NCBI RefSeq assembly: GCF_003688725.1 | Contig: NZ_REFP01000008.1 | Location: 186,001-250,000 of the forward strand | Origin: Thermoactinomyces vulgaris | Lineage (GTDB): Bacteria; Bacillota; Bacilli; Thermoactinomycetales; Thermoactinomycetaceae | Direction: 5' to 3' | Length of the DNA stretch: 64,000 bases | In this document: positions 1 to 64,000 of the stretch, piece by piece | Numbering within the stretch: the first letter of the stretch is position 1 | How the letters are laid out: every line of letters starts with the position of its first letter | Notes under the pieces: model-generated | What the model was told of the DNA's origin: nothing | What the model saw: the letters and a program-made list of their open reading frames with translations, nothing else | The model's database searches: none | Program-made: the position numbers and the translations under genes

Positions 1-471
1 AGCAAAGCGCAAGATGTTCCGGAACGGATTGAACAATTGCAAAACCGCCAGAAAGAGTTGGAAAGGGAAAACGAATCCCTCACGGCCAAGTTAAACCAGG
101 CTCAGGTTGCCAAATTGCTGAATCAGGTGCAGGAAGTGTCCGGAGTCCCGGTGCTCGCCACACAAGTGCAAGCCGGCGGCATGGAACCGTTGCGCTCGTT
201 AATGGACGATTTGCGTAAGCACCTCGAAGAAGGAGTCATCGTGCTGGGCGCGGCTTCAAACGGAAAAGTGTCCATTGTGGCTTCGGTCTCCCCCAAATAC
301 GTAAAGGAAGGGTTGCACGCCGGAAAATTGGTGAAAGAAGTGGCTGTCCAATGCGGTGGCGGCGGTGGCGGCCGTCCGGATATGGCGCAAGCCGGAGGCA
401 AGAAACCGGAACAATTGCCGGCTGCTTTGGCCGGAGTCAGTGAGTGGATCCGCCGGCAAATGTCCTGTTAA
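1..471 (+). CDS. alaS: alanyl-tRNA synthetase, C-terminal part (partial)
   Basis: This is the 3' end of alanyl-tRNA synthetase, which charges tRNA-Ala in the cytosol; the start lies upstream of the window. The frame is open from base 1. The visible 156 codons cover a short charged coiled stretch and the C-terminal DHHA1/C-Ala domain. The mark of that domain is the run of six glycines followed by RPDMAQAGG, which is conserved in bacterial AlaRS. The gene ends 76 bases before ireB, in the order alaS-ireB-ruvX-DUF1292-mltG known from many Bacillales. Confidence 0.95.
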   Translation, partial: SKAQDVPERIEQLQNRQKELERENESLTAKLNQAQVAKLLNQVQEVSGVPVLATQVQAGGMEPLRSLMDDLRKHLEEGVIVLGAASNGKVSIVASVSPKYVKEGLHAGKLVKEVAVQCGGGGGGRPDMAQAGGKKPEQLPAALAGVSEWIRRQMSC

Positions 472-547
472 AAACAAAGGATAATCCATTGCAAAAGGCG
501 AAGGATTAAAGTGCGGATCTTCATAAGAGAGGGGTGTGAGATCATCC

Positions 548-805
548 ATGGATGAAACGATGAAGTTTAATTTCCGAGGTGGAAATGAGATCGACCCTAA
601 AGATTTGTTGTTCCACGTTTATGAGGCCTTGAAGGAAAAAGGTTACAATCCGATCAGCCAAATTGTGGGCTACCTTATTTCAGGAGATCCGGCTTATATT
701 CCGCGCCATAAAAATGCCCGTGCCATGATCCGGAAAATGGAACGGGATGAAATTATCGAAGAACTCGTCAAGCACTACTTGGGTGTGGAAAGGCAGAATC
801 AATAA
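548..805 (+). CDS. ireB: IreB family regulatory phosphoprotein (UPF0297, YrzL-like)
   Basis: An 85-residue cytosolic protein of the IreB/UPF0297 family; in enterococci IreB is a substrate of the Ser/Thr kinase IreK and affects cephalosporin tolerance. The family signature is clear: TMKFNF near the N-terminus, then [20 protein letters not shown] and [11 protein letters not shown] chose the ATG at 548 over an in-frame GTG at 536 because it gives the family's MDETMKFNF start and lies a suitable distance behind GGGGTGTGA. It ends 15 bases before ruvX and is probably cotranscribed with it. Confidence 0.93.
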
Positions 806-820
806 GAAAGGTATTGGAAA

Positions 821-1279
821 ATGGATTTGGATGAACTCTCTTCAAAGCATATAGATGATTTCCCCCGGATTCTGGGACTGGATGCAGGAGACCGGAGAAT
901 TGGCGTGGCGGTCAGCGATGCATTAGGGCTGACCGCTCAGGGCGTCAAAGTCATTGACCGCAAAAACAGTAACTGGTTGAAAGAATTGGACCAACTTGTG
1001 GAACAATATCAAATAAAAGAGCTGGTTGTCGGCTTCCCCCGCAACATGAACGGGACCATCGGTCCCCGCGGGGAGTTGAGCCGGCAACTGGCCGAAGAAT
1101 TAAAAAAGCGATATGGATATCCTGTGCACTTGTGGGATGAACGCTTGTCAACAGCAGCGGCAGAGCGCACCTTGATTGATGCCGATCTTTCCCGCCGCAA
1201 ACGGAAAAAGGTGGTTGACCAACTGGCTGCGACATGGATTTTGCAAGGATATCTGGATGCAAAGAGGAGGCAATTTTAA
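821..1279 (+). CDS. ruvX: YqgF/RuvX RNase H-like nuclease
   Basis: A 152-residue RNase H-fold protein annotated as putative Holliday junction resolvase RuvX; E. coli YqgF is also implicated in pre-16S rRNA 5' processing. The first active-site strand reads GLDAGDRRIGVAVSD, the middle part has VVGFPRNMNGT, and the last acidic strand is in WDERLSTAAAER. The ATG at 821 has a good Shine-Dalgarno sequence (AAGAAAGG) but adds about 14 residues before the usual family start (RILGLD), so the protein has a short N-terminal extension. The stop overlaps the next start by one base (TAATG). Confidence 0.93.
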   Translation: MDLDELSSKHIDDFPRILGLDAGDRRIGVAVSDALGLTAQGVKVIDRKNSNWLKELDQLVEQYQIKELVVGFPRNMNGTIGPRGELSRQLAEELKKRYGYPVHLWDERLSTAAAERTLIDADLSRRKRKKVVDQLAATWILQGYLDAKRRQF

Positions 1280-1605
1280 TGGCACATAATCATGAACCGG
1301 AATACTTGATCATTCCGACGGAAAACGGGAAAGAGGAAAAGTTTGAGATCTTATATACGTTTGATCATGATGAAACAGGCAAAAGCTATATGTTTGTCAC
1401 GCCGGTCGACGGGGAACAAGGCGGGGAACCGGACGAACAGGAGCCTTACCAAGAAGTGATGGCTTTTCGCTATACCGAAGAGGATGGCAATTTGAATCTG
1501 GAAATGATTGAAGAAGAGAATGAAGAAGAATGGGATATGGTGGAAGAAGTGTTTAACACACTGGTGAGTGAATTGGAAGAGGAAAGTGAGGAAAATGAAC
1601 AATAA
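1279..1605 (+). CDS. DUF1292 protein (YrzB-like), first tandem copy
   Basis: A 108-residue acidic protein of the DUF1292 family, in the position of B. subtilis yrzB downstream of ruvX. Its function is not known. The start ATG overlaps the ruvX stop and is preceded by AAGAGGAGG, so the two are translationally coupled. The N-terminal half has the family pattern EYLIIPTENG and KFEILYTFDHDETGKSYM; the last 30 residues are mostly Glu. The next gene is a shorter relative and overlaps it by 11 bases. Confidence 0.88.
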   Translation: MAHNHEPEYLIIPTENGKEEKFEILYTFDHDETGKSYMFVTPVDGEQGGEPDEQEPYQEVMAFRYTEEDGNLNLEMIEEENEEEWDMVEEVFNTLVSELEEESEENEQ

Positions 1606-1891
1606 CAACCTGTCGGTTCACGGAGCAAGAGAAGTGAATATCTTGCGTCAGCAATATCCGGATCACATGGTTTCCAATGTCGAACCGGCCGGCACTCCTT
1701 ACCGGATTGTCCATGAAGTTGAAGTGAACGGACAACACTATGCTTTGTTGCAAAAAGACGGCGATCATCCGGATGATCTGCACTTGTTTCATGTCAATCA
1801 AGGGCGCATCGAAGAAATTGAGGATGAGCAAGAGTGGGAAAATATTGCCGATGCCGTTGACGAAATGTTATATTTTCATGACTTTCAGTAA
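1595..1891 (+). CDS. DUF1292-like protein, second tandem copy
   Basis: A 98-residue acidic protein starting at ATG 1595 inside the end of the previous gene, with GAGGAAAGTGAGG as ribosome binding site. It looks like a diverged paralogue of that gene. Both have a strand of the type YRIVHEVEVNG or FEILYTFDHDE, then a YALL or YMFV strand, then a Glu-rich helix (IEDEQEWENIADAVDEM against EEENEEEWDMVEEVF). No function is known. It is the last gene before a strong terminator, so ireB-ruvX-DUF1292-DUF1292 form one unit. Confidence 0.75.
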   Translation: MNNNNLSVHGAREVNILRQQYPDHMVSNVEPAGTPYRIVHEVEVNGQHYALLQKDGDHPDDLHLFHVNQGRIEEIEDEQEWENIADAVDEMLYFHDFQ

Positions 1892-1918
1892 AAACGGGGG
1901 GAACCCCGTTTTCTTTTT
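1891..1918 (+). terminator. rho-independent terminator of the ireB-ruvX-DUF1292 unit
   Basis: A perfect nine-base stem (AAAACGGGG / CCCCGTTTT) with a four-base loop is followed by CTTTTT and begins at the last base of the stop codon. Confidence 0.85.
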
Positions 1919-1994
1919 GATAAACTGTGCTAACATAGAGAAGGGTTTCTTGTAATAAAGAAGAGATTTAATCAGAAAAAGGAGTCCACGTCTC

Positions 1995-3068
1995 ATGAAA
2001 TGGTTTTGGCGCATCTTCTTTACCATTGCGCTACTGGCCGGTTGGGGGATTCTGGGTTACTTCTTTATGGATTTCACTTTGGGCTCATCGGAACGAACCG
2101 AACCAGTGGCGGTGGAAATCCCTAAAAATACATCATTGAAGCAAGTCGGCAAGATTTTGGAGGAAAAGCAAATCATTCGCCGGTCCTATTGTTTCGGTCT
2201 TTATGTTTTTCTCAAGCAAAAGACCAACCTGCAAGCCGGGAATTACCTGATTGAGCCTGATGAAGACATCGATCGAATATTAGAAAAATTTTCTAAAGGC
2301 GAAGAAAACGTTGTTACGGTGACCATTCCCGAAGGATGGGATGCCATGAAAATCGCCAATCGCCTTGAAAAGGAAAAAGAGGATTTTGACAAAGAAAAGT
2401 TTCTAGATTTATTGAATAGTAAAAAACCAAAATATAATTTTGAGGTGAACATTCCCCAAAATCCCGACCGACCGTTTAAATTGGAAGGATATTTGTTCCC
2501 CAGCACCTATGACTTTCCAAAAACGGCTTCGGAAGAGGAAATCATCAACATCATGCTGGGCCAGTTTGCACAGCGTGTCGAAAAACTGAAAATTCGTGAC
2601 CGGCTCAATCAAAATGAACCGGAAAAAGGCATGACGTTGGATAAGCTGGTGACAATTGCGTCGCTGGTGGAAAGGGAAGGAAAGGCAAAGCAGGAATATC
2701 CGCGCATTTCCGGTGTGATTTATAACCGGCTGCACAGCACCGATAATCAGAAACTGGGAATCGACGCCACTTTTTTGTATGTGACGCAGTTGAAGGAGGA
2801 ATGGAAGGATATTCCTTTTCATCAGTTGAAATACAAACAGCACCCGTATAATACATATCAAGTCAAAGGTTTGCCGCCGGGGCCGATCGCCAATCCGGGG
2901 GAAGAAGCGTTGCGCGCCGCTTTGGAACCGGAACAGCATTCTTACCAGTATTATGTCACCAAGGGAGATGGCAGCGGCGAACATTACTTTGCCGAGACGT
3001 ATGAGCAGCATAATCAGTACATCAAAATGAGTAATGCCAATCAAGCACAAAGAGAACAGAAAAATTAA
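1995..3068 (+). CDS. mltG: endolytic murein transglycosylase MltG (YrrL-like)
   Basis: A 357-residue membrane-anchored lytic transglycosylase that cuts nascent peptidoglycan strands and is thought to terminate glycan synthesis. There is one N-terminal membrane segment (residues about 5-26), then the YceG/MltG domain. The catalytic glutamate is E226 in TIASLVEREG; LEGYLFPSTYDF and the C-terminal GLPPGPIANPG are family marks. The ATG at 1995 follows AAAAAGGAG. The length is normal for Firmicutes MltG. It stands alone between two terminators. Confidence 0.95.
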   Translation: MKWFWRIFFTIALLAGWGILGYFFMDFTLGSSERTEPVAVEIPKNTSLKQVGKILEEKQIIRRSYCFGLYVFLKQKTNLQAGNYLIEPDEDIDRILEKFSKGEENVVTVTIPEGWDAMKIANRLEKEKEDFDKEKFLDLLNSKKPKYNFEVNIPQNPDRPFKLEGYLFPSTYDFPKTASEEEIINIMLGQFAQRVEKLKIRDRLNQNEPEKGMTLDKLVTIASLVEREGKAKQEYPRISGVIYNRLHSTDNQKLGIDATFLYVTQLKEEWKDIPFHQLKYKQHPYNTYQVKGLPPGPIANPGEEALRAALEPEQHSYQYYVTKGDGSGEHYFAETYEQHNQYIKMSNANQAQREQKN

Positions 3069-3074
3069 CAGGAG

Positions 3075-3105
3075 AAAGCTCTTGCAAAAATGCAAGAGCT
3101 TTTTT
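3075..3105 (+). terminator. rho-independent terminator after mltG
   Basis: A twelve-base perfect stem (AAAGCTCTTGCA and its complement) with an AAAA loop runs straight into a T tract, seven bases after the mltG stop. Confidence 0.92.
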
Positions 3106-3186
3106 GGGCAAAAAAAAAGGGATTTTCTGAAAAAATGCTGAACAGAAAGAACATCGCGCTGAATAAATAATGGTTTATTTTCTTTT

Positions 3187-3214
3187 TTGGTATGAAAGAC
3201 TGCTTTGATATAAG
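3187..3214 (+). promoter_or_regulatory. possible sigma-A promoter of the penicillin-binding protein gene
   Basis: TTGGTA (3187-3192), a 16-base spacer and TATAAG (3209-3214) resemble a vegetative promoter. A start near 3221 would begin the transcript at the hairpin that covers the Shine-Dalgarno sequence of the next gene. Confidence 0.4.
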
Positions 3215-3220
3215 AAGTAT

Positions 3221-3262
3221 ACCCCGCTTTCATCCTGTCGAAGCTGATGAAAGAAGTGGGGT
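3221..3262 (+). promoter_or_regulatory. hairpin covering the Shine-Dalgarno sequence of the PBP gene
   Basis: CTTTCATC (3227-3234) pairs perfectly with GATGAAAG (3246-3253). The outer ACCCC (3221-3225) can pair with GGGGT (3258-3262) across a small internal loop. The right arm contains the GTGGGG that precedes the ATG at 3269, so folding would hide the ribosome binding site. There is no T run, so it is not a terminator. Confidence 0.5.
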
Positions 3263-3268
3263 GTCATC

Positions 3269-5071
3269 ATGAAACGAAATTGGCGAAGCATCACAGTCAG
3301 CTTGTTGATTTTGTCCATGTTTGCAGTGATTTTGGTTCGGTTGTACATGATTCAGATCGCCTCGGCGCGGTCTTTTGAAATTGTGAATAAACAAGTTGAT
3401 TTGGTCACCATGGCACAAACGCGGCAAAACAAAGAAATTGTGATTCAAAGCGGTCGCGGGGACATTTTGGATCGCCATCAAGAAACGCTGGTTGGAGGGA
3501 ACGATTGGCATTTGCTGATCTTTCCGCAAAGTGAAGAGCAGCTCAAGCTGCGCGAGGAGCAATTCAAACAGATTGCCGAATGGATCCATTATCCGTATGA
3601 GGCATTCCGACGCCAGTTGTTGCATCTGAAGTCTCCCGCGATCTTGTCAGGCATTCGCGGGGAAGAAATCACCCTGTCCCCCTTGGAGCGGGAGAGGATC
3701 GAAGCGATGAACATCCCGGGGGTGATGGTGGTTCAATCGGACCAGCGCATGACATTAAACCAAGTGGCGGAACAAGTGATCGGACAGATTGCCCGCAGTC
3801 CGCTCCTTTTGAAAAACCGGTATCAGGAGCAAGCCCAAAACGGAAATTGGCATCCCGAATCATTCATTGGAATCTCCGGGCTTGAACAAGCTTTTGAACC
3901 ATTTTTGCACGGAGAAGAAGAGCATCTTTTAATTTATACCAAGGCACGGACGGGAAAACCGTTAAACGGGGTGCAGATGAAACGAAAAGATATTCAACGC
4001 GGATCCGGAGACCGGCCCAAGACCCTTGTCACCACATTGGACAAAGAGATTCAGCAAATGGCGGAAAACCTGTTGCAAGAAGAAAGTGTGGATGACGGTG
4101 CAGTGGTGATTCAGGAGATCTCTTCCGGGGATATCCTGGCGATGGCCAGCCGGCCGAAAGGAAATTCGGAAAAGGAAGGGGAAAATCATTGGGAAAACCG
4201 GGCGGTGATGGAGGCAACACCCGGCTCGATCTTTAAGACTGTGGTTGCGGTGGCGGCTTTGGATCAGGGATTGGTCCGCCCGGACACCACTTTCCATTGC
4301 AAAGGAAAATTGGATCAATATCATTTGCGGGACAATGATCCCGAAGGGCACGGAAAAATTACGTTTGCCGAAGCTTATGCCAAGTCCTGCAATATTGTTT
4401 TTGGCACCGTGGCCAAAACACTCGGCCCTGAAAAACTGGAAGAGTATGCGAAGCGGTTGGGGCTCGGGCAAAAAGTGATCTGGAACGGCAAAGTGTTTCA
4501 CGACCCGTCGTTTGCGCAGTTGGCTGAAGAGCAAACGGGACTGATTTTTGCAGATTCCACGAATAAAAAAGATGAAGGGGTTTTGGTGCAAACCGGGATC
4601 GGACAGCGCGATGTCCGGATGACCCCGGTTCAGGCAACCAATATGATCACTTCGGTCTTCCATCAGGGAAAAACCATGGAACCGCGTCTGGTGAAGGAAA
4701 TCAAAGATGCTGAAGGGCGCATGTTATTTCGCTTTCGGGAGCAGACAATCGAAGGGGCCAAACCGCTCAAGCCGGAAACCGCCGCATCCGTCAAAGCGCT
4801 GATGCGTCAAGTCGTCACAGATGGCACGGCTTCATCGCTTAAAAATGCAACCTGGTCCCTGGCGGGGAAGACGGGAACGGCTCAGATCGGGGTGGACAAA
4901 GACCGGTACAACAAATGGATGATCGGTTTCGGCCCCGTGGAAACGCCGCGTTATTCGGTGGCCGTGTTGTTGCGTTCGGTGGATGATGCCGGTGATCAAA
5001 GAGCGATAAAAATCTTTGAAAAAGTGATGAACAATTTGGCTGATTTGGAAAAAAAGCGGGCAAAAGAGTGA
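3269..5071 (+). CDS. class B penicillin-binding protein (transpeptidase)
   Basis: A 600-residue membrane-anchored peptidoglycan transpeptidase. A single N-terminal membrane segment (about residues 7-27) is followed by a PBP-dimerisation region and the transpeptidase domain. The three active-site motifs are present: SIFK (S320), SCN (from S373) and KTGT (from K534). Size and place, close behind mltG in this cluster, resemble B. subtilis PbpI (YrrR), but I cannot separate this from other class B PBPs by sight. No PASTA domain is seen. The ATG at 3269 may be controlled by the hairpin just upstream. Confidence 0.9.
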   Translation: MKRNWRSITVSLLILSMFAVILVRLYMIQIASARSFEIVNKQVDLVTMAQTRQNKEIVIQSGRGDILDRHQETLVGGNDWHLLIFPQSEEQLKLREEQFKQIAEWIHYPYEAFRRQLLHLKSPAILSGIRGEEITLSPLERERIEAMNIPGVMVVQSDQRMTLNQVAEQVIGQIARSPLLLKNRYQEQAQNGNWHPESFIGISGLEQAFEPFLHGEEEHLLIYTKARTGKPLNGVQMKRKDIQRGSGDRPKTLVTTLDKEIQQMAENLLQEESVDDGAVVIQEISSGDILAMASRPKGNSEKEGENHWENRAVMEATPGSIFKTVVAVAALDQGLVRPDTTFHCKGKLDQYHLRDNDPEGHGKITFAEAYAKSCNIVFGTVAKTLGPEKLEEYAKRLGLGQKVIWNGKVFHDPSFAQLAEEQTGLIFADSTNKKDEGVLVQTGIGQRDVRMTPVQATNMITSVFHQGKTMEPRLVKEIKDAEGRMLFRFREQTIEGAKPLKPETAASVKALMRQVVTDGTASSLKNATWSLAGKTGTAQIGVDKDRYNKWMIGFGPVETPRYSVAVLLRSVDDAGDQRAIKIFEKVMNNLADLEKKRAKE

Positions 5072-5155
5072 AGGAATCCATAAAAATGCGGAAAAAAGAA
5101 TAATTATTTCCGCGGGCGATGTGAAAGTTATTGGTTTCACAAGATGTTCTTCTGG

Positions 5156-5184
5156 TTGTTTTGTGATTCCTATCCGATTATGAT
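5156..5184 (+). promoter_or_regulatory. sigma-A type promoter of the 5225 gene
   Basis: TTGTTT (5156-5161), a 17-base spacer and TATGAT (5179-5184) lie 40 bases before the start codon. A small GTGAAA/TTTCAC inverted repeat (5121-5140) lies just upstream. Confidence 0.55.
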
Positions 5185-5224
5185 ATTAGTAGTATTGTAG
5201 GTTTTAAATAAAGGAGTAGAAATC

Positions 5225-5551
5225 ATGAAAATCACCGTTAATTTATCAAAGGCCGAACTTGATTTAATTGAAGAAGCTCTTTTGCAATATCAAAATCTTT
5301 TGCTCAAATCAAAAGATCAAGATGAAATGGTCAATGACGAGTTAAAATTGGTGCGCCGCGTTTTGGAAGAGTTTGGGATGGAAGATTTGGAGGAGAATTC
5401 TCAGGATCAACCACAGTCCCAGCAAAAGGCATTGCCGATGCCTCCGGGCGGAAACCAATATCAGCCGCCGCAGGGCCAGTACGCTTCTCCCAATCAATAC
5501 CATGGTCCCAATACCTTTGTAGCTCCCAATCAATATCCATTTTCTCGTTAA
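5225..5551 (+). CDS. hypothetical protein with Pro/Gln/Tyr-rich tail
   Basis: A 108-residue protein I do not recognise. Residues 1-55 are predicted helical and charged (SKAELDLIEEALLQYQNLLL). The second half is a low-complexity tail rich in Pro, Gln, Asn and Tyr with the repeated element PNQY (three times), probably disordered. It has its own promoter, an AAAGGAG ribosome binding site nine bases upstream of the ATG, and a terminator behind it. No signal peptide or membrane segment is seen. Confidence 0.75.
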   Translation: MKITVNLSKAELDLIEEALLQYQNLLLKSKDQDEMVNDELKLVRRVLEEFGMEDLEENSQDQPQSQQKALPMPPGGNQYQPPQGQYASPNQYHGPNTFVAPNQYPFSR

Positions 5552-5567
5552 ATGGATTCAGTAAATC

Positions 5568-5606
5568 AGCGCCTCTGATTTTCATACTCTTCAGATGGCG
5601 CTTTTA
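5568..5606 (+). terminator. terminator after the 5225 gene
   Basis: AGCGCC-T-CTGA (from 5568) pairs with TCAG-AT-GGCGCT (to 5602) around a twelve-base loop, followed by TTTTA. The short T run makes it moderate in strength. Confidence 0.6.
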
Positions 5607-5676
5607 TATTGGATGCCGGATCATGTTATGATGTACATGAACAAAGATGATTGGTGCATATGCCAAAGGGAGAAAG

Positions 5677-5958
5677 ATGATGAAGGAACAAGAAGTGAAA
5701 AATATTTTAAAAAACTTGAAAGTCGGGGAATCGACTTATTTTTCGACGTCGAAGGATGAACATAAGATTGAAGTGGAAAGAGTGTTCAAAGGTTTGGACG
5801 AAGGTTGGATGGTGATTTATCAGGGAGAGCGCAAGGTTTTTAGTGATTTGGATGAAGCGGCCCGCTTTTTGTCCCAACATTGGGAAGTGAATATCAAAAA
5901 GCGTATGCAAAACCAATATCAGGAAATGAATGATTTGATTGATTTGGGAGAATACTGA
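5677..5958 (+). CDS. hypothetical small protein
   Basis: A 93-residue soluble protein I cannot assign. Beta-type segments (GESTYFSTSKDE, GWMVIYQGERKVF) are followed by a helix (DLDEAARFLSQHWEVNIKKR). The ATG at 5677 follows AAAGGGAGA; an adjacent ATG at 5680 is equally possible, and an ATG at 5647 lacks a ribosome binding site. It is a single-gene unit with a terminator behind it. Nothing in the sequence links it to the neighbouring transporter. Confidence 0.7.
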   Translation: MMKEQEVKNILKNLKVGESTYFSTSKDEHKIEVERVFKGLDEGWMVIYQGERKVFSDLDEAARFLSQHWEVNIKKRMQNQYQEMNDLIDLGEY

Positions 5959-5963
5959 TCTTG

Positions 5964-6002
5964 AGAGGATTGGGGAAACAGATTCCTCAATCCTTTTTTT
6001 TA
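5964..6002 (+). terminator. terminator after the 5677 gene
   Basis: AGGATTG (5966-5972) pairs with CAATCCT (5988-5994), extended by GGAA/TTCC with one mismatch, and runs into eight T residues. Confidence 0.8.
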
Positions 6003-6106
6003 TTCTCTTTGAAAAAACACGGTTTAAAAATCGAAAAACCGGGGAATATATCTTAATTATGAAACCGGAGCATTTTTACCAGTCTGTAAATAGGAAGGAT
6101 TGAAGC

Positions 6107-7642
6107 ATGAAAAAATTTACCAACGTCTTCATTATTTCAGTGATTATTTCCTTTGTCTTTATTTTGTGGGGGGGTGTCGCCCCAAAACATATTCTGACGG
6201 TCATGAACGATATCCAGACTTTTTTGCAGGATAAGTTTGGTTGGTTCTATTTGTTTTCCACCACGGCCTTTTTGATCTTTTCTTTATTCCTCATTTTCAG
6301 CCGCTATGGAAATATTCGACTCGGAAAGGATACCGATCGTCCCGAATTTGGCACCATTTCATGGTTTGCCATGTTATTCAGTGCCGGAATGGGGATCGGA
6401 CTGGTCTTTTGGGGAACAGCTGAGCCGTTGTCCCATCTTTATCAGCCGATCTTTGCCCAACCAGGTTCCGGTACCGCCGCCAATGATGCGATGCGTTATT
6501 CCTTCTTCCACTGGGGATTGCATCCATGGGGAATTTATGCCCTTTTGGGATTGGCGCTTGCTTATGCAAACTTTCGAAAAGATGCTCCGGGATTGATCAG
6601 CCACACCTTTTATCCACTGTTGAAAGAGAAAGTGAAGGGACCGGTCGGGAAAACAATTGATATTATTTCCGTTTATGCCACGGTGTTCGGCGTGGCCACT
6701 TCCTTGGGATTGGGGGCCATTCAGATCGGCGGAGGGCTTTCTTTTGTGACGCCGCTGGAAAATAACATCCTCACCCAATTCATCGCCATTGTGATTGTGA
6801 CCGGCTTGTTTATTCTTTCGACCACCACCGGGCTGAATAAAGGGATCAAGTACTTGAGCAATATCAATATTCTGATTGCGGTATTGTTGATGTTTTTTGT
6901 TTTGTTCACGGGACCGACCAAGTTTATCATGAATTTGTTCACATCCACGTTGGGGGCGTATATTCAGGAGTTGCCCCGGATGAGTTTCTATTTGGGGCCG
7001 TTTAATCCGCAGGCTAATGAATGGATTCAAAGTTGGACGATCTTTTACTGGGCATGGTGGATTGCTTGGGCTCCGTTTGTCGGAACGTTTATTGCCCGCA
7101 TTTCAAAAGGGCGCACGGTGCGGGAATTTGTGATCGGCGTCCTCTTGGTGCCCACCTTTTTCGGGGCATTTTGGTTCAGCGTTTTCGGAGGAACCGGACT
7201 TCACATGGAGATGTCGGATGGTATTCCGCTTTTTGAACAGATGAGCGAGCAGGGAACCGAAGTGGCTCTGTTCTCGATGCTTTCCCATTTGCCGTTGAGC
7301 GGGATTATGATTGTGCTTGCCGTGATTTTGATCAGCACGTTTTTCATTACTTCCGCCGACTCGGCAACGTTTGTGCTGGGAATGCAGACGACGGACGGGA
7401 GTTTAAACCCTTCCAATACCGTCAAATGGATTTGGGGACTCATTATTTCCGCTTCGGCTTTGATCTTGCTTTACTCCGGCGGATTGGAAGGATTGCAGAT
7501 GGCATCGATTATTGCTGCTTTTCCATTTGCCTTTATCCTGATCGGTGTGGCGGTTTCCTTGTTGAAGGCGTTCCGCCAGGAAGTGCCCAAAAGAAGAAGA
7601 GCGGGAACCCCGAAAGAGCCGGGATCGGCCAAAGCGAAGTAA
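6107..7642 (+). CDS. BCCT family betaine/carnitine/choline transporter
   Basis: A 511-residue transporter of the BCCT family, which takes up trimethylammonium osmolytes such as glycine betaine, mostly by sodium symport. About twelve membrane segments are visible. Family marks are AGMGIGLVFWGTAEPL (the glycine-rich unwound helix) and the aromatic YWAWWIAWAPFVG before ARISKGRTVREF. It most resembles OpuD-type betaine carriers, but substrate cannot be settled by eye. The last 25 residues are basic and hydrophilic. The gene stands alone and has its own terminator. Confidence 0.92.
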   Translation: MKKFTNVFIISVIISFVFILWGGVAPKHILTVMNDIQTFLQDKFGWFYLFSTTAFLIFSLFLIFSRYGNIRLGKDTDRPEFGTISWFAMLFSAGMGIGLVFWGTAEPLSHLYQPIFAQPGSGTAANDAMRYSFFHWGLHPWGIYALLGLALAYANFRKDAPGLISHTFYPLLKEKVKGPVGKTIDIISVYATVFGVATSLGLGAIQIGGGLSFVTPLENNILTQFIAIVIVTGLFILSTTTGLNKGIKYLSNINILIAVLLMFFVLFTGPTKFIMNLFTSTLGAYIQELPRMSFYLGPFNPQANEWIQSWTIFYWAWWIAWAPFVGTFIARISKGRTVREFVIGVLLVPTFFGAFWFSVFGGTGLHMEMSDGIPLFEQMSEQGTEVALFSMLSHLPLSGIMIVLAVILISTFFITSADSATFVLGMQTTDGSLNPSNTVKWIWGLIISASALILLYSGGLEGLQMASIIAAFPFAFILIGVAVSLLKAFRQEVPKRRRAGTPKEPGSAKAK

Positions 7643-7660
7643 GCATCTCGACTTGACTTG

Positions 7661-7699
7661 AAAACCACTTCTGAATGTCATTTCAGAAGTGGTTTTTTT
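7661..7699 (+). terminator. rho-independent terminator after the BCCT gene
   Basis: AAAACCACTTCTGAA pairs perfectly across a short loop with TTCAGAAGTGGTTTT and continues into further T residues. Confidence 0.93.
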
Positions 7700-7826
7700 A
7701 AACGGGGAAGGTGTTGGTGGCAAGCGGAAATATGTTAGTATGGAAAAGAAATAAAACCATTTAAAAGTATATTATTAAAAAACGGAATCTTTTTTTAATT
7801 CAATCCAATTAAAGGCGGTTGGTACG

Positions 7827-9032
7827 GTGCAGAAAAAAGTTTGGTTATCTTTGATGGGGGCCGCATTTTTAATGGCCACTTCTGCCGTCGGACCCGGGTT
7901 TTTGACACAAACTTCCGTATTCACGGCCCAATTTGGAGCCAGTTTCGGGTTTGTGATCTTGGCTTCCGTTTTGCTCGACATTGGAGCCCAATTAAATATT
8001 TGGCGGGTTATTGTTGTATCGAAGATGCGGGCGCAGGATATTGCCCATGCGGTCCGGCCGGGGCTCGGCCACGTTTTGTCGTTTTTGGTGGTGTCAGGAG
8101 GATTGGCTTTTAACATTGGCAATGTGGCCGGTGCCGGATTGGGGTTTGAAGTGTTGTTTGGTGTGGATGCGGTATGGGGAGCGGTCATCAGCGGGTTGAT
8201 TGCCGTGATGGTTTTTTTGTCCAAAGAAGCCGGGAAAGTGATGGACCGGTTTGCCGTGTTGTTGGGATTTGTGATGATTGGGCTGACGCTCTGGGTGGCA
8301 GTGGGATCGCATCCTCCCCTGGGTGAAGCTGCGGTGCGCTCGCTGGTTCCCGATGTGCCCGTTGACGGGTGGAATGCATTTTTTATGGCCATTGTGACCG
8401 TGGTCGGCGGATCAGTTGGCGGATACATTACCTTTGCAGGAGGGCACCGCCTTTTAGATGCCGGATTGAAAGGAACGGAAGCGTTGCCGGAAACCAACCG
8501 AAGTTCGGTTTCCGGAATCATCATCACATCGGTCATGCGTTTGGTCTTGTTTTTGGCGACATTGGGCGTGGTTTCTGCGGGGGGAACATTAAGCGAAAGC
8601 AATCCGGCGGCTTCGGTGTTTCAGCTGGCCACGGGAGAGACAGGCTATCAATTGTTCGGTTTGGTCATGTGGGCGGCCGCCATTACGTCGGTGGTGGGAG
8701 CGGCATATACTTCCGTCTCCTTTATTCGTACTTGGCATGAAAAGATCGACCGTCATCACCGGTGGTGGACCGTTTGCTTCATCTTGTTGTCCACAGCGGT
8801 TTTTGTGGTGGTGGGAAAACCGGTGAAAATGTTGATTTTGGTGGGGACGTTAAATGGTTTTATTCTGCCACTTTCACTGGCCATCATCCTGTTTGCCGCC
8901 CGCCGGAAGGAGATTGTCGGTGAATACAGGCATCCGCTTTGGCTGACGGTCTTTGGCATCCTGGTCGCTGTGATCATGGCAACCATGGGATTGGTGGTCA
9001 GTGTGGAAGAGTTGCCGAAGTTGTGGTCATAA
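7827..9032 (+). CDS. NRAMP-like membrane transporter without the canonical metal motif
   Basis: A 401-residue polytopic membrane protein (about eleven helices) of the YcsG-like branch of the NRAMP/APC fold. The first helix reads AVGPGFLTQT where true NRAMP metal transporters have DPGN. The segment matching helix 6 reads GGSVGGYITFAGGHRLL and lacks the usual metal-coordinating residues. A divalent-metal role is therefore doubtful. B. subtilis ycsG lies beside 5-oxoprolinase genes; here no such genes are near. Translation starts at GTG 7827 behind AAAGGCGG. It ends at a terminator shared with purU. Confidence 0.8.
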   Translation: MQKKVWLSLMGAAFLMATSAVGPGFLTQTSVFTAQFGASFGFVILASVLLDIGAQLNIWRVIVVSKMRAQDIAHAVRPGLGHVLSFLVVSGGLAFNIGNVAGAGLGFEVLFGVDAVWGAVISGLIAVMVFLSKEAGKVMDRFAVLLGFVMIGLTLWVAVGSHPPLGEAAVRSLVPDVPVDGWNAFFMAIVTVVGGSVGGYITFAGGHRLLDAGLKGTEALPETNRSSVSGIIITSVMRLVLFLATLGVVSAGGTLSESNPAASVFQLATGETGYQLFGLVMWAAAITSVVGAAYTSVSFIRTWHEKIDRHHRWWTVCFILLSTAVFVVVGKPVKMLILVGTLNGFILPLSLAIILFAARRKEIVGEYRHPLWLTVFGILVAVIMATMGLVVSVEELPKLWS

Positions 9033-9035
9033 AGC

Positions 9036-9063
9036 AAAAAATCCCCTGTAAAGGGGATTTTTT
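9036..9063. terminator. bidirectional terminator between the NRAMP-like gene and purU
   Basis: A perfect stem AAAAAATCCCC / GGGGATTTTTT with a six-base loop lies between two convergent genes. It gives a T tract on either strand. Confidence 0.9.
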
Positions 9064-9949
9064 ATTCAAACACGATGGTTTTGTGATTGTGAACGATAAT
9101 CTGGTCATTGATGTGCCATTGGACGGCTCTGGCCAAAACGATCCGCTCCAGATCGCGTCCGATTCGTTTTAAATCGGCGACTTGATGCCGGTGATTGACA
9201 CGGCTCACATCTTGTTCGATAATGGGACCTTCATCCAAATCTTCCGTGACATAGTGTGCTGTGGCCCCGATGAGCTTCACCCCGCGGTTGAACGCTTGGT
9301 GATACGGTTTCCCCCCGATAAAGGCCGGCAAAAACGAGTGGTGGATGTTAATGATTTGATTCGGATAACGGTCGATGATTTTACCAGGGATAATTTGCAT
9401 ATAACGAGCAAGGATAAGAGTATCCACTTGGTGTTTTTGAAGCAGTTCCAGATGGATGTCTGCGGCTTCTTCACGGTTTTCTTTGGTCACCGGGACATGA
9501 TAATAAGGAATGTTGTGGGGTGTAACCAGATATTTCATGTCCGGGTGATTGGAAACCACCATGACAATATCGGCATTCAATTCTTTGATACTCCAACGCC
9601 ACAACAGTTCCCGCAGACAATGGTCTTCCTTTGAAACGAAGACCGCCAGCTTTTTTCTTTCGGACGGATGCGTGATTTTCCAATCCATCTGAAACGGCTC
9701 TGCAATCAATGAAAATTGTTGCCGAAGTTCATCAATCCGTCCGGTCAGGTTGTCCATCAGAAACTGGACCCGCATAAAAAAGTGTCCGCTTTCCGGATTG
9801 GTTGAAAATTGATCGGAGTGCAAGATGTTGGCTCCGTTTTCATAAAGAAATTGTGTGATTGCAGCAATGATTCCTTGCTTTTCAGGGCAGGAAACGATCA
9901 GAGCCCCTTGGTTCATATTGACAGCAGTTTTGTTCGACGTTTGATTCAT
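9062..9949 (-). CDS. purU: formyltetrahydrofolate deformylase
   Basis: A 295-residue enzyme that hydrolyses 10-formyl-THF to THF and formate, balancing the one-carbon pool and supplying formate for purine synthesis. An ACT domain (residues about 15-95, starting LIVSCPEKQGI) precedes the formyltransferase fold. Catalytic marks are NIHHSFLPAF and GATAHYVTEDLDEGPII. The ATG at 9949 lies behind AAAGGAGAG; an internal Met at residue 12 is the only alternative. It is transcribed alone from a likely promoter at 9991-10020. Confidence 0.95.
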   Translation of the reverse strand: MNQTSNKTAVNMNQGALIVSCPEKQGIIAAITQFLYENGANILHSDQFSTNPESGHFFMRVQFLMDNLTGRIDELRQQFSLIAEPFQMDWKITHPSERKKLAVFVSKEDHCLRELLWRWSIKELNADIVMVVSNHPDMKYLVTPHNIPYYHVPVTKENREEAADIHLELLQKHQVDTLILARYMQIIPGKIIDRYPNQIINIHHSFLPAFIGGKPYHQAFNRGVKLIGATAHYVTEDLDEGPIIEQDVSRVNHRHQVADLKRIGRDLERIVLARAVQWHINDQIIVHNHKTIVFE

Positions 9950-9990
9950 CCTTTTTCTCTCCTTTGGTGCTCCGTACTCACTCTTTACCT

Positions 9991-10020
9991 ACTATAGTAC
10001 GTTTGTGAAAGCAATTTCAA
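9991..10020 (-). promoter_or_regulatory. sigma-A type promoter of purU
   Basis: On the minus strand TTGAAA (10020-10015), an 18-base spacer and TATAGT (9996-9991) lie about 42 bases before the purU start. Confidence 0.55.
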
Positions 10021-10105
10021 TCTCCATGCAAGGGTTGATGCCGGTTCACCGTCGCTGGCCGGTGTACCAAGCGGGGAGAAGGCGTGTTGGTAAAAAAAGG
10101 AGGCC

Positions 10106-10234
10106 TTGTCGGGCGGAAACAAAATAAAATTATATCGCCCGGCACTTGTCACGGATCTCAAAGACCATTATGATGAGCAAGAAAGTGCTTTGCAACTTCT
10201 CATGTTCCGGCAGGGTCTACAGGTAGAAAATTGA
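10106..10234 (+). CDS. possible 42-residue leader protein upstream of the antiporter
   Basis: A frame from TTG 10106 to TGA 10232-10234 would encode 42 residues with a natural composition (KIKLYRPALVTDLKDHYDEQ in the middle). An in-frame stop at 10091 bounds it upstream. A strong AAAGGAGG lies only two bases before the TTG, which is too close for normal initiation, so the true start is unclear. It ends 27 bases before the antiporter gene. It may be a small regulatory protein, a leader peptide or a remnant; I do not recognise it. Confidence 0.3.
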   Translation: MSGGNKIKLYRPALVTDLKDHYDEQESALQLLMFRQGLQVEN

Positions 10235-10261
10235 AACCCGTAATGGATGGGGGGACAAGAT

Positions 10262-12097
10262 ATGGAAGTGGATCATTCATTGATTTCAGTCATGATTGTG
10301 GTCATCGTGGCATTTTTGGTTCCGATCTTATTGCACCGTTTAAAATGGAATGCGATTCCGGCCGTTGTCGCAGAAATCATGGTTGGCTTGATCCTGGGAA
10401 AAAGCGGCTTGGGATGGGTGGTTGAGGACACCTGGCTGGAAATGTTGTCCACGCTTGGAATTATTTTTTTGATGTTTTTAAGCGGACTGGAAATCGACTT
10501 TAATATGATTTTAAACACGGGTAAGACAAGCGGAAAGAAAGAGAATCGGGAAAATCCGCTCATGATCGGTCTGATCAGTTTTATAAGCATTCTTCTCTTG
10601 TCTTTTGTGATCAGTTGGATCTTATATGTTGCGGGGTTTATCAAAGATCCTTACTTTATCACTTTGATCATTTCCACGATCTCATTGAGTGTCACTTTGC
10701 CGGTGGTGAAAGATAAAGGGATCAATAAAAAACCGCTGGGACAATCAATCTTGGTGACGGCAGTTTTTGCGGACTTTATCACCATGATTTTGTTGGCGGT
10801 TTATGCGGCGCTGAAGTCGGAAAAAGGATTTTTCAGCGTGCTGCTGTTATTGTTATTTTTTGTGATTTTCTTTGCGGTGTACCGCATTATCCAAGCATTA
10901 AAGCCCATTCGGCTGACCGAATCCATTTCCAAAGAGACAATTTCCATCGGAACACGCGGCGTCTTTGCTTTGATCCTGTTTTTTGTCGCGTTATCGGAAA
11001 CAGTCGGGGCGGAAAATATTTTGGGAGCCTTTTTGGCAGGCGTCATTGTGTCGTTGTTGGGGCCGCGTGAAGAGTTTGTCAGTCAATTGAATGCATTTGG
11101 TTTTGGCTTTTTAATCCCGATATTCTTTGTGATGGTGGGTGCCAAGCTGGACCTGGTCTCGTTGATGCAGGATGCCCGTGCTTTGATCATGTTTCCGCTC
11201 ATTTTGCTTGCCTTTATCTTATCCAAAGGACTTTTGGTTTTGATTTTCCGCAAGTGGTTTTCTTGGCGCGAGTCAATCAGTTCGGGGATTTTGTTGACAT
11301 CCACCATCAGTTTGGTCATTGCCGCCGCGGCGGTCGGGATGGATCTCGGAATCATCAATAACACGATGAACACGGCGTTGATTTTGGCCGCGTCCATCAC
11401 CGTGATCATTCCGCCGATTATATTCCAGCAATTGTTGCCGGATGCCGTCGATGAGGTGGAACGCCCGTCCGTTTCGCTGGTGGGGATCAATGCCGCGACA
11501 TTGACCCTGGCGCAGGATTTGCACCGGGACGGGTATGAAGTCAAAGTTTACGGAGCGGATAAATCGAATCTGGAAGAAAAACAGCGTCCGTTTCCGATCA
11601 TTCAATTGCCGGTGGTCGAAGAGGAATACCTGCAAAAGGAAAACGGATTTTCATGCGATATCATGGTTTTGTTCACGCCGCATGATGAAAGGAACGTGGA
11701 GTTGGCCAAAGCGGCGAAGAAACAAGGCGTTGAACGGATCATTGCCCGGGTGGAAAGCAAAGAGTTGCAACAGTCGTTAAACAATCTGGGAATCCAGCTC
11801 ATCTCCACCTTCTTTGCCAATCAAACGTTGACCAAGATTTTGATTGAACATCCGACCCTGTTTAAACTGGTGAACCATGATAACGGAAATTTGATGGAAG
11901 TGAAATTGTTGAACCACCGTTACCATTTGGCACGGGTCCGGGACCTGACTTTTTGGGGGGATACGTTGATCATCCGCATCCTGCGGGGAAATGAAGCCAT
12001 CCTTCCTCACGGGGACACCGTGCTGGAAGTCGGGGATCGCCTCATTATCAGCGGTAGCCCCGATCACATTCACCGGTTGCGGGAAATGCTCCAATAA
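10262..12097 (+). CDS. CPA2 family monovalent cation:proton antiporter with TrkA domains
   Basis: A 611-residue protein. Residues 1 to about 385 are a Na+/H+-exchanger type membrane domain of about twelve helices (MVGLILGKSGLGW, FLSGLEIDF, LGAFLAGVIVS). It is followed by a cytosolic nucleotide-binding-like domain (SLVGINAATLTLAQDLHRDG) and a C-terminal TrkA-C domain (EVGDRLIISGSPDHI), the usual regulatory parts of K+ antiporters and channels. The ATG at 10262 is spaced correctly behind TGGGGGGAC; ATG 10247 is the alternative. A role in K+ or Na+ efflux follows from the family; the ion is not provable here. Confidence 0.9.
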   Translation: MEVDHSLISVMIVVIVAFLVPILLHRLKWNAIPAVVAEIMVGLILGKSGLGWVVEDTWLEMLSTLGIIFLMFLSGLEIDFNMILNTGKTSGKKENRENPLMIGLISFISILLLSFVISWILYVAGFIKDPYFITLIISTISLSVTLPVVKDKGINKKPLGQSILVTAVFADFITMILLAVYAALKSEKGFFSVLLLLLFFVIFFAVYRIIQALKPIRLTESISKETISIGTRGVFALILFFVALSETVGAENILGAFLAGVIVSLLGPREEFVSQLNAFGFGFLIPIFFVMVGAKLDLVSLMQDARALIMFPLILLAFILSKGLLVLIFRKWFSWRESISSGILLTSTISLVIAAAAVGMDLGIINNTMNTALILAASITVIIPPIIFQQLLPDAVDEVERPSVSLVGINAATLTLAQDLHRDGYEVKVYGADKSNLEEKQRPFPIIQLPVVEEEYLQKENGFSCDIMVLFTPHDERNVELAKAAKKQGVERIIARVESKELQQSLNNLGIQLISTFFANQTLTKILIEHPTLFKLVNHDNGNLMEVKLLNHRYHLARVRDLTFWGDTLIIRILRGNEAILPHGDTVLEVGDRLIISGSPDHIHRLREMLQ

Positions 12098-12132
12098 AAA
12101 AAGAGCGGGTATGTTCCCGCTCTTTTTTTTTT
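12096..12132. terminator. bidirectional terminator between the antiporter gene and helD
   Basis: AAAAAAAGAGCGGG pairs with CCCGCTCTTTTTTT across a six-base loop between convergent genes, giving T runs on both strands. Confidence 0.92.
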
Positions 12133-14491
12133 ATTGATGATCCCGGAGATAGGTGTCTTCAGGGACTTCTTTTATAAACGGACTCATTTTGCCGAGGCAG
12201 TAAAGGTGCAAAGCATGCATGGCGCGGGTGCAGGCGGTGTACAATAATTTCCGCTCGTTTTCCCGGTGATATTGATCCCCGGAAGCGTCATAAAGAATCA
12301 CGGCATCAAATTCAATGCCTTTGGCGAGATAAACCGGAATGACCAGGATGCCCGGGTGAAATTCGACGGATTCTTTCGTGATCAGTTGAACCGGTTCGGC
12401 AGTTGCTTTGTTCAATGCATCAAAAACCTTTTGGCTTTCCGCGGCTGTTTTGCATATGACGGCAATCGTTTCATGCCCGTCTTTTAGCAATGTTTCGATG
12501 CGGTGGAGAATCCGGTTGTGAAGTTCCTTTCGGTTTTGCACTTCGGTCACGGTCGGCTTGCTCCCCGGACGTTCAAAGGGCTCGATGGCTTCTTTGTTTT
12601 CCGCCAGGTGACGGGTGAATTCGATGATCGGAAAGGTGGACCGGTAACTTCGTTTCAATTCAACCAATTCGGTTTGCTCTTTTCCATACAGAGAGGATAA
12701 CTCAGCCATATTGTGATGAACCGGGGTATGAGAAAAGACGGCCTGGTTGAAATCGCCGAGGATTGTCATCTTGCTGCGCGGAAACAAACGCTTTAAAAAG
12801 AAAAACTGAAAAGGCGAGTAATCCTGCGCTTCATCGATAAAAATATGGCGGATGGACCGGTTGGTTTCCAATCCTTCAAGCCGGGTTTTCAAATAGAGCA
12901 AAGGAGTGGCGTCTTCGTAAAAAAGCTCCTTTTGCTCCAGTTTGGCAACCGTTTGCCGGCAGATGTCCGGCCAGGTTTCCGGCAGATCCGTGAGCCCGAG
13001 GGCATCTTTGGCCAGGGTTGGATCGGCAAACAGTTGCCGGTAGATGGCCGGAATGTCCAGAAATCCGAGTTTTTTGACCATGCGGACAGCCGGTTTGATG
13101 TGTTTTTGGACCACTTTTTTGGCCAGCCAGTGCCGTTCCCTTTGTAGATCGTCAAAGGTATCGGAAGTGAAATGTTTGTCTTTTTGCAGCGCTTGGTCAG
13201 CGCGGATGTAATTGGCCGGATTCAACCACTGGATTTCTTCATCCACCCAGTCTTTTTTGACTTCTTCCCGGGCCCGCTTTTTCAGTTCTGCCATCAGCCG
13301 GTCTTTGACCAGGGAGATCCGGTGGGTGAGCGGAAGGGACGAATCCAGGGAAGCAAAATGGGCTTTGATTTCCCCGGCCGGAATGATCGTGCCGCCACGG
13401 AACGGAATGTCCCGGAAGACTAACGCGCCATGTTGCCCGAGATAAGACAGGTAAAGGTCCAGCAACCGGATGTATGCCCGGGAGGCTTTGTAGCGGATGC
13501 CGTCAATCCTTGCCTCATACCCGTCTTCCTGATGGTTTGTCAAGGTATATTCAATTTGTGAAAACGGATCTTCCACTTTCAATAGATTTTTCAATTGATG
13601 TTCCAACAGCTCCTGAAAAGTGGTTTGTTGCATGTTTTCCTCCCCCAGTTCGGGAAGAACCGTGGAGACATACCGGTTAAACATCGGATTGGGGGAAAAC
13701 AAAAGGATATTTTCGGCTTTCAATGAATTCCGGTACCGGTAAAGGAGATAGGCGACCCGTTGCAACGCGGCCGAAGTTTTTCCGCTCCCGGCCGCCCCTT
13801 GAACGATGACCAGCCGGCTTTTTTCATTACGGATGATGCGGTTTTGTTCTTGTTGAATGGTGGCCACGATGCTTTTCATTTGGGAGTCGGATCTTTTTCC
13901 GAGCACTTCCTGCAACAGTTGATCGCCAATGGTGATCCCGGTGTCAAACAAGCTTTCAATGATTCCGTTTTTTATCAGGAATTGGCGCTTCAGACCGATG
14001 AATCCTTCGACCGTTCCGCCCGGCGTTTCATACCGTGCAGGCCCCGGCGGGTAATCATAATACAGGCTGCAGACGGGGGCGCGCCAGTCATAAATGAGAA
14101 ACTCATTCGTTTGCTCATCGACCAGCGAGGCGATTCCCAGATAAATCGATTCTTTTTCTTCCCCGTGTTCGGTAAAATCAATCCGTCCGAAGTAGGGGGA
14201 GGATTTCATTTTCTTTAAGAGTTGCACTTGTTTTTGCGAGGTTCGGTGGCGGCGCTCTCTTTCCGCCAAAACTTCGGCTTGTTGCTTGATGCTGACCACG
14301 GTTTCGGTTGTTTCGATCTCGTCGGCAAAATTGATCCGCACATCTTCCCAAAAGTTTTTGCGTATATCCACAATGTCTGATTTGACTTGGTTTGCTTGCT
14401 GTTCGAGCGAAGAAAGGCGTCCGTCGATTTCATCGATCACCCGGTCGACACGTTCTTGCTCTTCCTGCCAGATCCGTTTGGAATTTTCCAT
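12131..14491 (-). CDS. helD: HelD-type UvrD-like ATPase acting on RNA polymerase
   Basis: A 786-residue superfamily 1 helicase-like protein, close in size to B. subtilis HelD (YvgS), which binds RNA polymerase and recycles stalled complexes. The N-terminal 100 residues are a long charged helical arm (QERVDRVIDEIDGRL). Walker A is GAAGSGKTSA (about residue 233), Walker B is FIDEAQDYSPFQ (about 550), and LKRSYRST and CTRAM belong to later helicase motifs. I chose ATG 14491 because AAAGGAG lies ahead of it; an upstream extension is AT-rich and implausible. Confidence 0.92.
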   Translation of the reverse strand: MENSKRIWQEEQERVDRVIDEIDGRLSSLEQQANQVKSDIVDIRKNFWEDVRINFADEIETTETVVSIKQQAEVLAERERRHRTSQKQVQLLKKMKSSPYFGRIDFTEHGEEKESIYLGIASLVDEQTNEFLIYDWRAPVCSLYYDYPPGPARYETPGGTVEGFIGLKRQFLIKNGIIESLFDTGITIGDQLLQEVLGKRSDSQMKSIVATIQQEQNRIIRNEKSRLVIVQGAAGSGKTSAALQRVAYLLYRYRNSLKAENILLFSPNPMFNRYVSTVLPELGEENMQQTTFQELLEHQLKNLLKVEDPFSQIEYTLTNHQEDGYEARIDGIRYKASRAYIRLLDLYLSYLGQHGALVFRDIPFRGGTIIPAGEIKAHFASLDSSLPLTHRISLVKDRLMAELKKRAREEVKKDWVDEEIQWLNPANYIRADQALQKDKHFTSDTFDDLQRERHWLAKKVVQKHIKPAVRMVKKLGFLDIPAIYRQLFADPTLAKDALGLTDLPETWPDICRQTVAKLEQKELFYEDATPLLYLKTRLEGLETNRSIRHIFIDEAQDYSPFQFFFLKRLFPRSKMTILGDFNQAVFSHTPVHHNMAELSSLYGKEQTELVELKRSYRSTFPIIEFTRHLAENKEAIEPFERPGSKPTVTEVQNRKELHNRILHRIETLLKDGHETIAVICKTAAESQKVFDALNKATAEPVQLITKESVEFHPGILVIPVYLAKGIEFDAVILYDASGDQYHRENERKLLYTACTRAMHALHLYCLGKMSPFIKEVPEDTYLRDHQ

Positions 14492-14718
14492 GCTTCCGCT
14501 CCTTTCAAAAAAAGATTGACAAGGGGGTGAATTATGTTTTATAATTATTATGGAGTAATTATGTTCTTTCGAATATAATGTGCATGAAGGTAACATTCAT
14601 TTTACCGGGTTCTTTTTTGGATTGCAAATGGAAAATATTGGTGATAAAGGCCGGCTGATGGCAAAAAGCCGGCCTTTTGGCATGTTTTTTTAATTTGAAC
14701 AGAGAAAAAAGATTTATC

Positions 14719-14747
14719 TTGTGAATTAAACATTTTTGTGACATAAT
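14719..14747 (+). promoter_or_regulatory. promoter of the ribose operon
   Basis: TTGTGA (14719-14724), a 17-base spacer and CATAAT (14742-14747) form a good vegetative promoter. The predicted transcription start falls in the operator immediately downstream. Confidence 0.7.
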
Positions 14748-14748
14748 G

Positions 14749-14764
14749 ATGTAAACGGTTACAC
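14749..14764 (+). promoter_or_regulatory. RbsR/CcpA type operator (cre-like) of the ribose operon
   Basis: TGTAA and TTACA form a perfect inverted repeat around ACGG (14750-14763). The sequence ATGTAAACGGTTACAC matches the cre consensus at nearly every position. It overlaps the predicted start of transcription, so binding of RbsR (autoregulation), or of CcpA when preferred sugars are present, would block initiation. Confidence 0.7.
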
Positions 14765-14790
14765 ATCAAAAAAGAAAAATGGTGGGAGTA

Positions 14791-15783
14791 ATGGCGACGA
14801 TCAAAGATGTGGCGAAAGAAGCGGGGGTGTCGGTGGCGACCGTTTCCCGGGTGATCAACCGGAACGGGTATGTTCAGGAGGAGACCAGAAAATTGGTGGA
14901 AGCCGCCATTTCGAAATTGAATTATTTGCCGAATGAAGTGGCCCGTTCTTTATATTTCCAAAAGTCGAAGCTGATCGGGTTGATCATTCCGGATATCACC
15001 AACCCCTTTTTTCCGGAAATTGCCCGGGGAGTCGAAGATGTTCTGCAACAAAACGGATACCGCTTGATTATCGGAAACAGTGATGAGGATGCAGAAAAGG
15101 AAGTCCGTTACATTGAAACGTTCACCCAACATAATGTGCTTGGCGTGATCAGCACCAGCAGTGAAGAAGTATCGCAATGGGAAAAATTAAATATTCCCGT
15201 TGTCTTGCTGGACCGGATTCATCATGACTTTCCGTTTGTATGTTCCGATCAAAAGGAAGGAGGGCGGCTGGCTGCGCAAATCCTGCTGGACCGGGGCAGC
15301 CGCAATATCACGTTGCTTCGGGGCCCGAAACATGTGCGGACCGCGTATGAAAGATTTTTTGCGGCGCTGGAAGTTCTCGGGAAATCCCAAGTGCAGTTTC
15401 AGGTGTTAAACACTTCTTTTTCTTTTGACGGGGCTTTGGAAACCGCCGGGAAACTGTTTGAATTGTATCCGGACACGGACGGGGTGATCGCCGTCAATGA
15501 CATTGTGGCCTCGGCCGTGTTGCGGGAGGCGTTGCGACGGGGCAGGAAGATCCCGGAGGAGATGCAAATCATCGGTTTTGACGACATTCCGATGAGCAAA
15601 TTTCTGTTTCCCGCTTTATCCACCATTCAACAGCCCGCCTATGAAATGGGAAAGGAAGCGGCCAAACTGTTGTTGGAGAGAATCCGTCAAGCGGATATCA
15701 AGAAAAAGCAAATCATATTGCCTGTATCTTTTGTGGAAAGAGAGACAACCAGAAAGGCAGGGGATGGAACGTGGCAAAAATAG
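14791..15783 (+). CDS. rbsR: LacI family transcriptional regulator of ribose genes
   Basis: A 330-residue repressor. The N-terminal LacI helix-turn-helix is textbook (MATIKDVAKEAGVSVATVSR). It is followed by a periplasmic-binding-protein-like sensor domain with IGLIIPDITNPFF and IIGFDDIPMSKF. The ATG at 14791 gives the standard family start; an in-frame ATG at 14779 lacks a ribosome binding site. It is the first gene of rbsRKDACB, with a LacI-type operator in front, so it most likely represses its own operon until ribose (or a derivative) binds. Confidence 0.92.
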   Translation: MATIKDVAKEAGVSVATVSRVINRNGYVQEETRKLVEAAISKLNYLPNEVARSLYFQKSKLIGLIIPDITNPFFPEIARGVEDVLQQNGYRLIIGNSDEDAEKEVRYIETFTQHNVLGVISTSSEEVSQWEKLNIPVVLLDRIHHDFPFVCSDQKEGGRLAAQILLDRGSRNITLLRGPKHVRTAYERFFAALEVLGKSQVQFQVLNTSFSFDGALETAGKLFELYPDTDGVIAVNDIVASAVLREALRRGRKIPEEMQIIGFDDIPMSKFLFPALSTIQQPAYEMGKEAAKLLLERIRQADIKKKQIILPVSFVERETTRKAGDGTWQK

Positions 15784-16655
15784 CAGTGATCGGCAGTTCG
15801 TCCATTGACTTGGTGGTGAGTGCGGACAAGCGTCCGCAAGCCGGCGAAACGGTATTGGGAAATTCGTTTGAAACCGTTCCCGGCGGAAAGGGAGCCAACC
15901 AGGCGGTGGCCGCGGCACGGCTCGGAGCCGATGTGACCATGATCGGGCGGGTCGGGGACGACGACTTCGGCGAGATCATCTTGGAGAATTTGAAAACCAA
16001 CGGGGTCAATACGAAATATATGGAACCGGTTACACATACCCGGTCGGGAACCGCACATATCACCTTGGCGGAAGGGGATAACAGCATTGTTGTCGTCAAA
16101 GGCGCGAATGACCATACCACACCGGAATATGTGAAAAAAGCCGAATCTGTGATTCGTGAAGCGGATGTCGTGCTGGTTCAGTTGGAAATTCCGATGGAGA
16201 CGGTGGAATTTGCGGCTGAGCTTTGCGACAAGCTGGGGGTTCCGCTTTTGCTCAATCCCGCACCGGCACGGCCCGTCAGCCGGGAATTGATCGCGAAGGC
16301 TTCATTCATCACTCCCAATGAACATGAATTCAAGCTTTTGTTTGACGGGGAAGACCGTTCCGAAGTGCTAAAAAGATATCCGAACAAATTGATCATCACG
16401 GAAGGGAAAGAAGGGGCACGCTTTTTTGACGGGGAGAAAGAATGGCTGGTTCCGGGAATCAGCGTGCCGGTGGTGGATACAACCGGTGCCGGGGATACCT
16501 TTAATGCCGCATTTGCGGTTCAAATTGCCGGGGGAAAATCCGTTTATGAAGCCCTTGAATTCGCCAACCATGCCGCCGCATTGTCTGTGACGAAATTTGG
16601 TGCACAGGGTGGGATGCCAACGGCAGAAGAAGTGAAAAGGAGTCGGGAAGGATGA
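15771..16655 (+). CDS. rbsK: ribokinase
   Basis: A 294-residue PfkB-family kinase that makes ribose 5-phosphate from ribose and ATP. The N-terminal signature is GSSSIDLVV; the substrate loop [19 protein letters not shown] and the catalytic motif [14 protein letters not shown] (with the base Asp) are intact, and NPAPARPV is typical of ribokinases. It starts at GTG 15771, overlapping rbsR by 13 bases, and overlaps rbsD by four, so translation is probably coupled. Confidence 0.96.
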
Positions 16656-17044
16656 AGAAAACCGGAATCATCAACAGCGCCATTTCCAAGGTTCTGTCCG
16701 ATTTGGGGCATACGGACCGGATTGTGATTGCCGATGCGGGACTGCCGGTGCCCGCCGGCGTTCCCAAAATCGATCTGGCCGTCACGGTGGGAAATCCGTC
16801 GTTTGAAGCCGTCGTGAAAGCGGTTCACGGGGACATGGTGGTGGAGAAAGTGTTCGCCGCAGAAGAAATCGTGGCCGAAAATGCCAAGCAACATGCGTTT
16901 TTGACCAGCGAATTTCCGGATCAAATCAGTTATGTCCCGCATGAAGAATTCAAGCAGATGACAAGGCAGGCCAAAGCCGTCATCCGGACAGGGGAAGCCA
17001 CGCCTTATTCCAATTGCATTTTGCAGGCAGGGGTCTTTTTCTGA
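16652..17044 (+). CDS. rbsD: D-ribose pyranase
   Basis: A 130-residue cytosolic mutarotase that converts beta-pyranose ribose to the furanose form used by ribokinase. Family marks are [20 protein letters not shown] with the catalytic His, [10 protein letters not shown], and the C-terminal [16 protein letters not shown]. The full family length is present. The ATG overlaps the rbsK stop. Confidence 0.96.
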
Positions 17045-17057
17045 CAAGGGGGGATGC

Positions 17058-18560
17058 ATGATGCAAATTGAAATGCTAGATATTTATAAATCCTTTGGCG
17101 CGAACAAAGTCCTGGAAGGAGTCCGTTTCACTCTCCTTCCGGGAGAAGTGCATGCCTTGATGGGGGAAAACGGTGCCGGCAAATCGACCCTGATGAATAT
17201 TTTAACGGGACTTCACAAGCAAGATAGGGGCCGCATTCTGATCAACGGCGAGGAAAAACAGTTCCAAAATCCCAAAGAAGCCGAAGATGACGGGATTGCT
17301 TTTATTCATCAGGAATTAAATATCTGGCCGGACATGACCGTTTTGGAAAATTTGTTCATCGGCAGGGAAATCACCAACAAGCTGGGGATTTTGAAAACGG
17401 AAGAAATGAAAGCGCTGGCAAAAAAGGTGTTTGACCGTTTGGGAATCTCGCTTCCTTTTCACCAAGAGGCCGGAAAGTGTTCGGTCGGGGAGCAACAAAT
17501 GATTGAAATCGCCAAAGCTTTGCTGACGGATGCCGAGGTCATCATCATGGATGAGCCGACATCGGCATTGACGGAACGGGAAATCGAGTCCTTGTTTCAG
17601 GTGATGCGGTCGTTGAAAGATGACGGAGTTTCCATTGTTTATATCTCTCACCGGATGGAAGAGATTTTCACCATCTGCGACCGGATCACGGTGATGAGGG
17701 ACGGGAAAACGGTCGATACCAAGCCGGTTCAAGAGACTGACTCGCAGGAAGTCGTGAGAAAAATGGTGGGCCGGGAATTGGATGAATGGTTTCCGGAAAG
17801 AAAGGCCCAACCGGGGAAAGTCGTTCTGGAAGTGCGCCATCTCACGCGATCGGACGTGTTCGGGGACATCAGCTTTTCGGTGCGTTCCGGCGAAATCCTG
17901 GGGATTGCCGGTTTGATGGGATCGGGAAGGACGGAGATCATGAGAGCGATTTTCGGGATTGACGCGTATGATGAAGGCGAAATTTTGATCGACGGCCAAA
18001 AGGTCCGCATCAAGCATCCCGGTGACGCCGTTTCCCATGGCATCGGTTTTATTACGGAAAACCGCAAGGATGAGGGGTTGCTGTTGGACTTTTCGATCAA
18101 GGAAAACATGAGCTTGGCCAATCTGAAAAGCTTTGCGCCCCACGGATGGATGAAAACCAAAGATGAAGAGACGTTTGTCCAAATGATGGTGGAGCGATTG
18201 AAAGTGAAAACCACGTCGTTGGATGAACTTGCCGGAAGCCTGTCCGGGGGAAATCAGCAGAAAGTGGTTCTTGCCAAATGGATCGGGACGGCTCCGAAAG
18301 TTCTCATCTTGGATGAACCGACACGCGGAATCGATGTCGGGGCGAAAAAAGAGATTTACCATCTCATGAATGAACTGACGGAAAGAGGAATGGCCATCGT
18401 GATGATCTCTTCCGAGTTGCCGGAGGTTTTGGGAATGAGCGACCGGATTCTGGTCATCCACGAGGGCAGACTGGCCGGGGAATTGAAACGGGAAGAAGCC
18501 ACACAGGAAAAAATCATGGTTTTGGCAACAGGGGGGGATCAACATGGAACAGATCAGTAA
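17058..18560 (+). CDS. rbsA: ribose ABC transporter, ATP-binding protein
   Basis: A 500-residue double ATPase of the sugar ABC importer RbsABC. The first nucleotide-binding half has MGENGAGKSTLMN, CSVGEQQMIEIAKAL and IIMDEPTSAL. The second half has a degenerate P-loop (GLMGSGRTE) but a good SLSGGNQQKVVLAKW signature and ILDEPTRGID, as is usual for this family. Two adjacent ATGs (17058 and 17061) follow GGGGGG; the second is better spaced. It overlaps rbsC by 17 bases. Confidence 0.96.
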   Translation: MMQIEMLDIYKSFGANKVLEGVRFTLLPGEVHALMGENGAGKSTLMNILTGLHKQDRGRILINGEEKQFQNPKEAEDDGIAFIHQELNIWPDMTVLENLFIGREITNKLGILKTEEMKALAKKVFDRLGISLPFHQEAGKCSVGEQQMIEIAKALLTDAEVIIMDEPTSALTEREIESLFQVMRSLKDDGVSIVYISHRMEEIFTICDRITVMRDGKTVDTKPVQETDSQEVVRKMVGRELDEWFPERKAQPGKVVLEVRHLTRSDVFGDISFSVRSGEILGIAGLMGSGRTEIMRAIFGIDAYDEGEILIDGQKVRIKHPGDAVSHGIGFITENRKDEGLLLDFSIKENMSLANLKSFAPHGWMKTKDEETFVQMMVERLKVKTTSLDELAGSLSGGNQQKVVLAKWIGTAPKVLILDEPTRGIDVGAKKEIYHLMNELTERGMAIVMISSELPEVLGMSDRILVIHEGRLAGELKREEATQEKIMVLATGGDQHGTDQ

Positions 18561-19488
18561 AAAAAGTGCCGGCCTCATACAAAAATTGGGACCTTTTTTG
18601 GCGTTTGTTTTGTTGTTTGCGGTGGTGGCCGTTTTAAACCCGTCATTTATCGAACCGCTGAACTTATTGAATTTGCTCAGACAAATTTCGATTAATGCAC
18701 TCATTGCTTTTGGTATGACGTTTGTCATTTTAACCGGCGGCATTGATTTATCGGTCGGTTCCATCCTGGCTTTGTCCAGTGCGTTGATGGCGGGCATGAT
18801 CGTATCCGGCGTGGATCCGATCCTGTCCATATGCATCACTGCGCTTCTCGGGGCCTTGATGGGGGCGGTCAACGGGCTTTTGATCACCAAAGGAAAAGTG
18901 GCGCCTTTTATTGCCACGCTGGCCACCATGACCATTTACCGGGGATTGACGCTGGTTTATACCGACGGAAATCCGATCACCGGTCTGGGGGATCATTACA
19001 GTTTTCAATTGTTCGGCCGCGGATATTTCTTCGGTATTCCGGTTCCGGCCGTCACCATGCTGATCACGTTTTTCATTCTGTGGTTTATCCTTCACAAAAC
19101 GTCATTCGGAAGAAAAACATATGCCATCGGCGGGAATGAAACGGCGGCGTTTGTTTCCGGCATTAAAGTAGACCAGGTGAAATGCTTGATTTACAGCTTG
19201 GCCGGAATGATGGCGGCGATATCCGGAGCCATCCTGACTTCCCGCTTGAATTCCGCCCAACCGACGGCCGGTACGGCTTACGAGATGGATGCCATTGCCG
19301 CGGTGGTTTTGGGCGGAACCAGTCTGGCCGGCGGGAAAGGAAGAATTTTCGGGACGTTGGTGGGTGCCCTCATTATCGGGACTTTGAACAACGGCCTCAA
19401 TTTGCTCGGGGTTTCTTCCTTCTACCAACAGGTGGTCAAAGGAATTGTCATCCTGATCGCCGTTTTGATTGACCGGAAAAAATCATGA
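18544..19488 (+). CDS. rbsC: ribose ABC transporter, permease
   Basis: A 314-residue integral membrane permease with about ten helices. Conserved stretches are GMTFVILTGGIDLSVGSILA near helix 2-3, YAIGGNETAA and the C-terminal VVLGGTSLAGGKG. These are diagnostic of RbsC/XylH-type permeases that pair with a double ATPase. It lies between rbsA and rbsB and overlaps rbsA. Confidence 0.96.
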   Translation: MEQISKKSAGLIQKLGPFLAFVLLFAVVAVLNPSFIEPLNLLNLLRQISINALIAFGMTFVILTGGIDLSVGSILALSSALMAGMIVSGVDPILSICITALLGALMGAVNGLLITKGKVAPFIATLATMTIYRGLTLVYTDGNPITGLGDHYSFQLFGRGYFFGIPVPAVTMLITFFILWFILHKTSFGRKTYAIGGNETAAFVSGIKVDQVKCLIYSLAGMMAAISGAILTSRLNSAQPTAGTAYEMDAIAAVVLGGTSLAGGKGRIFGTLVGALIIGTLNNGLNLLGVSSFYQQVVKGIVILIAVLIDRKKS

Positions 19489-19502
19489 GGAGGGTGTCGG
19501 TG

Positions 19503-20417
19503 ATGAAGAAGCTGGTTCATCTTCTGTTGATGTGTTCTCTCATTTTCATTTTATCGGCTTGTTCCTTGGAACCGCCGGAATGGGCCAAACCTGCCAAAAA
19601 GAAAGATCTGGCCGACGTGAAAATCGGCTTGAGCGTTTCCACGTTGGACAACCCGTTTTTTGTTTCGCTGAAAGAGGGGGTCTTAAAGGAAGCGAAAAGC
19701 AAAAACATGGAAGTGATCACCGTTGATGCGCAAGATGACACTGCCAAACAAATCAATGACATTGAGGATTTAATCCAACAAGGCGTGGATATTCTCTTGA
19801 TCAACCCGACGGATTCTTCCGCTGTATCGACGGCGGTGCAAAATGCCAACCACATTGGCATTCCGGTCATCACGCTGGACCGGACGGCTGATCAGGGAGA
19901 GGTGGCTTCCTTTATCGCTTCTGACAATATCGAAGGAGGAAAAATGGCGGCGGAATTTATCATTGGTCAATTGGGCAAAGATGCCAAAGTTGTCGAATTG
20001 CAAGGAACACCGGGGGCTTCGGCAGCGCGTGAACGGGGACAAGGATTCCGTTCCGTCGCAGACCGGGATTTGAATGTAATCGCCCGGCAAACGGCCAATT
20101 TCGACCGGACCCAGGGGTTGAATGTCATGGAAAACCTGCTGCAGGGCCATAAAGAGATTGATGCCGTGTTCGCCCAAAACGACGAAATGGCGCTGGGAGC
20201 CATTGAAGCCATCAACAGTTCGGGAAGAGACATTTTGGTGGTTGGTTTTGACGGAAATGATGATGCCATCAAAGCCGTCCAAGATGGAAGGCTCGGCGCC
20301 ACCATTGCCCAACAGCCTGAATTGATCGGAAAAGAAGCGGTGGTGGCGGCTTCAAAAATATTGAAAGGGGAAAAGGTGGACAAGAAAATTTCCGTTCCTT
20401 TGAAATTGGTCCAATAG
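19503..20417 (+). CDS. rbsB: ribose-binding lipoprotein of the ABC transporter
   Basis: A 304-residue solute-binding lipoprotein. The signal peptide ends in the lipobox LSAC, so the mature N-terminal Cys is lipid-modified and anchored outside the membrane. The binding fold shows KIGLSVSTLDNPFF, LINPTDSSAV, ITLDRTA and VVGFDGNDDAI, typical of ribose/galactose binders. I chose ATG 19503, which has AGGAGGG eight bases upstream; an in-frame ATG at 19485 would spoil the signal peptide. It is the last gene of the operon. Confidence 0.95.
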   Translation: MKKLVHLLLMCSLIFILSACSLEPPEWAKPAKKKDLADVKIGLSVSTLDNPFFVSLKEGVLKEAKSKNMEVITVDAQDDTAKQINDIEDLIQQGVDILLINPTDSSAVSTAVQNANHIGIPVITLDRTADQGEVASFIASDNIEGGKMAAEFIIGQLGKDAKVVELQGTPGASAARERGQGFRSVADRDLNVIARQTANFDRTQGLNVMENLLQGHKEIDAVFAQNDEMALGAIEAINSSGRDILVVGFDGNDDAIKAVQDGRLGATIAQQPELIGKEAVVAASKILKGEKVDKKISVPLKLVQ

Positions 20418-20470
20418 AAACGTTGGAAAAGCCGCCTCGCCGGATGCGTCCGGAAAGCGGTGAACCGATT

Positions 20471-20500
20471 GAACCGCCTCGTGGGAGGCGGTTCTTTTTT
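20471..20500 (+). terminator. rho-independent terminator of the rbs operon
   Basis: GAACCGCCTC pairs perfectly with GAGGCGGTTC around a four-base loop, followed by six T residues. Confidence 0.93.
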
Positions 20501-20535
20501 GTCCGGGACAAAGCGGAAATGTTCTTCATTTTCTC

Positions 20536-20564
20536 TTTACTTCCGGCGGAGGGTATGCTATATT
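20536..20564 (+). promoter_or_regulatory. promoter of the sulfone-utilisation operon
   Basis: TTTACT (20536-20541), a 17-base spacer and TATATT (20559-20564). It is followed at once by the perfect twelve-base palindrome TTGATTAATCAA (20569-20580) across the predicted transcription start, a likely operator. The regulator is unknown. Confidence 0.6.
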
Positions 20565-20580
20565 AAACTTGATTAATCAA

Positions 20581-20678
20581 ATCGGAATTGTGAGTGTATA
20601 TCAGGGTTTCCATTGCCGATCAGTCAACTGAAGGCACCTTTGCTTGCGAGGGTACACGCAGGCGGGGTGCCCTTTTTT
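20581..20678 (+). promoter_or_regulatory. candidate attenuator or riboswitch-like leader of the sulfone operon
   Basis: A terminator hairpin sits at 20633-20678: GGCACC pairs with GGTGCC, inside it GCTTGCG pairs with CGCAGGC, and six T residues follow. It lies in the untranslated leader, 28 bases before the first gene. An alternative hairpin just upstream (TGCC-CAG / CTG-GGCA, 20614-20636) uses the same GGCA as the terminator's left arm, so the two exclude each other. This is how riboswitches and attenuators work. The sequence does not match S-box, T-box, RFN or TPP consensus elements that I can recall. Confidence 0.6.
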
Positions 20679-20706
20679 ATTCCATGCCACAGAGAGGAGA
20701 TGCTTT

Positions 20707-21300
20707 ATGCCCAATGTGTTGATTCTCTCCGGAAGTCCGTCGCGCACGTCAAGGCTGAACGGGATGGTTGATTATGCCCAAACCCATTTGCAGGAAAAAG
20801 GACTGAAAGTCGGGGTGATCCGCGTTTCGGATCTGCCGGCGGAGGCACTCATTACGGCTGATTTCGAACATCCCGCCATTCAAGAGGCCAACCGCCGGGT
20901 GGAAAACGCGGATGCCGTCATCATTGCGAGTCCGGTTTATAAAGCTTCCTATACCGGTATTCTCAAGACCTATCTTGATTTGTTGCCGCAAAAAGGGCTT
21001 GCTGAAAAAGTCATTCTTCCCGTTTTTATCGGCGGAACCATCAATCATTTATTGGCCATCGATTATGCTCTGAAACCGGTGTTGTCCGTATTGGGAGCGC
21101 GGCACATTTTGGCCGGCGTTTACGTCATTGATTCCCAAGTGCAACGGGACAGCCAGGGGCAATTGGTGTTGGACGGGGAAGTGAAACGGCGGTTTAATGA
21201 TGCTCTCCGGGAATTGATCGAAGAGGTTTTGTGGCATTCAGGCAAAAACAAGAAAAACCGCCTTTTGTCCGGAGTGAACAGGGGGGTCGCGGGAAATTGA
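20707..21300 (+). CDS. NADPH-dependent FMN reductase (SsuE/MsuE-like)
   Basis: A 197-residue flavodoxin-fold reductase that supplies reduced FMN to the two-component monooxygenase encoded downstream. It starts VLILSGSPSRTSRLNG (phosphate-binding loop) and contains ADAVIIASPVYKASYTGILK, typical of SsuE/MsuE. The ATG at 20707 follows AGAGAGGAG. The stop overlaps the TTG of the next gene by four bases. Its place ahead of sfnG points to flavin supply for dimethyl sulfone cleavage rather than a general role. Confidence 0.88.
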   Translation: MPNVLILSGSPSRTSRLNGMVDYAQTHLQEKGLKVGVIRVSDLPAEALITADFEHPAIQEANRRVENADAVIIASPVYKASYTGILKTYLDLLPQKGLAEKVILPVFIGGTINHLLAIDYALKPVLSVLGARHILAGVYVIDSQVQRDSQGQLVLDGEVKRRFNDALRELIEEVLWHSGKNKKNRLLSGVNRGVAGN

Positions 21301-21608
21301 AAATACAATCTGCCAAAATCCCCCCGGCGCCGGCCAGGACGCATCTCGTGCATCAACCGGATTACCGGTTTGCCGCCTGGTGCCGCCGGCAATACGGCAT
21401 CAACCGGGGGATTTACAACACGATTGATGATGCGCTGTACCGGTTTGGTTTGAAAGACATCGTGACCCGCCGCAACACCATCGTCTCGTTTTTGGACGAG
21501 ATTTATCAGTCCGGAAAATGCCGGGAGAAGGACCGGGTCAAATTCGGAAAAGGCATGCTGATGGCCACACTCCATCAATATCTTCGCGATTCGTTTCCAA
21601 TTTGTTGA
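21297..21608 (+). CDS. unknown protein of the sulfone operon
   Basis: A 103-residue protein that I do not recognise. It starts at TTG 21297 overlapping the reductase stop, with GGGGGG upstream, and ends 17 bases before sfnG, so it is part of the operon. The sequence is basic and rich in Arg and Tyr (AAWCRRQYGINRGIYNTIDD), mostly predicted helical, with no signal peptide or membrane segment. It could be a small partner of the reductase-monooxygenase pair or a regulator; there is no motif that decides. Confidence 0.7.
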   Translation: MKIQSAKIPPAPARTHLVHQPDYRFAAWCRRQYGINRGIYNTIDDALYRFGLKDIVTRRNTIVSFLDEIYQSGKCREKDRVKFGKGMLMATLHQYLRDSFPIC

Positions 21609-21625
21609 AATGAGGTGAAGAAGCG

Positions 21626-22702
21626 ATGGCATTAAAGTTTGCTTATTGGGTTCCCAATGTAAGCGGCGGATTGGTGATTTCAGACATCCCGCAAAAAACG
21701 GATTGGTCTTTTGAAGCCAATTTGCGGTATGCCCGGATTGCCGAACAGGCCGGATTTGATTACGCCTTGTTGCAAACCCGTTTTGTGGGCAGTTATGGTG
21801 CGGAGAATCAATTGGAAGCGATCACGTTGGCGGCGGCATTGGCGGCCGTCACCCAAAAGATTCGTCTCATTCCGGCCATTCTGCCGGGCTTGTGGCACCC
21901 GGGCGTGGTGGCGAAAATGATCGCCACCTTGGATCAGATCAGCAACGGGCGGGCCGCGGTGAACATTGTAAGCGGTTGGTTTAAAGATGAATTCCACAAA
22001 TACGGGCAACCCTGGCTGGACCATGATGAGCGGTATCGCCGGTCCGAAGAGTTCATCAGGGTGCTCCGAAGCATGTGGACGCAGGAAGAAACCACCTTCA
22101 CGGGAGCTTTTTACCGCATCTGGCAAGCGCCGCTCAAACCCAAGCCCGCCACTTTGCCGCCCGTTTTTCAAGGGGGGAATTCCAAAGCGGCCAAGCAAAT
22201 GGCGGCGCGGGTTTCCGATTGGTATTTCATGAACGGGAACACCTTGGAGGGGATCCGGAAACAGATTGATGAAGTGAAGGAATTAGCCGCCTTGGAAGGG
22301 AGGAAGGTTCAATTTGGCGTGAACGGGTTTGTCATCGTCCGGGACACCGAAGAAGAAGCAAAGCAAGTGCTGCGTGAGATCGTGACCCATGCCGATCCGA
22401 AGGTGGTGGAAGGGTTCCGGGATCAGGTCCGTTTCGCCGGCAAAGCGTCTCCCGAAAGAGAGGGGATGTGGGCAAACTCCGGTTTTGAGGATCTGGTTCA
22501 GTATAATGACGGGTTTAAGACGGGATTGATCGGAACGCCTGAGCAGGTGGCCGACCGGATCATTGCGTTGAAAAAAGCCGGGGTGGACCTGATCTTGACC
22601 GGGTTTCTGCATTATGAAGAAGATTTGGCGTTATTCGGCGAAAAAGTGATTCCGCTGGTGCGCGAAAGAGAACAGCTTTTGGAACAACCGGTGACAGACT
22701 GA
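21626..22702 (+). CDS. sfnG: dimethyl sulfone monooxygenase (SfnG-like)
   Basis: A 358-residue FMNH2-dependent monooxygenase of the luciferase-like (LLM) superfamily. SfnG cleaves dimethyl sulfone to methanesulfinate and formaldehyde so that the sulfur can be used. The N-terminus KFAYWVPNVSGGLVISDI is the SfnG hallmark and separates it from SsuD. IVSGWFKDEFHKYG and VFQGGNSKAAKQMAA are conserved LLM stretches. The cofactor would come from the reductase two genes upstream. AAATGAGGTGAAG precedes the ATG. Confidence 0.88.
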   Translation: MALKFAYWVPNVSGGLVISDIPQKTDWSFEANLRYARIAEQAGFDYALLQTRFVGSYGAENQLEAITLAAALAAVTQKIRLIPAILPGLWHPGVVAKMIATLDQISNGRAAVNIVSGWFKDEFHKYGQPWLDHDERYRRSEEFIRVLRSMWTQEETTFTGAFYRIWQAPLKPKPATLPPVFQGGNSKAAKQMAARVSDWYFMNGNTLEGIRKQIDEVKELAALEGRKVQFGVNGFVIVRDTEEEAKQVLREIVTHADPKVVEGFRDQVRFAGKASPEREGMWANSGFEDLVQYNDGFKTGLIGTPEQVADRIIALKKAGVDLILTGFLHYEEDLALFGEKVIPLVREREQLLEQPVTD

Positions 22703-22726
22703 CCACCAAAAGGGGGAGAATGAAAC

Positions 22727-23910
22727 ATGAGCAAGGCGGCCGATGAAAAAAGATACCGGGACGAAGTGCGGGAGATCGTGGAAACCGTGGTGAGACCGCG
22801 GGCGGAACAAATTGACCGGGAAGGTGTGTTTCCAAGGGAGAATTTGCAAGCGTTGGCCAAACACGGGTGGAACGGAGTGCTCATCCCTGAAAAATGGGGT
22901 GGATTGGGCCTGAACCATGTGGCCTTTTCCGTCGCCGCCGCGGAAATTGCCAAAGGGTGTGCTTCCACCGCCTTGGTTTACGTGATGCATGTGGGCGCTG
23001 CACAAACGATTCATCTGTATGGAAATGACGATCAAAAGCGCCGCTGGCTCGAACCGGTTCGAAATGGATTGATCGGAACTTATTCCACGAGCGAAAAAGC
23101 CACCGGCGGTCATTGGTGGTTTAACTTGAGCGAGGTCGGACGGGACGGCGACGAATATATTTTGAATGCGGAAAAATCGTTTACGACCAGTGCCGGACAA
23201 GCCGATTTTTATGTTTTTCAAACCAGGTCCCCCGGCGCCCGCAAACCGACGGACATCAGTTTTTTCATCATCGACGGGAAAAAGCCGGGGATCCGACCGG
23301 GGCATTGGGACGCATTGGGAGTCAGGGGAAACCACAGCGGTCCCATTCGGTATGAAAACGTAAGAGTGCATGCCCGGGACCGCTTGGGGGAAGAAGGCCA
23401 AGGAAAAGAAATCGTTGAAAACGGTGTGTCGCCTGTCTACCTGATCGGTTTGGGATCGGCCTGGGTCGGGTGGCGGAAGCAGCACTCGAAGAAGCCGTTC
23501 AGTATGCCAAAGGGACCATCCATCGGGATTTTAATAAGCGGTTGGCCGATTATCAGGTGATCCGGCAGGAATTGGCGAAAGTGAAAATCTTGCTTGAAAG
23601 CCTCAAACATTGGCAAAATTATTTGGCCTGTGAGCTGGATGCCCTTCAGGCGGAAGGACGGCCGCAAGCAGAGCTTTTGATCCCGCTGGTGGAGTTTAAA
23701 GTCCATGCGGCGGAAGTTGCAAGCAGAGCCACACAAGCGGCGATGAATGTGAGCGGAGGTTACGGGTATAAAAAAGGGGTAATTGAGCGGTTGTTCCGGG
23801 ACGCCCGCGCTGGCATTGTCATGGGCCCGTCTAATCATATTGCCCGCGAATGGATCGGAAAATCCCTGCTTGGTTTGCCCTTGGAGTTGTGGTATGAAGG
23901 AGGAGAATAA
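22727..23910 (+). pseudogene. sfnC: SfnC-like acyl-CoA dehydrogenase family protein, frameshifted
   Basis: An acyl-CoA-dehydrogenase-fold flavoprotein of the SfnC/DszC type, found beside sfnG in sulfone operons. Codons 1-248 are in one frame up to GLGSAWVG; the rest (VAEAALEEAVQYAKGT to LPLELWYEGGE) is in the next frame. One missing G in the run at 23468-23470 explains the shift: adding a fourth G restores a normal protein of about 394 residues. The 5' frame alone runs on to a stop at 23558-23560. Either the gene is recently broken or this is a homopolymer sequencing error. Confidence 0.85.
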
Positions 23911-23930
23911 AGCCGTGAAACGGTCAGACC

Positions 23931-24129
23931 ATGAAGGTACTTTTTTCGCGACAGCCATTGGGGGAAGCAAATATTATCACGGGGCGAAAAATTGATGCCG
24001 ACAGCCGGATCTGGCTGTTCAAATTGGCTTGGGACTTGATCGGAAGTCCGTTGGGTTCCAGACAAGAGCTTTATGAACGTTTCCACCGGGGATCCCGTGC
24101 GGATGTATGACCGGCGATACTTGGAATAA
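23931..24129 (+). pseudogene. remnant of an HpaB-type 4-hydroxyphenylacetate 3-monooxygenase
   Basis: Only the last 65 or so residues of a normally 480-residue protein remain. LFKLAWDLIGSPLGSRQELY and ERFHRG are the hallmark C-terminal stretch of the HpaB/4-HBD flavoprotein family. Near the end a missing G in the run around 24087-24091 shifts the frame: the first frame stops at 24108, whereas the next frame gives the expected DPVRMYDRRYLE ending at TAA 24127-24129. The rest of the gene is absent, so this copy is dead whatever the cause of the frameshift. Confidence 0.8.
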
Positions 24130-24217
24130 AATAAAAACGCTTGATCGATCCGGTGTGGCAATTGGCAGCAATCAAAAGGAGTGGCGGGCCGTAAGTCCGG
24201 TCAAATCATGCGGTTTG

Positions 24218-24251
24218 AAAAAAACAGGAGATTTTTGTCTCCTGTTTTTTT
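24218..24251 (+). terminator. terminator downstream of the sulfone operon and hpaB remnant
   Basis: AAAAAACAGGAGA pairs with TCTCCTGTTTTTT across a short T-rich loop and ends in a T run. Confidence 0.85.
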
Positions 24252-24397
24252 CGGTTTTTTCCTCTTCCTGCTTAACCAAGCCCATGCTGCATATATATAA
24301 AAGGGATGGATTGAAAAATAAAATTCACCCCCGGCCCCGGTCGGGCATATGGTGAAGATGAATGGGCTTTTGACCAGTGGGATGGAGGTGTCGCAGA

Positions 24398-25111
24398 TTG
24401 CCCGGTATGTTGACGGCGATGGCTTTTATGGTGAAAGAGCTCATTGCGTTTGTCTCGTACATTAAAAACAATGCCTTTCCCCATCCGCTTTCATCGGAAG
24501 AAGAGGAAAAAGCATTAAAAGCGATGGCCCGGGGAGACACCAAAGCGCGCAATAAGCTGATTGAGCATAACCTGCGTCTGGTTGCACATATTGTGAAAAA
24601 GTTTGAAAATACGGGAGAAGACAATGAAGATTTGATCTCGATCGGCACGATCGGTTTGATTAAAGCGATTGAATCGTACCAGATGGGAAAAGGGACAAAA
24701 TTGGCGACGTATGCGGCACGGTGTGTGGAAAATGAAATCCTGATGTATTTGCGTTCATTAAAAAAATCCCGGAAAGATGTTTCCCTGCATGACCCCATAG
24801 GCACAGACAAAGAAGGAAATGAAATCACCTTGATCGACATTCTCGGAACGAGAGCGGATGACGTGGTCAAACAAGTGGAGATGCAGATTGAGCGGCGCAA
24901 TATTTATCAGCACATCCATATATTGGATGACCGGGAACAAGAGGTGATCCGGGCGCGATTCGGGCTCGGGGGAGAAAGAGAGAAGACGCAGCGGGAAATT
25001 GCAAAGGAGCTGGGGATTTCCCGTTCTTATGTTTCCCGGATTGAAAAAAGGGCGTTGATCAAGCTGTTTCATGAGTTTTACCGCAATGACCGGAAGGTGG
25101 AATCAAGATAA
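24398..25111 (+). CDS. sigK: sporulation sigma factor SigK precursor
   Basis: A 237-residue late mother-cell sigma factor, made as pro-SigK and cleaved by SpoIVFB. The hydrophobic pro-sequence [18 protein letters not shown] is followed by region 2 ([53 protein letters not shown]) and region 4 ([20 protein letters not shown]). I chose TTG 24398, eight bases behind GGAGGT, which gives a pro-peptide of the usual length; ATG 24407 is possible. The gene is continuous, with no skin-type insertion, so no recombination is needed to express it. Confidence 0.94.
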
Positions 25112-25117
25112 AAAGAT

Positions 25118-25164
25118 GGAAGAAAAAGCAGATCTTGCCCGTTGTGGTTTCGGGAAAGATCTGC
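25118..25164 (-). terminator. terminator of the Sel1-repeat gene (minus strand)
   Basis: GCAGATCTT-CCCG and its complement form a long stem (25128-25164). Read on the minus strand it is followed by TTTTTCTTCC. It also lies just after the convergent sigK. Confidence 0.75.
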
Positions 25165-25179
25165 CGGCAGTTCAAGCCC

Positions 25180-25809
25180 TTAATTTTTCGGTGGATTGGA
25201 GAGTCCGTGAATCAAATAGTTTCCCCATTCACGCATCGCGATGACTTCTCCGGATTCGGCCGCTTTTTGCAGCCAGATTTCTCCTTCTTCGATATTTTGC
25301 TCCAGTCCTTGTCCATTCAACAAACGGTAACCCAAAACCCTCATAGCCACGGATTCCCCGGCTTCTGCGGCTCTTCTCAGCCACATTTCCCCTTCCTCGG
25401 GGTTTTTCTCCAATCCGTCTCCTTCAAGCAAACGGTAACCCAAGATTCTCATGGCCACCGGATAATTGGCTTCCGCTGACTTTCTGAGCCACATTTCTCC
25501 TTCTTCGGCATCTTTGGCCAGCCCTTCACCGACCAACAAACGGTAACCCAATTCCATCATGGCCCACCGGTCGCCGGCATCCGCTGCTTTTCTCAGCCAT
25601 CTTTCGCCTTCTTCCAAATCTTGTGCCACTTTTGTGCCGGTCAACATAAGATAAGCCAACTCGGTCATCGACCAAATGTCTCCGGAGTGAGCCGCCCGGC
25701 GCAACCATTTGATGCCTTCGTCGACGCCGAACTGCTCTCTTTTTTTGCTCAGGTCAATCACTTGCGCGTTTTTTTCGTTGGGTTGTTGATTGTTTTCATG
25801 TTCACTCAT
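25180..25809 (-). CDS. Sel1-repeat protein
   Basis: A 209-residue cytosolic solenoid protein of about five Sel1-like (TPR-related) repeats of 36 residues, each ending in a form of EEGEMWLRRAAEAGE followed by VAMRVLGYRLLNGQGLEQN. The repeats are unusually similar to each other. The first 25 residues are polar. Sel1 repeats mediate protein binding; no catalytic domain is attached. The same EEGEMWLRRAA unit occurs in the C-terminal sensor of the STAND NTPase at 30466-33791, which suggests a shared origin or partner. GC content matches the host, unlike that gene. Confidence 0.88.
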   Translation of the reverse strand: MSEHENNQQPNEKNAQVIDLSKKREQFGVDEGIKWLRRAAHSGDIWSMTELAYLMLTGTKVAQDLEEGERWLRKAADAGDRWAMMELGYRLLVGEGLAKDAEEGEMWLRKSAEANYPVAMRILGYRLLEGDGLEKNPEEGEMWLRRAAEAGESVAMRVLGYRLLNGQGLEQNIEEGEIWLQKAAESGEVIAMREWGNYLIHGLSNPPKN

Positions 25810-26190
25810 CGTTTCTCACTCCCCCTGTGATGGATCAAGGATCCGTTTTGAAAAAAGATTTTGCTTTGCCTATGTATTTACAGTGAGTCCCTTGGCTGTT
25901 GTGTTTTTGTCCGGGAAAGCAAAATCATAAGAAAAGTATAAACTGAAAAAATGAAATTGAGGAGAGGGCGATTAAAACAGGGGATATTAAAAAGAGTTTT
26001 GTGTTTCTTCTATGGACGGCCGGGCCGAAAGAATAAAACCAAAAGAGTGAGGGTTCTGCTATTACATTATCTTTGCATTCACTTGGTAAAAGATTACCAA
26101 AAGATTACCAAGTTATATGAGACACCTGTGATGGGATTTGACTGGAGTCTTGCAAGTTGGATTCATGGAGGAATTTTTGAAAGAAGAATG
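25810..26190. other. 381-base intergenic region, AT-rich
   Basis: No convincing gene. An 83-codon frame (25951-26202) has an unnatural Arg/Lys-rich start and ends in the terminator of the opposite gene, so I do not call it. Repeats at 26082-26112 read AAGATTACCA twice in tandem; CTTGGTAA (26082-26089) and TTACCAAG (26105-26112) form an inverted repeat around the first copy. Confidence 0.5.
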
Positions 26191-26220
26191 AAAAAAGATT
26201 GAGGAAGATTCTCAATCTTT
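26191..26220 (-). terminator. terminator of the Yip1-like gene (minus strand)
   Basis: AAAGATTGAG (26194-26203) pairs with CTCAATCTTT (26211-26220). On the minus strand the stem is followed by further T residues. Confidence 0.8.
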
Positions 26221-26240
26221 AAAACAATTTAATTCATGTT

Positions 26241-26855
26241 TTAAAAAAATATTAGTGACAAAACAATCAAAAACAAAATCAAAATGACAGGTATCACAAT
26301 GATCGAAGCAAATCCTTTCCATGAACCAATGCCGTGAATTTCTCCAATGATTTTTGAGTAAACCATGAAATAATAAATGGTCATTATTAATCCGATCAAT
26401 ATAGCAATAAAAAACAACAGTATCAAGAAAAATGAGGAATCAATATCCGGTGTCTCTGTTGTAAAGTTTTCTTCTCTGAAAATGAGGAGCATGGGAATGA
26501 ACAAAGCAAGTTTTGTTGAATACGGAACAGTTGCCCAAGCGGTTGCTTTATATGTTTCTTTAAAAGTTGCCGTTCCTTTAAACAAGCGAGTGCCTGCATA
26601 AGTCAAAAGACTGTATAAAAACCAGGAGATAATACCGATGATTGGTCCCAAAATTACTGATAAGACCAAAATGGTCGGGACGGCCATCGTATCGCCTGCA
26701 TTCCGGTTCATTGCTTGTTCCAAAAACAAGGTGATTCCATATAATATAGCCAAAATAAAAAATATTCCACTTGAGCAATTGGCGATGGCTTGGCGAATGA
26801 CTGACTTAGGCTGCTTGATCATTGGAATCCAAAATTCCTTTAATGTAACCAACAT
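26241..26855 (-). CDS. Yip1 family membrane protein
   Basis: A 204-residue integral membrane protein with five or six helices separated by short loops. The N-terminal helix with KEFWIPMIKQPKSVIRQAI and the segment SLLTYAGTRLFKGTATFKETY fit the YIP1-like family of bacterial membrane proteins, whose function is unknown. The ATG at 26855 lies eight bases behind AAAGG; a GTG at 26864 is less likely. The gene follows the signal peptidase gene by 13 bases, so the two are probably cotranscribed. Codon use is AT-rich. Confidence 0.75.
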   Translation of the reverse strand: MLVTLKEFWIPMIKQPKSVIRQAIANCSSGIFFILAILYGITLFLEQAMNRNAGDTMAVPTILVLSVILGPIIGIISWFLYSLLTYAGTRLFKGTATFKETYKATAWATVPYSTKLALFIPMLLIFREENFTTETPDIDSSFFLILLFFIAILIGLIMTIYYFMVYSKIIGEIHGIGSWKGFASIIVIPVILILFLIVLSLIFF

Positions 26856-26868
26856 TTTTATCACCTTT

Positions 26869-27336
26869 CTATTGGATTACGACACCGATGATGTCGTCTT
26901 TTTTGATTGCTCCGTAATATCGGCTGTCTTGGCTTGCGGAACGGACATCGCCGAGAACAAAATACTGGCCGGTCGGGACATGTACCGGTTTGAAATGGTC
27001 ACTTTTGTTTTTATGTAAGAGATAAGGTTCTTCGAATTTTTCGCCGTTGATATAAAGTTGGCCTTCCTTGATTTCCACCATTTCGTTTCCAAAAGCAACC
27101 ACTCGTTTCGTATGTATCTGATTCAGACCAGGGGCTTTGAAGACGATGATATCTCCTCTTTGTATGTAGTCAGGGTTTTTTTTAACAATATAAACTTCTC
27201 CTTCGGCCATGGCGGGCTCCATACTCTTTCCTGTCCCTTGATAAAATCCAAAAAAGGTGTTCCAAATGATAAAAATAATGAGAAGAAGTACGGCGAGAAT
27301 GACTATAATCCCTTTACGGGTTTTTAACCAAGCCAC
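26869..27336 (-). CDS. sipS: type I signal peptidase
   Basis: A 155-residue membrane-anchored signal peptidase, near the short end for Gram-positive SPases. One N-terminal membrane helix (residues about 9-30) precedes the catalytic Ser38 in GKSMEP and the general base Lys77 in HTKRVVAFGNE. The last box reads GDVRSASQDSRYYG; the Asn of the usual GDNR is replaced by Val. It starts at GTG 27336 behind AAAGGAGG; the ATG two bases upstream is out of frame. It is paired with the Yip1-like gene, so it may be a dedicated rather than the housekeeping peptidase. Confidence 0.9.
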   Translation of the reverse strand: MAWLKTRKGIIVILAVLLLIIFIIWNTFFGFYQGTGKSMEPAMAEGEVYIVKKNPDYIQRGDIIVFKAPGLNQIHTKRVVAFGNEMVEIKEGQLYINGEKFEEPYLLHKNKSDHFKPVHVPTGQYFVLGDVRSASQDSRYYGAIKKDDIIGVVIQ

Positions 27337-27418
27337 ATAATTTCCTCCTTTCAGACTGTGGCTTCAACAATAATTATATTTTCTATTCAGATTATAACGA
27401 ATACTTTGCCTTTAATCC

Positions 27419-27448
27419 ATAAAAAAGACCAGTGAAACACTGGTCTTT
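27419..27448 (-). terminator. terminator of the SUKH gene (minus strand)
   Basis: AAAGACCAGTG and CACTGGTCTTT form a perfect stem. On the minus strand it begins inside the stop codon and is followed by T residues. Confidence 0.88.
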
Positions 27449-27920
27449 ACATACTGTCAATATTTTCAGCCGGGTGATATAAAGCGTTAATAAACTCTGT
27501 AAAGGAAGAGCCGAATATCTGAACACGATTGTTTAATTTATTTTTATCAAAAATAGCTTCCAATGCATCGTTTTTATCTTTCCAAAGAATCAAGGGATTC
27601 AGGTTTCCGGGACGGTAGTAAAAACAGTAATGGTTTAATGACCCGTCAAAGGCGAATGGCACGAGAAGCCCGAATTCTTTAAACTCTTCTTCCCCAAAAT
27701 AGAGGGCTTCAAATTCTTCAATAATGGAATCTGGTGGGTAAAACGCATCAAAATGATAATGTTTCCCATCGACGAGGAGATACGTATTACCATCTTCCGG
27801 GGCAGCATATTGTTGCACCCAATGAATATAGTCTTTGGGAAGTTTCACACCAATTTCTTCCTCAATTTCGGCAAATTGCTCGTCGGGGATTTTTTCTTCT
27901 TGCTCAGCCCAAGAAATCAA
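27447..27920 (-). CDS. SMI1/KNR4 (SUKH) domain protein, probable immunity protein
   Basis: A 157-residue acidic cytosolic protein of the SUKH superfamily. The helix-strand start FAEIEEEIGVKLPKDYIHW is the classic SMI1/KNR4 mark, followed by LLVPFAFDGSLNHYCF. Many SUKH proteins neutralise toxins of contact-dependent or polymorphic systems. No toxin gene is adjacent. It starts at TTG 27920, nine bases behind AAAGGAG. A second SUKH-superfamily member (syd-like) lies 1.7 kb away. Confidence 0.85.
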   Translation of the reverse strand: MISWAEQEEKIPDEQFAEIEEEIGVKLPKDYIHWVQQYAAPEDGNTYLLVDGKHYHFDAFYPPDSIIEEFEALYFGEEEFKEFGLLVPFAFDGSLNHYCFYYRPGNLNPLILWKDKNDALEAIFDKNKLNNRVQIFGSSFTEFINALYHPAENIDSM

Positions 27921-28154
27921 TATTTAAATCTCCTTTCTTTAATAAGCAGGCCGATAAAAAATCGATAAATTATTTTTTTCATACTAAATACAACGATGCT
28001 ACCTCCTTTTTGATATTGAATAATAATGAAATGCTTCATCTATTAAATAAACTCAACTTTCAAATAATAAATAGGATGAAAATTATTTTGAAATGATTGG
28101 AGAGAGTTGAATGAAATATAAGGATTTGTTCATTTTGAGAGGTGAGGAGTTATA

Positions 28155-28385
28155 TTGATTAAAAAAATTCTTGAGAAGAACAAAGTCTGTGGCATATCAG
28201 ATGAGGTTTTAGATAGGCTGACTTGCAAGCCGCAAAAGCCCCGCACTGAAAATCTCTTTTTTATCCAGGTTTGGGGCTTATCGCAGATTGCCTTGCGTCT
28301 TGCAAATTTATGGATCCGGATGGTTTCCCGCCATTCGGATCCAATGAACGATTGGCTAGGATGGCACCATGGGATTGGTTTTTGA
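28155..28385 (+). CDS. doubtful 76-residue frame over a large inverted repeat
   Basis: A frame starting at TTG 28155 has a good GGTGAGGAG five bases ahead and gives a basic, partly hydrophobic peptide (LFFIQVWGLSQIALRLANLW). It overlaps the 3' end of the opposite gene by 30 bases. It also runs through a long nested inverted repeat (28223-28305), so the stretch may be a structured RNA or a small repeat element instead of a gene. I do not recognise the peptide. Confidence 0.25.
   Translation: MIKKILEKNKVCGISDEVLDRLTCKPQKPRTENLFFIQVWGLSQIALRLANLWIRMVSRHSDPMNDWLGWHHGIGF
28223..28305. repeat. nested inverted repeat, possible structured RNA or mobile repeat
   Basis: Three arm pairs are arranged in order around a 30-base centre: TTGCAAG (28223-28229) with CTTGCAA (28299-28305), CGCAA (28231-28235) with TTGCG (28293-28297), and AAGCCCC (28236-28242) with GGGGCTT (28273-28279). 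There is no T run after either side, so it is not a simple terminator. A second copy was not seen in this window. Confidence 0.5.
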
Positions 28386-29285
28386 AAAAATGTTGATCTC
28401 TTCCTCAACGGATGCCAGATTCAATTCGTTACTGATCAATTGTGTCAAATGAAAACTGAGTTGATTCAGCCGTTTGAAATATTCCAGATCTGACTGCAGT
28501 TTGTATCCGTCCGATTCGGTTAAATGTCCGATGAAATGCAGGATGGAAAGAGCGATCCGGTTTTGTTTCCGGCCAAGGTCCGATTTGAATCGTTTTTGGA
28601 TCCATTTCTCCGGCAGCTCCTTGATGAGATGGCCAAATGTCAATGGATCCTGCCCGATGTTCTTGATATAATCCGGAGACCAGGATGGATGCGCTTTATG
28701 TATTTTTTTGACCGTACGGGGATGGGCCGTAAACTGAACAGCCTGATGATAAACCGCATGGGCTGAATACAAGTGATGGTCATCCTCCGGGGCAAGATTG
28801 GCTGCGATGAGATAGTAATAAATCAGGTCACTCATGTCTTTACTGAGAAACAATTTGTTTTGGTCATGGAATTGCTTTAACCATTTGTGCAGTTCATCAT
28901 ATTTTTGGAAACTTTTCTTTTCGTTAAATTTTTCTTCGCTGTAATTGGGAGTGGAGAGAAGATCAAAATAGTATTTTTGGTACTTTTTTATTTTCATGAT
29001 GAGTTCCTGATACAATCTCATCCGCTTTTCCAAGATTTGATCTTGGACTGAGGACCGTTGCGGCCCGGCGGAAACCGAATCGGCCTTTTGGTTTCCGTGA
29101 TGCATCCGGACAAGCATGGCCACCAAAGCAAACAGGGTGATGCAAATGTTTAAAAGAGAAACAACAATGGCGGCCTCAGCTTTTGGAATGTGATCTTTGA
29201 TTAACCATAAGTTGGTTCCCAAAAGAAATCCTGCAACGATGCTGAACAGAAACAACAAAATCGATGTGAATACATACTTTTTCAA
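28356..29285 (-). CDS. hypothetical protein with two N-terminal membrane segments
   Basis: A 309-residue protein I do not recognise. Two membrane helices (residues about 5-27 and 38-60) are followed by about 245 cytosolic residues, highly charged and helical (QDQILEKRMRLYQELIMKIKK), with many His, Lys and Asp. The layout resembles small membrane-anchored sensors of defence or signalling loci, but no known effector domain is visible. The gene stands alone on the minus strand between two immunity-like genes. It ends with TAG. Confidence 0.7.
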   Translation of the reverse strand: MKKYVFTSILLFLFSIVAGFLLGTNLWLIKDHIPKAEAAIVVSLLNICITLFALVAMLVRMHHGNQKADSVSAGPQRSSVQDQILEKRMRLYQELIMKIKKYQKYYFDLLSTPNYSEEKFNEKKSFQKYDELHKWLKQFHDQNKLFLSKDMSDLIYYYLIAANLAPEDDHHLYSAHAVYHQAVQFTAHPRTVKKIHKAHPSWSPDYIKNIGQDPLTFGHLIKELPEKWIQKRFKSDLGRKQNRIALSILHFIGHLTESDGYKLQSDLEYFKRLNQLSFHLTQLISNELNLASVEEEINIFSKTNPMVPS

Positions 29286-29555
29286 CGAAAACCTCTCCTT
29301 TTATCGCAAAGGGGACCCCCTTCCACCATGATTTCGTGTCACACGGTCATCAAAGGCATGAAACTTGGCATTATACCACTCGCATTTAATTTTTAATCAA
29401 CAAACCGCCCTTGCGGATTGCTGAGATAGACCTTTTTCTCGAAGGAATTTTTGGATGATAAAAAATTAGTCCCCTCTGTATGAAAAATTCTGTTTCTATA
29501 GAATTATATAAAGCATGAATAAAATCTGTAAAGATTAAATAGGGAAAATACCAAT
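29286..29555. other. intergenic region upstream of the 29285 gene
   Basis: The region is AT-rich and holds the upstream signals of the minus-strand gene, with AGGAGAGG close to its ATG. No reading frame worth calling and no further structure were seen. Confidence 0.4.
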
Positions 29556-29585
29556 AAAAAAGGCCTGAGCTTTTCCTCAGGCCTG
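29556..29585 (-). terminator. terminator of the syd-like gene (minus strand)
   Basis: AGGCCTGAG and CTCAGGCCT form a perfect stem around a six-base loop. On the minus strand it runs into six T residues. Confidence 0.85.
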
Positions 29586-29600
29586 AATGATACGAGTCTC

Positions 29601-29968
29601 TTATTTACGCAGCCTTAAGCGGGTAAGGAGAGAAGGGATATCATTGGCTAAAAACGCAAATGATTTTCGCTCGAAGTCTTCCAACCGGACGGTTCCGTGT
29701 TGGTTGTCCACCTCCACGATCCGGCCGTTTCCTTCCATTCCCAACGGGATGTGTTGCAATCGGGGGTGATTTTCTTTGTAACCTTTTACCATATACGCAA
29801 AACTGTCCAATTCGATCCGGGGCAACACCGGCTCCAGTGGATGCAGTCATTTTCAATAAATCCGTCGAGTTCGGCAAACCAGTAGCTGTTAAAATATGCT
29901 TTGATGGAAGGATGAAAAACAGCCCCGAGTTGATTTTCCAGTTCCGTGGTTGAGATATCATCCTTCAT
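29601..29968 (-). pseudogene. Syd-like SUKH-superfamily protein, frameshifted
   Basis: Two frames together give a Syd-type protein: FHPSIKAYFNSYWFAELDGF and DCIH upstream, LPRIELDSFAYMVKGYKENH and VDNQHGTVRLEDFERKS downstream. Restoring one base at 29836-29837 joins them as CIHLEPVLPRIEL. Syd of E. coli binds SecY; in Gram-positive islands Syd/SUKH proteins act mostly as immunity factors. The N-terminus is also damaged: another frame immediately upstream reads QNQSWLEVEVLYE and would join after removing one G, but it has no start codon. The gene is probably dead. Confidence 0.7.
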
Positions 29969-30080
29969 ACAACACTTCGACCTCCAACCACGATTGGTTT
30001 TGCAGAGTGAAAAAATTATTTGTTCGTATTAATTTTTGAATTTATAATGATAATAATAACTTTAATGAGGGGGGATTATT

Positions 30081-30443
30081 ATGAGTGAGCAAAACAACTC
30101 ACAATTTCACTTTGACCGTATTACTGGACAAATTAATATTGGACAAGGAAAATCGAAAAATATTAACATGTATAATGCTGTTAGTACGGAACAAATCAAT
30201 AATGTAAAACAGTTGGTTGAACGACTATTAAGCGAGATTAATGATATAAAGGAATTAAATGATGCGGACAAAGAACAAATTAAATCTTTAGTTAAAATAG
30301 TGGAATCCCAAATGGAAACGGGGAAAGTAGATCAGGGGATTGTTGCAATTCTTAATGAGAAGTTGCAAAATATTTCTAATTTATTTGAGGCAGGTTCATT
30401 TCTAAACAGTACAATTGATACCTTCATGAACTTATTAAAGTAG
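30081..30443 (+). CDS. small helical protein paired with the STAND NTPase
   Basis: A 120-residue protein at the left edge of an AT-rich insert. Residues 9-30 form a short strand-like motif (FDRITGQINIGQGKSKNI); the rest is three or four charged helices ending in a hydrophobic one (NSTIDTFMNLLK). Short proteins of this build occur next to STAND NTPases in bacterial conflict systems; I cannot name the family. The same GQ-I/L-NI motif recurs at the start of the next gene. The ATG follows a GAGGGGGG stretch. The gap to the next start is 22 bases. Confidence 0.75.
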   Translation: MSEQNNSQFHFDRITGQINIGQGKSKNINMYNAVSTEQINNVKQLVERLLSEINDIKELNDADKEQIKSLVKIVESQMETGKVDQGIVAILNEKLQNISNLFEAGSFLNSTIDTFMNLLK

Positions 30444-30465
30444 TAAGAGAAAGGAGAATTTATGA

Positions 30466-33400
30466 GTGAATAACGATAGTAAAAGTATTTTTAATATATC
30501 AAGTTTTGAGGGACAGCTAAATATTACTCAAGATGATGCGCAAACTTACGGGATTATGGGATATGAAGAAAGAAAAGGAATAAAATGTAAAGGGGTTACA
30601 AATCAAATTTTCCAAGGCAGAAGATTATTTTCGATCATCGGGATTTGTTTTTACAGAAAATACAAGAAAGTATGGTTATAGGGGAATTAAAATTCGATTT
30701 GGATAAAAAAATTGATAAACTCTTACTGATTTGTGATCGGTTGGTGGCCGGTTATGGTGAGGATCCTTATTTTCATAAAATAAAACATATTCCAATGTTG
30801 TTAGAGCAAAAGGGATCTGATTTGATGTCCTGTTATCAGTGGAGCGATATCATCTTGGAATGGTTGAGGTTAATTTTCTTTGTTATCAATTCCAAAACAT
30901 CAATTAATAAATCGAAAGTGAAAAAAATGTCTTTTAGTGAATTGTTGGTTAATTTGAAGTTAGAAAGACAATATTGCTTTCAATCATTTCTTCGATCAAA
31001 ACATATGCATAACATTTCAAATCTAGTTCCTAATGATTGGGAACGAATAGGACTTGTTTCATTATTAACACCTGTATACATCTATAAGAAGAAGCTTACC
31101 CAGTACTTACGAGGCTGTATCTTGAATTCTATTGAAAATTCAAATTTAACCCCATTACTTGGATCGATTAGAGATGAGCGAAACCGGCATATAAAACAAT
31201 TTGCAGCTCGTGAAGAAATTATTGGTAAATTATTTGAGATTATGACAAGCGATTAGACAGGATTTAGTCGTTATTTTATGTTAGTTGGCGATGAGGGGAC
31301 AGGTAAGACAGCATTGTGTAGCAAATTATCAGAACAATTTGCTTCTATGTATACTAGTTTTGGGCCCAGGGAAATTGAGGTGAAGAAATATGCTCCATGG
31401 ATACCTGGAGTTATCATGCATTACGGAAAACAATCCAATCAGCCTTATGAAATTGTTCTCTCTCTAATCGAACAAGCTAATACATTATTGCTACATCCTA
31501 TACAGACTAAAGAAATCAAGGAAGTTGGAGAAATGAAAGAAATCGAGCACAAGCTGATTGAAGAGAAGATTGGACTACAAGATAAAGGATTTGATTTTGA
31601 AAAATTAATGACTATCCGACGAAATAATTTGGTTCAAAGCAATGAGAAGTTAAGTCGTTATTTATACCAAGCTTTAGATCAATTGTCTAAAGAACTTGGT
31701 CATGTTGTAGTTTTGATAGATGCATTAGATGAAATTAGTCAGGATGGTGAGACGCTTTCGTTTTTACCTAAGTCATTGCCTGATGGGGTAGTTTTATTAA
31801 TGACTACACGTCCGGGGCAAGTAGAGAAATGGGTATGTTTAAATCGTCCTGTAGAAACATTCACGCTTAATCACTTGACTCGGGAAGAGATACCTTTATT
31901 AACTGGTATACCTGATGAGGGAAGTGAAGAACGGTCATTTAATGATAAAGTAATGGAAGCGAGTGATGGATGGCCTTTATTGGTGTCTGCGATTTCTAAA
32001 GAAGTGAGAAGATGTAACTTTCAAATAGATAAGGTTGAAATTTATGAAAGTAGAAGTGTTTTTTTAGATCGGATGGCAGAAAATTGGCAATCCTATTCGA
32101 TTTCAGCTAAAGATAATGAGATCTTAGAAGAACTTTTACCTTTATTGGCTTTGTTTGAACCAGTTGCACCACTTCATTTTAGTGATATCCAGAGCTACTT
32201 GCACTATCATGGTTTTTATTTAAATAAACCGCGCTTGATTAGAGTATTAAAATTAGTGGAAGAGCAGATTGAGGGTTTAAAGTCAAAAACTTGGGTTAAA
32301 TTGAGGTTCAAAGTTTTTGCAGAGTATGTACGAGAGGAATACTATAGCCCAATTGATATGGAAGAAGTATTTATTAATATATTAGATTGGATAGCTTCAC
32401 TAAAAAATGTTACAGAAAAGAAAATGGAATTAATAGAAAAATTTTTCATCTTTTATACTGACAAAAAAAATTGCGAACAGTTGGGTGTCGAAATAGATTT
32501 ATTACAACAGTTAAAGGAAAGAGGTTGCTCACAATTATTATTTAATTTATCTGATTGTCTTATTGGAGAAAGCAAAACAGTAGGCAAAAAATGTTTACTA
32601 TTTGCGATTGATTTAGAAAATGTGGATGCAATGAGGAAGTTAGCGTGGCATGTAATTAATGATGAAGATTTTGGTATTGATAAAACATATGGTGAAAATC
32701 TATTGCGTCAGGCGATTGATTTGGGTTGCATTAAATCTATGTATCTATTAGGAGTGTGCTTGATTGATGGAAATCTTGGAAGAATTGATGTCTTGGAAGG
32801 GGAACAATGGTTAAGAAAAGCAGCTGAAAATGGTGAGGTTCAAGCGATGTTATCATTAGGGATAAGATTTTTAACAGGGAATGGATTTAAACAAAACTCT
32901 AAAGAAGGTGAGATGTGGTTAATTAAAGCGACACAAACAGGAGATTTACAGGCGAAACGAATCTATGGAGGAATTTTGTTTGAAGGGGAGTATTTGAATG
33001 ATAGAGAAAGAGGAAAAAAATTGTTAAGAGAGGCGGCAAAAGAAGGTGATCAAAGAGCGATGTTAAGATTGGGAGTTAATCTCGTCGATAATTATATTGA
33101 TAAGGATGAATTGGAAGAGGGAGAAATGTGGTTGAGAAGAGCCGCTCAGCAAGGAATAGGAAATGCAATTTTGGCTTTAGCTGGTAAGTTATACGAAGGA
33201 GTAAATTTAAAAACTCAATGGAAAGAACTCGAAGTTTGGTTGAATAAAATAAAAAGAATACCAAATATAAAAGAAATTTTAATGGGGGTTGGGGCCGTTT
33301 ACTATAAAGCTAATAATTATCTATTGGCATCAAAATATTTTTTGGAATGTGCTGAAAGCCAAAATTATGGTTTAGCATATAACCTTCTGGCATATATGAA

Positions 33401-33791
33401 ACGTAGAGAAGAAATTCCTCAGGAAAATGATAAATACTCATTTGATGAATTGATTAGGTTTTCTTTAGAAAGTGAAGAAGAAAAAGAAGAAGCGTTATTA
33501 TATGCCACCATAAATAATATTCTTAATCAAGTTGCATCTAACACTGATAAAGAATCTTGGTATCAATGTGATCAAACTATTGCGGAGAAAGGAAATAAAC
33601 TTTCAATAGTAACTGAATGGTGGTATAACTTGGTTGACGAAGCTGATCCAGAACGTGATCTGGTTATTGGATGGTTGGTTCGTCATAAAATTATCGATGA
33701 CCCCGATGGAATGTCCATTAAAGAGCGGATGAAGAGAGCACGGGAGGGCGGTTGGAAAGTTCCAGAGTGGATGGATGATATGAGAAAATAA
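30466..33791 (+). pseudogene. STAND-type NTPase with C-terminal Sel1-like repeats, disrupted
   Basis: Three open stretches form one gene of about 1,105 codons. The first (GTG 30466 to about 30590) has the strand motif FEGQLNITQ. The frame then shifts by one base near 30590. The second stretch, to the TAG at 31254-31256, is a helical region ending REEIIGKLFEIMTSD. The third, in the same frame, continues TGFSRYFMLVGDEGTGKT (Walker A 31287-31310), then VVVLIDALDE (Walker B), LLMTTRPG and, from about 32550, six or so Sel1/TPR-like repeats. This layout matches antiviral STAND sensors of the Avs kind. No Shine-Dalgarno precedes ATG 31278. Confidence 0.8.
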
Positions 33792-34040
33792 TGGAGTAAT
33801 TAAAGGGGTATCTTGATGAAGCTATGTATTGAAGAGGGAAGCAAAATATGTTTAATGTAGATTTTATTAATTGTAGATGAACTCTCCCTCAGCTAAAATA
33901 TTTTCAATTTCACATGAGGTTACATACTCTTATTGTATAACTAAAGTTCAATTTGCTAATTATAATGAAATTTGTTGATTCTGAGTCTCTTGATTTGTCA
34001 AAAAGGTGACCCCAAATTGCCCGAGGGAATGTTTCATAGA
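33792..34040. other. right flank of the AT-rich insert
   Basis: About 250 bases without a convincing gene. Composition changes from AT-rich to host-like near 33990. I saw no direct repeat matching the left edge (about 30010-30080), no tRNA end and no integrase, so the mode of insertion is not visible. Confidence 0.4.
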
Positions 34041-34067
34041 GAAAAAAAGCCAGGCAGTAAGCCCGGC
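34041..34067 (-). terminator. terminator of the zinc/coiled-coil gene (minus strand)
   Basis: AGCC-GG and CC-GGCT arms form an imperfect stem. On the minus strand it is followed by seven T residues. Confidence 0.7.
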
Positions 34068-34076
34068 TATTTTGGG

Positions 34077-35819
34077 TTATACGGGGGTGGTGGCCATTTC
34101 GCCCTCAAGGTTTTCGGTTTGGCTGTCAATCCATGCTTTCAATTGATTGAACAGTTTTCCATATGGTTTGAGAAGATCCGGTTCGAGATGGATTGCTTGT
34201 TTTGCGAAGGGTTGCGTCAACCGTTTTTCGGTTCCTTCGGTTTCGTAAGGCTGAAGGAAGGCTTGAACATGAACGGAACGGGCATTATCCTGGTCCCGCG
34301 AGATGTTCAGGCAAAAATGAAAGCCACGGGTATGGGATGAAAAGAGATATGAGTGCTCAGCATGATTTGCGACCTTTTGCCAAGAGCGGGCGAGTTCATC
34401 ATGTTGACGCAACGAACCCAGCGAGCTTTTCACAGATTCCATTTCCGATTGGATTTTTTTCATCTCCGCCTTCAGCGTTTCCATCTCCCGATGGATCTTT
34501 TTTTGTTCATCGGCCAGCTTTTGGATTTTGGATCGGGTTTCGTAAATTTGGCGCGTCAAGTATTGGAGTTCTGTTTGGACGGCGATGAGTTCCTGTTGCT
34601 TTTGTTTCAGCTTGCCGGAGGAAAACAGGCGTTTGAAAAATCCGCTGAGTTTCCGGATTTCTTTTTTCAGCTGGTTTTCAACCGCTTCTTTGGCGCTTTT
34701 TTCTTGTGTATATTTCTCTTTCTGTTCCTCATATTCAGATTGTTGTTGCAATAAATCAGTATGTTGATGATGTAAATCTTTGGTTTGCCACTCAAGTCGG
34801 GCATATTCTTCTTCCAGTTGCGCCCGTTGTTCTTCGTGTTGCTGAATCAGTCCGGTTTGAAAACGGAAAGGAAATTCTTTTGGTGCCAGCGGTTGGGCTT
34901 GGTAACGGGCCAAAACCTGATGGATGGTGTCGTGCAAGCGTTGATCTTTGACCTTTGGTGGATCAAACGCGGGAAAAGGTTTTTCATCCAGATCCAAAAA
35001 AGCCAGTTGTTTCTCTATGGAGATCAGTTCCATCCCGGGAGGCTGATCTTCTGTTTGTGTCACCTTGCCGTAGATCGCGATTTTTCTTCCCAAAAGCGGG
35101 GAGAGGAAATCCCGGTCATAAAGGTGTCCCGGGGAAACCGTGATTTTCAATTTCTCATCAGGTCCCAAGGTCAGTTCCACGCCGTGGTACCGGTTCAAAG
35201 AGAGATTTTGCACCACACCGGTGATGATGGCATAGGAGCCGGCTGCTTGGTGTGCTGATTCATGAGAGTACAACATTTGCCCCAAATCGGTGGTTTTTCC
35301 GTCCACCTGCACCCGTTGGTGAACCCAATCTTCCTGCATTCCGTCAAACAGCTCTTGAAACAGAAAAGATTGTTCCGGGCGTTTCTTGCCGGAAGCCGGT
35401 TTGGATTCTTGGGAACGGGTTGGTGCGGCCAAACGCAGGCTTTTTTCCAAGGCCGGCAGACAGAGGACTTGATCATGGAGAACGGTTAATCCGTGCCTTT
35501 GGGCCACTTCGCGAATATAGCCGGCGTCCCGGAAAACGCATCCGGGGATGTGTTTTTGATTGGGGCGAAGCCGGAAATGATGTTCTTTGCTTTTTTTAAA
35601 GTGATAATGGCTCACTTTGGGAAGCTCAGAACGCGAAGGCGGCGTTTCATGCTCTTGGACGTAGCGCTTCCAGCAACCGAAACAGTAAAATTCGCCCTTG
35701 ATTTTGGCAAAGCGGGAAGGGTCCCGTTCCCGGAGCGCGGCGATTTCCTTTGTGTGCTTCCGTTGCCATGTCTCATTCTCCCATAACATCGCATTTCTCA
35801 TACTGGTTACAGAGGGCAT
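34077..35819 (-). CDS. large protein with Cys/His cluster and long coiled coil
   Basis: A 580-residue soluble protein I do not recognise. The N-terminal 100 residues carry a possible zinc site: CFGC near residue 47, then HYHFKK, HHFRLRP and HIPGC. The middle (about 170-290) is strand-rich (YAIITGVVQNLSLNRYHGVE, GRKIAIYGKVTQTED) and suggests an OB-like fold. Residues about 320-480 form a long coiled coil rich in Glu, Gln and Lys. The C-terminal 100 residues are mixed. Such a build fits a nucleic-acid-associated structural protein, but this is inference. ATG 35819 follows AGGTGATC; GTG 35831 is an alternative. Confidence 0.75.
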   Translation of the reverse strand: MPSVTSMRNAMLWENETWQRKHTKEIAALRERDPSRFAKIKGEFYCFGCWKRYVQEHETPPSRSELPKVSHYHFKKSKEHHFRLRPNQKHIPGCVFRDAGYIREVAQRHGLTVLHDQVLCLPALEKSLRLAAPTRSQESKPASGKKRPEQSFLFQELFDGMQEDWVHQRVQVDGKTTDLGQMLYSHESAHQAAGSYAIITGVVQNLSLNRYHGVELTLGPDEKLKITVSPGHLYDRDFLSPLLGRKIAIYGKVTQTEDQPPGMELISIEKQLAFLDLDEKPFPAFDPPKVKDQRLHDTIHQVLARYQAQPLAPKEFPFRFQTGLIQQHEEQRAQLEEEYARLEWQTKDLHHQHTDLLQQQSEYEEQKEKYTQEKSAKEAVENQLKKEIRKLSGFFKRLFSSGKLKQKQQELIAVQTELQYLTRQIYETRSKIQKLADEQKKIHREMETLKAEMKKIQSEMESVKSSLGSLRQHDELARSWQKVANHAEHSYLFSSHTRGFHFCLNISRDQDNARSVHVQAFLQPYETEGTEKRLTQPFAKQAIHLEPDLLKPYGKLFNQLKAWIDSQTENLEGEMATTPV

Positions 35820-35875
35820 ATCAAAGATCACCTCATATGTATAAATATTCTTCCCTCTATTACCATATCAAAGAA

Positions 35876-36049
35876 TTACCGTTCCTTTAACCAAGGAGAC
35901 CCGTTCCAGTTCTCATGATTGGTCCATCCGGTCAAATTTTCGCCCTTTTTGGCATTTATCCATCCCCGCGGGTTTAAATCCGACCGGGTGAAATAATTCT
36001 GTTTGGGCAGTGGTTTTGCTTTGACATTCCAACCAAAATTCTTTTTCAT
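35876..36049 (-). CDS. Trp-rich mini-protein
   Basis: A 57-residue basic protein with six Trp, three of them in a GW-x-N or GWN context (FGWNVK, RGWINAK, TGWTNHE), and a Lys-rich N-terminus. The ATG at 36049 sits nine bases behind AAAAGGAG, a good ribosome binding site. It is short, has no membrane segment and is not a known family to me. It lies 56 bases upstream of the zinc/coiled-coil gene on the same strand, so the two may be one unit. Confidence 0.5.
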   Translation of the reverse strand: MKKNFGWNVKAKPLPKQNYFTRSDLNPRGWINAKKGENLTGWTNHENWNGSPWLKER

Positions 36050-36269
36050 CAGCGTCATCTCCTTTTATATTTAAAAGAGAATGTTGTTTTATTGGAAATA
36101 ATATTCGTTCCGTCATGTTCTTTTCCTGCTTGCAGCAGAGGGGAACCGGTTGTTGTGAACTTCCCGGGGGAGCATTAGACAAAAAATAAGAGACCATCCT
36201 TGAGATCGTCTCGCGATAATTTCATTTGTTAAATTGGCTTGAGAGAAAAAGAACAGGCTTTCTTGCCGT
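36050..36269. other. intergenic region downstream of mazF
   Basis: About 220 bases holding the ribosome binding site of the Trp-rich mini-protein. A 94-codon minus-strand frame crosses the region, but it overlaps the mini-protein and has an implausible composition. No terminator typical of mazEF was recognised. Confidence 0.35.
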
Positions 36270-36599
36270 TTATGACAAAAAGGTATGGATTAATTCAATG
36301 CAATCATTAACCACGTTTTCGGGTGCCCGGCCTTTGATCGTAAATTGCCGTGCCTGCCAATCTAGGCTTTTGACTTGGTCCGCCAGAATGACGCCTTGAA
36401 TGGGCAGACCGTCGGGCAATTTCACTTCAAATGGGTAGCCTTTTTCTTTGCGGGTGATGGGGCAGACCACAGCGAATTTGGTCACTGCGTTGAATGATTG
36501 GGGGGATAAGACAATGGCGGGGCGTCTTCCGGCCTGTTCATGCCCGGCTTGCGGATGGAAGCTGACATAAACAAGATCCCCGCGATCCGGTACGGCCAT
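36270..36599 (-). CDS. mazF: MazF/PemK family mRNA endonuclease toxin
   Basis: A 109-residue toxin that cuts mRNA at short recognition sites. Family marks are VPDRGDLVYVSFHP at the start, GHEQAGRRPAIVLSPQSFN (with the conserved Arg-Pro-Ala-Val/Ile strand), VVCPITRKEKGYPFEV and VILADQVKSLDW. Length is normal. It is translated directly behind the antitoxin, with a one-base overlap of stop and start. Its substrate specificity cannot be read from the sequence. Confidence 0.94.
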   Translation of the reverse strand: MAVPDRGDLVYVSFHPQAGHEQAGRRPAIVLSPQSFNAVTKFAVVCPITRKEKGYPFEVKLPDGLPIQGVILADQVKSLDWQARQFTIKGRAPENVVNDCIELIHTFLS

Positions 36600-36841
36600 T
36601 AAATGAGCTCATTCCCTTCGGTTCCAAGCTGAATTTCTTCATGGCGGTTTTCCGGCGTGACTTTGGCCAGAAGTTCATCCAATGTGGGTTTTTTCTTCTT
36701 TGGAACCAATTTAATCTCTTGGTTTTCCACTTTCATTTCCAATTCGGAGCCTTGCTTGATGGACAACATCTCGGCAATATGGCTGGGGATCCGAATGGCC
36801 AGGCTGTTTCCCCATTTACGGACTTGTGTCGTCATCTTCAT
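36599..36841 (-). CDS. mazE: MazE-type AbrB-fold antitoxin
   Basis: An 80-residue antitoxin. The swapped-hairpin DNA-binding domain shows TTQVRKWGNSLAIRIPSHIA and LSIKQGSELEMKVEN. The C-terminal 30 residues (TLDELLAKVTPENRHEE) form the flexible tail that blocks MazF. Translation starts at ATG 36841 close behind AGGAGG; the ATG two codons later has wider spacing and is also possible. As in other mazEF pairs it should repress its own promoter; a palindrome lies 60 bases upstream. Confidence 0.93.
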   Translation of the reverse strand: MKMTTQVRKWGNSLAIRIPSHIAEMLSIKQGSELEMKVENQEIKLVPKKKKPTLDELLAKVTPENRHEEIQLGTEGNELI

Positions 36842-36891
36842 GATTCCTCCTTGATTTTCCTCCTCTTTCATTTTATCACCTCCGGGATGCC

Positions 36892-36914
36892 TTGTATACA
36901 CATTGTATCTACAA
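36892..36914 (-). promoter_or_regulatory. likely MazE operator upstream of mazEF
   Basis: Overlapping palindromic elements TTGTATaC and TTGTATcTACAA (the latter 36903-36914) lie 51-73 bases before mazE. AT-rich palindromes of this kind are common autoregulatory sites of AbrB-fold antitoxins. The binding itself is inference. Confidence 0.45.
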
Positions 36915-37072
36915 TGCGGTTGGATTATGCATTTATCTTTCAGAATGGCAAACGGGAAAACCGGCTTTAAAATCCATCCAAAATATCCGGGGCAAAAAGG
37001 AGGAAATGGGAGGGACGAAATCAAAAAGGGAGGAAGAATTCAGCTGAGGTTTGAACAGCGGGGGAGAGAAAA

Positions 37073-37777
37073 ATGACGGTGTTTATTATTCTTGTCCTGA
37101 TGTTGTTTGCCACTTGGTTTGTTTTCTACCTGCGGGGAAAACGTTTTGCGTTGAGAGACCGTTTGCAAAAAGCAGATGCCATTGTCGTGCTTGCCGGCAC
37201 CCGGGGAAACATCCGGTTTTTGGACGGCAAAATTGCGACGGCCGTGCGGTTATATCGTGAAGGATGGGCTCCCCGGATCATTTGCAGCGGAAAGTTCAGT
37301 GCCAAGGTGAATGGAACGGGGGAACCCCGGTTGATCTCTCTGGAAACATTGCGGGAGGCTGCACGGTGCGGACGGATTGAAGAAAAAGACATTAAAAGAG
37401 CCGCCGCCACTTGGGATACCCGTCTCGGAGCCGGATATATGCGACGAAAAGCTTTGTCCATGGGGGTTCCTTCCCGTGCGGTTCTCGTCGAAGATGAGTC
37501 CCTCCATACGCGTGAAAATGCGGAGTATGTGCTGGATCTGCTTAAAGAGCATGGTTTATCCCATATCATTCTGGTGACGTCGCCCTTTCATCAATTGCGC
37601 GCTTATTTGACGTTTGCCAAAGTCTTTCAACCGCACGGGATAAAAATCACCAATTATTATGCGGATACAGGGGAATGGCGGCCTTTCACCTGGTTCCTGT
37701 CAAAAGAACATCGAAAACTGGTGAGGGGAGAAGTGCAAAGAATCAAATTGTATAAAGAAAAAGGAGATCTAATGTAA
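37073..37777 (+). CDS. YdcF/ElyC family protein (DUF218)
   Basis: A 234-residue protein with one N-terminal membrane segment (residues about 2-22) and a DUF218 domain facing outward or inward. Marks are ADAIVVLAGT near residue 37, SMGVPSRAVLVEDESLHT RENAEYV around 135-160, and ILVTSPFHQLRAYLTF. DUF218 proteins are linked to envelope integrity and possibly to nucleotide-like ligand binding. The ATG follows GGGGGAGAG. The end overlaps the opposite gene by nine bases. Confidence 0.85.
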   Translation: MTVFIILVLMLFATWFVFYLRGKRFALRDRLQKADAIVVLAGTRGNIRFLDGKIATAVRLYREGWAPRIICSGKFSAKVNGTGEPRLISLETLREAARCGRIEEKDIKRAAATWDTRLGAGYMRRKALSMGVPSRAVLVEDESLHTRENAEYVLDLLKEHGLSHIILVTSPFHQLRAYLTFAKVFQPHGIKITNYYADTGEWRPFTWFLSKEHRKLVRGEVQRIKLYKEKGDLM

Positions 37778-38538
37778 AGACGGCTTTGTTCGCACACCAA
37801 AGAAAATGAGAATCAAGCCGATTAATCCTGTAGCATAAGGATAAAGGATTGGAAAAATGAAAGATGGCCATGCAAATAACAAATCGGTATACCGGCCGAC
37901 CGGATGCCCTGCATATTGAACCAGAAAAGTTTGAAGATCGGTCCTCCCACCTTTATATCCGAACTCTTCTTTTGTACAGGTACCGTCTTCACGAACCTTC
38001 CATAAACGAAACGTTAACATTTCCTTCATCCCGTCACGGTAATATTTGTAATGCAATTCATTTTCATTCCTTACTTTATAGTCAGAGATCTCTGCCAAAA
38101 TGAAGACATGACTTTCCTTTGTTTTGGAATCGGTGACGGCGAAGACAGAAACGTCGTCAGCTGAGGGGGGGGAGGAATTCGGGAGGTTCATTTTCATGAT
38201 TGGTGACGCTCTCCAGCATTCGATTTTTAAATGTATCTAACCGTTTTCCATTCAAGTAAACCTCGACATCGCCTGTGAACACGGATTTTTTGATCTCTTT
38301 TTGCGGCTTGATTTTCAATTCCACTTGGTTTCTGCCATATTTAAAATGAGGCGTGCCGGGGTGCCAGGGATCGTCAAAAGGATTAAGGGTCAGTTGTAAA
38401 TGATAATCAGCGACGATTTTGTAGCGTTGGTTCATTTTTGAATTCCAAGTTTTTTCCATCGTCATTAAGGTGATTAAGGGGAAGGAAAAAAGAGAAAGGA
38501 CCAAACAACCGGTTCAGGCGGATTTTCCCTGTTCGCAT
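37769..38538 (-). pseudogene. membrane-anchored hypothetical gene with two frameshifts, one in a C8 tract
   Basis: The 5' part from ATG 38538 (MRTGKIRLNRL) is in one frame. The central part (VLSLFSFPLITLMTMEKTWN to ENEPPEFLPP) is in a second, joined if one T is removed from a TTT near 38505. The 3' part (SADDVSVFAVTDSKTKESHV to LIGLILIFFGVRTK) is in a third, joined if the run of eight C (38165-38172, G on the plus strand) were seven. The whole would have an N-terminal signal-anchor and a C-terminal membrane helix. Function unknown. The C8 tract could be phase-variable. Confidence 0.65.
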
Positions 38539-38932
38539 TTGGTTCACTCCGATCATGGGGAAGTATGGACACGCATATCCCGGTTCAGCTCTATTATTAT
38601 ATTTTAAATATAAATCATTTTTCGAATTAATAGAATGAAAATAACACCAGCGGTTGTTTCGCTTTCCCGATATTTCATTTTGTTAATGAATGATCATTCT
38701 TGTGCGTTTTCTTCCGGAAAAGGATTATGGGGGATGTATGATTTCAAATCAGGATATTCACTTGAATTCCGGGGTGGAAAAAGGGATTTATTCTTTGGGT
38801 GATTATGTGATTTTTTTCACAAAAAAGCCATACTCGCCCGCAAAAATTGGCAGCGCTTCATGCCATAATAAAGGTGAGAAGGATTAAAGCCAACGTGATT
38901 GGCAAATTGGCGGGAAAGGTGGAGAGAAGCAA
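38539..38932. other. 394-base region upstream of cydA
   Basis: It holds the upstream signals of the minus-strand gene, the perfect twelve-base palindrome GAATGATCATTC (38688-38699), the Rex-like site at 38805-38822 and the cydA leader. A 65-codon frame (38690-38887) crosses these sites and is probably not a gene. Confidence 0.5.
38805..38822. promoter_or_regulatory. Rex-type operator upstream of cydABDC
   Basis: ATGTGA-TTTTTT-TCACAA matches the Rex consensus TTGTGA-N6-TCACAA in 11 of 12 fixed positions. It lies 111 bases upstream of cydA. In Bacillus and Staphylococcus Rex represses cyd genes when NADH is low, so a redox control of this operon is expected. Confidence 0.65.
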
Positions 38933-40342
38933 ATGGATTTGCTCACTTTGTCACGAATTCAATTTGCCGTGACGACGATTTATCACTTTATCTTTGTGCC
39001 TTTGTCCATTGGCTTGGTGTTTTTGATTGCTGTGATGGAGACGATGTACGTTGTCAAAGGCAAAGAAGAGTACAAAAACATGGCAAAGTTTTGGGGAAAG
39101 CTGTTTTTGATCAACTTTGCCGTCGGTGTGGTGACCGGGATCATCCAAGAGTTTCAGTTTGGGATGAACTGGTCGGATTACTCCCGGTTTGTCGGGGATG
39201 TGTTTGGTGCGCCACTTGCCATTGAAGCGTTGTTGGCTTTCTTTATGGAGTCGACGTTTATCGGGCTTTGGATTTTTGGTTGGGACCGGTTGTCCAAAAA
39301 ATTGCATTTGGCTTGCATCTGGCTGGTGTTTATCGGGACGACACTGTCGGCGTTTTGGATTTTGGCGGCCAATTCGTTCATGCAACATCCGGTCGGATTT
39401 ACCATCAATCAAGGCCGCGCGGAAATGAACGATTTTCTCGCCCTCATTACAAACGGGCAATTGTGGGTGGAGTTCCCGCACACGGTGCTCGGGGCGTTGG
39501 CGACCGGGGCGTTTTTGGTGACCGGGGTCAGTGCTTACAAGCTGCTTAAAAAACAAGATGTCCCATTCTTTAAAAAATCTTTCCACATCGGAATTGTCGT
39601 TGCACTCATCTCATCTTTCCTGGTGGCAATATTCGGACATCAGCAAGCGCAGTACCTGATGCATACCCAGCCCATGAAAATGGCGGCCAGTGAAGGGTTA
39701 TGGGAGACCAGTGAGGATCCTGCGCCGTGGACGGTTTTTGCCGTCATCAATCCGGAAACGATGGAGAATAAATATGAAATTAAAATTCCGTACATGCTCA
39801 GCTATTTGACCTACAGCAAGTTTTCCGGATCGGTGGAGGGCATGAAGGAACTGCAACAAAAATATGAGCAGACATATGGAGCGGGAGATTATATTCCGCC
39901 GGTAAGAACCACGTTCTGGAGCTTCCGGATCATGGTTGGGGCCGGCGTGGCGATGATCCTGTTGGGAATGTACGGAACTTACCAGGCCTTGCGCAAAAAA
40001 CTGCCGGATGTGAAACCGTGGTTTTACCGCATCATGGTCTTCGCCATTTCTCTTCCGCATATCGCCAATGCTTCGGGATGGATCATGACCGAGATCGGCC
40101 GCCAGCCGTGGACGGTTTTCGGGCACATGACTACCGCAGACAGTGTTTCGCCGGGTGTGACGGCAGGGGAAGTACTGTTTTCGCTCATCGCTTTCACGGC
40201 GATTTACACGATCCTGGCGATTGTGATGGCTTACTTGTTTGTCCGGGTCATTAAAAAAGGGCCGCATGCAGCCGTTGAAGAGGAAGCCCAGTCGGAAGAC
40301 CCGTTTGAAATGGGGGGACAACGCCATGCTGTATCTCAATGA
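38933..40342 (+). CDS. cydA: cytochrome bd menaquinol oxidase subunit I
   Basis: A 469-residue membrane subunit that carries the three hemes of cytochrome bd and reduces oxygen to water with high affinity. The N-terminal heme ligand His is in TTIYHFIFVPLSIG. GMNWSDYSRFVGDVFGAPLA, the quinol-binding Q-loop region and the C-terminal GWIMTEIGRQPWTVFG are family marks. About nine membrane helices are seen. The Q-loop is of the short type usual in Firmicutes. AAAGGTGGAGAG precedes the ATG. It overlaps cydB by 17 bases. Confidence 0.96.
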   Translation: MDLLTLSRIQFAVTTIYHFIFVPLSIGLVFLIAVMETMYVVKGKEEYKNMAKFWGKLFLINFAVGVVTGIIQEFQFGMNWSDYSRFVGDVFGAPLAIEALLAFFMESTFIGLWIFGWDRLSKKLHLACIWLVFIGTTLSAFWILAANSFMQHPVGFTINQGRAEMNDFLALITNGQLWVEFPHTVLGALATGAFLVTGVSAYKLLKKQDVPFFKKSFHIGIVVALISSFLVAIFGHQQAQYLMHTQPMKMAASEGLWETSEDPAPWTVFAVINPETMENKYEIKIPYMLSYLTYSKFSGSVEGMKELQQKYEQTYGAGDYIPPVRTTFWSFRIMVGAGVAMILLGMYGTYQALRKKLPDVKPWFYRIMVFAISLPHIANASGWIMTEIGRQPWTVFGHMTTADSVSPGVTAGEVLFSLIAFTAIYTILAIVMAYLFVRVIKKGPHAAVEEEAQSEDPFEMGGQRHAVSQ

Positions 40343-41342
40343 ATTGTGGTTTGTGTTGGTGGCCGTGCTCTTTGTCGGGTTCTTCTTTTTGGAGGGATTT
40401 GACTTTGGGATCGGGATGTCGACGAAGTTTCTGGCCAGAACGGACGGGGAGCGGAGGGTTTTGATCAATGCCATCGGCCCGTTCTGGGATGCGAATGAGG
40501 TGTGGCTCCTGACTGCCGGCGGTGCGATGTTTGCCGCATTTCCGCACTGGTATGCCACGCTGTTCAGCGGATATTATTTGCCGCTGGTGATCGTCCTGCT
40601 GGCTTTGATCGGCCGGGGCGTTTCCTTTGAATTCCGCGGGAAAGTGAACAGCGAAAAGTGGAAAAAAACCTGGGATGAAGTGATTTTTTGGGGAAGTTTG
40701 TTGCCTCCGTTTTTGTTCGGGGTTTTGTTTGCTGGTTTGATCCAAGGGTTGCCCGTGGATCATCAGATGGAACTGAATGCCGGGCTGTTTGACATGGTTA
40801 ACTTGTACACCGTGACCGGCGGCGTGACGGTTACCGTTTTATGCCTTGTGCACGGTCTCCTGTTCGCCACGCTGAAGACGACGGGGGATTTGCGGGACCG
40901 GGCGCGGAAACTGGCCAAACGCCTGTTGGTTCCGCTGGCCATGTTGCTGGTGGCGTTTGGGGGCATGACCTGCTTAAAAACCGATTTGTTTAACGTGCGC
41001 GGGGACATTTTGACCGTGACGTTCCTGTTGGGGACGGCGGCTTTCCTGGTGGCCGGAGCGATGATTTCAAAGAAAAAAGACGGCTGGGCTTTCGGCATGA
41101 TGGGCACGGTGATCACCCTCGCGATTGCCTCGGTCTTTACGGGCATGTTCCCCCGCGTGATGATCAGTTCCATTGACAGTGCCTATAACCTGACGGTTTA
41201 TAATGCGGCTTCCGGACCGTATTCGCTGAAAGTGATGACGATCGTGGCTTTGACGCTGTTGCCTTTTGTGTTGGGATACCAAATTTGGAACTACTACATT
41301 TTCCGCAAAAGATTGTCTGAAAAGGAGCACTTGGAATATTGA
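40326..41342 (+). CDS. cydB: cytochrome bd menaquinol oxidase subunit II
   Basis: A 338-residue membrane subunit with about eight helices. NELWFVLVAVLFVGFFFLEG at the N-terminus, GPFWDANEVWLLTAGGAMFA and VTGGVTVTVLCLVHG are typical of CydB. The ATG at 40326 is eight bases behind GGGGGGAC and overlaps cydA. It ends in TGATG, sharing bases with the start of cydD. Confidence 0.96.
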   Translation: MLYLNELWFVLVAVLFVGFFFLEGFDFGIGMSTKFLARTDGERRVLINAIGPFWDANEVWLLTAGGAMFAAFPHWYATLFSGYYLPLVIVLLALIGRGVSFEFRGKVNSEKWKKTWDEVIFWGSLLPPFLFGVLFAGLIQGLPVDHQMELNAGLFDMVNLYTVTGGVTVTVLCLVHGLLFATLKTTGDLRDRARKLAKRLLVPLAMLLVAFGGMTCLKTDLFNVRGDILTVTFLLGTAAFLVAGAMISKKKDGWAFGMMGTVITLAIASVFTGMFPRVMISSIDSAYNLTVYNAASGPYSLKVMTIVALTLLPFVLGYQIWNYYIFRKRLSEKEHLEY

Positions 41343-43066
41343 TGAACCGCAATTGGTTGAAGCTTCAAGGGGTGAAGGGCTTCCTCTTGAAGCTTTTCAT
41401 CATGACAGTCATTCAAAGTGTCGCGATCATCATGGCGGCGAAGTGGCTCTCCGGTGTGGTTTCGGCTTTGTTTGCCGGGGAGCCGCCGGCTGAGCAAGCT
41501 GTTTTAATGGGACTGTTTTTGGTGTTTTTCCTTCTGCGCCACGGGATGCAGTTTCTGATGGATCAATCGGCCTCCCGTTTTGCGGAGCGGACGGGAGCCG
41601 GGGTGAGAAAACAACTCCTGAAAAAGCTGGTGCAAAACGGGCCGCGCTTTGCCAAACGGGAAGGGACGGGTAACTTGGTGACGCTGGTGTTGGAAGGTGT
41701 CACGCAATTTCGCACGTATTTGGAACTGTTTTTCCCCCGCATGATTTCCGTCGCCGTGACACCGGCCCTCCTGTTGGTTTATGTGTATACGCTGGATGTG
41801 ACCTCCGGTCTGATTTTAACGGTGACCCTGCCCGTTTTAATCGTGTTTTTGATTCTTGTCGGTATGGCGGCGCAAAAGCATACGGAAAAACAGATGGCCT
41901 CGTTTCGGGTTTTATCCAATCATTTTGTCGATTCGCTGCGCGGACTGGAAACGTTGAAATTCCTCGGGCGGAGCCGGGCACACGGCCACACGATGGAAAG
42001 GGTGAGCAACCGGTACCGGGAAGCGACCATGCGCACCTTGCGCGTTGCTTTTTTGTCCTCGTTTGCGTTGGAGTTTTTCACCATGCTTTCCGTGGCCTCG
42101 GTGGCGGTGCATCTGGGACTTGAACTGATCAAAGGACACATGTCGCTGGCGACGGCACTGGCCATTCTGATGTTGGCGCCGGAGTATTTCTTGCCGGTCC
42201 GGATGGTGGGAGCGGATTACCACGCCACATTGGACGGAAAAGAAGCAGGGGAAGCGATTTTCGGGATCATCGGACAAAAAGAAGAACCCGTCACTGCCAA
42301 GCTTCCCGCTTCGTTTGTCTGGGACAAAGACAGCTTCTTGTCGCTCACTTCGCTTGTGGTTCGCCATGAAGAAAAAGGATCGGCTTCTTTGGAAAAGGTG
42401 TCGTTTGAGATCCGAGGATTTCAAAAGGTGGGGATCGTCGGGGAGAGCGGAGCCGGCAAATCGACATTGATCGATGTGCTGGCCGGCTTTAAGCGGCCGG
42501 AGTCCGGTTCGGTTTGCATCAACGGAATAAAGCTCTCGTCTTTGATGGAAGAAAGATGGCGCGGGCAAACGACGTACATCCCGCAACATCCGTATTTGTT
42601 CAGTGCCTCTTTGGAAGACAACATCCGGTTTTACAAGCCGGACGCCACCCGGGAAGAAGTGGAAAAAGCGGCAGCGTCCGCCGGCCTCACGAAACTGATT
42701 CAAACATTGCCCGGCGGATTGGATCAAATCGTCGGAAACGGCGGCAGATCGTTAAGCGGCGGCCAGGAACAGCGGGTGGCATTGGCCCGGGCTTTTTTAA
42801 ACGACCGCCCCGTTGTGCTGTTGGATGAACCGACGGCACATTTGGACGTGGAGACCGAGTATGAACTGAAAGAAACGATGCTTCGTTTGTTTGAAAACAA
42901 ACTCGTCTTCCTGGCCACGCACCGGCTGCACTGGATGCCGCACATGGATGTGGTGTTGGTGCTGGACAAGGGGAAAGTGGTTGAAACCGGAACCCATGAG
43001 GAGCTGCTGGCGCAAAAAAGCTTGTATTATCAGTTGTTTCAAGCGCAAAGGGAAGGGTTGGCATGA
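41342..43066 (+). CDS. cydD: CydD subunit of the CydDC ABC exporter
   Basis: A 574-residue ABC half-transporter (membrane domain residues 1 to about 310, ATPase domain after that). CydDC exports cysteine and glutathione or handles heme and is needed to assemble cytochrome bd. ATPase motifs are GIVGESGAGKSTLI, SLSGGQEQRVALARAF and VVLLDEPTAHLD. ATG 41342 overlaps the cydB stop; TTG 41339 is an equally close alternative. A four-base overlap couples it to cydC. Confidence 0.94.
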   Translation: MNRNWLKLQGVKGFLLKLFIMTVIQSVAIIMAAKWLSGVVSALFAGEPPAEQAVLMGLFLVFFLLRHGMQFLMDQSASRFAERTGAGVRKQLLKKLVQNGPRFAKREGTGNLVTLVLEGVTQFRTYLELFFPRMISVAVTPALLLVYVYTLDVTSGLILTVTLPVLIVFLILVGMAAQKHTEKQMASFRVLSNHFVDSLRGLETLKFLGRSRAHGHTMERVSNRYREATMRTLRVAFLSSFALEFFTMLSVASVAVHLGLELIKGHMSLATALAILMLAPEYFLPVRMVGADYHATLDGKEAGEAIFGIIGQKEEPVTAKLPASFVWDKDSFLSLTSLVVRHEEKGSASLEKVSFEIRGFQKVGIVGESGAGKSTLIDVLAGFKRPESGSVCINGIKLSSLMEERWRGQTTYIPQHPYLFSASLEDNIRFYKPDATREEVEKAAASAGLTKLIQTLPGGLDQIVGNGGRSLSGGQEQRVALARAFLNDRPVVLLDEPTAHLDVETEYELKETMLRLFENKLVFLATHRLHWMPHMDVVLVLDKGKVVETGTHEELLAQKSLYYQLFQAQREGLA

Positions 43067-44832
43067 AAAAGGAACAATGGATTTTCGCTTATCTCCGGTC
43101 TCACCGTCTGCGGTTTTTGCTGGTCATTGGATTGGGGATTTTGACGGCCGGTTGTGCGGCGGCCCTGATGTTTACTTCCGGTTTTTTGATTTCCAAATCG
43201 GCGCTTCGTCCGGAAAACATTCTCATGGTTTATGTGCCGATCGTTCTGGTTCGGACGTTTGGGATCGGGCGTGCGGTGCTCCATTATGCGGAGCGGTTGA
43301 TCAGCCATGATATGGTGTTGCGCATTCTGGCCAAGATGCGTGTCCGTCTGTACCGGATCTTGGAACCGCAGGCACTTTTCCTTCGCTCCCGTTACCGGAC
43401 AGGGGATATGTTGGGGACGCTTGCCGATGACATCGAACAATTGCAGGATGTGTATGTGAGGACGATTTTCCCGGCGGTGACCGCGCTGGTGATTTACGGG
43501 TTGGCCGTTGCGGCTTTGGGAACGTTTGACCTTTCGTTTGCCCTTTGGATGGCTTTGTATCTGTTTTTCCTGGTGGTTCTTTTGCCGCTTGTCTCGCTTT
43601 GGGTGACACAGGTGAGGCAGCGCCGCATGAGGAAAAACCGGAACCGTTTGTACCGGGAGTGGACGGATGCGGTCATGGGGCTTTCGGATTGGGTGATCAG
43701 CGGGCGGTCGGCAGAATTGATTGCGTCGCATGAGGCGGATGAAGACCGGTTGGCTGTTGAGGAGAGAAGGTTAAAGCGCTGGAAGCAGTGGAGAACGCTG
43801 GTCGGACAAGTCATGCTCGGAGTCCTGGTGATCTTCATGGTTTCCTGGGCCGGTGGCCACGCACAAAACGGCCAACTTGCCGCCCCCATGATTGCCGCGT
43901 TTACGTTGATTGTCTTTCCGTTGACGGATGTGTTTCTTCCGGTGTCCGAAGCCGTGGAAAAAATTCCGCAATACCGCCATTCGCTGAACAGGATACATCG
44001 TTTCGGCAGATCGGGTTTCGTTCCGCCATCCGAACCGGAAGTTGCGGAAGAAGAGTTGCAAAAGGCGAAACAAAAAGCGGATATCCGGTTGAAAAAGGTG
44101 TCCCATCGGTATGAAGGTGCTGATGAATGGAGCATGGACAACATTTCCCTGGATATTCCCCACGGGAAGAAAGTGGCATTGATCGGACGGAGCGGAGCCG
44201 GAAAGTCGACCCTCATCAAACTGATCCGGGGCATGTTGGCTCCCGAACGCGGACAGGTGACCATCAACGGGGTGGATGCCGTCCGGTTCGGCGGGGAAAT
44301 TTCAAAAGTGATTTCCGTGTTAAACCAGCGGCCGCATTTGTTTGACACCACCGTAGCCAATAATATCCGGCTGGGCAAACCGGATGCGACCGATGAAGAA
44401 GTCCGCCGGGTGGCCCGGCAAGTCCGACTGGATGCACTGATCGAATCCCTGCCCCTGGGGTATGACACCCCGATGATGGAAACGGGAGAGCGATTTTCTG
44501 GCGGGGAACGGCAACGGATTGCATTGGCCCGGATATTGCTGCAAAACACGCCCGTGATGGTTTTGGATGAGCCGACGGTGGGACTGGATCCCCGGACGGA
44601 ACGGGATTTGCTTGCGACGATTTTTCAGGTTGCCGCCGGAAAAACCCTGATCTGGATTACACACCATTTGACGGGAGTGGAAAAAATGGATGAGGTGGTC
44701 TTTATTGAAAACGGAAGGATTGAAATGATCGGTCCGCATGAAGAACTGCTTGCCTGTTTGCCACGTTACCGCCGTTTATATCACTTGGATCGTCCGGTGA
44801 TGCCGGAAGAAGCCAGTGGATCCGGACGATGA
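43063..44832 (+). CDS. cydC: CydC subunit of the CydDC ABC exporter
   Basis: A 589-residue ABC half-transporter, partner of CydD. The membrane domain spans residues 1 to about 320 (LTAGCAAALMFTSGFLISKS at the first helix). The ATPase domain has VALIGRSGAGKSTLIKLIRG, RFSGGERQRIALARILL and VMVLDEPTVGLDPRT. Last gene of cydABDC, followed by a long terminator. The order A-B-D-C differs from B. subtilis cydABCD in naming only; the two ABC genes are hard to tell apart, so the D/C assignment follows position. Confidence 0.92.
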   Translation: MKKEQWIFAYLRSHRLRFLLVIGLGILTAGCAAALMFTSGFLISKSALRPENILMVYVPIVLVRTFGIGRAVLHYAERLISHDMVLRILAKMRVRLYRILEPQALFLRSRYRTGDMLGTLADDIEQLQDVYVRTIFPAVTALVIYGLAVAALGTFDLSFALWMALYLFFLVVLLPLVSLWVTQVRQRRMRKNRNRLYREWTDAVMGLSDWVISGRSAELIASHEADEDRLAVEERRLKRWKQWRTLVGQVMLGVLVIFMVSWAGGHAQNGQLAAPMIAAFTLIVFPLTDVFLPVSEAVEKIPQYRHSLNRIHRFGRSGFVPPSEPEVAEEELQKAKQKADIRLKKVSHRYEGADEWSMDNISLDIPHGKKVALIGRSGAGKSTLIKLIRGMLAPERGQVTINGVDAVRFGGEISKVISVLNQRPHLFDTTVANNIRLGKPDATDEEVRRVARQVRLDALIESLPLGYDTPMMETGERFSGGERQRIALARILLQNTPVMVLDEPTVGLDPRTERDLLATIFQVAAGKTLIWITHHLTGVEKMDEVVFIENGRIEMIGPHEELLACLPRYRRLYHLDRPVMPEEASGSGR

Positions 44833-44836
44833 AGAA

Positions 44837-44885
44837 AGCCTCCTTTGTCCCGGGTTTAAGCCCGGAGCAAAGGAGGCTGTTTTCT
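44837..44885. terminator. terminator between cydC and the convergent membrane-protein gene
   Basis: AGCCTCCTTTG pairs with CAAAGGAGGCT, with an inner CCGGG/CCCGG stem. GTTTTCTT follows on the plus strand. It serves cydABDC and possibly the opposite gene. Confidence 0.85.
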
Positions 44886-45292
44886 TACCAACCATATGGG
44901 AATTTCATCAACACAAGGATCAGATACATGCAAATCGAGGTCAGGATGGCATGAAAGCGCACTTTTTTCAGCCAGCCGGTCCGGTCCTCTTCAAAGGACG
45001 GGGGAGCTTTCCGGCAATAATATCCGAACATCCCGCCAAATGCGCCCACACCGGTAAATACAACCGCCACAAGGATGATCCACAATACCGGATAATTTCC
45101 TTGAAGATACATGATGAGGCCCGTGACGAATTGAGCGACCAAAATCCATTGGACGGTGAAGTTCATCCAGTAATAAACTTGCAGAACCCCCCGGTTTTGT
45201 AACCACGTTTTGCGCAAGAAGAAGGGCAATAACAAATAGAAGCCCATGCCGACGGCTCCCAAGAGATGAAGAAACAGCATGATCCGGTTCAA
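44885..45292 (-). CDS. hypothetical four-helix membrane protein
   Basis: A 135-residue integral membrane protein with four predicted helices (LLGAVGMGFYLLLPFFL, VQWILVAQFVTGLIMYL, WIILVAVVFTGVGAFGG, AILTSICMYLILVLM). It is small and lacks conserved His pairs that would mark a cytochrome. I do not recognise the family. It is convergent with cydC and starts at ATG 45292 behind AGAAAGGAG. A role in respiration would be guesswork from position. Confidence 0.75.
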   Translation of the reverse strand: MNRIMLFLHLLGAVGMGFYLLLPFFLRKTWLQNRGVLQVYYWMNFTVQWILVAQFVTGLIMYLQGNYPVLWIILVAVVFTGVGAFGGMFGYYCRKAPPSFEEDRTGWLKKVRFHAILTSICMYLILVLMKFPYGW

Positions 45293-45540
45293 GAATGCTT
45301 CTCCTTTCTTTGAGTGATGGTGAACATTTTATTCTATCATGGAAAGGCCGATGGGTTTGTGAGATTTATCGCAAGACCAAAAAGATTTTGATGCAGCCGA
45401 TCAACCGTCCGGTCGGGCGCGGCGGTCCGCACAACATGATGCTTTGGCTCCAAATCGGTTTCCTGTCTTTTTATATCAACTTATAATATACTAATAAATA
45501 AAACTTTTGTGGAATCAGCTTGAAAGGATTGGACAAGCAG

Positions 45541-46257
45541 ATGATCAATCAGCAGGGGCATGAAGCATGGCGGGGGATTAAACAGGGTTTTGCGGAGGGA
45601 GTCTTAAAGTCCGTTCCCATCGTCATCGGTTATCTCCCGGTGGCGGTTGCTTTCGGCCTGATTTCCACCCAATCCGGTCTTTCTCTTTATCACACGGTGC
45701 TGATGAGTGTCATGGTTTATGCCGGAGCCAGCCAATTCATGGCCGTGTCGATGTTGGCAGGCGGAGTGGGGGCAATGGAGATTATCTTGGCGACCTTTAT
45801 TTTAAATTTCAGGCATTTTATCATGAGTTTATCTCTGATGAACGGAATAAAATCCGTCCCGAATCAATGGAAGTGGGTTTTGTCTTCGTGGATCACGGAT
45901 GAAACGTTCAGTGTGGCTTCTTTTCATAAAGAAAAAGCCGGTCCCGGGTTTTTGGCGGGTTTGATGCTCACCGCTTACGGATCGTGGATTTTTGGCACCT
46001 TGTCGGGCGCGCTCCTCGGGGATTTTATTCCGCCGGTCATCGGGGAAAGCATGTCCATTGCTTTGTATGCCATGTTCATCGGGCTGTTGGTGCCATCCGT
46101 GCGGAAGAACTGGAGAATCGGGTTGATCAGCGTTCTTTCCATGCTTCTTTGTTACCTTTTCAGCCAATTTACAAGCAGCGGCTGGTCGATTGTGCTGGCA
46201 ACCGTATTGGGAAGCCTGGCAGGTTTGGTTCTGAAACGGAGGGAGACTGATGAATGA
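45541..46257 (+). CDS. azlC: AzlC family branched-chain amino acid exporter, large subunit
   Basis: A 238-residue membrane protein of the AzlC (LIV-E) family, which with AzlD exports branched-chain amino acids and analogues such as 4-azaleucine. Marks are GYLPVAVAFGLIS, YAGASQFMAVSML and WITDETFSVASF. Several in-frame starts exist (TTG 45520, TTG 45532, ATG 45541); I take the ATG, which lies behind AAAGGATTGG. The end overlaps azlD by eight bases. No AzlB-type regulator is adjacent. Confidence 0.88.
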   Translation: MINQQGHEAWRGIKQGFAEGVLKSVPIVIGYLPVAVAFGLISTQSGLSLYHTVLMSVMVYAGASQFMAVSMLAGGVGAMEIILATFILNFRHFIMSLSLMNGIKSVPNQWKWVLSSWITDETFSVASFHKEKAGPGFLAGLMLTAYGSWIFGTLSGALLGDFIPPVIGESMSIALYAMFIGLLVPSVRKNWRIGLISVLSMLLCYLFSQFTSSGWSIVLATVLGSLAGLVLKRRETDE

Positions 46258-46549
46258 ATTCTTGATCATCCTCGGCATGGCAGTGGTGACTTTGATCCCG
46301 AGATGGTTGCCGGTCCTCATTATCGGGCGCTTCACTTTTCCCAAACGGGTGAATGACTGGTTGGGCTTCATTCCTTATGCTGCACTGGGCGCTTTGATTT
46401 TTCCCGGGATCTTAAGCGTGGATGCCGAAAATCCTTCCACCGGACTGATCGGCGGTCTGGTCGCCGCCCTGTTGGCGGTTTTTCGCGCCCCGGTTCTGTT
46501 GGTGATTGCCGGTTCGATTTTAACGGTCATGATTTTAAAAGGCGGATAA
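46250..46549 (+). CDS. azlD: AzlD family branched-chain amino acid exporter, small subunit
   Basis: A 99-residue membrane protein with four short helices. LGMAVVTLIPRWLPVLIIG at the start and FIPYAALGALIFPGIL are typical of AzlD. It overlaps azlC and ends at a strong terminator, so azlCD is a two-gene operon. Confidence 0.9.
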   Translation: MNEFLIILGMAVVTLIPRWLPVLIIGRFTFPKRVNDWLGFIPYAALGALIFPGILSVDAENPSTGLIGGLVAALLAVFRAPVLLVIAGSILTVMILKGG

Positions 46550-46582
46550 AAAGGGAGGGAACCTGGTTCCCTCCCTTTTTTC
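46548..46582. terminator. bidirectional terminator between azlD and the peptide transporter gene
   Basis: AAAAAGGGAGGGAA pairs with TTCCCTCCCTTTTT around a short loop between convergent genes. Confidence 0.93.
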
Positions 46583-46585
46583 CGG

Positions 46586-47971
46586 TCAGTCCATCATCCG
46601 CACCAGGATGCGGTTGATGGAAATCAACAAGAGGCCGAAGAAGATGGCCAGTCCTCCAATGATGGCGAAAATCTCCATGAAGCCGAACGATGTGGTCAGT
46701 GCAGCGATTTGGCCGCCCAAGATATTGGCCACCCCGGTGCTGGCCAACCAGACTCCCATGAGAAGCGAAGCCAGTTTGACCGGCGCAATGCGGCTGACCA
46801 AGGAAAGCCCGATCGGAGACAAGAAAAGTTCTCCCAAGGTATGGAACAAATAAGTGAACACAATAAACAGCAGGTTGGCTTTGACCGTGATATGTTCCGC
46901 ATCACTGCCGGTTTGAAGCACGGCAGCCATCAGAATCAAAAAGCCTGTGCCCAAAAGAACCATTCCCAGCCCCATTTTGATGGGAACGGGCAAATCTCCC
47001 CGCTTGGAGTTGGCCAGTTTGGTCCACAGCATGGAAACCAAGGGTGCCAGCAGAATGATAAACAACGGGTTGACCGATTGGAACCAGGAAATGGGGATTT
47101 CCCATCCGAAGAGGGTCCGGTCGATAAAGTCCCGGGTGTAAAGCGTCATGGAGCTTCCTGCTTGTTCAAAACCGGCCCAGAAAAAGACGACAAAACAAGT
47201 GATGAGGATGATGGCCAGTGTCCGTTGTTTTTCCTTTTTGGTCAACGGTTCGTTGGCTTTGGGATTGGCGGCCGTTTTCTTGCCGGCCGGTTTCATCCCG
47301 ATGTCCCCCAAATAGCGTTTTCCCAACAGGTTAAAAGCCAGTTGTCCCGCGATCATTCCGATGGCAGCGGCAAGAAAAGCGTATTTAAAGCCGTATTGCA
47401 CCACTCCGTTGACGGTGGTTTTAAAGAAATCTTCGGCCAAAAAACCGCAAATGAGCGGGGCAAACAAGGCGCCCAGGTTGATGCCCATGTAAAAAATCGT
47501 AAACGCTGCATCGCGCCGTTTGTCTTGTTCGCTGTAAAGTTCGCCCAAGAGGGTGGAGATATTGGGTTTAAAGAAACCGTTCCCCAGGATGATCAGCGCC
47601 AGTCCGATATATAACGCCGCCTGACTCTGGTTAATGAACAGCACCAGGTTTCCGAGCGCCATGGTGACACCCCCGATGGTGATGGCCAGGCGTTTTCCGA
47701 TGAAATGGTCGGTCAGCCAGCCGCCGGCAAGCGGTGTGAAATAACAAGCGCCGGTGTAAAAGCCGTAAATCATCGATGCGGTCGCAGGATCAAATCCCAA
47801 ACCGCCGCTGACCAGACTGGCGGTTAAATACAAGATCAACAAACTCCGCAATCCATAGTAACTGAATCGTTCCCACATCTCCGTGAAAAAAAGCAGTTTG
47901 AGTCCGGGAGGATGTTTTTTCGTGGGTGCCGATTCCGCTATGTTTTCTTCAATTTCCACTGCTGCTTCCAT
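46586..47971 (-). CDS. POT family proton-dependent oligopeptide transporter
   Basis: A 461-residue transporter of the PTR2/POT family (DtpT-like), importing di- and tripeptides with protons. The diagnostic FFTEMWERFSYYGLRSLL holds the ExxER proton-coupling motif. GFYTGACYFTPLAGGWLTD and FTIFYMGINLGALFAPL are the two PROSITE-type signatures. ATG 47971 is nine bases behind AAGGAGGG; a longer upstream frame has AT-rich, unnatural sequence. Confidence 0.94.
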   Translation of the reverse strand: MEAAVEIEENIAESAPTKKHPPGLKLLFFTEMWERFSYYGLRSLLILYLTASLVSGGLGFDPATASMIYGFYTGACYFTPLAGGWLTDHFIGKRLAITIGGVTMALGNLVLFINQSQAALYIGLALIILGNGFFKPNISTLLGELYSEQDKRRDAAFTIFYMGINLGALFAPLICGFLAEDFFKTTVNGVVQYGFKYAFLAAAIGMIAGQLAFNLLGKRYLGDIGMKPAGKKTAANPKANEPLTKKEKQRTLAIILITCFVVFFWAGFEQAGSSMTLYTRDFIDRTLFGWEIPISWFQSVNPLFIILLAPLVSMLWTKLANSKRGDLPVPIKMGLGMVLLGTGFLILMAAVLQTGSDAEHITVKANLLFIVFTYLFHTLGELFLSPIGLSLVSRIAPVKLASLLMGVWLASTGVANILGGQIAALTTSFGFMEIFAIIGGLAIFFGLLLISINRILVRMMD

Positions 47972-48376
47972 GTGATGATCCCTCCTTGAATGTTGCCTGA
48001 TTGCCTGGCTGGTTGATTGATTAGGTGAAATACTTTGGAAAAAAATAAAAATCCAGCAGAAAAAAAGGCTTGTCGTTAAAATTTTGGAACAATTATAGAA
48101 AAAACATCGAATATTATCTTTGAAAATTTTAAAGGAAATATTTCTGTTCGTCAAAGGTTAATGATTGGGAAAAAGATTGCCAAGCGAGGAAGAGATCTTG
48201 GATGAATATTTAAAACTTATGGACAAATTTTTCTGACTATTAATTGTTGCGGGCAAATATGTTATGCTGGAGATGAAGATGAAATGATCCCTTTTAGGGA
48301 TCATTTTTTTGTTTATCAGTGCATTGGCTGTGTCTTAAGGATTGGGGAAATGTTTTGCAGCAAGAGGAGGATCGGG
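47972..48376. other. 405-base divergent intergenic region
   Basis: AT-rich stretch between the peptide transporter and acyltransferase genes. The right third contains a weak promoter-like pair (TTAATT, 17 bases, TATGCT near 48246-48268) followed at once by a strong terminator hairpin (48282-48310). No gene longer than about 30 codons was recognised. Confidence 0.45.
48282..48310 (+). terminator. terminator hairpin in the leader of the acyltransferase gene
   Basis: AAATGATCCC pairs perfectly with GGGATCATTT around TTTTA, then further T residues. It lies 67 bases before the next start codon and only about 15 bases after a promoter-like sequence, so it may end a very short transcript or act in attenuation. 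Confidence 0.7.
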
Positions 48377-49411
48377 ATGAAAAAAAGAATTGAAGAAGCG
48401 GATTACATGAAAGGCGTCGCCATTTTGGCCGTGATTTTGATTCATGTAACCGCTTTTAGCATGCGTTCATTTCATCAATTGACAGACGGGGGCGTGTTTT
48501 TTGCGATCAATCAGTTGGGCAGGTTTTGTGTTCCGGTTTTCTTTATGATCTCCGGCTTGTTTTTGTTCTACCGGTACTATGACAATGAACCGTTTCCGGT
48601 CAAAAGCTTCTTTAAAAAGCGCACCATGTATATCCTGATTCCCTATCTGATCTGGTCGGTCATCTATCTGATTTACGGAAAAATGGTTCATCCGGAAACC
48701 GCTCCCGGGCCGGGAATCAAAAGCATTGAGGCGATTTTTACGGGAGGCGCCTATTATCACTTGTATTTCTTGGTGGTCATGGTTCAATTTTATGTGTTGC
48801 TTCCCGTTTTGATCTGGGCATTCCGCAAGTTTGGAGGCATCACGGTGGTTGCCTTCTCACTGCTCGTGAATGTGATCGCCGGAAGCATGACTTGGTGGGA
48901 AGTGGTGGACAAGTTGCCGTGGCTTGCGTCCTATAACCAAAATGCCATGTATTACTTTCCGGTTTGGTTATTCTACTTTTGTCTGGGCGGTTGGATCGGC
49001 CAACATGCCGACCAGGTATACCAATATGTCAAAAAAATCCCTTTTTCGGCGACGGTCCTCTTTTATCTGGCCTCGGCCGTTGCGATGATGATCGAGGGAT
49101 TCGTCCGCAAACACACCGGCTTCTTTAATTATTCGGTTTTTGCTTATTCGATTTGCACGCTGATGCTGCTGTATCAGATGTTTTGCAAATGGAAGTTTTC
49201 CTGGATGTATATGTTGGGGAAATATTCGTTTGGCCTGTATTTGATTCATCCGATGTTGTTAAACTTATGGAGCCAAGTCAGTTCCAAGCTGTTCCCAGCT
49301 GCCTCCTGGACGGAGTTTTTCATCATGTTGTTCGTCGTGACGCTTTTTTCCTTGGGATTGGCCAAGCTGATGAAGCGTCTTCCCTACCATTATCTGATCA
49401 CGGGAAAATAA
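48377..49411 (+). CDS. acyltransferase family 3 membrane protein
   Basis: A 344-residue integral membrane O-acyltransferase (OatA/WecH-like, without an extracellular SGNH domain). About ten helices. The conserved His lies in AVILIHVTAF near the start, with the usual DYMKGVAIL before it; the Arg-rich loop KSFFKKRTMYILIPY and the C-terminal YSFGLYLIHPMLL are family marks. The target (cell wall sugar, teichoic acid or polysaccharide) cannot be told. ATG 48377 follows GAGGAGGATC. Confidence 0.88.
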   Translation: MKKRIEEADYMKGVAILAVILIHVTAFSMRSFHQLTDGGVFFAINQLGRFCVPVFFMISGLFLFYRYYDNEPFPVKSFFKKRTMYILIPYLIWSVIYLIYGKMVHPETAPGPGIKSIEAIFTGGAYYHLYFLVVMVQFYVLLPVLIWAFRKFGGITVVAFSLLVNVIAGSMTWWEVVDKLPWLASYNQNAMYYFPVWLFYFCLGGWIGQHADQVYQYVKKIPFSATVLFYLASAVAMMIEGFVRKHTGFFNYSVFAYSICTLMLLYQMFCKWKFSWMYMLGKYSFGLYLIHPMLLNLWSQVSSKLFPAASWTEFFIMLFVVTLFSLGLAKLMKRLPYHYLITGK

Positions 49412-49522
49412 TACGGGAAATGAAAAGGGAATCCTGAACGGATTCCCTTTGCCGGAGCGAAACGACGGGACGGATGTTTTGAATCAGGCGGTGCCATGCG
49501 GTAACACATCGCCTTGAACCGG

Positions 49523-49750
49523 TTATTTGCGAGGGGTGGAAGGGATGCTGGGCAATGCTTGATTCCACTGTTCGATCACTTGATTCGCCAAATCTTCCAA
49601 AATTTTCGCTTCATCAAAATAAAGGGAAGGGCAGCTGTTGTCCGGGTTTCGCTTCAATTCCACCTTTCGCAAAGTCTTATGTTTCTTTAAAGCGTGCAAC
49701 AAAATCTGTTTGGCGTTGTTATCCAACTTCAAAACAATTTTACGCTTCAC
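49523..49750 (-). CDS. hypothetical small basic protein
   Basis: A 75-residue basic protein I do not recognise. The first half is Lys-rich and helical (VLKLDNNAKQILLHALKKHK), the second contains PSLYFDEAKILEDLANQVIE. GTG 49750 lies nine bases behind CGGAGG and is preferred to a longer frame that starts without a ribosome binding site. It stands alone; nothing around it suggests a job. Confidence 0.6.
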   Translation of the reverse strand: MKRKIVLKLDNNAKQILLHALKKHKTLRKVELKRNPDNSCPSLYFDEAKILEDLANQVIEQWNQALPSIPSTPRK

Positions 49751-49950
49751 CTTGATCTTCCTCCGATCTTCTGAATACGAACCCGTTGATCCGTCGGGGG
49801 CGGTTGGTGAACGATGATTCACAGGTATCTAGTACAAGTATAAGAAATAGAAGCCGTTTGATGCAATGAATTATGGGAATTAGATAAAAATATTTGCTAA
49901 TCTTAATTTTTTATCTTCTTATTTGTATATTTCGGTTTTGAGGCCGAATG

Positions 49951-49990
49951 AAAAAGCGGAATCTCCCAACCGCGGAGATCCCGCTTTTTT
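49951..49990 (-). terminator. terminator of resA (minus strand)
   Basis: AAAAAGCGG-ATCTC and GAGAT-CCGCTTTTT arms pair across an internal mismatch. On the minus strand the stem follows the resA stop and is followed by T residues. Confidence 0.8.
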
Positions 49991-49996
49991 TGTGTT

Positions 49997-50572
49997 TTAC
50001 GGTTCAATCAGCCTGGAAAGTTGTTGATCCAACACGGCTGGGGTGAGTTCGCCGATTTGGTGGTGGATGATGCGCCCGTTTTTGTCGATGAAAAACGTTT
50101 GGGGCAAGGCCGACACGCGATAAAGATCGGAAACCCGGCCATCCGTGTCCAGACCCGCCGGGAAGGTGTAGCCATGCTGTTTTATGTATTGTTGTGCCGC
50201 CTCTTTCCGGTCCAGATGCGTGGTGTGAACCATGATGATTTGGACTTGATCCTGTTTGGATTGGTAAACCTTCTCCAACAGCGGCATCTCCCGTTTGCAG
50301 TTTTCGCACCAAGTCGCCCAAAAATTAATGATCGCGGGTTTACCGGAGTCCGCGGAAAACCGGACCGTCTCTTGAAAAATGCCGGGCAGCTCAAATCCCG
50401 GCGCTTGGGACTGTTTGGGAAGCGCATGGGACGCAATATATTCTTCGGCGGTCATGTTTTGCGGGTTTTGGGATTTGGAGGGGGAACTCCTGAAAGACCA
50501 GATCGCATAAACGGTCAGGACGGCCAGGATGAGCAGAAGGGAGATCTGAAGCAGCGGCTTTTTCTTGTCCAT
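49997..50572 (-). CDS. resA: ResA/TlpA-like membrane-anchored thioredoxin
   Basis: A 191-residue thioredoxin-fold protein with one N-terminal membrane anchor (residues about 6-25), acting outside the membrane. The redox site is WCENCKRE, with Glu-Asn between the cysteines instead of the more common Glu-Pro of ResA. VSALPQTFFIDKNG carries the cis-Pro. ResA keeps apocytochrome c hemes reduced; here it is divergent from qoxABCD, which needs no c-type heme, so another disulfide role is possible. ATG 50572 is eleven bases behind AAGGAG. Confidence 0.87.
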   Translation of the reverse strand: MDKKKPLLQISLLLILAVLTVYAIWSFRSSPSKSQNPQNMTAEEYIASHALPKQSQAPGFELPGIFQETVRFSADSGKPAIINFWATWCENCKREMPLLEKVYQSKQDQVQIIMVHTTHLDRKEAAQQYIKQHGYTFPAGLDTDGRVSDLYRVSALPQTFFIDKNGRIIHHQIGELTPAVLDQQLSRLIEP

Positions 50573-50770
50573 CCTCGTGTCAGCTCCTTCCGTCAATTTA
50601 TCCCTATTGTAGCGGTCGGCACGGAAAAAGGAAAGGAGAACGAAGATGGGAAGTTTTTATAAAAATATAAACAATAACCGGCGGAATCGGGCCGAAAAAC
50701 AAAAAATTTTATGAGTAACCATTATTTTCCTGGCATTTTCAAGAAAAGATTTACGGAAATGTCATATTTC

Positions 50771-50788
50771 ATGTGATCAATTGCACAT
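50771..50788. promoter_or_regulatory. FNR/CRP-family-like palindrome upstream of qoxABCD
   Basis: ATGTGA-TCAATT-GCACAT has the form TGTGA-N6-TCACA with one mismatch in the right arm. It lies about 70 bases before the predicted -35. A CRP/FNR-family regulator responding to oxygen would make sense for an oxidase operon, but this is inference. Confidence 0.4.
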
Positions 50789-50856
50789 TTTTTTCTATAC
50801 AATGTCTCTAGTAAAAACCGTAAGCAATTATTGTGAGAGTTTACTATTTTTATCCA

Positions 50857-50884
50857 TTGTTTGTAAAAATATTCTTTCTATTGT
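50857..50884 (+). promoter_or_regulatory. likely promoter of qoxABCD
   Basis: TTGTTT (50857-50862), a 16-base spacer and TATTGT (50879-50884) end 48 bases before the qoxA start codon. Confidence 0.45.
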
Positions 50885-50932
50885 ATTCAGGCGATGATGT
50901 TTATTTACGCAAGGAAGGATGGGGTATCAGCA

Positions 50933-51820
50933 ATGAATAAAAAGCGCCTGCTGCGATGGATGCCGCTGACGGGATTGTTCCTGTTTCTGTTGACGGGCTG
51001 TTCGATGAAAACAGGCATTTTGAATCCGCAAGGTCCCGTGGCACAAAAACAGTATGACTTGATCTTGTGGTCTGTGATTTTGATGATGATTATTTTCGTC
51101 GCGGTTTCCGTCTTGTTTGTTTACATGATTGTGAAATACAGAGCAAAGCCGGAAAACGAAGGTTACGAGCCGCCGGATATTGAGGGAAGCCGCAAGCTTG
51201 AAGTGGTCTGGACCTTGATCCCGGTGGTGATTGTCGCCTTGTTGGCCGTCCCCACGGTGAAGGCCACGTTTGACTTGGAAACATCCCCGAGTCCTCACAA
51301 GGAACCGATGGTGATCCAGGTGACATCGGCTGACTGGAAATGGATTTTCAAATATCCGGAACAAGGGATTGCCACTGTCAACCACTTGAAGATTCCGGCC
51401 GGGGTGCCGGTCAAATTCGAATTGAATGCGGTCGGGCCCATGAACTCTTTCTGGATCCCTGAATTGGGCGGACAAGAGTACACGATGCCGGATATGGAGA
51501 TGGTTTTGTGGCTGGAGGCGGACCGGCCGGGCGTGTATCAGGGCAGAAGCGCCAATTTTTCCGGTGAAGGATTTACGCATATGACCTTTGATGTGGAATC
51601 CGTTCAGGCTCCGGACTTTGATCAATGGGTGCAAAGCGTGAAAAAATCTGCACCGGCCATGACGGAGACGGAGTATCAGCAGTTGCTCGAACCGGGACTG
51701 GTGGAGGAGAAAACTTACTCTTCTTTCCCGGAAGAAAAAGAAAAAACAAATGCCCATGGATCGGATCATCAGGGCTCCGCAGGCACTGATCATCACGGTA
51801 GCCATGGAAGCCACCATTAG
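50933..51820 (+). CDS. qoxA: aa3-type menaquinol oxidase subunit II
   Basis: A 295-residue lipoprotein with signal peptide and lipobox LTGC, then two membrane helices and an external cupredoxin domain. The place where cytochrome c oxidases have the two Cys and the His/Met of CuA contains none of these Cys (GQEYTMPDMEMVLWLEADRPG), so electrons come from menaquinol, not cytochrome c. TSADWKWIFKYPEQGIATVN is a QoxA mark. The last 20 residues are His-rich, which is unusual and may bind metal. ATG 50933 follows GGATGGGG. Confidence 0.93.
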   Translation: MNKKRLLRWMPLTGLFLFLLTGCSMKTGILNPQGPVAQKQYDLILWSVILMMIIFVAVSVLFVYMIVKYRAKPENEGYEPPDIEGSRKLEVVWTLIPVVIVALLAVPTVKATFDLETSPSPHKEPMVIQVTSADWKWIFKYPEQGIATVNHLKIPAGVPVKFELNAVGPMNSFWIPELGGQEYTMPDMEMVLWLEADRPGVYQGRSANFSGEGFTHMTFDVESVQAPDFDQWVQSVKKSAPAMTETEYQQLLEPGLVEEKTYSSFPEEKEKTNAHGSDHQGSAGTDHHGSHGSHH

Positions 51821-51840
51821 AGCAAAGGAGGGCTAACGAA

Positions 51841-53790
51841 GTGGATCTGTTCAAGTTTAAGATACCGGACCCGTTTTTGATTACCAATGAACCGATGATT
51901 GTCATTGCGGAGATATCCATTGTTCTTGTCACATTGGGAATTCTGTTTGTGCTGACCTACTTTAAAAAGTGGCGTTGGCTGTGGGAAGAATGGTTAACCA
52001 CGGTGGATCATAAAAGAATCGGGATTATGTATTTGATTTGTGCGTTGTTGATGTTTTTCCGGGGCGGGGTAGACGCACTGTTGATGCGGACCCAATTGGC
52101 CCTGCCCGATATGAATTTTCTCAATGCCCAGCATTATAACGAGATTTTTACGACGCACGGAACCATCATGATCATCTTTATGGCCATGCCGTTTCTGATC
52201 GGTTTGATGAATATCATCGTTCCGCTTCAGATCGGTGCGCGGGACGTTGCGTTCCCCGTGTTGAATGCGGTCAGCTTCTGGCTGTTTTTTGCCGGAGCCA
52301 TGCTCTTCAACCTGTCCTTTGTCATCGGGGGGTCTCCGGATGCCGGATGGACCAACTACACTCCGCTGGCAGGCAATGATTTAAGCGCAGGCCCCGGAAT
52401 CAACTACTATCTGTGGGGACTTCAAATATCCGGGATCGGCACCTTGATGACCGGGATCAACTTTATCGTCACGATCATCAAGATGCGTGCACCGGGAATG
52501 AAACTGATGAAAATGCCGATGTTTACTTGGTCGACGATGATTGCATCTGTCATCATTGTCTTTGCGTTTCCCGTTTTAACCGTTGCTTTGGCGATGCTCA
52601 GCATGGACAGGCTGTTCGGCACCCATTTCTTCACCATTGACGGCGGCGGTATGCCGATGATGTGGGCCAACCTGTTCTGGATTTGGGGACATCCCGAAGT
52701 GTATCTGGTGATTTTGCCCGCATTCGGGATTTTCTCGGATGTGATTACGACTTTTGCCAGAAAACGGCTCTTCGGATATGGCGCCATGGTTTGGTCGATG
52801 ATTTTGATCACGGGCTTGAGTTTTCTCGTGTGGGTTCACCACTTTTTCACCATGGGTTCCGGACCTTGGATCAACTCGGTCTTTTCCGTCACCACCATGC
52901 TGATTGCCATTCCGACCGGTGTGAAAATCTTTAACTGGCTGTTTACCATGCACAAAGGACGGATTGAATTCACCACGCCGATGTTGTGGGCAACCGGATT
53001 TATTCCCACCTTCCTGATCGCCGGGATCACTGGTGTGATGCTGGCGGCAGCAGCGGCGGATTACCAATTCCACAACACGTACTTTTTGATCAGCCACTTC
53101 CACTATGCATTAATCGGCGGAACGGTCTTCGGATGTATGGCGGGACTCACTTACTGGTGGCCGAAGATGTTCGGGCATATGCTGGACGAGCGGCTGGGGA
53201 AATGGTCGTTTTGGACCTTCTTCATCGGGTTTCATCTTTGCTTTTTCCCGCAATATATCCTGGGCTTCCAGGCGATGCCGCGGCGCATTTACACGTATCC
53301 GGCCGAAGCGGGTTGGACGGCGGGCAACTTTATCAGCACCGTGGGCGCTTTCGTGATGGGAATCGGTTTTCTCATCCTGGCTTACAACATCTATTACAGT
53401 GCGCGTTACGGCGAGCGGGATACGACCGGGGATCCGTGGAACGGACGCACGTTGGAATGGTCCATTCCGTCACCGGCTCCGCATTACAACTTTGCCCGCA
53501 TTCCTGTGGTGAAGAAGCAGGATGACTTCTGGTACCGGAAAAAAGAAAACCGCAAAGACAGCGACGAGCCGCTTCAACCGATTCATATGCCGAATAACAC
53601 CGGAATGCCGGTCATCTTTGCGGCGTTCATGTTTGTTGCCGGATTCGGGTTTGTTTTTGAATGGTATCTCTTGGTGGTCATCGGCTTGTTGGGAATCTTC
53701 GGATCGATGCTGTGGCGCACGTTCAACGATTATGACGCCGATCATTATATCCAGGTGGAAGAAATTGAAAAAGATTTAAGGGCCGGTTGA
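51841..53790 (+). CDS. qoxB: aa3-type menaquinol oxidase subunit I
   Basis: A 649-residue heme-copper oxidase core with about fifteen helices. It carries heme a, heme a3 and CuB: first heme ligand in FTTHGTIMIIFMAMPF, CuB ligands in WIWGHPEVYLVILP and VWVHHFFTMG, last heme ligands in FHNTYFLISHFHYALIGG. The Tyr crosslinked to His is present in HPEVY. GTG 51841 follows AAAGGAGGG at nine bases. It pumps protons while reducing oxygen. Confidence 0.97.
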   Translation: MDLFKFKIPDPFLITNEPMIVIAEISIVLVTLGILFVLTYFKKWRWLWEEWLTTVDHKRIGIMYLICALLMFFRGGVDALLMRTQLALPDMNFLNAQHYNEIFTTHGTIMIIFMAMPFLIGLMNIIVPLQIGARDVAFPVLNAVSFWLFFAGAMLFNLSFVIGGSPDAGWTNYTPLAGNDLSAGPGINYYLWGLQISGIGTLMTGINFIVTIIKMRAPGMKLMKMPMFTWSTMIASVIIVFAFPVLTVALAMLSMDRLFGTHFFTIDGGGMPMMWANLFWIWGHPEVYLVILPAFGIFSDVITTFARKRLFGYGAMVWSMILITGLSFLVWVHHFFTMGSGPWINSVFSVTTMLIAIPTGVKIFNWLFTMHKGRIEFTTPMLWATGFIPTFLIAGITGVMLAAAAADYQFHNTYFLISHFHYALIGGTVFGCMAGLTYWWPKMFGHMLDERLGKWSFWTFFIGFHLCFFPQYILGFQAMPRRIYTYPAEAGWTAGNFISTVGAFVMGIGFLILAYNIYYSARYGERDTTGDPWNGRTLEWSIPSPAPHYNFARIPVVKKQDDFWYRKKENRKDSDEPLQPIHMPNNTGMPVIFAAFMFVAGFGFVFEWYLLVVIGLLGIFGSMLWRTFNDYDADHYIQVEEIEKDLRAG

Positions 53791-53815
53791 TCAAAGGAAG
53801 AAGGAGGGAATGAAG

Positions 53816-54394
53816 ATGCCTTTGGAATATTCAACGAAGGAAGGCCGGATGAAAATTTTCGGCTTCTGGATCTTCCTGGGGGCGGAAGTTGTTTTGTTTG
53901 CCACGTTGTTTGCCGCGTATTTGGTTTATCATCATCAGACGGCGGGCGGCCCGTCCTCGCGGGAGCTTTTTGAAGTCAAAGAATTTATGATGGAAACGCT
54001 CCTTCTTTTGACCAGCAGCTTTACGTGCGGGCTTGCCATGTTGGAAATGAGAAAGGATCGGCAGAAGGGATTTATGGCATGGATGGGTGTCACGCTTTTG
54101 CTGGGTCTCGGCTTTCTCTACATGGAGATTCATGAGTTTATCGCATATGTGAATGAAGGGGCAACCATCGGAACCAGTGCATTTTTGTCTGCCTTTTTCA
54201 CCTTGCTCGGGACGCACGGTTTGCATGTATCCTTGGGGATTGTATGGGTGTTGGCGGTCATGCTGCAGATTTCCCGCCGCGGTTTTACGCCCATGACGGC
54301 GAGAAAAGCGTTTATCACCGGTCTTTACTGGCATTTCCTTGATGTTGTGTGGATCTTTATCTTTACGGCGGTTTATTTGATGGGAGTGATGTGA
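53816..54394 (+). CDS. qoxC: aa3-type menaquinol oxidase subunit III
   Basis: A 192-residue membrane protein with five helices, the short form of oxidase subunit III. Marks are IFGFWIFLGAEVVLFATLFA, LGTHGLHVSLGIVW and GLYWHFLDVVWIFIF. I chose ATG 53816, eight bases behind AAGGAGG; ATG 53810 is too close to it. Two bases separate it from qoxD. Confidence 0.95.
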   Translation: MPLEYSTKEGRMKIFGFWIFLGAEVVLFATLFAAYLVYHHQTAGGPSSRELFEVKEFMMETLLLLTSSFTCGLAMLEMRKDRQKGFMAWMGVTLLLGLGFLYMEIHEFIAYVNEGATIGTSAFLSAFFTLLGTHGLHVSLGIVWVLAVMLQISRRGFTPMTARKAFITGLYWHFLDVVWIFIFTAVYLMGVM

Positions 54395-54396
54395 CA

Positions 54397-54696
54397 ATGA
54401 AACAACATGATCTTTCGCCCAAACAGCATATTATCGGTTTCCTGTTGTCACTCCTTTTGACCTTTGCCGCACTCGGTGTGACGCTCAAAGCGCCGTTTTC
54501 CGAGTCTGTCAAAATCACGGTGATTTTTGCTCTGGCCTTCGTGCAATTCATCATTCAGCTCATTTTCTTCATGCACCTCACCGAAGGAAGAGTGAAATTC
54601 TTTCAGGTTATCAACATGTGGTTTGCCGTTTTCATTGCGGTGGTTGTGGTGGCAGGTTCCGTTTGGATCATGCTTTATAATACAATGCATTTGTAA
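54397..54696 (+). CDS. qoxD: aa3-type menaquinol oxidase subunit IV
   Basis: A 99-residue membrane protein with three helices, typical of QoxD/CyoD. LSPKQHIIGFLLSLLLTFAA and QLIFFMHLTEG are family marks. It ends the operon, with a terminator twelve bases downstream. Confidence 0.94.
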   Translation: MKQHDLSPKQHIIGFLLSLLLTFAALGVTLKAPFSESVKITVIFALAFVQFIIQLIFFMHLTEGRVKFFQVINMWFAVFIAVVVVAGSVWIMLYNTMHL

Positions 54697-54707
54697 AAAT
54701 GAGGGAT

Positions 54708-54733
54708 GACTCACCGGCTGGTGGGTCTTTTTT
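54708..54733 (+). terminator. terminator of qoxABCD
   Basis: GAC-T-CACC pairs with GGTG-G-GTC around a four-base loop and runs into seven T residues. Confidence 0.85.
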
Positions 54734-54820
54734 TCGCTTTAAACGTTCATATGATCGTTTGCATGATCATTTTGCATTGACTAAAATGAGAAGGCATCGA
54801 AAAAAAGATGGAGGGATATT

Positions 54821-55657
54821 ATGGCAAACCCCAAAAAGCTTTCAGACACAGTCAAACTGGCAAACGGTGTGGAAATGCCCCGGTTGGGACTGGGGGTTTG
54901 GAAAGCCAAAGACGGTGAAGAAGTGCAAAACGCAGTCAAAGCGGCAATTCAAACCGGATATCGGTTGATTGACACGGCAGCGGTTTACAAAAATGAGGAA
55001 GGTGTCGGAAAAGCCATCAAAGAATCCGGGGTATCAAGAGAAGACCTGTTCATCACCACCAAAGTTTGGAATGATGACCAAGGTTATGAGTCGACGCTTC
55101 AAGCTTTTGAAGAAAGCCGCAAGAAACTGGGGTTGGAATATATTGATCTTTATTTGATCCATTGGCCGGTGAAAGGGAAATATAAAGAAACCTGGAAAGC
55201 CTTGGAGAAACTTTACGAAGACGGATTGGTCAAAGCGATCGGGGTCAGCAATTTCCAAGTTCACCACTTGAAAGATTTACTGTCGGATGCCAAAGTCAAA
55301 CCCATGGTGAACCAAGTGGAGTTTCATCCCTATTTGACCCAGAAAGAACTGCTTTCCTATTGCAATGAGGAAAACATTCAATTGGAAGCATGGAGTCCTC
55401 TGATGCAAGGCGAAGTGGTCCGGGTGGATGTGATCAAGGAGTTGGCGGAAAAATACGGAAAAACCCCGGCCCAAATCGTATTGCGCTGGGATTTGCAGCA
55501 CGGGGTCGTGACCATTCCCAAATCAGTCAAAGAGCATCGGATCCAAGAAAACGCAGATGTGTTTGACTTTGAGTTGAGCCGGGAAGATATGGACAAGTTG
55601 GATGCACTGAACAAGAATCACCGGTATGGTCCGGATCCGGACAACTTTGATTTTTAA
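54821..55657 (+). CDS. aldo/keto reductase
   Basis: A 278-residue NADPH-dependent TIM-barrel reductase of the AKR superfamily. The catalytic tetrad is visible: Asp and Tyr in [13 protein letters not shown], Lys in ITTKVWNDD, His in YLIHWPVKG. The cofactor loop near the C-terminus reads [13 protein letters not shown]. Close to YtbE/YvgN-like enzymes that reduce methylglyoxal and other aldehydes; the substrate is not settled. Single gene with its own terminator; a short promoter-like stretch lies in the gap after qoxD. Confidence 0.93.
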
Positions 55658-55691
55658 TCCGGCCGTCGCGGGAGGGGAAAAACGTTTGGCC

Positions 55692-55732
55692 AACAGGCGG
55701 ATCAAAAAACGGATCCGCCTGTTTCTTTTTTT
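55692..55732 (+). terminator. terminator after the aldo/keto reductase gene
   Basis: AACAGGCGGATC pairs perfectly with GATCCGCCTGTT, followed by TCTTTTTTT. Confidence 0.92.
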
Positions 55733-55753
55733 ATGTTTACGGAGGAATCAAAA

Positions 55754-56524
55754 GTGTATTGGGATGCGCATATTCATTTGGAGAAATACGAGGATTCGGA
55801 AATAGAGCGGTTTTTATCCGACGCACGGTTGGAAGGGGTGATCGCGGTGTCGATGGATCTTCCGTCCAGCCGGCGCACGTTGCAACTGAAGAAAAGATTT
55901 CCGGGCAAGGTTTTTGCCGCTTGCGGTTTTCATCCGGAACAGCCGCCTTGTTTTGACCGTGACAAGTGGTTTTCATTTCTGAATGCCCACCGGGAGGAGA
56001 TCGATGCCATCGGTGAAGCGGGGCTTCCCTATTATCTGGAGCGTGAGCGGAAAAAAGAAGGAAAGCCATTTGACAAGCCGGCATATCTCCACATCTTGCA
56101 AACCCTGTTGAAATGGGCGGATGAGTGGGACAAGCCGGTGATTTTGCACGGGGTGCATGAAGACGTGCCGCTGATTTGCGACTTGCTGGAGGAAACTTCC
56201 ATCCGCCGTGTTCATTTTCATTGGCTGAAAACCGATCCGGAGACGTTAAAACGGATGGAGAAGTCCGGATATTATGTTTCTTTTACGCCAGACCTCCTTT
56301 ACAATGAAAAAACGCGTCAAGTGGCCCGGAGTTATCCGCTGGAGCGGATCATGGCCGAAACCGACGGTCCCTGGCCTTTTGAACATCCATTTGCAGGCAA
56401 GCGAACCGAACCCCCGATGGTTTGGGCGGTTTTGAAAGAGCTGGCCCGGTTGAAAGGATTGCCGTTTGAAAAAGTTGCCGGGCAAGTGCGGGAAAACACC
56501 CGGCGCTTTTTGCGGATTTCATGA
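55754..56524 (+). CDS. TatD family metal-dependent hydrolase
   Basis: A 256-residue amidohydrolase-fold protein. Metal ligands are HIH near the N-terminus (DAHIHLEKYED), Glu in IGEAGLPY, His in VILHGVHED and VHFHW, and Asp in ETDGPWPFEHPF. TatD proteins are 3'-5' exonucleases or related phosphodiesterases. This one is more diverged than housekeeping TatD (YabD). I start it at GTG 55754, eight bases behind GGAGG; an ATG at 55733 has no ribosome binding site and lies in the terminator's T run. Confidence 0.85.
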   Translation: MYWDAHIHLEKYEDSEIERFLSDARLEGVIAVSMDLPSSRRTLQLKKRFPGKVFAACGFHPEQPPCFDRDKWFSFLNAHREEIDAIGEAGLPYYLERERKKEGKPFDKPAYLHILQTLLKWADEWDKPVILHGVHEDVPLICDLLEETSIRRVHFHWLKTDPETLKRMEKSGYYVSFTPDLLYNEKTRQVARSYPLERIMAETDGPWPFEHPFAGKRTEPPMVWAVLKELARLKGLPFEKVAGQVRENTRRFLRIS

Positions 56525-56573
56525 AAAGAGTCCCTTTTTTTGAAAAAGAGACTCGCGGAGCAGCGGATATTAT

Positions 56574-57359
56574 TTATTCATAGAGTTCCGGCCGGCGGTC
56601 CGTGAAGACCGGAATGGTGGAACGGACTTTTTGCACCAAGGACAAATCCAGATCAGCAAAAAGAATTTCTTCGTCTTCTCCGGCTTCTGCAATCACTTCT
56701 CCCCACGGATCCACCACCATGGAATGGCCGGCGAATGTATTGTTCGGATCTTTTCCCGTCCGGTTGCAAGCGACGACATAACATTGGTTTTCAATCGCGC
56801 GGCTGATTAAAAGGTGACGCCAGTGAGAAAGCCGCGGCCCGGGCCATTCGGCCGGCACAAACAACACATGGGCGCCGCGGAGCACCATTTTCCGGATCCA
56901 TTCCGGAAAGCGGATATCATAGCAAATGGCTGCCGCACACAACAGGTCGCCCCATGGGAAGACCCCTTCCTGATCGCCGGCTTTCAGATATTTTTCTTCT
57001 TCCATCAGACGGAATAAATGCACTTTCTTGTATTCCCCCGTCTGCTTGCCGGCAGGATCGAAGGCATACAATGTATTATACGTACCGGTTTCCTCCCGGT
57101 TGGAAACGGAGCCGCCGATGATGGCCACTTGATGTTTTCGGGCGAGATCCCGCAAGAAGGCTTTGTTGGTTTGACCGTGGTCATCCGCGATTTCATCCAG
57201 CCTTGTCAAATCGTATCCGGTGTCCCAAAGTTCCGGAAGCATGATCAAATCCGGTTGTTGTTCCATCGCCTGCGCGACTTTTTCCTCCACTTTTTTCCGG
57301 TTGGCTTCCGGCCGTCCGTAGGCAATGTCCATTTGAATCAAGGCAACGGTTTTTTGCAT
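56574..57359 (-). CDS. mtnU: carbon-nitrogen hydrolase, probable MtnU omega-amidase
   Basis: A 261-residue nitrilase-superfamily amidase. The catalytic Glu43 (LPELWDTGYD), Lys (YKKVHLF) and Cys (AAICYDIRFPEW) are in place. It is divergent from a MtnE-like aminotransferase, as in Bacillus, where MtnU hydrolyses the alpha-keto acid amide produced by glutamine transamination in methionine salvage. ATG 57359 has AGGAAAA upstream. The other mtn genes are not in this window. Confidence 0.85.
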   Translation of the reverse strand: MQKTVALIQMDIAYGRPEANRKKVEEKVAQAMEQQPDLIMLPELWDTGYDLTRLDEIADDHGQTNKAFLRDLARKHQVAIIGGSVSNREETGTYNTLYAFDPAGKQTGEYKKVHLFRLMEEEKYLKAGDQEGVFPWGDLLCAAAICYDIRFPEWIRKMVLRGAHVLFVPAEWPGPRLSHWRHLLISRAIENQCYVVACNRTGKDPNNTFAGHSMVVDPWGEVIAEAGEDEEILFADLDLSLVQKVRSTIPVFTDRRPELYE

Positions 57360-57454
57360 GGTTTTCCTCCAGATCCTTTGACAGATTTTCTTTTAACATA
57401 TAACATAATTCAATATATTTTCAAGAATATTTGGATAGACGGGATGTGGTCAGG

Positions 57455-58627
57455 ATGGAGAGATTTGAACAAGCTGATGCCTTAAAACGATTGCCGGAGC
57501 AATTTTTTGCCAAACTGGTCCGAAAAGTGGGGAGGGCGGTGGAAGCAGGCCATGATGTGATCAATCTGGGACAGGGAAGCCCGGATCAACCCACACCTCC
57601 CCATATTGTCAAGGAACTGCAAGAAGCGGCTTCAAATCCCAAGTACCATAAATACCCGCCGTTTCACGGTTTTTCTTTTTTAAAAGAAGCCGTCAGCCAA
57701 TTTTATGATCGCGAGTACGGGGTCCGGCTGGATCCGGAGAAAGAAGTGGCGGTGTTGTTCGGGGGAAAAACCGGATTGGTTGAAATTTCGCAGTGTTATT
57801 TAAATCCGGGGGATGTGGCATTGGTTCCCGATCCGGGGTATCCGGATTATTGGTCGGGAATTGCCTTGGCCGGCGGCCGGATGTACATGATGCCCCTTTT
57901 GAAAGAAAACGGGTTTTTGCCGGATTACGGGCAAATCGACCGCGAAAGTGCGGACCGGGCAAAATTGATGTTTCTCAATTATCCCAATAATCCGACGGGT
58001 GCTTTGGCCCATGCGGCGTTTTTTGAAGAGACCGTGCGTTTTGCCAAACGGCATCATGTTTTGGTGGTTCATGATTTTGCTTATTCCGCCATCGGTTTTG
58101 ACGGGCAGAAACCCCGCAGTTTTTTGCAAACGCCGGGGGCCAAAGACGTTGGCGTCGAAATTTACACCATGAGCAAAACTTACAACATGGCCGGCTGGAG
58201 AATCGCTTTTGCTGTCGGGCATGAAGAAGTGATCCGGTCCATCAACCTGATCCAGGATCACTTTTATTGCAGCTTGTTTGGCGGCATTCAACAAGCGGCG
58301 GCCAAAGCGCTTTTGGGGCCGCAAGACTGTGTGCGTGAATTGGTCGGGATGTATGAAAGAAGGCGGGATCTCTTTATCCGTCATTTGAGGGAAATCGGCT
58401 GGAAGGTGGAAGCACCGCAAGGCTCCTTCTTTTGCTGGTTTCCGGTCCCCGAAGGATATGATTCGGAGACGTTTTCCGATCTGTTGATCGAAAAAGCGCA
58501 CGTGGTCGTCGCTCCGGGCGTGGGCTTTGGACAGCAGGGAGACCGGTATGTCCGGGTCGGATTGTTGACCTCGGAAGAACGTCTGCAAGAGGCGGCTCAC
58601 CGGATCGGCCGGTTGGGGATTTTTTAA
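57455..58627 (+). CDS. mtnE: MtnE-like PLP-dependent aminotransferase
   Basis: A 390-residue class I/II aminotransferase. The start FEQADALKRLPEQFFAKL and VINLGQGSPDQPTPPHI match MtnE (YkrV), which transaminates 4-methylthio-2-oxobutyrate to methionine using glutamine. The PLP lysine is in YTMSKTYNMAGWRIAF, and FLNYPNNPTGA is the usual Asn-Pro loop. ATG 57455 gives the family start. An LL-diaminopimelate or alanine aminotransferase role cannot be excluded, but the divergent mtnU supports MtnE. No S-box is seen in the 95-base gap. Confidence 0.85.
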   Translation: MERFEQADALKRLPEQFFAKLVRKVGRAVEAGHDVINLGQGSPDQPTPPHIVKELQEAASNPKYHKYPPFHGFSFLKEAVSQFYDREYGVRLDPEKEVAVLFGGKTGLVEISQCYLNPGDVALVPDPGYPDYWSGIALAGGRMYMMPLLKENGFLPDYGQIDRESADRAKLMFLNYPNNPTGALAHAAFFEETVRFAKRHHVLVVHDFAYSAIGFDGQKPRSFLQTPGAKDVGVEIYTMSKTYNMAGWRIAFAVGHEEVIRSINLIQDHFYCSLFGGIQQAAAKALLGPQDCVRELVGMYERRRDLFIRHLREIGWKVEAPQGSFFCWFPVPEGYDSETFSDLLIEKAHVVVAPGVGFGQQGDRYVRVGLLTSEERLQEAAHRIGRLGIF

Positions 58628-58640
58628 AAAGGGCCAATGG

Positions 58641-58677
58641 AAAAAGGGCGTTTTCCCCGGGAAGCCCCTTTTTATTC
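58641..58677. terminator. terminator between mtnE and the zinc-ribbon gene
   Basis: AAAAAGGG and CCCCTTTTT arms pair around a GC-rich loop between convergent genes; one base is unpaired in the stem. Confidence 0.6.
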
Positions 58678-58685
58678 TGCGGGGA

Positions 58686-58874
58686 TTAAGCCCTTTTTTG
58701 CGTTTTCCAATCCCAACCGGCTTCGGTGTGAAATACCGGCGGGCAATGGGATGAATCAAAGTGTTTCAAACAACGTTCGCAAAGCAAAATGTTTTTTCCC
58801 TCCAAAACAAAACGCGCTTCATATTTGGCTTCCTCTTTCCCGCAATGTTCACACAAGTATCCGTTATGATTCAT
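58686..58874 (-). CDS. small zinc-ribbon protein
   Basis: A 62-residue protein with two CxxC pairs (LCEHCGKEE near residue 8 and LLCERCLKHF near residue 33), which should bind one zinc. It is otherwise polar and has a Trp/Lys-rich tail. Zinc ribbons of this size often bind nucleic acids or act as adaptors; I do not recognise a named family. ATG 58874 follows AAGGAGG. Confidence 0.75.
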   Translation of the reverse strand: MNHNGYLCEHCGKEEAKYEARFVLEGKNILLCERCLKHFDSSHCPPVFHTEAGWDWKTQKRA

Positions 58875-58993
58875 GGCAGGTGTCCTCCTTCACAGCAAGA
58901 TGAATCATAATATTTTATAAATACTATATATTCCCTTATTTTTTCGATCGAAACCATTAATTTTTTGACAAATGACGGGCTTGACCGGTTAAT

Positions 58994-59023
58994 TTGTTGG
59001 AAAAGGTTCGGTTGTGGTATGAT
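58994..59023 (+). promoter_or_regulatory. sigma-A type promoter of the M24 peptidase gene
   Basis: TTGTTG (58994-58999), an 18-base spacer and TATGAT (59018-59023) lie 24 bases before the ATG. Confidence 0.55.
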
Positions 59024-59047
59024 TTGATTAAAAAAGAGGGAGAAAAA

Positions 59048-60151
59048 ATGATCCAACAACAACGACTCGACCGGTTGACGGACTGGCTGAAAGCCGGAGG
59101 AATCGATGCGGCTTTTGTCCATTCGCCGGAGAATGTATATTATTTCACCAACTTTATGTGCCACCCCCATGAACGATTGTTGGGGTTATTTGTGTTTCCA
59201 CAAGCGGAATCTTTTTTAGTTTGTCCGAAAATGGAAGAACAAGCCGCGAGGGAAGCCGGTTGGACCGGTCACGTGATCGGCTATGATGATGCGGAGGACC
59301 CGTGGGCATTGATCCGTGAGGAGTGGAGCCGCCGTTCTTTCAAAAACCGTCTAAATATCGCGATCGAAGAACATGTGGTTTCCTACGCAAGGTCCCAAGA
59401 ACTTCAAACCCTGGCGGAAGAAGTCCGGTTTTGCTCCTTGGACGAAACGCTGAACCAATTGCGTTTGGTCAAAGATGAGCGGGAACGGCAGATTTTGAAG
59501 GAAGCGGCCCGCTTGGCGGATGAAGCGGTGCAAGTCGGGATTGAGCATTTAAAAGAGGGTTGTACGGAGATGGACATCGTGGCACAAATTGAACTTGCCA
59601 TGAAGAAAAAAGGCGTCGCCGCCATGTCCTTTCCCACCATGGTGTTATTTGGCGAGAAAACCGCATTGCCGCACGGAAATCCGGGGCTGAACCGCCTGAA
59701 AATAGGGGATTTGGTATTGTTTGACCTGGGGGTCGTCTGGAACGGATATTGTTCGGACATCACCCGGACGGTGGCGTTTGGATCGGCCGGTTCCAAACAA
59801 CGGGAAATTTATTTGCTTGTCCAGGAAGCGCAACAAGCCGCCATCGATGCGGCACGGCCCGGTGTGCGCATGGGTGATCTGGATCAAATCGCCAGGAAAA
59901 AGATTTCCGATGCCGGCTATGGGGCTTATTTCACGCACCGGTTGGGGCACGGGCTCGGAATCAGTGTTCATGAATATCCTTCCCTTCACGGGAAAAATGA
60001 CCATCCTCTGAAAGAAGGAATGGTGTTTACCGTTGAACCGGGGGTTTATGTTCCCGGAGTCGGCGGGGTCCGGATTGAAGACGATGTTTATATTGCCAAA
60101 GACGGCGCGGAACTGTTGACTTCCTTCCCCAAAGACCTGATCTTTGTGTGA
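59048..60151 (+). CDS. M24 family aminopeptidase P-like peptidase
   Basis: A 367-residue two-domain metallopeptidase: creatinase-like N-domain, then the pita-bread catalytic domain. Metal ligands are the two Asp in FDLGVVWNGYCSDITRT, His in GHGLGISVHE, Glu in TVEPGVY and Glu in GVRIEDD. It fits Xaa-Pro dipeptidase or aminopeptidase P (PepQ/YqhT-like), which removes residues before proline in the cytosol. ATG 59048 lies just behind GAGGGAG. Alone in its transcript by appearance. Confidence 0.93.
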   Translation: MIQQQRLDRLTDWLKAGGIDAAFVHSPENVYYFTNFMCHPHERLLGLFVFPQAESFLVCPKMEEQAAREAGWTGHVIGYDDAEDPWALIREEWSRRSFKNRLNIAIEEHVVSYARSQELQTLAEEVRFCSLDETLNQLRLVKDERERQILKEAARLADEAVQVGIEHLKEGCTEMDIVAQIELAMKKKGVAAMSFPTMVLFGEKTALPHGNPGLNRLKIGDLVLFDLGVVWNGYCSDITRTVAFGSAGSKQREIYLLVQEAQQAAIDAARPGVRMGDLDQIARKKISDAGYGAYFTHRLGHGLGISVHEYPSLHGKNDHPLKEGMVFTVEPGVYVPGVGGVRIEDDVYIAKDGAELLTSFPKDLIFV

Positions 60152-60285
60152 GACTTTCAAGGGTTGTTCACTGGTATTGGTTCCGATTCTTGTTAAAATG
60201 GATTTATTAACAAACGAAGGTGGAAGCTGAAAGTAACGAACCATTGATGCAGATGATTTCATATAAAAAAGACAGGTGATGAAAA

Positions 60286-60729
60286 ATGGCACGACATCAT
60301 TTTCATTTGAAGGCAAGCTGGGATGGAGGCAGAAACGGGCAAGGCACGATTGAAGCGGGAAACTTGAAACAGACGATTTCCATTCCAAAAGAGATGGACG
60401 GCCCCGGTGTCGGAACCAATCCGGATGAAATGTTGATCGGTGCGGCCGCCACGTGTTATCTCATCACGTTGGCGGCGATGATTGAAAGAGGAAACATGCC
60501 GGTTCGTGAATTGTCGCTGGAAACCGAAGGCATTGTCCATGTGGATAAAAAATTCACCTTTGAAGCGATCATTCATCGCCCGAAATTGATTTTGGAAGAA
60601 GGAACGACGGACGAAGAGCTGAAAAAAATCGAGCGGGCGGTGGAGTTGGCCGAGAAGAATTGCATGATTTCCAATGCGCTTCGGGGGAATGTACGGTTGG
60701 AAGTGGAAGCGGAGGTCGTCAAGCATTAG
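60286..60729 (+). CDS. OsmC family peroxiredoxin-like protein
   Basis: A 147-residue OsmC-fold protein, closest to the SACOL1771-type subgroup. The two catalytic cysteines are C57 (AAATCYLITL) and C126 (EKNCMISNAL), as in thiol-dependent organic hydroperoxide reductases. GVGTNPDEMLIGAAATC is the typical stretch before the first one. The ATG follows ACAGGTGATG. It stands alone; a peroxide-responsive operator was not recognised upstream. Confidence 0.9.
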   Translation: MARHHFHLKASWDGGRNGQGTIEAGNLKQTISIPKEMDGPGVGTNPDEMLIGAAATCYLITLAAMIERGNMPVRELSLETEGIVHVDKKFTFEAIIHRPKLILEEGTTDEELKKIERAVELAEKNCMISNALRGNVRLEVEAEVVKH

Positions 60730-60872
60730 ATAAGCCGGTTTCATTCATGTTTATTTCTTCTATTTGTAGTATGTTATAATGAAATCGAATTGTTGATAAG
60801 GTTCGGTTTTTTATTTCGAGAAAAAATCAGAGCGGCTGGCTTTGAAACATATAGTCAATGAGGAGTGGAGAT

Positions 60873-61463
60873 ATGCTGCAAACGGCATTGGACTTTCTGG
60901 AGAAATGTGGCGTATGGGGGCTTTTTGCAGCAACGGCGATTGAAGCTTCATCACTTCCGTTTCCCGGGGCGACTTTTGTTTTGATTTACGGGTATTTGAT
61001 GGATGTGAGTACGTGGCAATTAGTGGCGATCAGTGCGCTGAACAGTCTGGTTTACGTCGTGTTCAGTTTGATTCCTTATTATATCGGGAAATATTTGGGA
61101 AATTTAACCCAGAAGAAATTTGATGAGAAAAAAGTGAAAAAAGCCCAGGAATGGTTCCAAAAGTACGGAGAGTGGAGCATCACCCTGTCACGTCCCACCG
61201 GATTTGGGAATTATATCTCTTATATATCCGGCATCAGCGATATTTCCATCTGGCGGTTCGGGCTTTTGAGTTATCTGGGTGTGTTCCCGTGGAATACGCT
61301 TTTGTTGTTTATCGGAAATTACGGGAGTTTGGAAACGGTTGAACATTTTCTTGCCATGACCCGAAAAGTCGGAGTGATGATCACCATTATCCTGGTGTTC
61401 GCTGCAGCCTTTATTTTGTGGTATTACTTAAAAAAAAACAAAGAACAGAAACAACACATCTGA
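60873..61463 (+). CDS. DedA family membrane protein
   Basis: A 196-residue membrane protein of the DedA/VTT family, involved in lipid scrambling and membrane homeostasis. LFAATAIEASSLPFPGATFV has the conserved Glu before the re-entrant loop, and the SRPTGF in the second half has the conserved Arg near the second re-entrant loop. Four or five helices; the tail is Lys-rich. ATG 60873 is eight bases behind AGGAG; ATG 60858 is the alternative. Confidence 0.88.
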   Translation: MLQTALDFLEKCGVWGLFAATAIEASSLPFPGATFVLIYGYLMDVSTWQLVAISALNSLVYVVFSLIPYYIGKYLGNLTQKKFDEKKVKKAQEWFQKYGEWSITLSRPTGFGNYISYISGISDISIWRFGLLSYLGVFPWNTLLLFIGNYGSLETVEHFLAMTRKVGVMITIILVFAAAFILWYYLKKNKEQKQHI

Positions 61464-61552
61464 AAAAGAATGCAGAAAATGAATGACGGATTCGGCGGTG
61501 ACGATGACGGATGCACCCTGTCAGATGGAAAAAATTGAAAGGATTTGAGAAT

Positions 61553-61583
61553 AAAAAGGAGCGGGAATATCCCGCTCCTTTTT
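61553..61583. terminator. bidirectional terminator between the DedA gene and the MFS gene
   Basis: AAAAAGGAGCGGG pairs perfectly with CCCGCTCCTTTTT around AATAT between convergent genes. Confidence 0.93.
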
Positions 61584-61585
61584 CC

Positions 61586-62824
61586 TCAGGGCATCGATTG
61601 GGAACGGACCGGAATGGTTCGTGCCTCGAACTTTTTCAGCGGATAAGAGACAAAGGTGGCAACGGTGCTGGCGACTGCGGCGATGATATAAACCCATTGC
61701 ACGGAAAAGTGGTCGGCAACCCAGCCCATCAAAAAGCAGGAAGTGCCGTATGCAACACAACATAACGCATATTGCGCCGAAAATACTTTCGGCATGGTGT
61801 CCAGCGTGGTGTGGAGTTGATACAGTGTCTTTTTGGCCACGCCTTTTGCCTGATAGGGAAAACTGAGCAAAAAGATGGTGATGAGCGAAATGACAGGGAA
61901 CGTGACGAAACCGAAAATGAGTTTGAACAAGATGGAAGCAAAACCTGAAAATATTAATATTTTGTATAATCTTTTTTCAATGGAGTGGCTGTAACGAATC
62001 ACCAACATTCCGCCGATCATCGTGCCCAAAAAGTAACTGCTGTTGATAAACCCCCACCAGGTATGCTGCTCGTGCAACACTTTGTCGACAAAAGTCAGGG
62101 TGATGGCGCCGATCCATACCGATGAAGCGGTGTAATCGAGAAAATCGATCGCTGCAAGCCTTTTCAGAACCGGATGATTGAATAACAGCAGCCAACCCTC
62201 TTTCATCGCTTTCCGGTGAGATGTTTTTTCAGGCGAAACCCTTTCTTTGTGATGGGGATCATGAATGAAAAACAAAGAAAGGGTGGAAATGAGAAAACAA
62301 ACGGCAGTCAGCCAAAGCACCTGATGGGCCCCAAGCAATTCAACCAACAACCCTCCGGCTCCCCAGCCGACCAGCAAGACGGTTTGGTCCGAAGTGGATA
62401 AAAGGCCGTTGGCTTTCACCAGTTGCTCTTTGGTGACCAGACGCGGAACCAGTGAATTTCTTGCCGGGTTGGTCTATCCGTCAAAAAAAGCAAGGAGAAT
62501 GATAAACAGCCAAATGACGAGCGTCAATGACGCGGAGTCCTTCCACCAATCGATGCTCAAGATCAAAAGTCCCAACAAAAGGGTCTGGCTCCCTTGGGAA
62601 GTGATGAGCAAAGGGAGCAGCCGGTAACGTTCCAGTAACAGAGGCGAGATGATGCCGCTGATAAACTTGGCGATGATGCGAATGACCGGGATGAAAGCTG
62701 ATATCGCGGCAGATCCCGTCTTTCCGTAAATCAGGGTGACAATGGCCAGCATGTAAAATGAATCCGCCAAATTAGCCAAAGATTGTCCCAACCACAAAAA
62801 TTTGAATGAGTATGAATAATTCAT
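61586..62824 (-). pseudogene. MFS transporter interrupted by an in-frame TAG
   Basis: One continuous frame of 413 codons encodes a twelve-helix MFS permease of the YfiS/YkuC-like type, except that codon 117 is TAG (plus-strand CTA at 62474-62476). Before it lies the N-terminal part with FLWLGQSLANLADSFYM and LLAFFDG. After it the conserved TNPARNSLVPRLVTKEQLV continues without any shift. In related MFS proteins a hydrophobic or aromatic residue sits here, so TGG to TAG is a likely mutation. Drug or metabolite export would be the family role. Confidence 0.85.
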
Positions 62825-62994
62825 CGCCTGAACCTCATGGAATATATTTTTTGTAAAAAGATTTGCTATACAAATAAAATTATAACATTAGCAAGGGCGG
62901 TGTACCAGCGATTTATCCGATGATTTGGTTGAATGTGCTTGGGACTCGAAGTAAAATCGAAATGGAAAATCGCAAAAAAATTAGGAGGATCGGT

Positions 62995-63183
62995 ATGCGT
63001 TCCAGATATGTGATTGAACGGGTCGGTGAACTTTTGGAGGATAAAGGGTATAATGTGATAGATCAAGATGCGGATGAAGTGATTGCATGGTTTCAATATT
63101 TATCCGATGCCGATTTGTTCCTAGCCGTTTTGGAGGAACAAGAGAAAATCGGGAAAGAGCAAGAAGCGAATTTGGACCGGTGA
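62995..63183 (+). CDS. hypothetical 62-residue protein upstream of yqeG
   Basis: A small soluble protein, mostly helical and acidic (MRSRYVIERVGELLEDKGYN, then a Glu/Gln-rich tail). ATG 62995 has TTAGGAGG at a good distance; a longer upstream frame lacks support. It precedes yqeG by 72 bases and could be cotranscribed. I do not recognise the family. Confidence 0.65.
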   Translation: MRSRYVIERVGELLEDKGYNVIDQDADEVIAWFQYLSDADLFLAVLEEQEKIGKEQEANLDR

Positions 63184-63255
63184 GGAGTTTTTGAAAACAG
63201 TTTTATGCCTGTGATATATTATTTGCCGATAAGCTTTGAATGGACGGTGTAGCCT

Positions 63256-63780
63256 TTGTTGAAACAAATGATACCTGATTTGTATGTTCAATCGATCTAT
63301 GAGATTGATTTTGCCGCACTGAAAAAGCGCAATATCAAGGCAGTCATTGTGGATTTGGATAACACCTTGGTGGAATCGACACGCCCCGATGCCACCCCGG
63401 AGTTGGTGGAGTGGCTGAAAGAAGTGCAACAAATGGGATTAAAAGTGATGATCGTATCCAATAATACCAAAACCCGGGTTTCCCAATTTGCTGATCCGCT
63501 TGGAATCCCTTATATTCATGCGGCCAAAAAACCGTTTTCTGCTGCGTTTCGCCGCGCGCTCAAAGAGTTGGGGGTTTCCAAACAGGAAACGGTTGTGATC
63601 GGGGATCAGTTGTTGACGGATGTGCTGGGCGGAAACCGGATGGGCTTTTTCACCATCTTGGTGGTGCCGGTTTCCGAAGTCGACGGGTTTTTCACGCGAA
63701 TAAACCGGAGGGTCGAACGGTTTGTCTTTCATTTGTTGGAAAAGAAGGGGTTGATTCCCTGGGATATTCATAAAAGTTGA
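63256..63780 (+). CDS. yqeG: YqeG family HAD phosphatase
   Basis: A 174-residue HAD-superfamily IIIA phosphatase. The nucleophile motif is VIVDLDNTLVE (Asp33 and Asp35), motif II is MIVSNNTKTRV, the conserved Lys is in AKKPFSAAF, and the acidic motif is VIGDQLLTDVLGGNRMG. In Bacillales yqeG stands before yqeH, aroE and ribosome-assembly genes, as here. Translation probably starts at TTG 63256, matching the family start MLK; TTG 63259 or ATG 63268 are possible. Confidence 0.93.
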   Translation: MLKQMIPDLYVQSIYEIDFAALKKRNIKAVIVDLDNTLVESTRPDATPELVEWLKEVQQMGLKVMIVSNNTKTRVSQFADPLGIPYIHAAKKPFSAAFRRALKELGVSKQETVVIGDQLLTDVLGGNRMGFFTILVVPVSEVDGFFTRINRRVERFVFHLLEKKGLIPWDIHKS

Positions 63781-63810
63781 AAAGAAACGGACAAGAAAGG
63801 AGTCAGATGA

Positions 63811-64000
63811 TTGGATTCAGAAACGAAACATTGTGAAGGATGCGGAATTGCCCTGCAAACCGAAGATCCGGATCAAGCGGGATATATCCCTGAACAAGCG
63901 TTGACGCGGGAAGTGGTTTTGTGCAAACGTTGTTTCCGGATTCGCCATTACGGGGAAATGGCCAAAGTGGAACAAGATCCGGATGCGTATCTTCATCGCC
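63811..64000 (+). CDS. yqeH: ribosome biogenesis GTPase YqeH (5' part)
   Basis: The first 63 codons of the circularly permuted GTPase YqeH, needed for 30S subunit assembly; the rest lies beyond the window. The N-terminal zinc finger is complete: HCEGCG at residues 7-12 and VVLCKRCFRIRHYGE about 30 residues later. It starts at TTG 63811, eight bases behind AAGGAG. A short ATG frame four bases upstream is out of phase and stops quickly. Confidence 0.9.
   Translation, partial: MDSETKHCEGCGIALQTEDPDQAGYIPEQALTREVVLCKRCFRIRHYGEMAKVEQDPDAYLHR

What the first reader, a model, noticed from the sequence alone, without database searches (positions are those of the whole stretch)
30010..33990. AT-rich insert encoding a two-gene STAND NTPase conflict system with a Sel1-repeat sensor
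Seen: about 4 kb with far lower GC than its flanks holds a 120-residue helical protein and a gene of about 1,105 codons with P-loop (GDEGTGKT), IDALDE Walker B and a C-terminal array of Sel1/TPR-like repeats. Known: antiviral STAND proteins such as Avs have an N-terminal effector, a central NTPase and a C-terminal TPR-like sensor. Inference: this is an Avs-like system in which Sel1 repeats sense the target and the small gene is an effector or regulator. I do not recognise the N-terminal 265 residues as any known effector.
Basis: partly seen in the sequence, partly recalled or inferred. Interest (0 to 1): 0.75.

Follow-up and report, generated by a model that had tools for sequence, protein, structure and literature searches.

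The report
Sensor–effector pair joined by matching tags
An AT-rich island holds a now-broken bacterial immune-receptor gene and a small helical partner gene that carry the same kind of short tag at their starts, and related small genes carry tags matched to other neighbours, such as a known anti-phage helicase, so one small protein seems to be plugged into several defence machines by tag matching.

Summary
The sequence facts hold: 30010-33990 is 33% GC against 48% around it, with an intact 120-aa gene followed by a STAND/NACHT-Sel1 gene that is broken here by a frame change and an in-frame TAG. The small protein is a ~25-residue N/Q/G-rich motif (predicted beta) plus a four-helix bundle, and the STAND starts with the same kind of motif. 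Relatives of the small gene (24 of 42 genomes of the order, 5 only in part) sit beside STANDs, Mokosh-type helicases (MkoC), Cas4-like or membrane proteins, and the neighbour usually carries a motif matching that locus's small gene (19 pairs, permutation 0 of 20,000). Of 17 MkoC helicases, 14 have a separate small gene, 2 are fused to it, 1 has neither; the motif tail stands where canonical MkoC has its PLD nuclease. Best reading: a sensor tagged for homotypic recruitment of a small helical effector, working like BASS/EAD systems but with the motif N-terminal on the effector and with non-NLR partners. Beta-assembly, toxicity and defence are inferred. The STAND's own N-terminal domain looks HEPN-like in some relatives; motif-bearing members have changed or lost that site.

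The parts
30081..30443 (+). small partner gene, 120 aa: N-terminal motif + four-helix bundle (similar to the C-terminal half of PADLOC PDC-M14B)
   Evidence: (PDC-M14B E 3.2e-12)
30105..30173 (+). paired motif in the small protein (residues 9-31)
   Evidence: 9.3 bits to a motif profile built from other loci; 6 of 2,000 shuffles as high
30186..30437 (+). four-helix bundle of the small protein, with hydrophobic C-terminal segment
30466..30681 (+). 5' piece of the broken STAND gene (GTG start; only its first part is in register with relatives)
30487..30552 (+). paired motif at the N-terminus of the STAND protein
   Evidence: 12.1 bits to a motif profile built from other loci; 0 of 2,000 shuffles as high
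30645..31256 (+). second piece of the STAND gene: helical N-terminal domain, ending at an in-frame TAG
   Evidence: fold from relative L125
30993..31010 (+). RSKHMH, at the place of the RNxxxH of relatives (HEPN-like Rx4H)
   Evidence: motif definition from PMC3710099
31278..32567 (+). STAND/NACHT NTPase region (end approximate); Walker A 31287-31310, Walker B IDALDE 31716-31733
32535..33257 (+). Sel1 repeat array (putative sensor; ends approximate)
33690..33788 (+). C-terminal tail DPDGxSxxxRxxxAxxGGWxVPEW, shared with relatives in Chloroflexales (L125) and, less closely, Opitutales (L128)

Best explanation
This is a two-gene NLR-type conflict module. A STAND NTPase with a Sel1-repeat C-terminus is the sensor. 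When triggered it oligomerises (inferred from STAND precedent) and brings together the short beta motifs at its N-termini. These motifs recruit and template the matching motif at the N-terminus of the small protein (inferred; homotypic, probably amyloid/beta-solenoid-like), which clusters and switches on its four-helix bundle with a hydrophobic C-terminal segment, the likely cell-damaging effector (inferred). The same small effector family is plugged by the same kind of matched motif onto Mokosh-type helicases (in place of their PLD nuclease), Cas4-like nucleases and membrane proteins. Shown by computation: the motif in both genes, its locus-specific matching, its co-occurrence with the small gene, and the fusions. 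Inferred: assembly, direction of signalling, toxicity, phage defence. In this genome the STAND gene is broken, so the copy is probably inactive.
For: Small-gene relatives are found in 24 of 42 genomes of the order at E<=0.001 (in 5 of the 24 only the C-terminal part matches). All-neighbour scan of 25 loci: in 16 the small gene's N-terminal region beats all 100 shuffles against its neighbours. 19 pairs: within-locus score mean 59.8 against 29.5 between loci; summed score 1136 against 591 +/- 48 (maximum 841) in 20,000 permutations; 11 MkoC loci alone 0 of 20,000, 7 dereplicated ones 5 of 20,000. From the helicase side: L177-L179 have a small gene and a tail motif, each pair above all 1,000 shuffles; two of these small genes were not listed. 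Of 17 essentially full-length MkoC helicases in the order's 42 genomes, 14 have a separate small gene, 2 are fused to the small domain and 1 (G201) lacks both tail and small gene. MkoC of G264 ends in a PLD-like domain (L181, by eye); PLD-like domain listed for Mokosh I and II in PMC10952713 (passage). Both window genes match a motif profile built only from other loci (0 and 6 of 2,000 shuffles). Among the three systems of this genome each small protein scores highest with its own partner (39, 50, 64 against at most 34). Motif region of 17 small proteins: 26% N/Q and 15% charged, against 11% and 28% in the helical part.
Against: The window's own pair is weak by pairwise score (15 of 100 shuffles as high); the claim rests on the profile and the relatives. 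In 9 of 25 loci shuffles do reach the observed score (two of these were faulty inputs). In 5 of 19 rows another locus's partner scores higher, and the L177 and L179 small proteins score slightly to clearly higher with the L178 tail than with their own. 7 of 10 STAND loci have neither small gene nor motif. A more distant MkoC-like helicase in the same family (G012, L199) keeps a PLD-like end, and four others in the class have neither PLD nor tail. The helical bundle has no significant fold match (best Foldseek E 0.49) and its hydrophobic segment reaches a TM-like value in only 1 of 23 members. The 19 pairs were picked by eye from the listing. No assay of assembly, toxicity or defence exists here.
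Confidence: 0.6

Rival explanations
1. The N-terminal helical domain of the STAND protein is itself the effector (a HEPN-type RNase), and the small protein is a bound regulator or inhibitor held by the motif.
For: RN-x3-H (Rx4H with N after R) in 6 of 13 aligned STANDs; in the L125 model R154 ends a helix and the H lies in the following loop, which is low-confidence (pLDDT<50 at 155-163), as described for HEPN (PMC3710099 passages); the window has RSKHMH.
Against: Motif-bearing G013 and G022 STANDs have lost the site; no Pfam HEPN match; the N-terminal domain was not folded or searched alone. Fusion of the small domain to the helicase in 2 of 17 MkoC loci, and its place where PLD sits in other MkoC, fit an effector better than an inhibitor.
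Confidence: 0.17
2. The motif pair forms a simple one-to-one beta-complementation or scaffold, without amyloid-like templating; the small protein is an oligomerising adaptor rather than a toxin.
For: All matching data are equally explained; the bundle is generic and mostly without a TM-like helix; partners such as Cas4-like proteins may carry their own effector activity (label by eye).
Against: Composition is N/Q-rich and charge-poor and the genetic layout resembles BASS signalosomes (PMC7889193).
Confidence: 0.25
3. The STAND-Sel1 family is a housekeeping or developmental regulator of these bacteria, not a defence system.
For: In G020 and G022 motif-less members keep the same chromosomal neighbours (by eye).
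Against: Patchy distribution, distant relatives in Chloroflexales and Opitutales, Avs3/NLR-like ATPase, and association of the same small family with the anti-phage helicase MkoC.
Confidence: 0.1
4. The motif similarity is a by-product of composition or common descent and has no function.
For: The motif is short and N/Q/G-rich; some between-locus scores are high among related loci.
Against: Composition-preserving shuffles fail in most loci; matching is locus-specific across unrelated partner folds and at opposite ends of partners; the one MkoC of 17 without the tail also lacks the small gene.
Confidence: 0.05

Closest known systems
BASS bacterial amyloid signalling motifs (NLR + Bell-domain effector; PMC7889193, PMC8086366, PMC12261475)
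   Same: Two adjacent genes, NLR with an N-terminal ~25-residue motif, small helical protein carrying a matching motif, motif type differing between loci.
   Different: Motif at the N-terminus of the small protein rather than the C-terminus; the helical part was not shown to be Bell; partners include a helicase, Cas4-like proteins and membrane proteins; membership in BASS1-10 not tested because the profiles were not at hand.
EAD-coupled conflict systems (PMC7159879)
   Same: A shared small module on the core protein and on a neighbouring effector, with neighbouring copies more alike than others.
   Different: EADs are described there as small alpha-helical or alpha+beta domains; here the shared part is a short motif predicted as beta.
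Avs / bacterial NACHT anti-phage STAND NTPases
   Same: Central STAND ATPase (Avs3 is the top VIA-align match for relative L125), repeat C-terminus.
   Different: Sel1 repeats, no Avs effector domain seen, no phage target known; PADLOC match to Avs only marginal (Avs1b E 1.4e-4 for relative L048).
Mokosh (MkoC)
   Same: Relatives of the small gene sit beside MkoC-type helicases (PDLC03924, E 1.5e-294 and 6.5e-239 for the two scanned; more).
   Different: In 16 of 17 of these the C-terminal end is a motif tail (or fused small domain) rather than PLD; the window itself has no helicase.
PADLOC PDC-M14 (candidate defence)
   Same: The small protein corresponds to the C-terminal half of PDC-M14B, which also contains a motif.
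   Different: PDC-M14B has an extra N-terminal ~150 aa and a partner M14A (zinc-ribbon by eye); the window's small protein lacks the extra part.

Membership tests
STAND/NACHT NTPase | Walker A/B and NACHT-type ATPase with NLR-like fold | tested here: met
   GDEGTGKT and IDALDE; NACHT 26.6 bits against cut-off 26.7, NPHP3_N above its cut-off; fold matches to CED-4, Apaf-1, plant NLRs and Avs3 for relative L125
Avs (antiviral STAND) | sequence match to Avs models | tested here: inconclusive
   no Avs model for the window pieces at E<=1; marginal Avs1b match for relative L048
Avs (antiviral STAND) | recognition of a phage protein by the C-terminal repeats | not testable with these tools
   needs phage assay
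BASS-type amyloid signalosome | matching short motif on NLR and neighbouring small helical protein | tested here: met
   for the family; the window's pair alone is weak
BASS-type amyloid signalosome | motif at C-terminus of the effector | tested here: not met
   motif is N-terminal in the small protein; so filed as works-like, not as member
BASS-type amyloid signalosome | motif forms amyloid and templates its partner | not testable with these tools
   needs peptides
Bell domain | sequence or fold match of the helical part | not tested
   no Bell profile at hand; fold search gave only generic four-helix bundles
PDC-M14 (PADLOC candidate) | PDC-M14B over its full length | tested here: not met
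   only the C-terminal part of M14B matches the 120-aa protein; the neighbours were scanned with Pfam, not with PADLOC
HEPN RNase (N-terminal STAND domain) | Rx4-6H with polar residue after R, at the end of helix 3 | tested here: inconclusive
   6 of 13 aligned members have RNxxxH, the window has RSKHMH; model position fits but the loop is low-confidence; no profile match, fold not searched alone
Mokosh type II | MkoC helicase with PLD | tested here: not met
   the only MkoC match of this genome is elsewhere, at C3, and it carries a motif tail; tail, fused small domain or nothing in the order's 17

The most novel reading that the evidence does not exclude
A swappable small effector with an N-terminal self-assembling tag serves several unrelated defence machines (STAND sensors, Mokosh helicases, Cas4-like nucleases) in one bacterial order, each locus having evolved its own matched tag so that parallel alarm channels in one cell stay insulated. 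This would be amyloid-type immune signalling outside NLRs.
Probability: 0.5. Interest if true: 0.87.

Novelty: new variant of a known kind. Interest (0 to 1): 0.72.

Why it matters
PMC7889193 (passages seen) asks whether bacteria have signalling amyloids in pathways not dependent on NLRs. The loci here give a direct place to test it: the same tagged small protein is paired with NLR-like and non-NLR machines, with natural matched and mismatched tags in a single genome. It also offers a function for a candidate defence family (PDC-M14B) and suggests how Mokosh helicases without the PLD nuclease may act.

Tried and rejected
Rejected: plain LuxR/MalT activator (no HTH in the Pfam scans); a Sel1 protein without ATPase; chance motif; integrated element with clear ends (no repeats bracketing it, no tRNA, no empty site in the same-genus genome). 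Led nowhere: plasmid search with the small gene gave no match, and with the STAND 88 records, the 20 shown matching mostly the Sel1 part; NCBIfam gave nothing useful; PDB sequence searches gave nothing convincing; fold search of the bundle gave generic bundles only; with the whole L125 model no HEPN structure was among the rows shown, which excludes nothing because the ATPase fills the list. The first scan of named genomes with the window protein found no relative.

Papers: no paper with both 'Mokosh' and 'amyloid' and none with 'PDC-M14'. Among the rows listed (capped lists; for example 15 of 24, 12 of 19,616, 12 of 29 and 10 of 221) I saw no title or abstract start describing this pairing; these are not full readings. 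Passages only were seen of PMC8086366, PMC7159879, PMC8195603, PMC7889193, PMC3710099, PMC10952713 and PMC12926258; of PMC12261475 the first of six parts. The original BASS paper was not seen.

Faults and drops in my own counts: locus L110 was represented by a wrong second hit (corrected), and L108 was missed because the helicase tail lies in another frame there. L107, L118 and L119 show no matching neighbour and L112 is a contig fragment; all four are counted among the 25. Loci whose small domain is in a protein over 200 aa (PDC-M14B types, fusions, L064) were left out. L062 (G007) is cut by the contig end: it is among the 11 MkoC pairs but not among the 17 MkoC; the fragment in G190 is left out too. 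The motif profile was made from ten loci of the GQ-like type chosen by me, cut with a pattern.
Full report
What is in the window. The stretch 30010-33990 has 33.0% GC against 47.9% elsewhere in the window; none of 105 other segments of equal length falls below 39.0%. It holds a 120-aa gene (30081-30443) and, 22 bp further on the same strand, a STAND gene that is broken: its first part is read in one frame from a GTG at 30466, the rest in another, and a TAG at 31254-31256 interrupts the second frame before an intact 837-aa ORF with P-loop, Walker B and Sel1 repeats. Genes in the flanks include a SUKH/SMI1 protein, a MazEF pair and a separate Sel1 protein. No repeats, tRNA or empty site define the ends.

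The large gene. Relatives of the ATPase part are few: in the family (23 genomes) clear ones lie in G009, G013, G020 and G022; a 200-genome draw of the class gave one essentially full-length match, the window itself, and weak short matches in 8 other genomes; a scan of named species gave four loci, two of them on contigs of the same lengths as those of G022 and G009, and two from Chloroflexales and Opitutales. The records with G009's and G022's contig lengths are Paenactinomyces guangxiensis and a Thermoactinomycetaceae MAG, which places the window in that family (inference). The ATPase of the intact Chloroflexales relative (L125; model mean pLDDT 63.8 from six rows) resembles NLRs: Avs3 Z 14.9, NRC3, Apaf-1, CED-4. 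Its N-terminal domain is helical; 6 of 13 aligned members have RN-x3-H, in L125 at the end of a helix and in a low-confidence loop, which fits the description of HEPN RNases (PMC3710099 passages). The motif-bearing members have RSKHMH (window), an RN without H (G013) or lack the site (two in G022); two motif-less members and the Opitutales one lack it as well, so the link is suggestive only, and no Pfam match backs it.

The small gene. The model (two-row alignment) has two low-confidence strands (9-12, 17-20) and four confident helices. The helical part matches no known fold significantly. By sequence it corresponds to the C-terminal half of PADLOC's PDC-M14B (E 3.2e-12). A profile finds relatives in 24 of 42 genomes of the order (in 5 of them only the C-terminal part) but in only 8 of 398 of a phylum draw, own genome included.

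The key observation. The N-terminal stretch of most small proteins resembles a stretch in a neighbouring gene, and the type differs from locus to locus. Partners are STAND proteins (motif at the N-terminus: window, G013, two in G022), MkoC-type helicases (C-terminus), Cas4-like proteins (C-terminus; the Cas4 label is by eye from recalled CP/Cys motifs, no profile matched), two small apparently membrane proteins in L063 and a 434-aa protein in L058. Examples: L106 SATYVEGDHI / DSTYVEGDNT; L115 GSVGGHILLGDFSNNQGNINS / GNVGGSILIGDFSNNKGAINS; L117 QLNIASDLATIRA / QVNIASDQATIHA (partner / small). An all-neighbour scan without picking partners gave 16 of 25 loci above all 100 shuffles; the window gave 15 of 100 shuffles at least as high. 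For 19 pairs picked from the listing, within-locus scores average 59.8 against 29.5 between loci, 0 of 20,000 permutations reach the sum, and the own partner scores best in 14 of 19 rows. Within the 11 MkoC loci 0 of 20,000; with 7 dereplicated ones 5 of 20,000. A profile made from ten other loci recognises the window's STAND N-terminus (12.1 bits, 0 of 2,000 shuffles) and small protein (9.3 bits, 6 of 2,000).

A check from the other side. Starting from the helicase, 17 of 42 genomes have an essentially full-length MkoC, one of them in two pieces. Most had already been met from the small gene; four loci (G001, G002, G015 C1, G201) had not been read, and G002 and G015 C1 had no small gene listed there. 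Reading them found a small gene and a tail motif in G001, G002 and G015, each pair above all 1,000 shuffles, although the L177 and L179 small proteins score higher with the L178 tail (50 and 57) than with their own (48 and 44). G201 has neither tail nor small gene. In G170 the helicase tail lies in a shifted frame but looks alike (by eye). Sum: 14 separate, 2 fused (G077, G092), 1 with neither. In the class 35 of 299 genomes have an MkoC match at E<=1e-60; of eight such loci read, four end in a PLD-like HxK...GS.NW stretch (L181, L198, L199, L201, by eye) and four (L182, L187-L189) have neither PLD nor tail. L199 is G012, of the window's own family, so a more distant PLD-bearing form exists there too. 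PMC10952713 lists a PLD-like domain for Mokosh type I and II (passage). So in the 17 closer helicases the tail plus small gene stands where other MkoC have the nuclease; it is not the only alternative to it.

Mechanism. STAND activation by oligomerisation and the Sel1 array as sensor are inferred from the known family. The motif pairing is the best-supported link between the two genes. That it is amyloid-like rests on composition (26% N/Q, 15% charged), length and layout. That the bundle is the effector rests on the Mokosh arrangement, the fusions and its hydrophobic C-terminal segment. Direction and toxicity are untested.

Relation to what is known. BASS motifs join the C-terminus of Bell-type effectors to the N-terminus of NLRs (PMC7889193 and PMC8086366 passages, PMC12261475 first part). 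EADs follow the same principle with small domains, and neighbouring copies are more alike (PMC7159879 passages). The present family works like these, but the motif is on the other end of the small protein and the partners include non-NLR machines. My searches did not find this pairing in print, within an open-access library and capped listings only.

Verdict. The more interesting finding is the matched-tag module of which the pair is one case.

Noticed in passing
L067 (G000:C3:310000-325000), 3963-7523: The window's own genome has a second tagged small gene beside an MkoC-type helicase, with a different motif type (TQIGDNRNATM / SQFGMNENATL).
   Followed up: yes
L117 (G000:C1:241000-255000), 5422-7400: A third tagged small gene in the same genome, beside a Cas4-like 509-aa protein (by eye) with a closely matching motif; a RAMP/Cmr1-like ORF may lie nearby on the other strand (8742-9806; by eye, no profile run).
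   Followed up: partly
L049 and L052 (G022 C11, G020 C3): Motif-less STAND-Sel1 genes sit after a leuS-like gene (by eye) in two genomes of one genus, and tandem STAND pairs in L053/L054 share a downstream gene: looks like vertical inheritance.
   Followed up: partly
window 33690-33788; L125, L128: C-terminal tail DPDGxSxxxRxxxAxxGGWxVPEW shared between this STAND and relatives in Chloroflexales and Opitutales; function unknown.
   Followed up: no
window 36270-37024 and 27447-27920: MazEF toxin-antitoxin pair and a SUKH/SMI1 protein lie in the flanks of the AT-rich stretch.
   Followed up: partly
L063, 5563-7080: A tagged small gene followed by two small hydrophobic proteins, both ending in a similar motif: a three-protein set.
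   Followed up: partly
L060, L061, L120-L123: PDC-M14B-like proteins contain a motif internally, between an N-terminal part and the bundle, beside a zinc-ribbon-like M14A-like gene; in L061 a TIR-like gene follows (labels partly by eye; PADLOC run on L060 and L061 only).
   Followed up: partly
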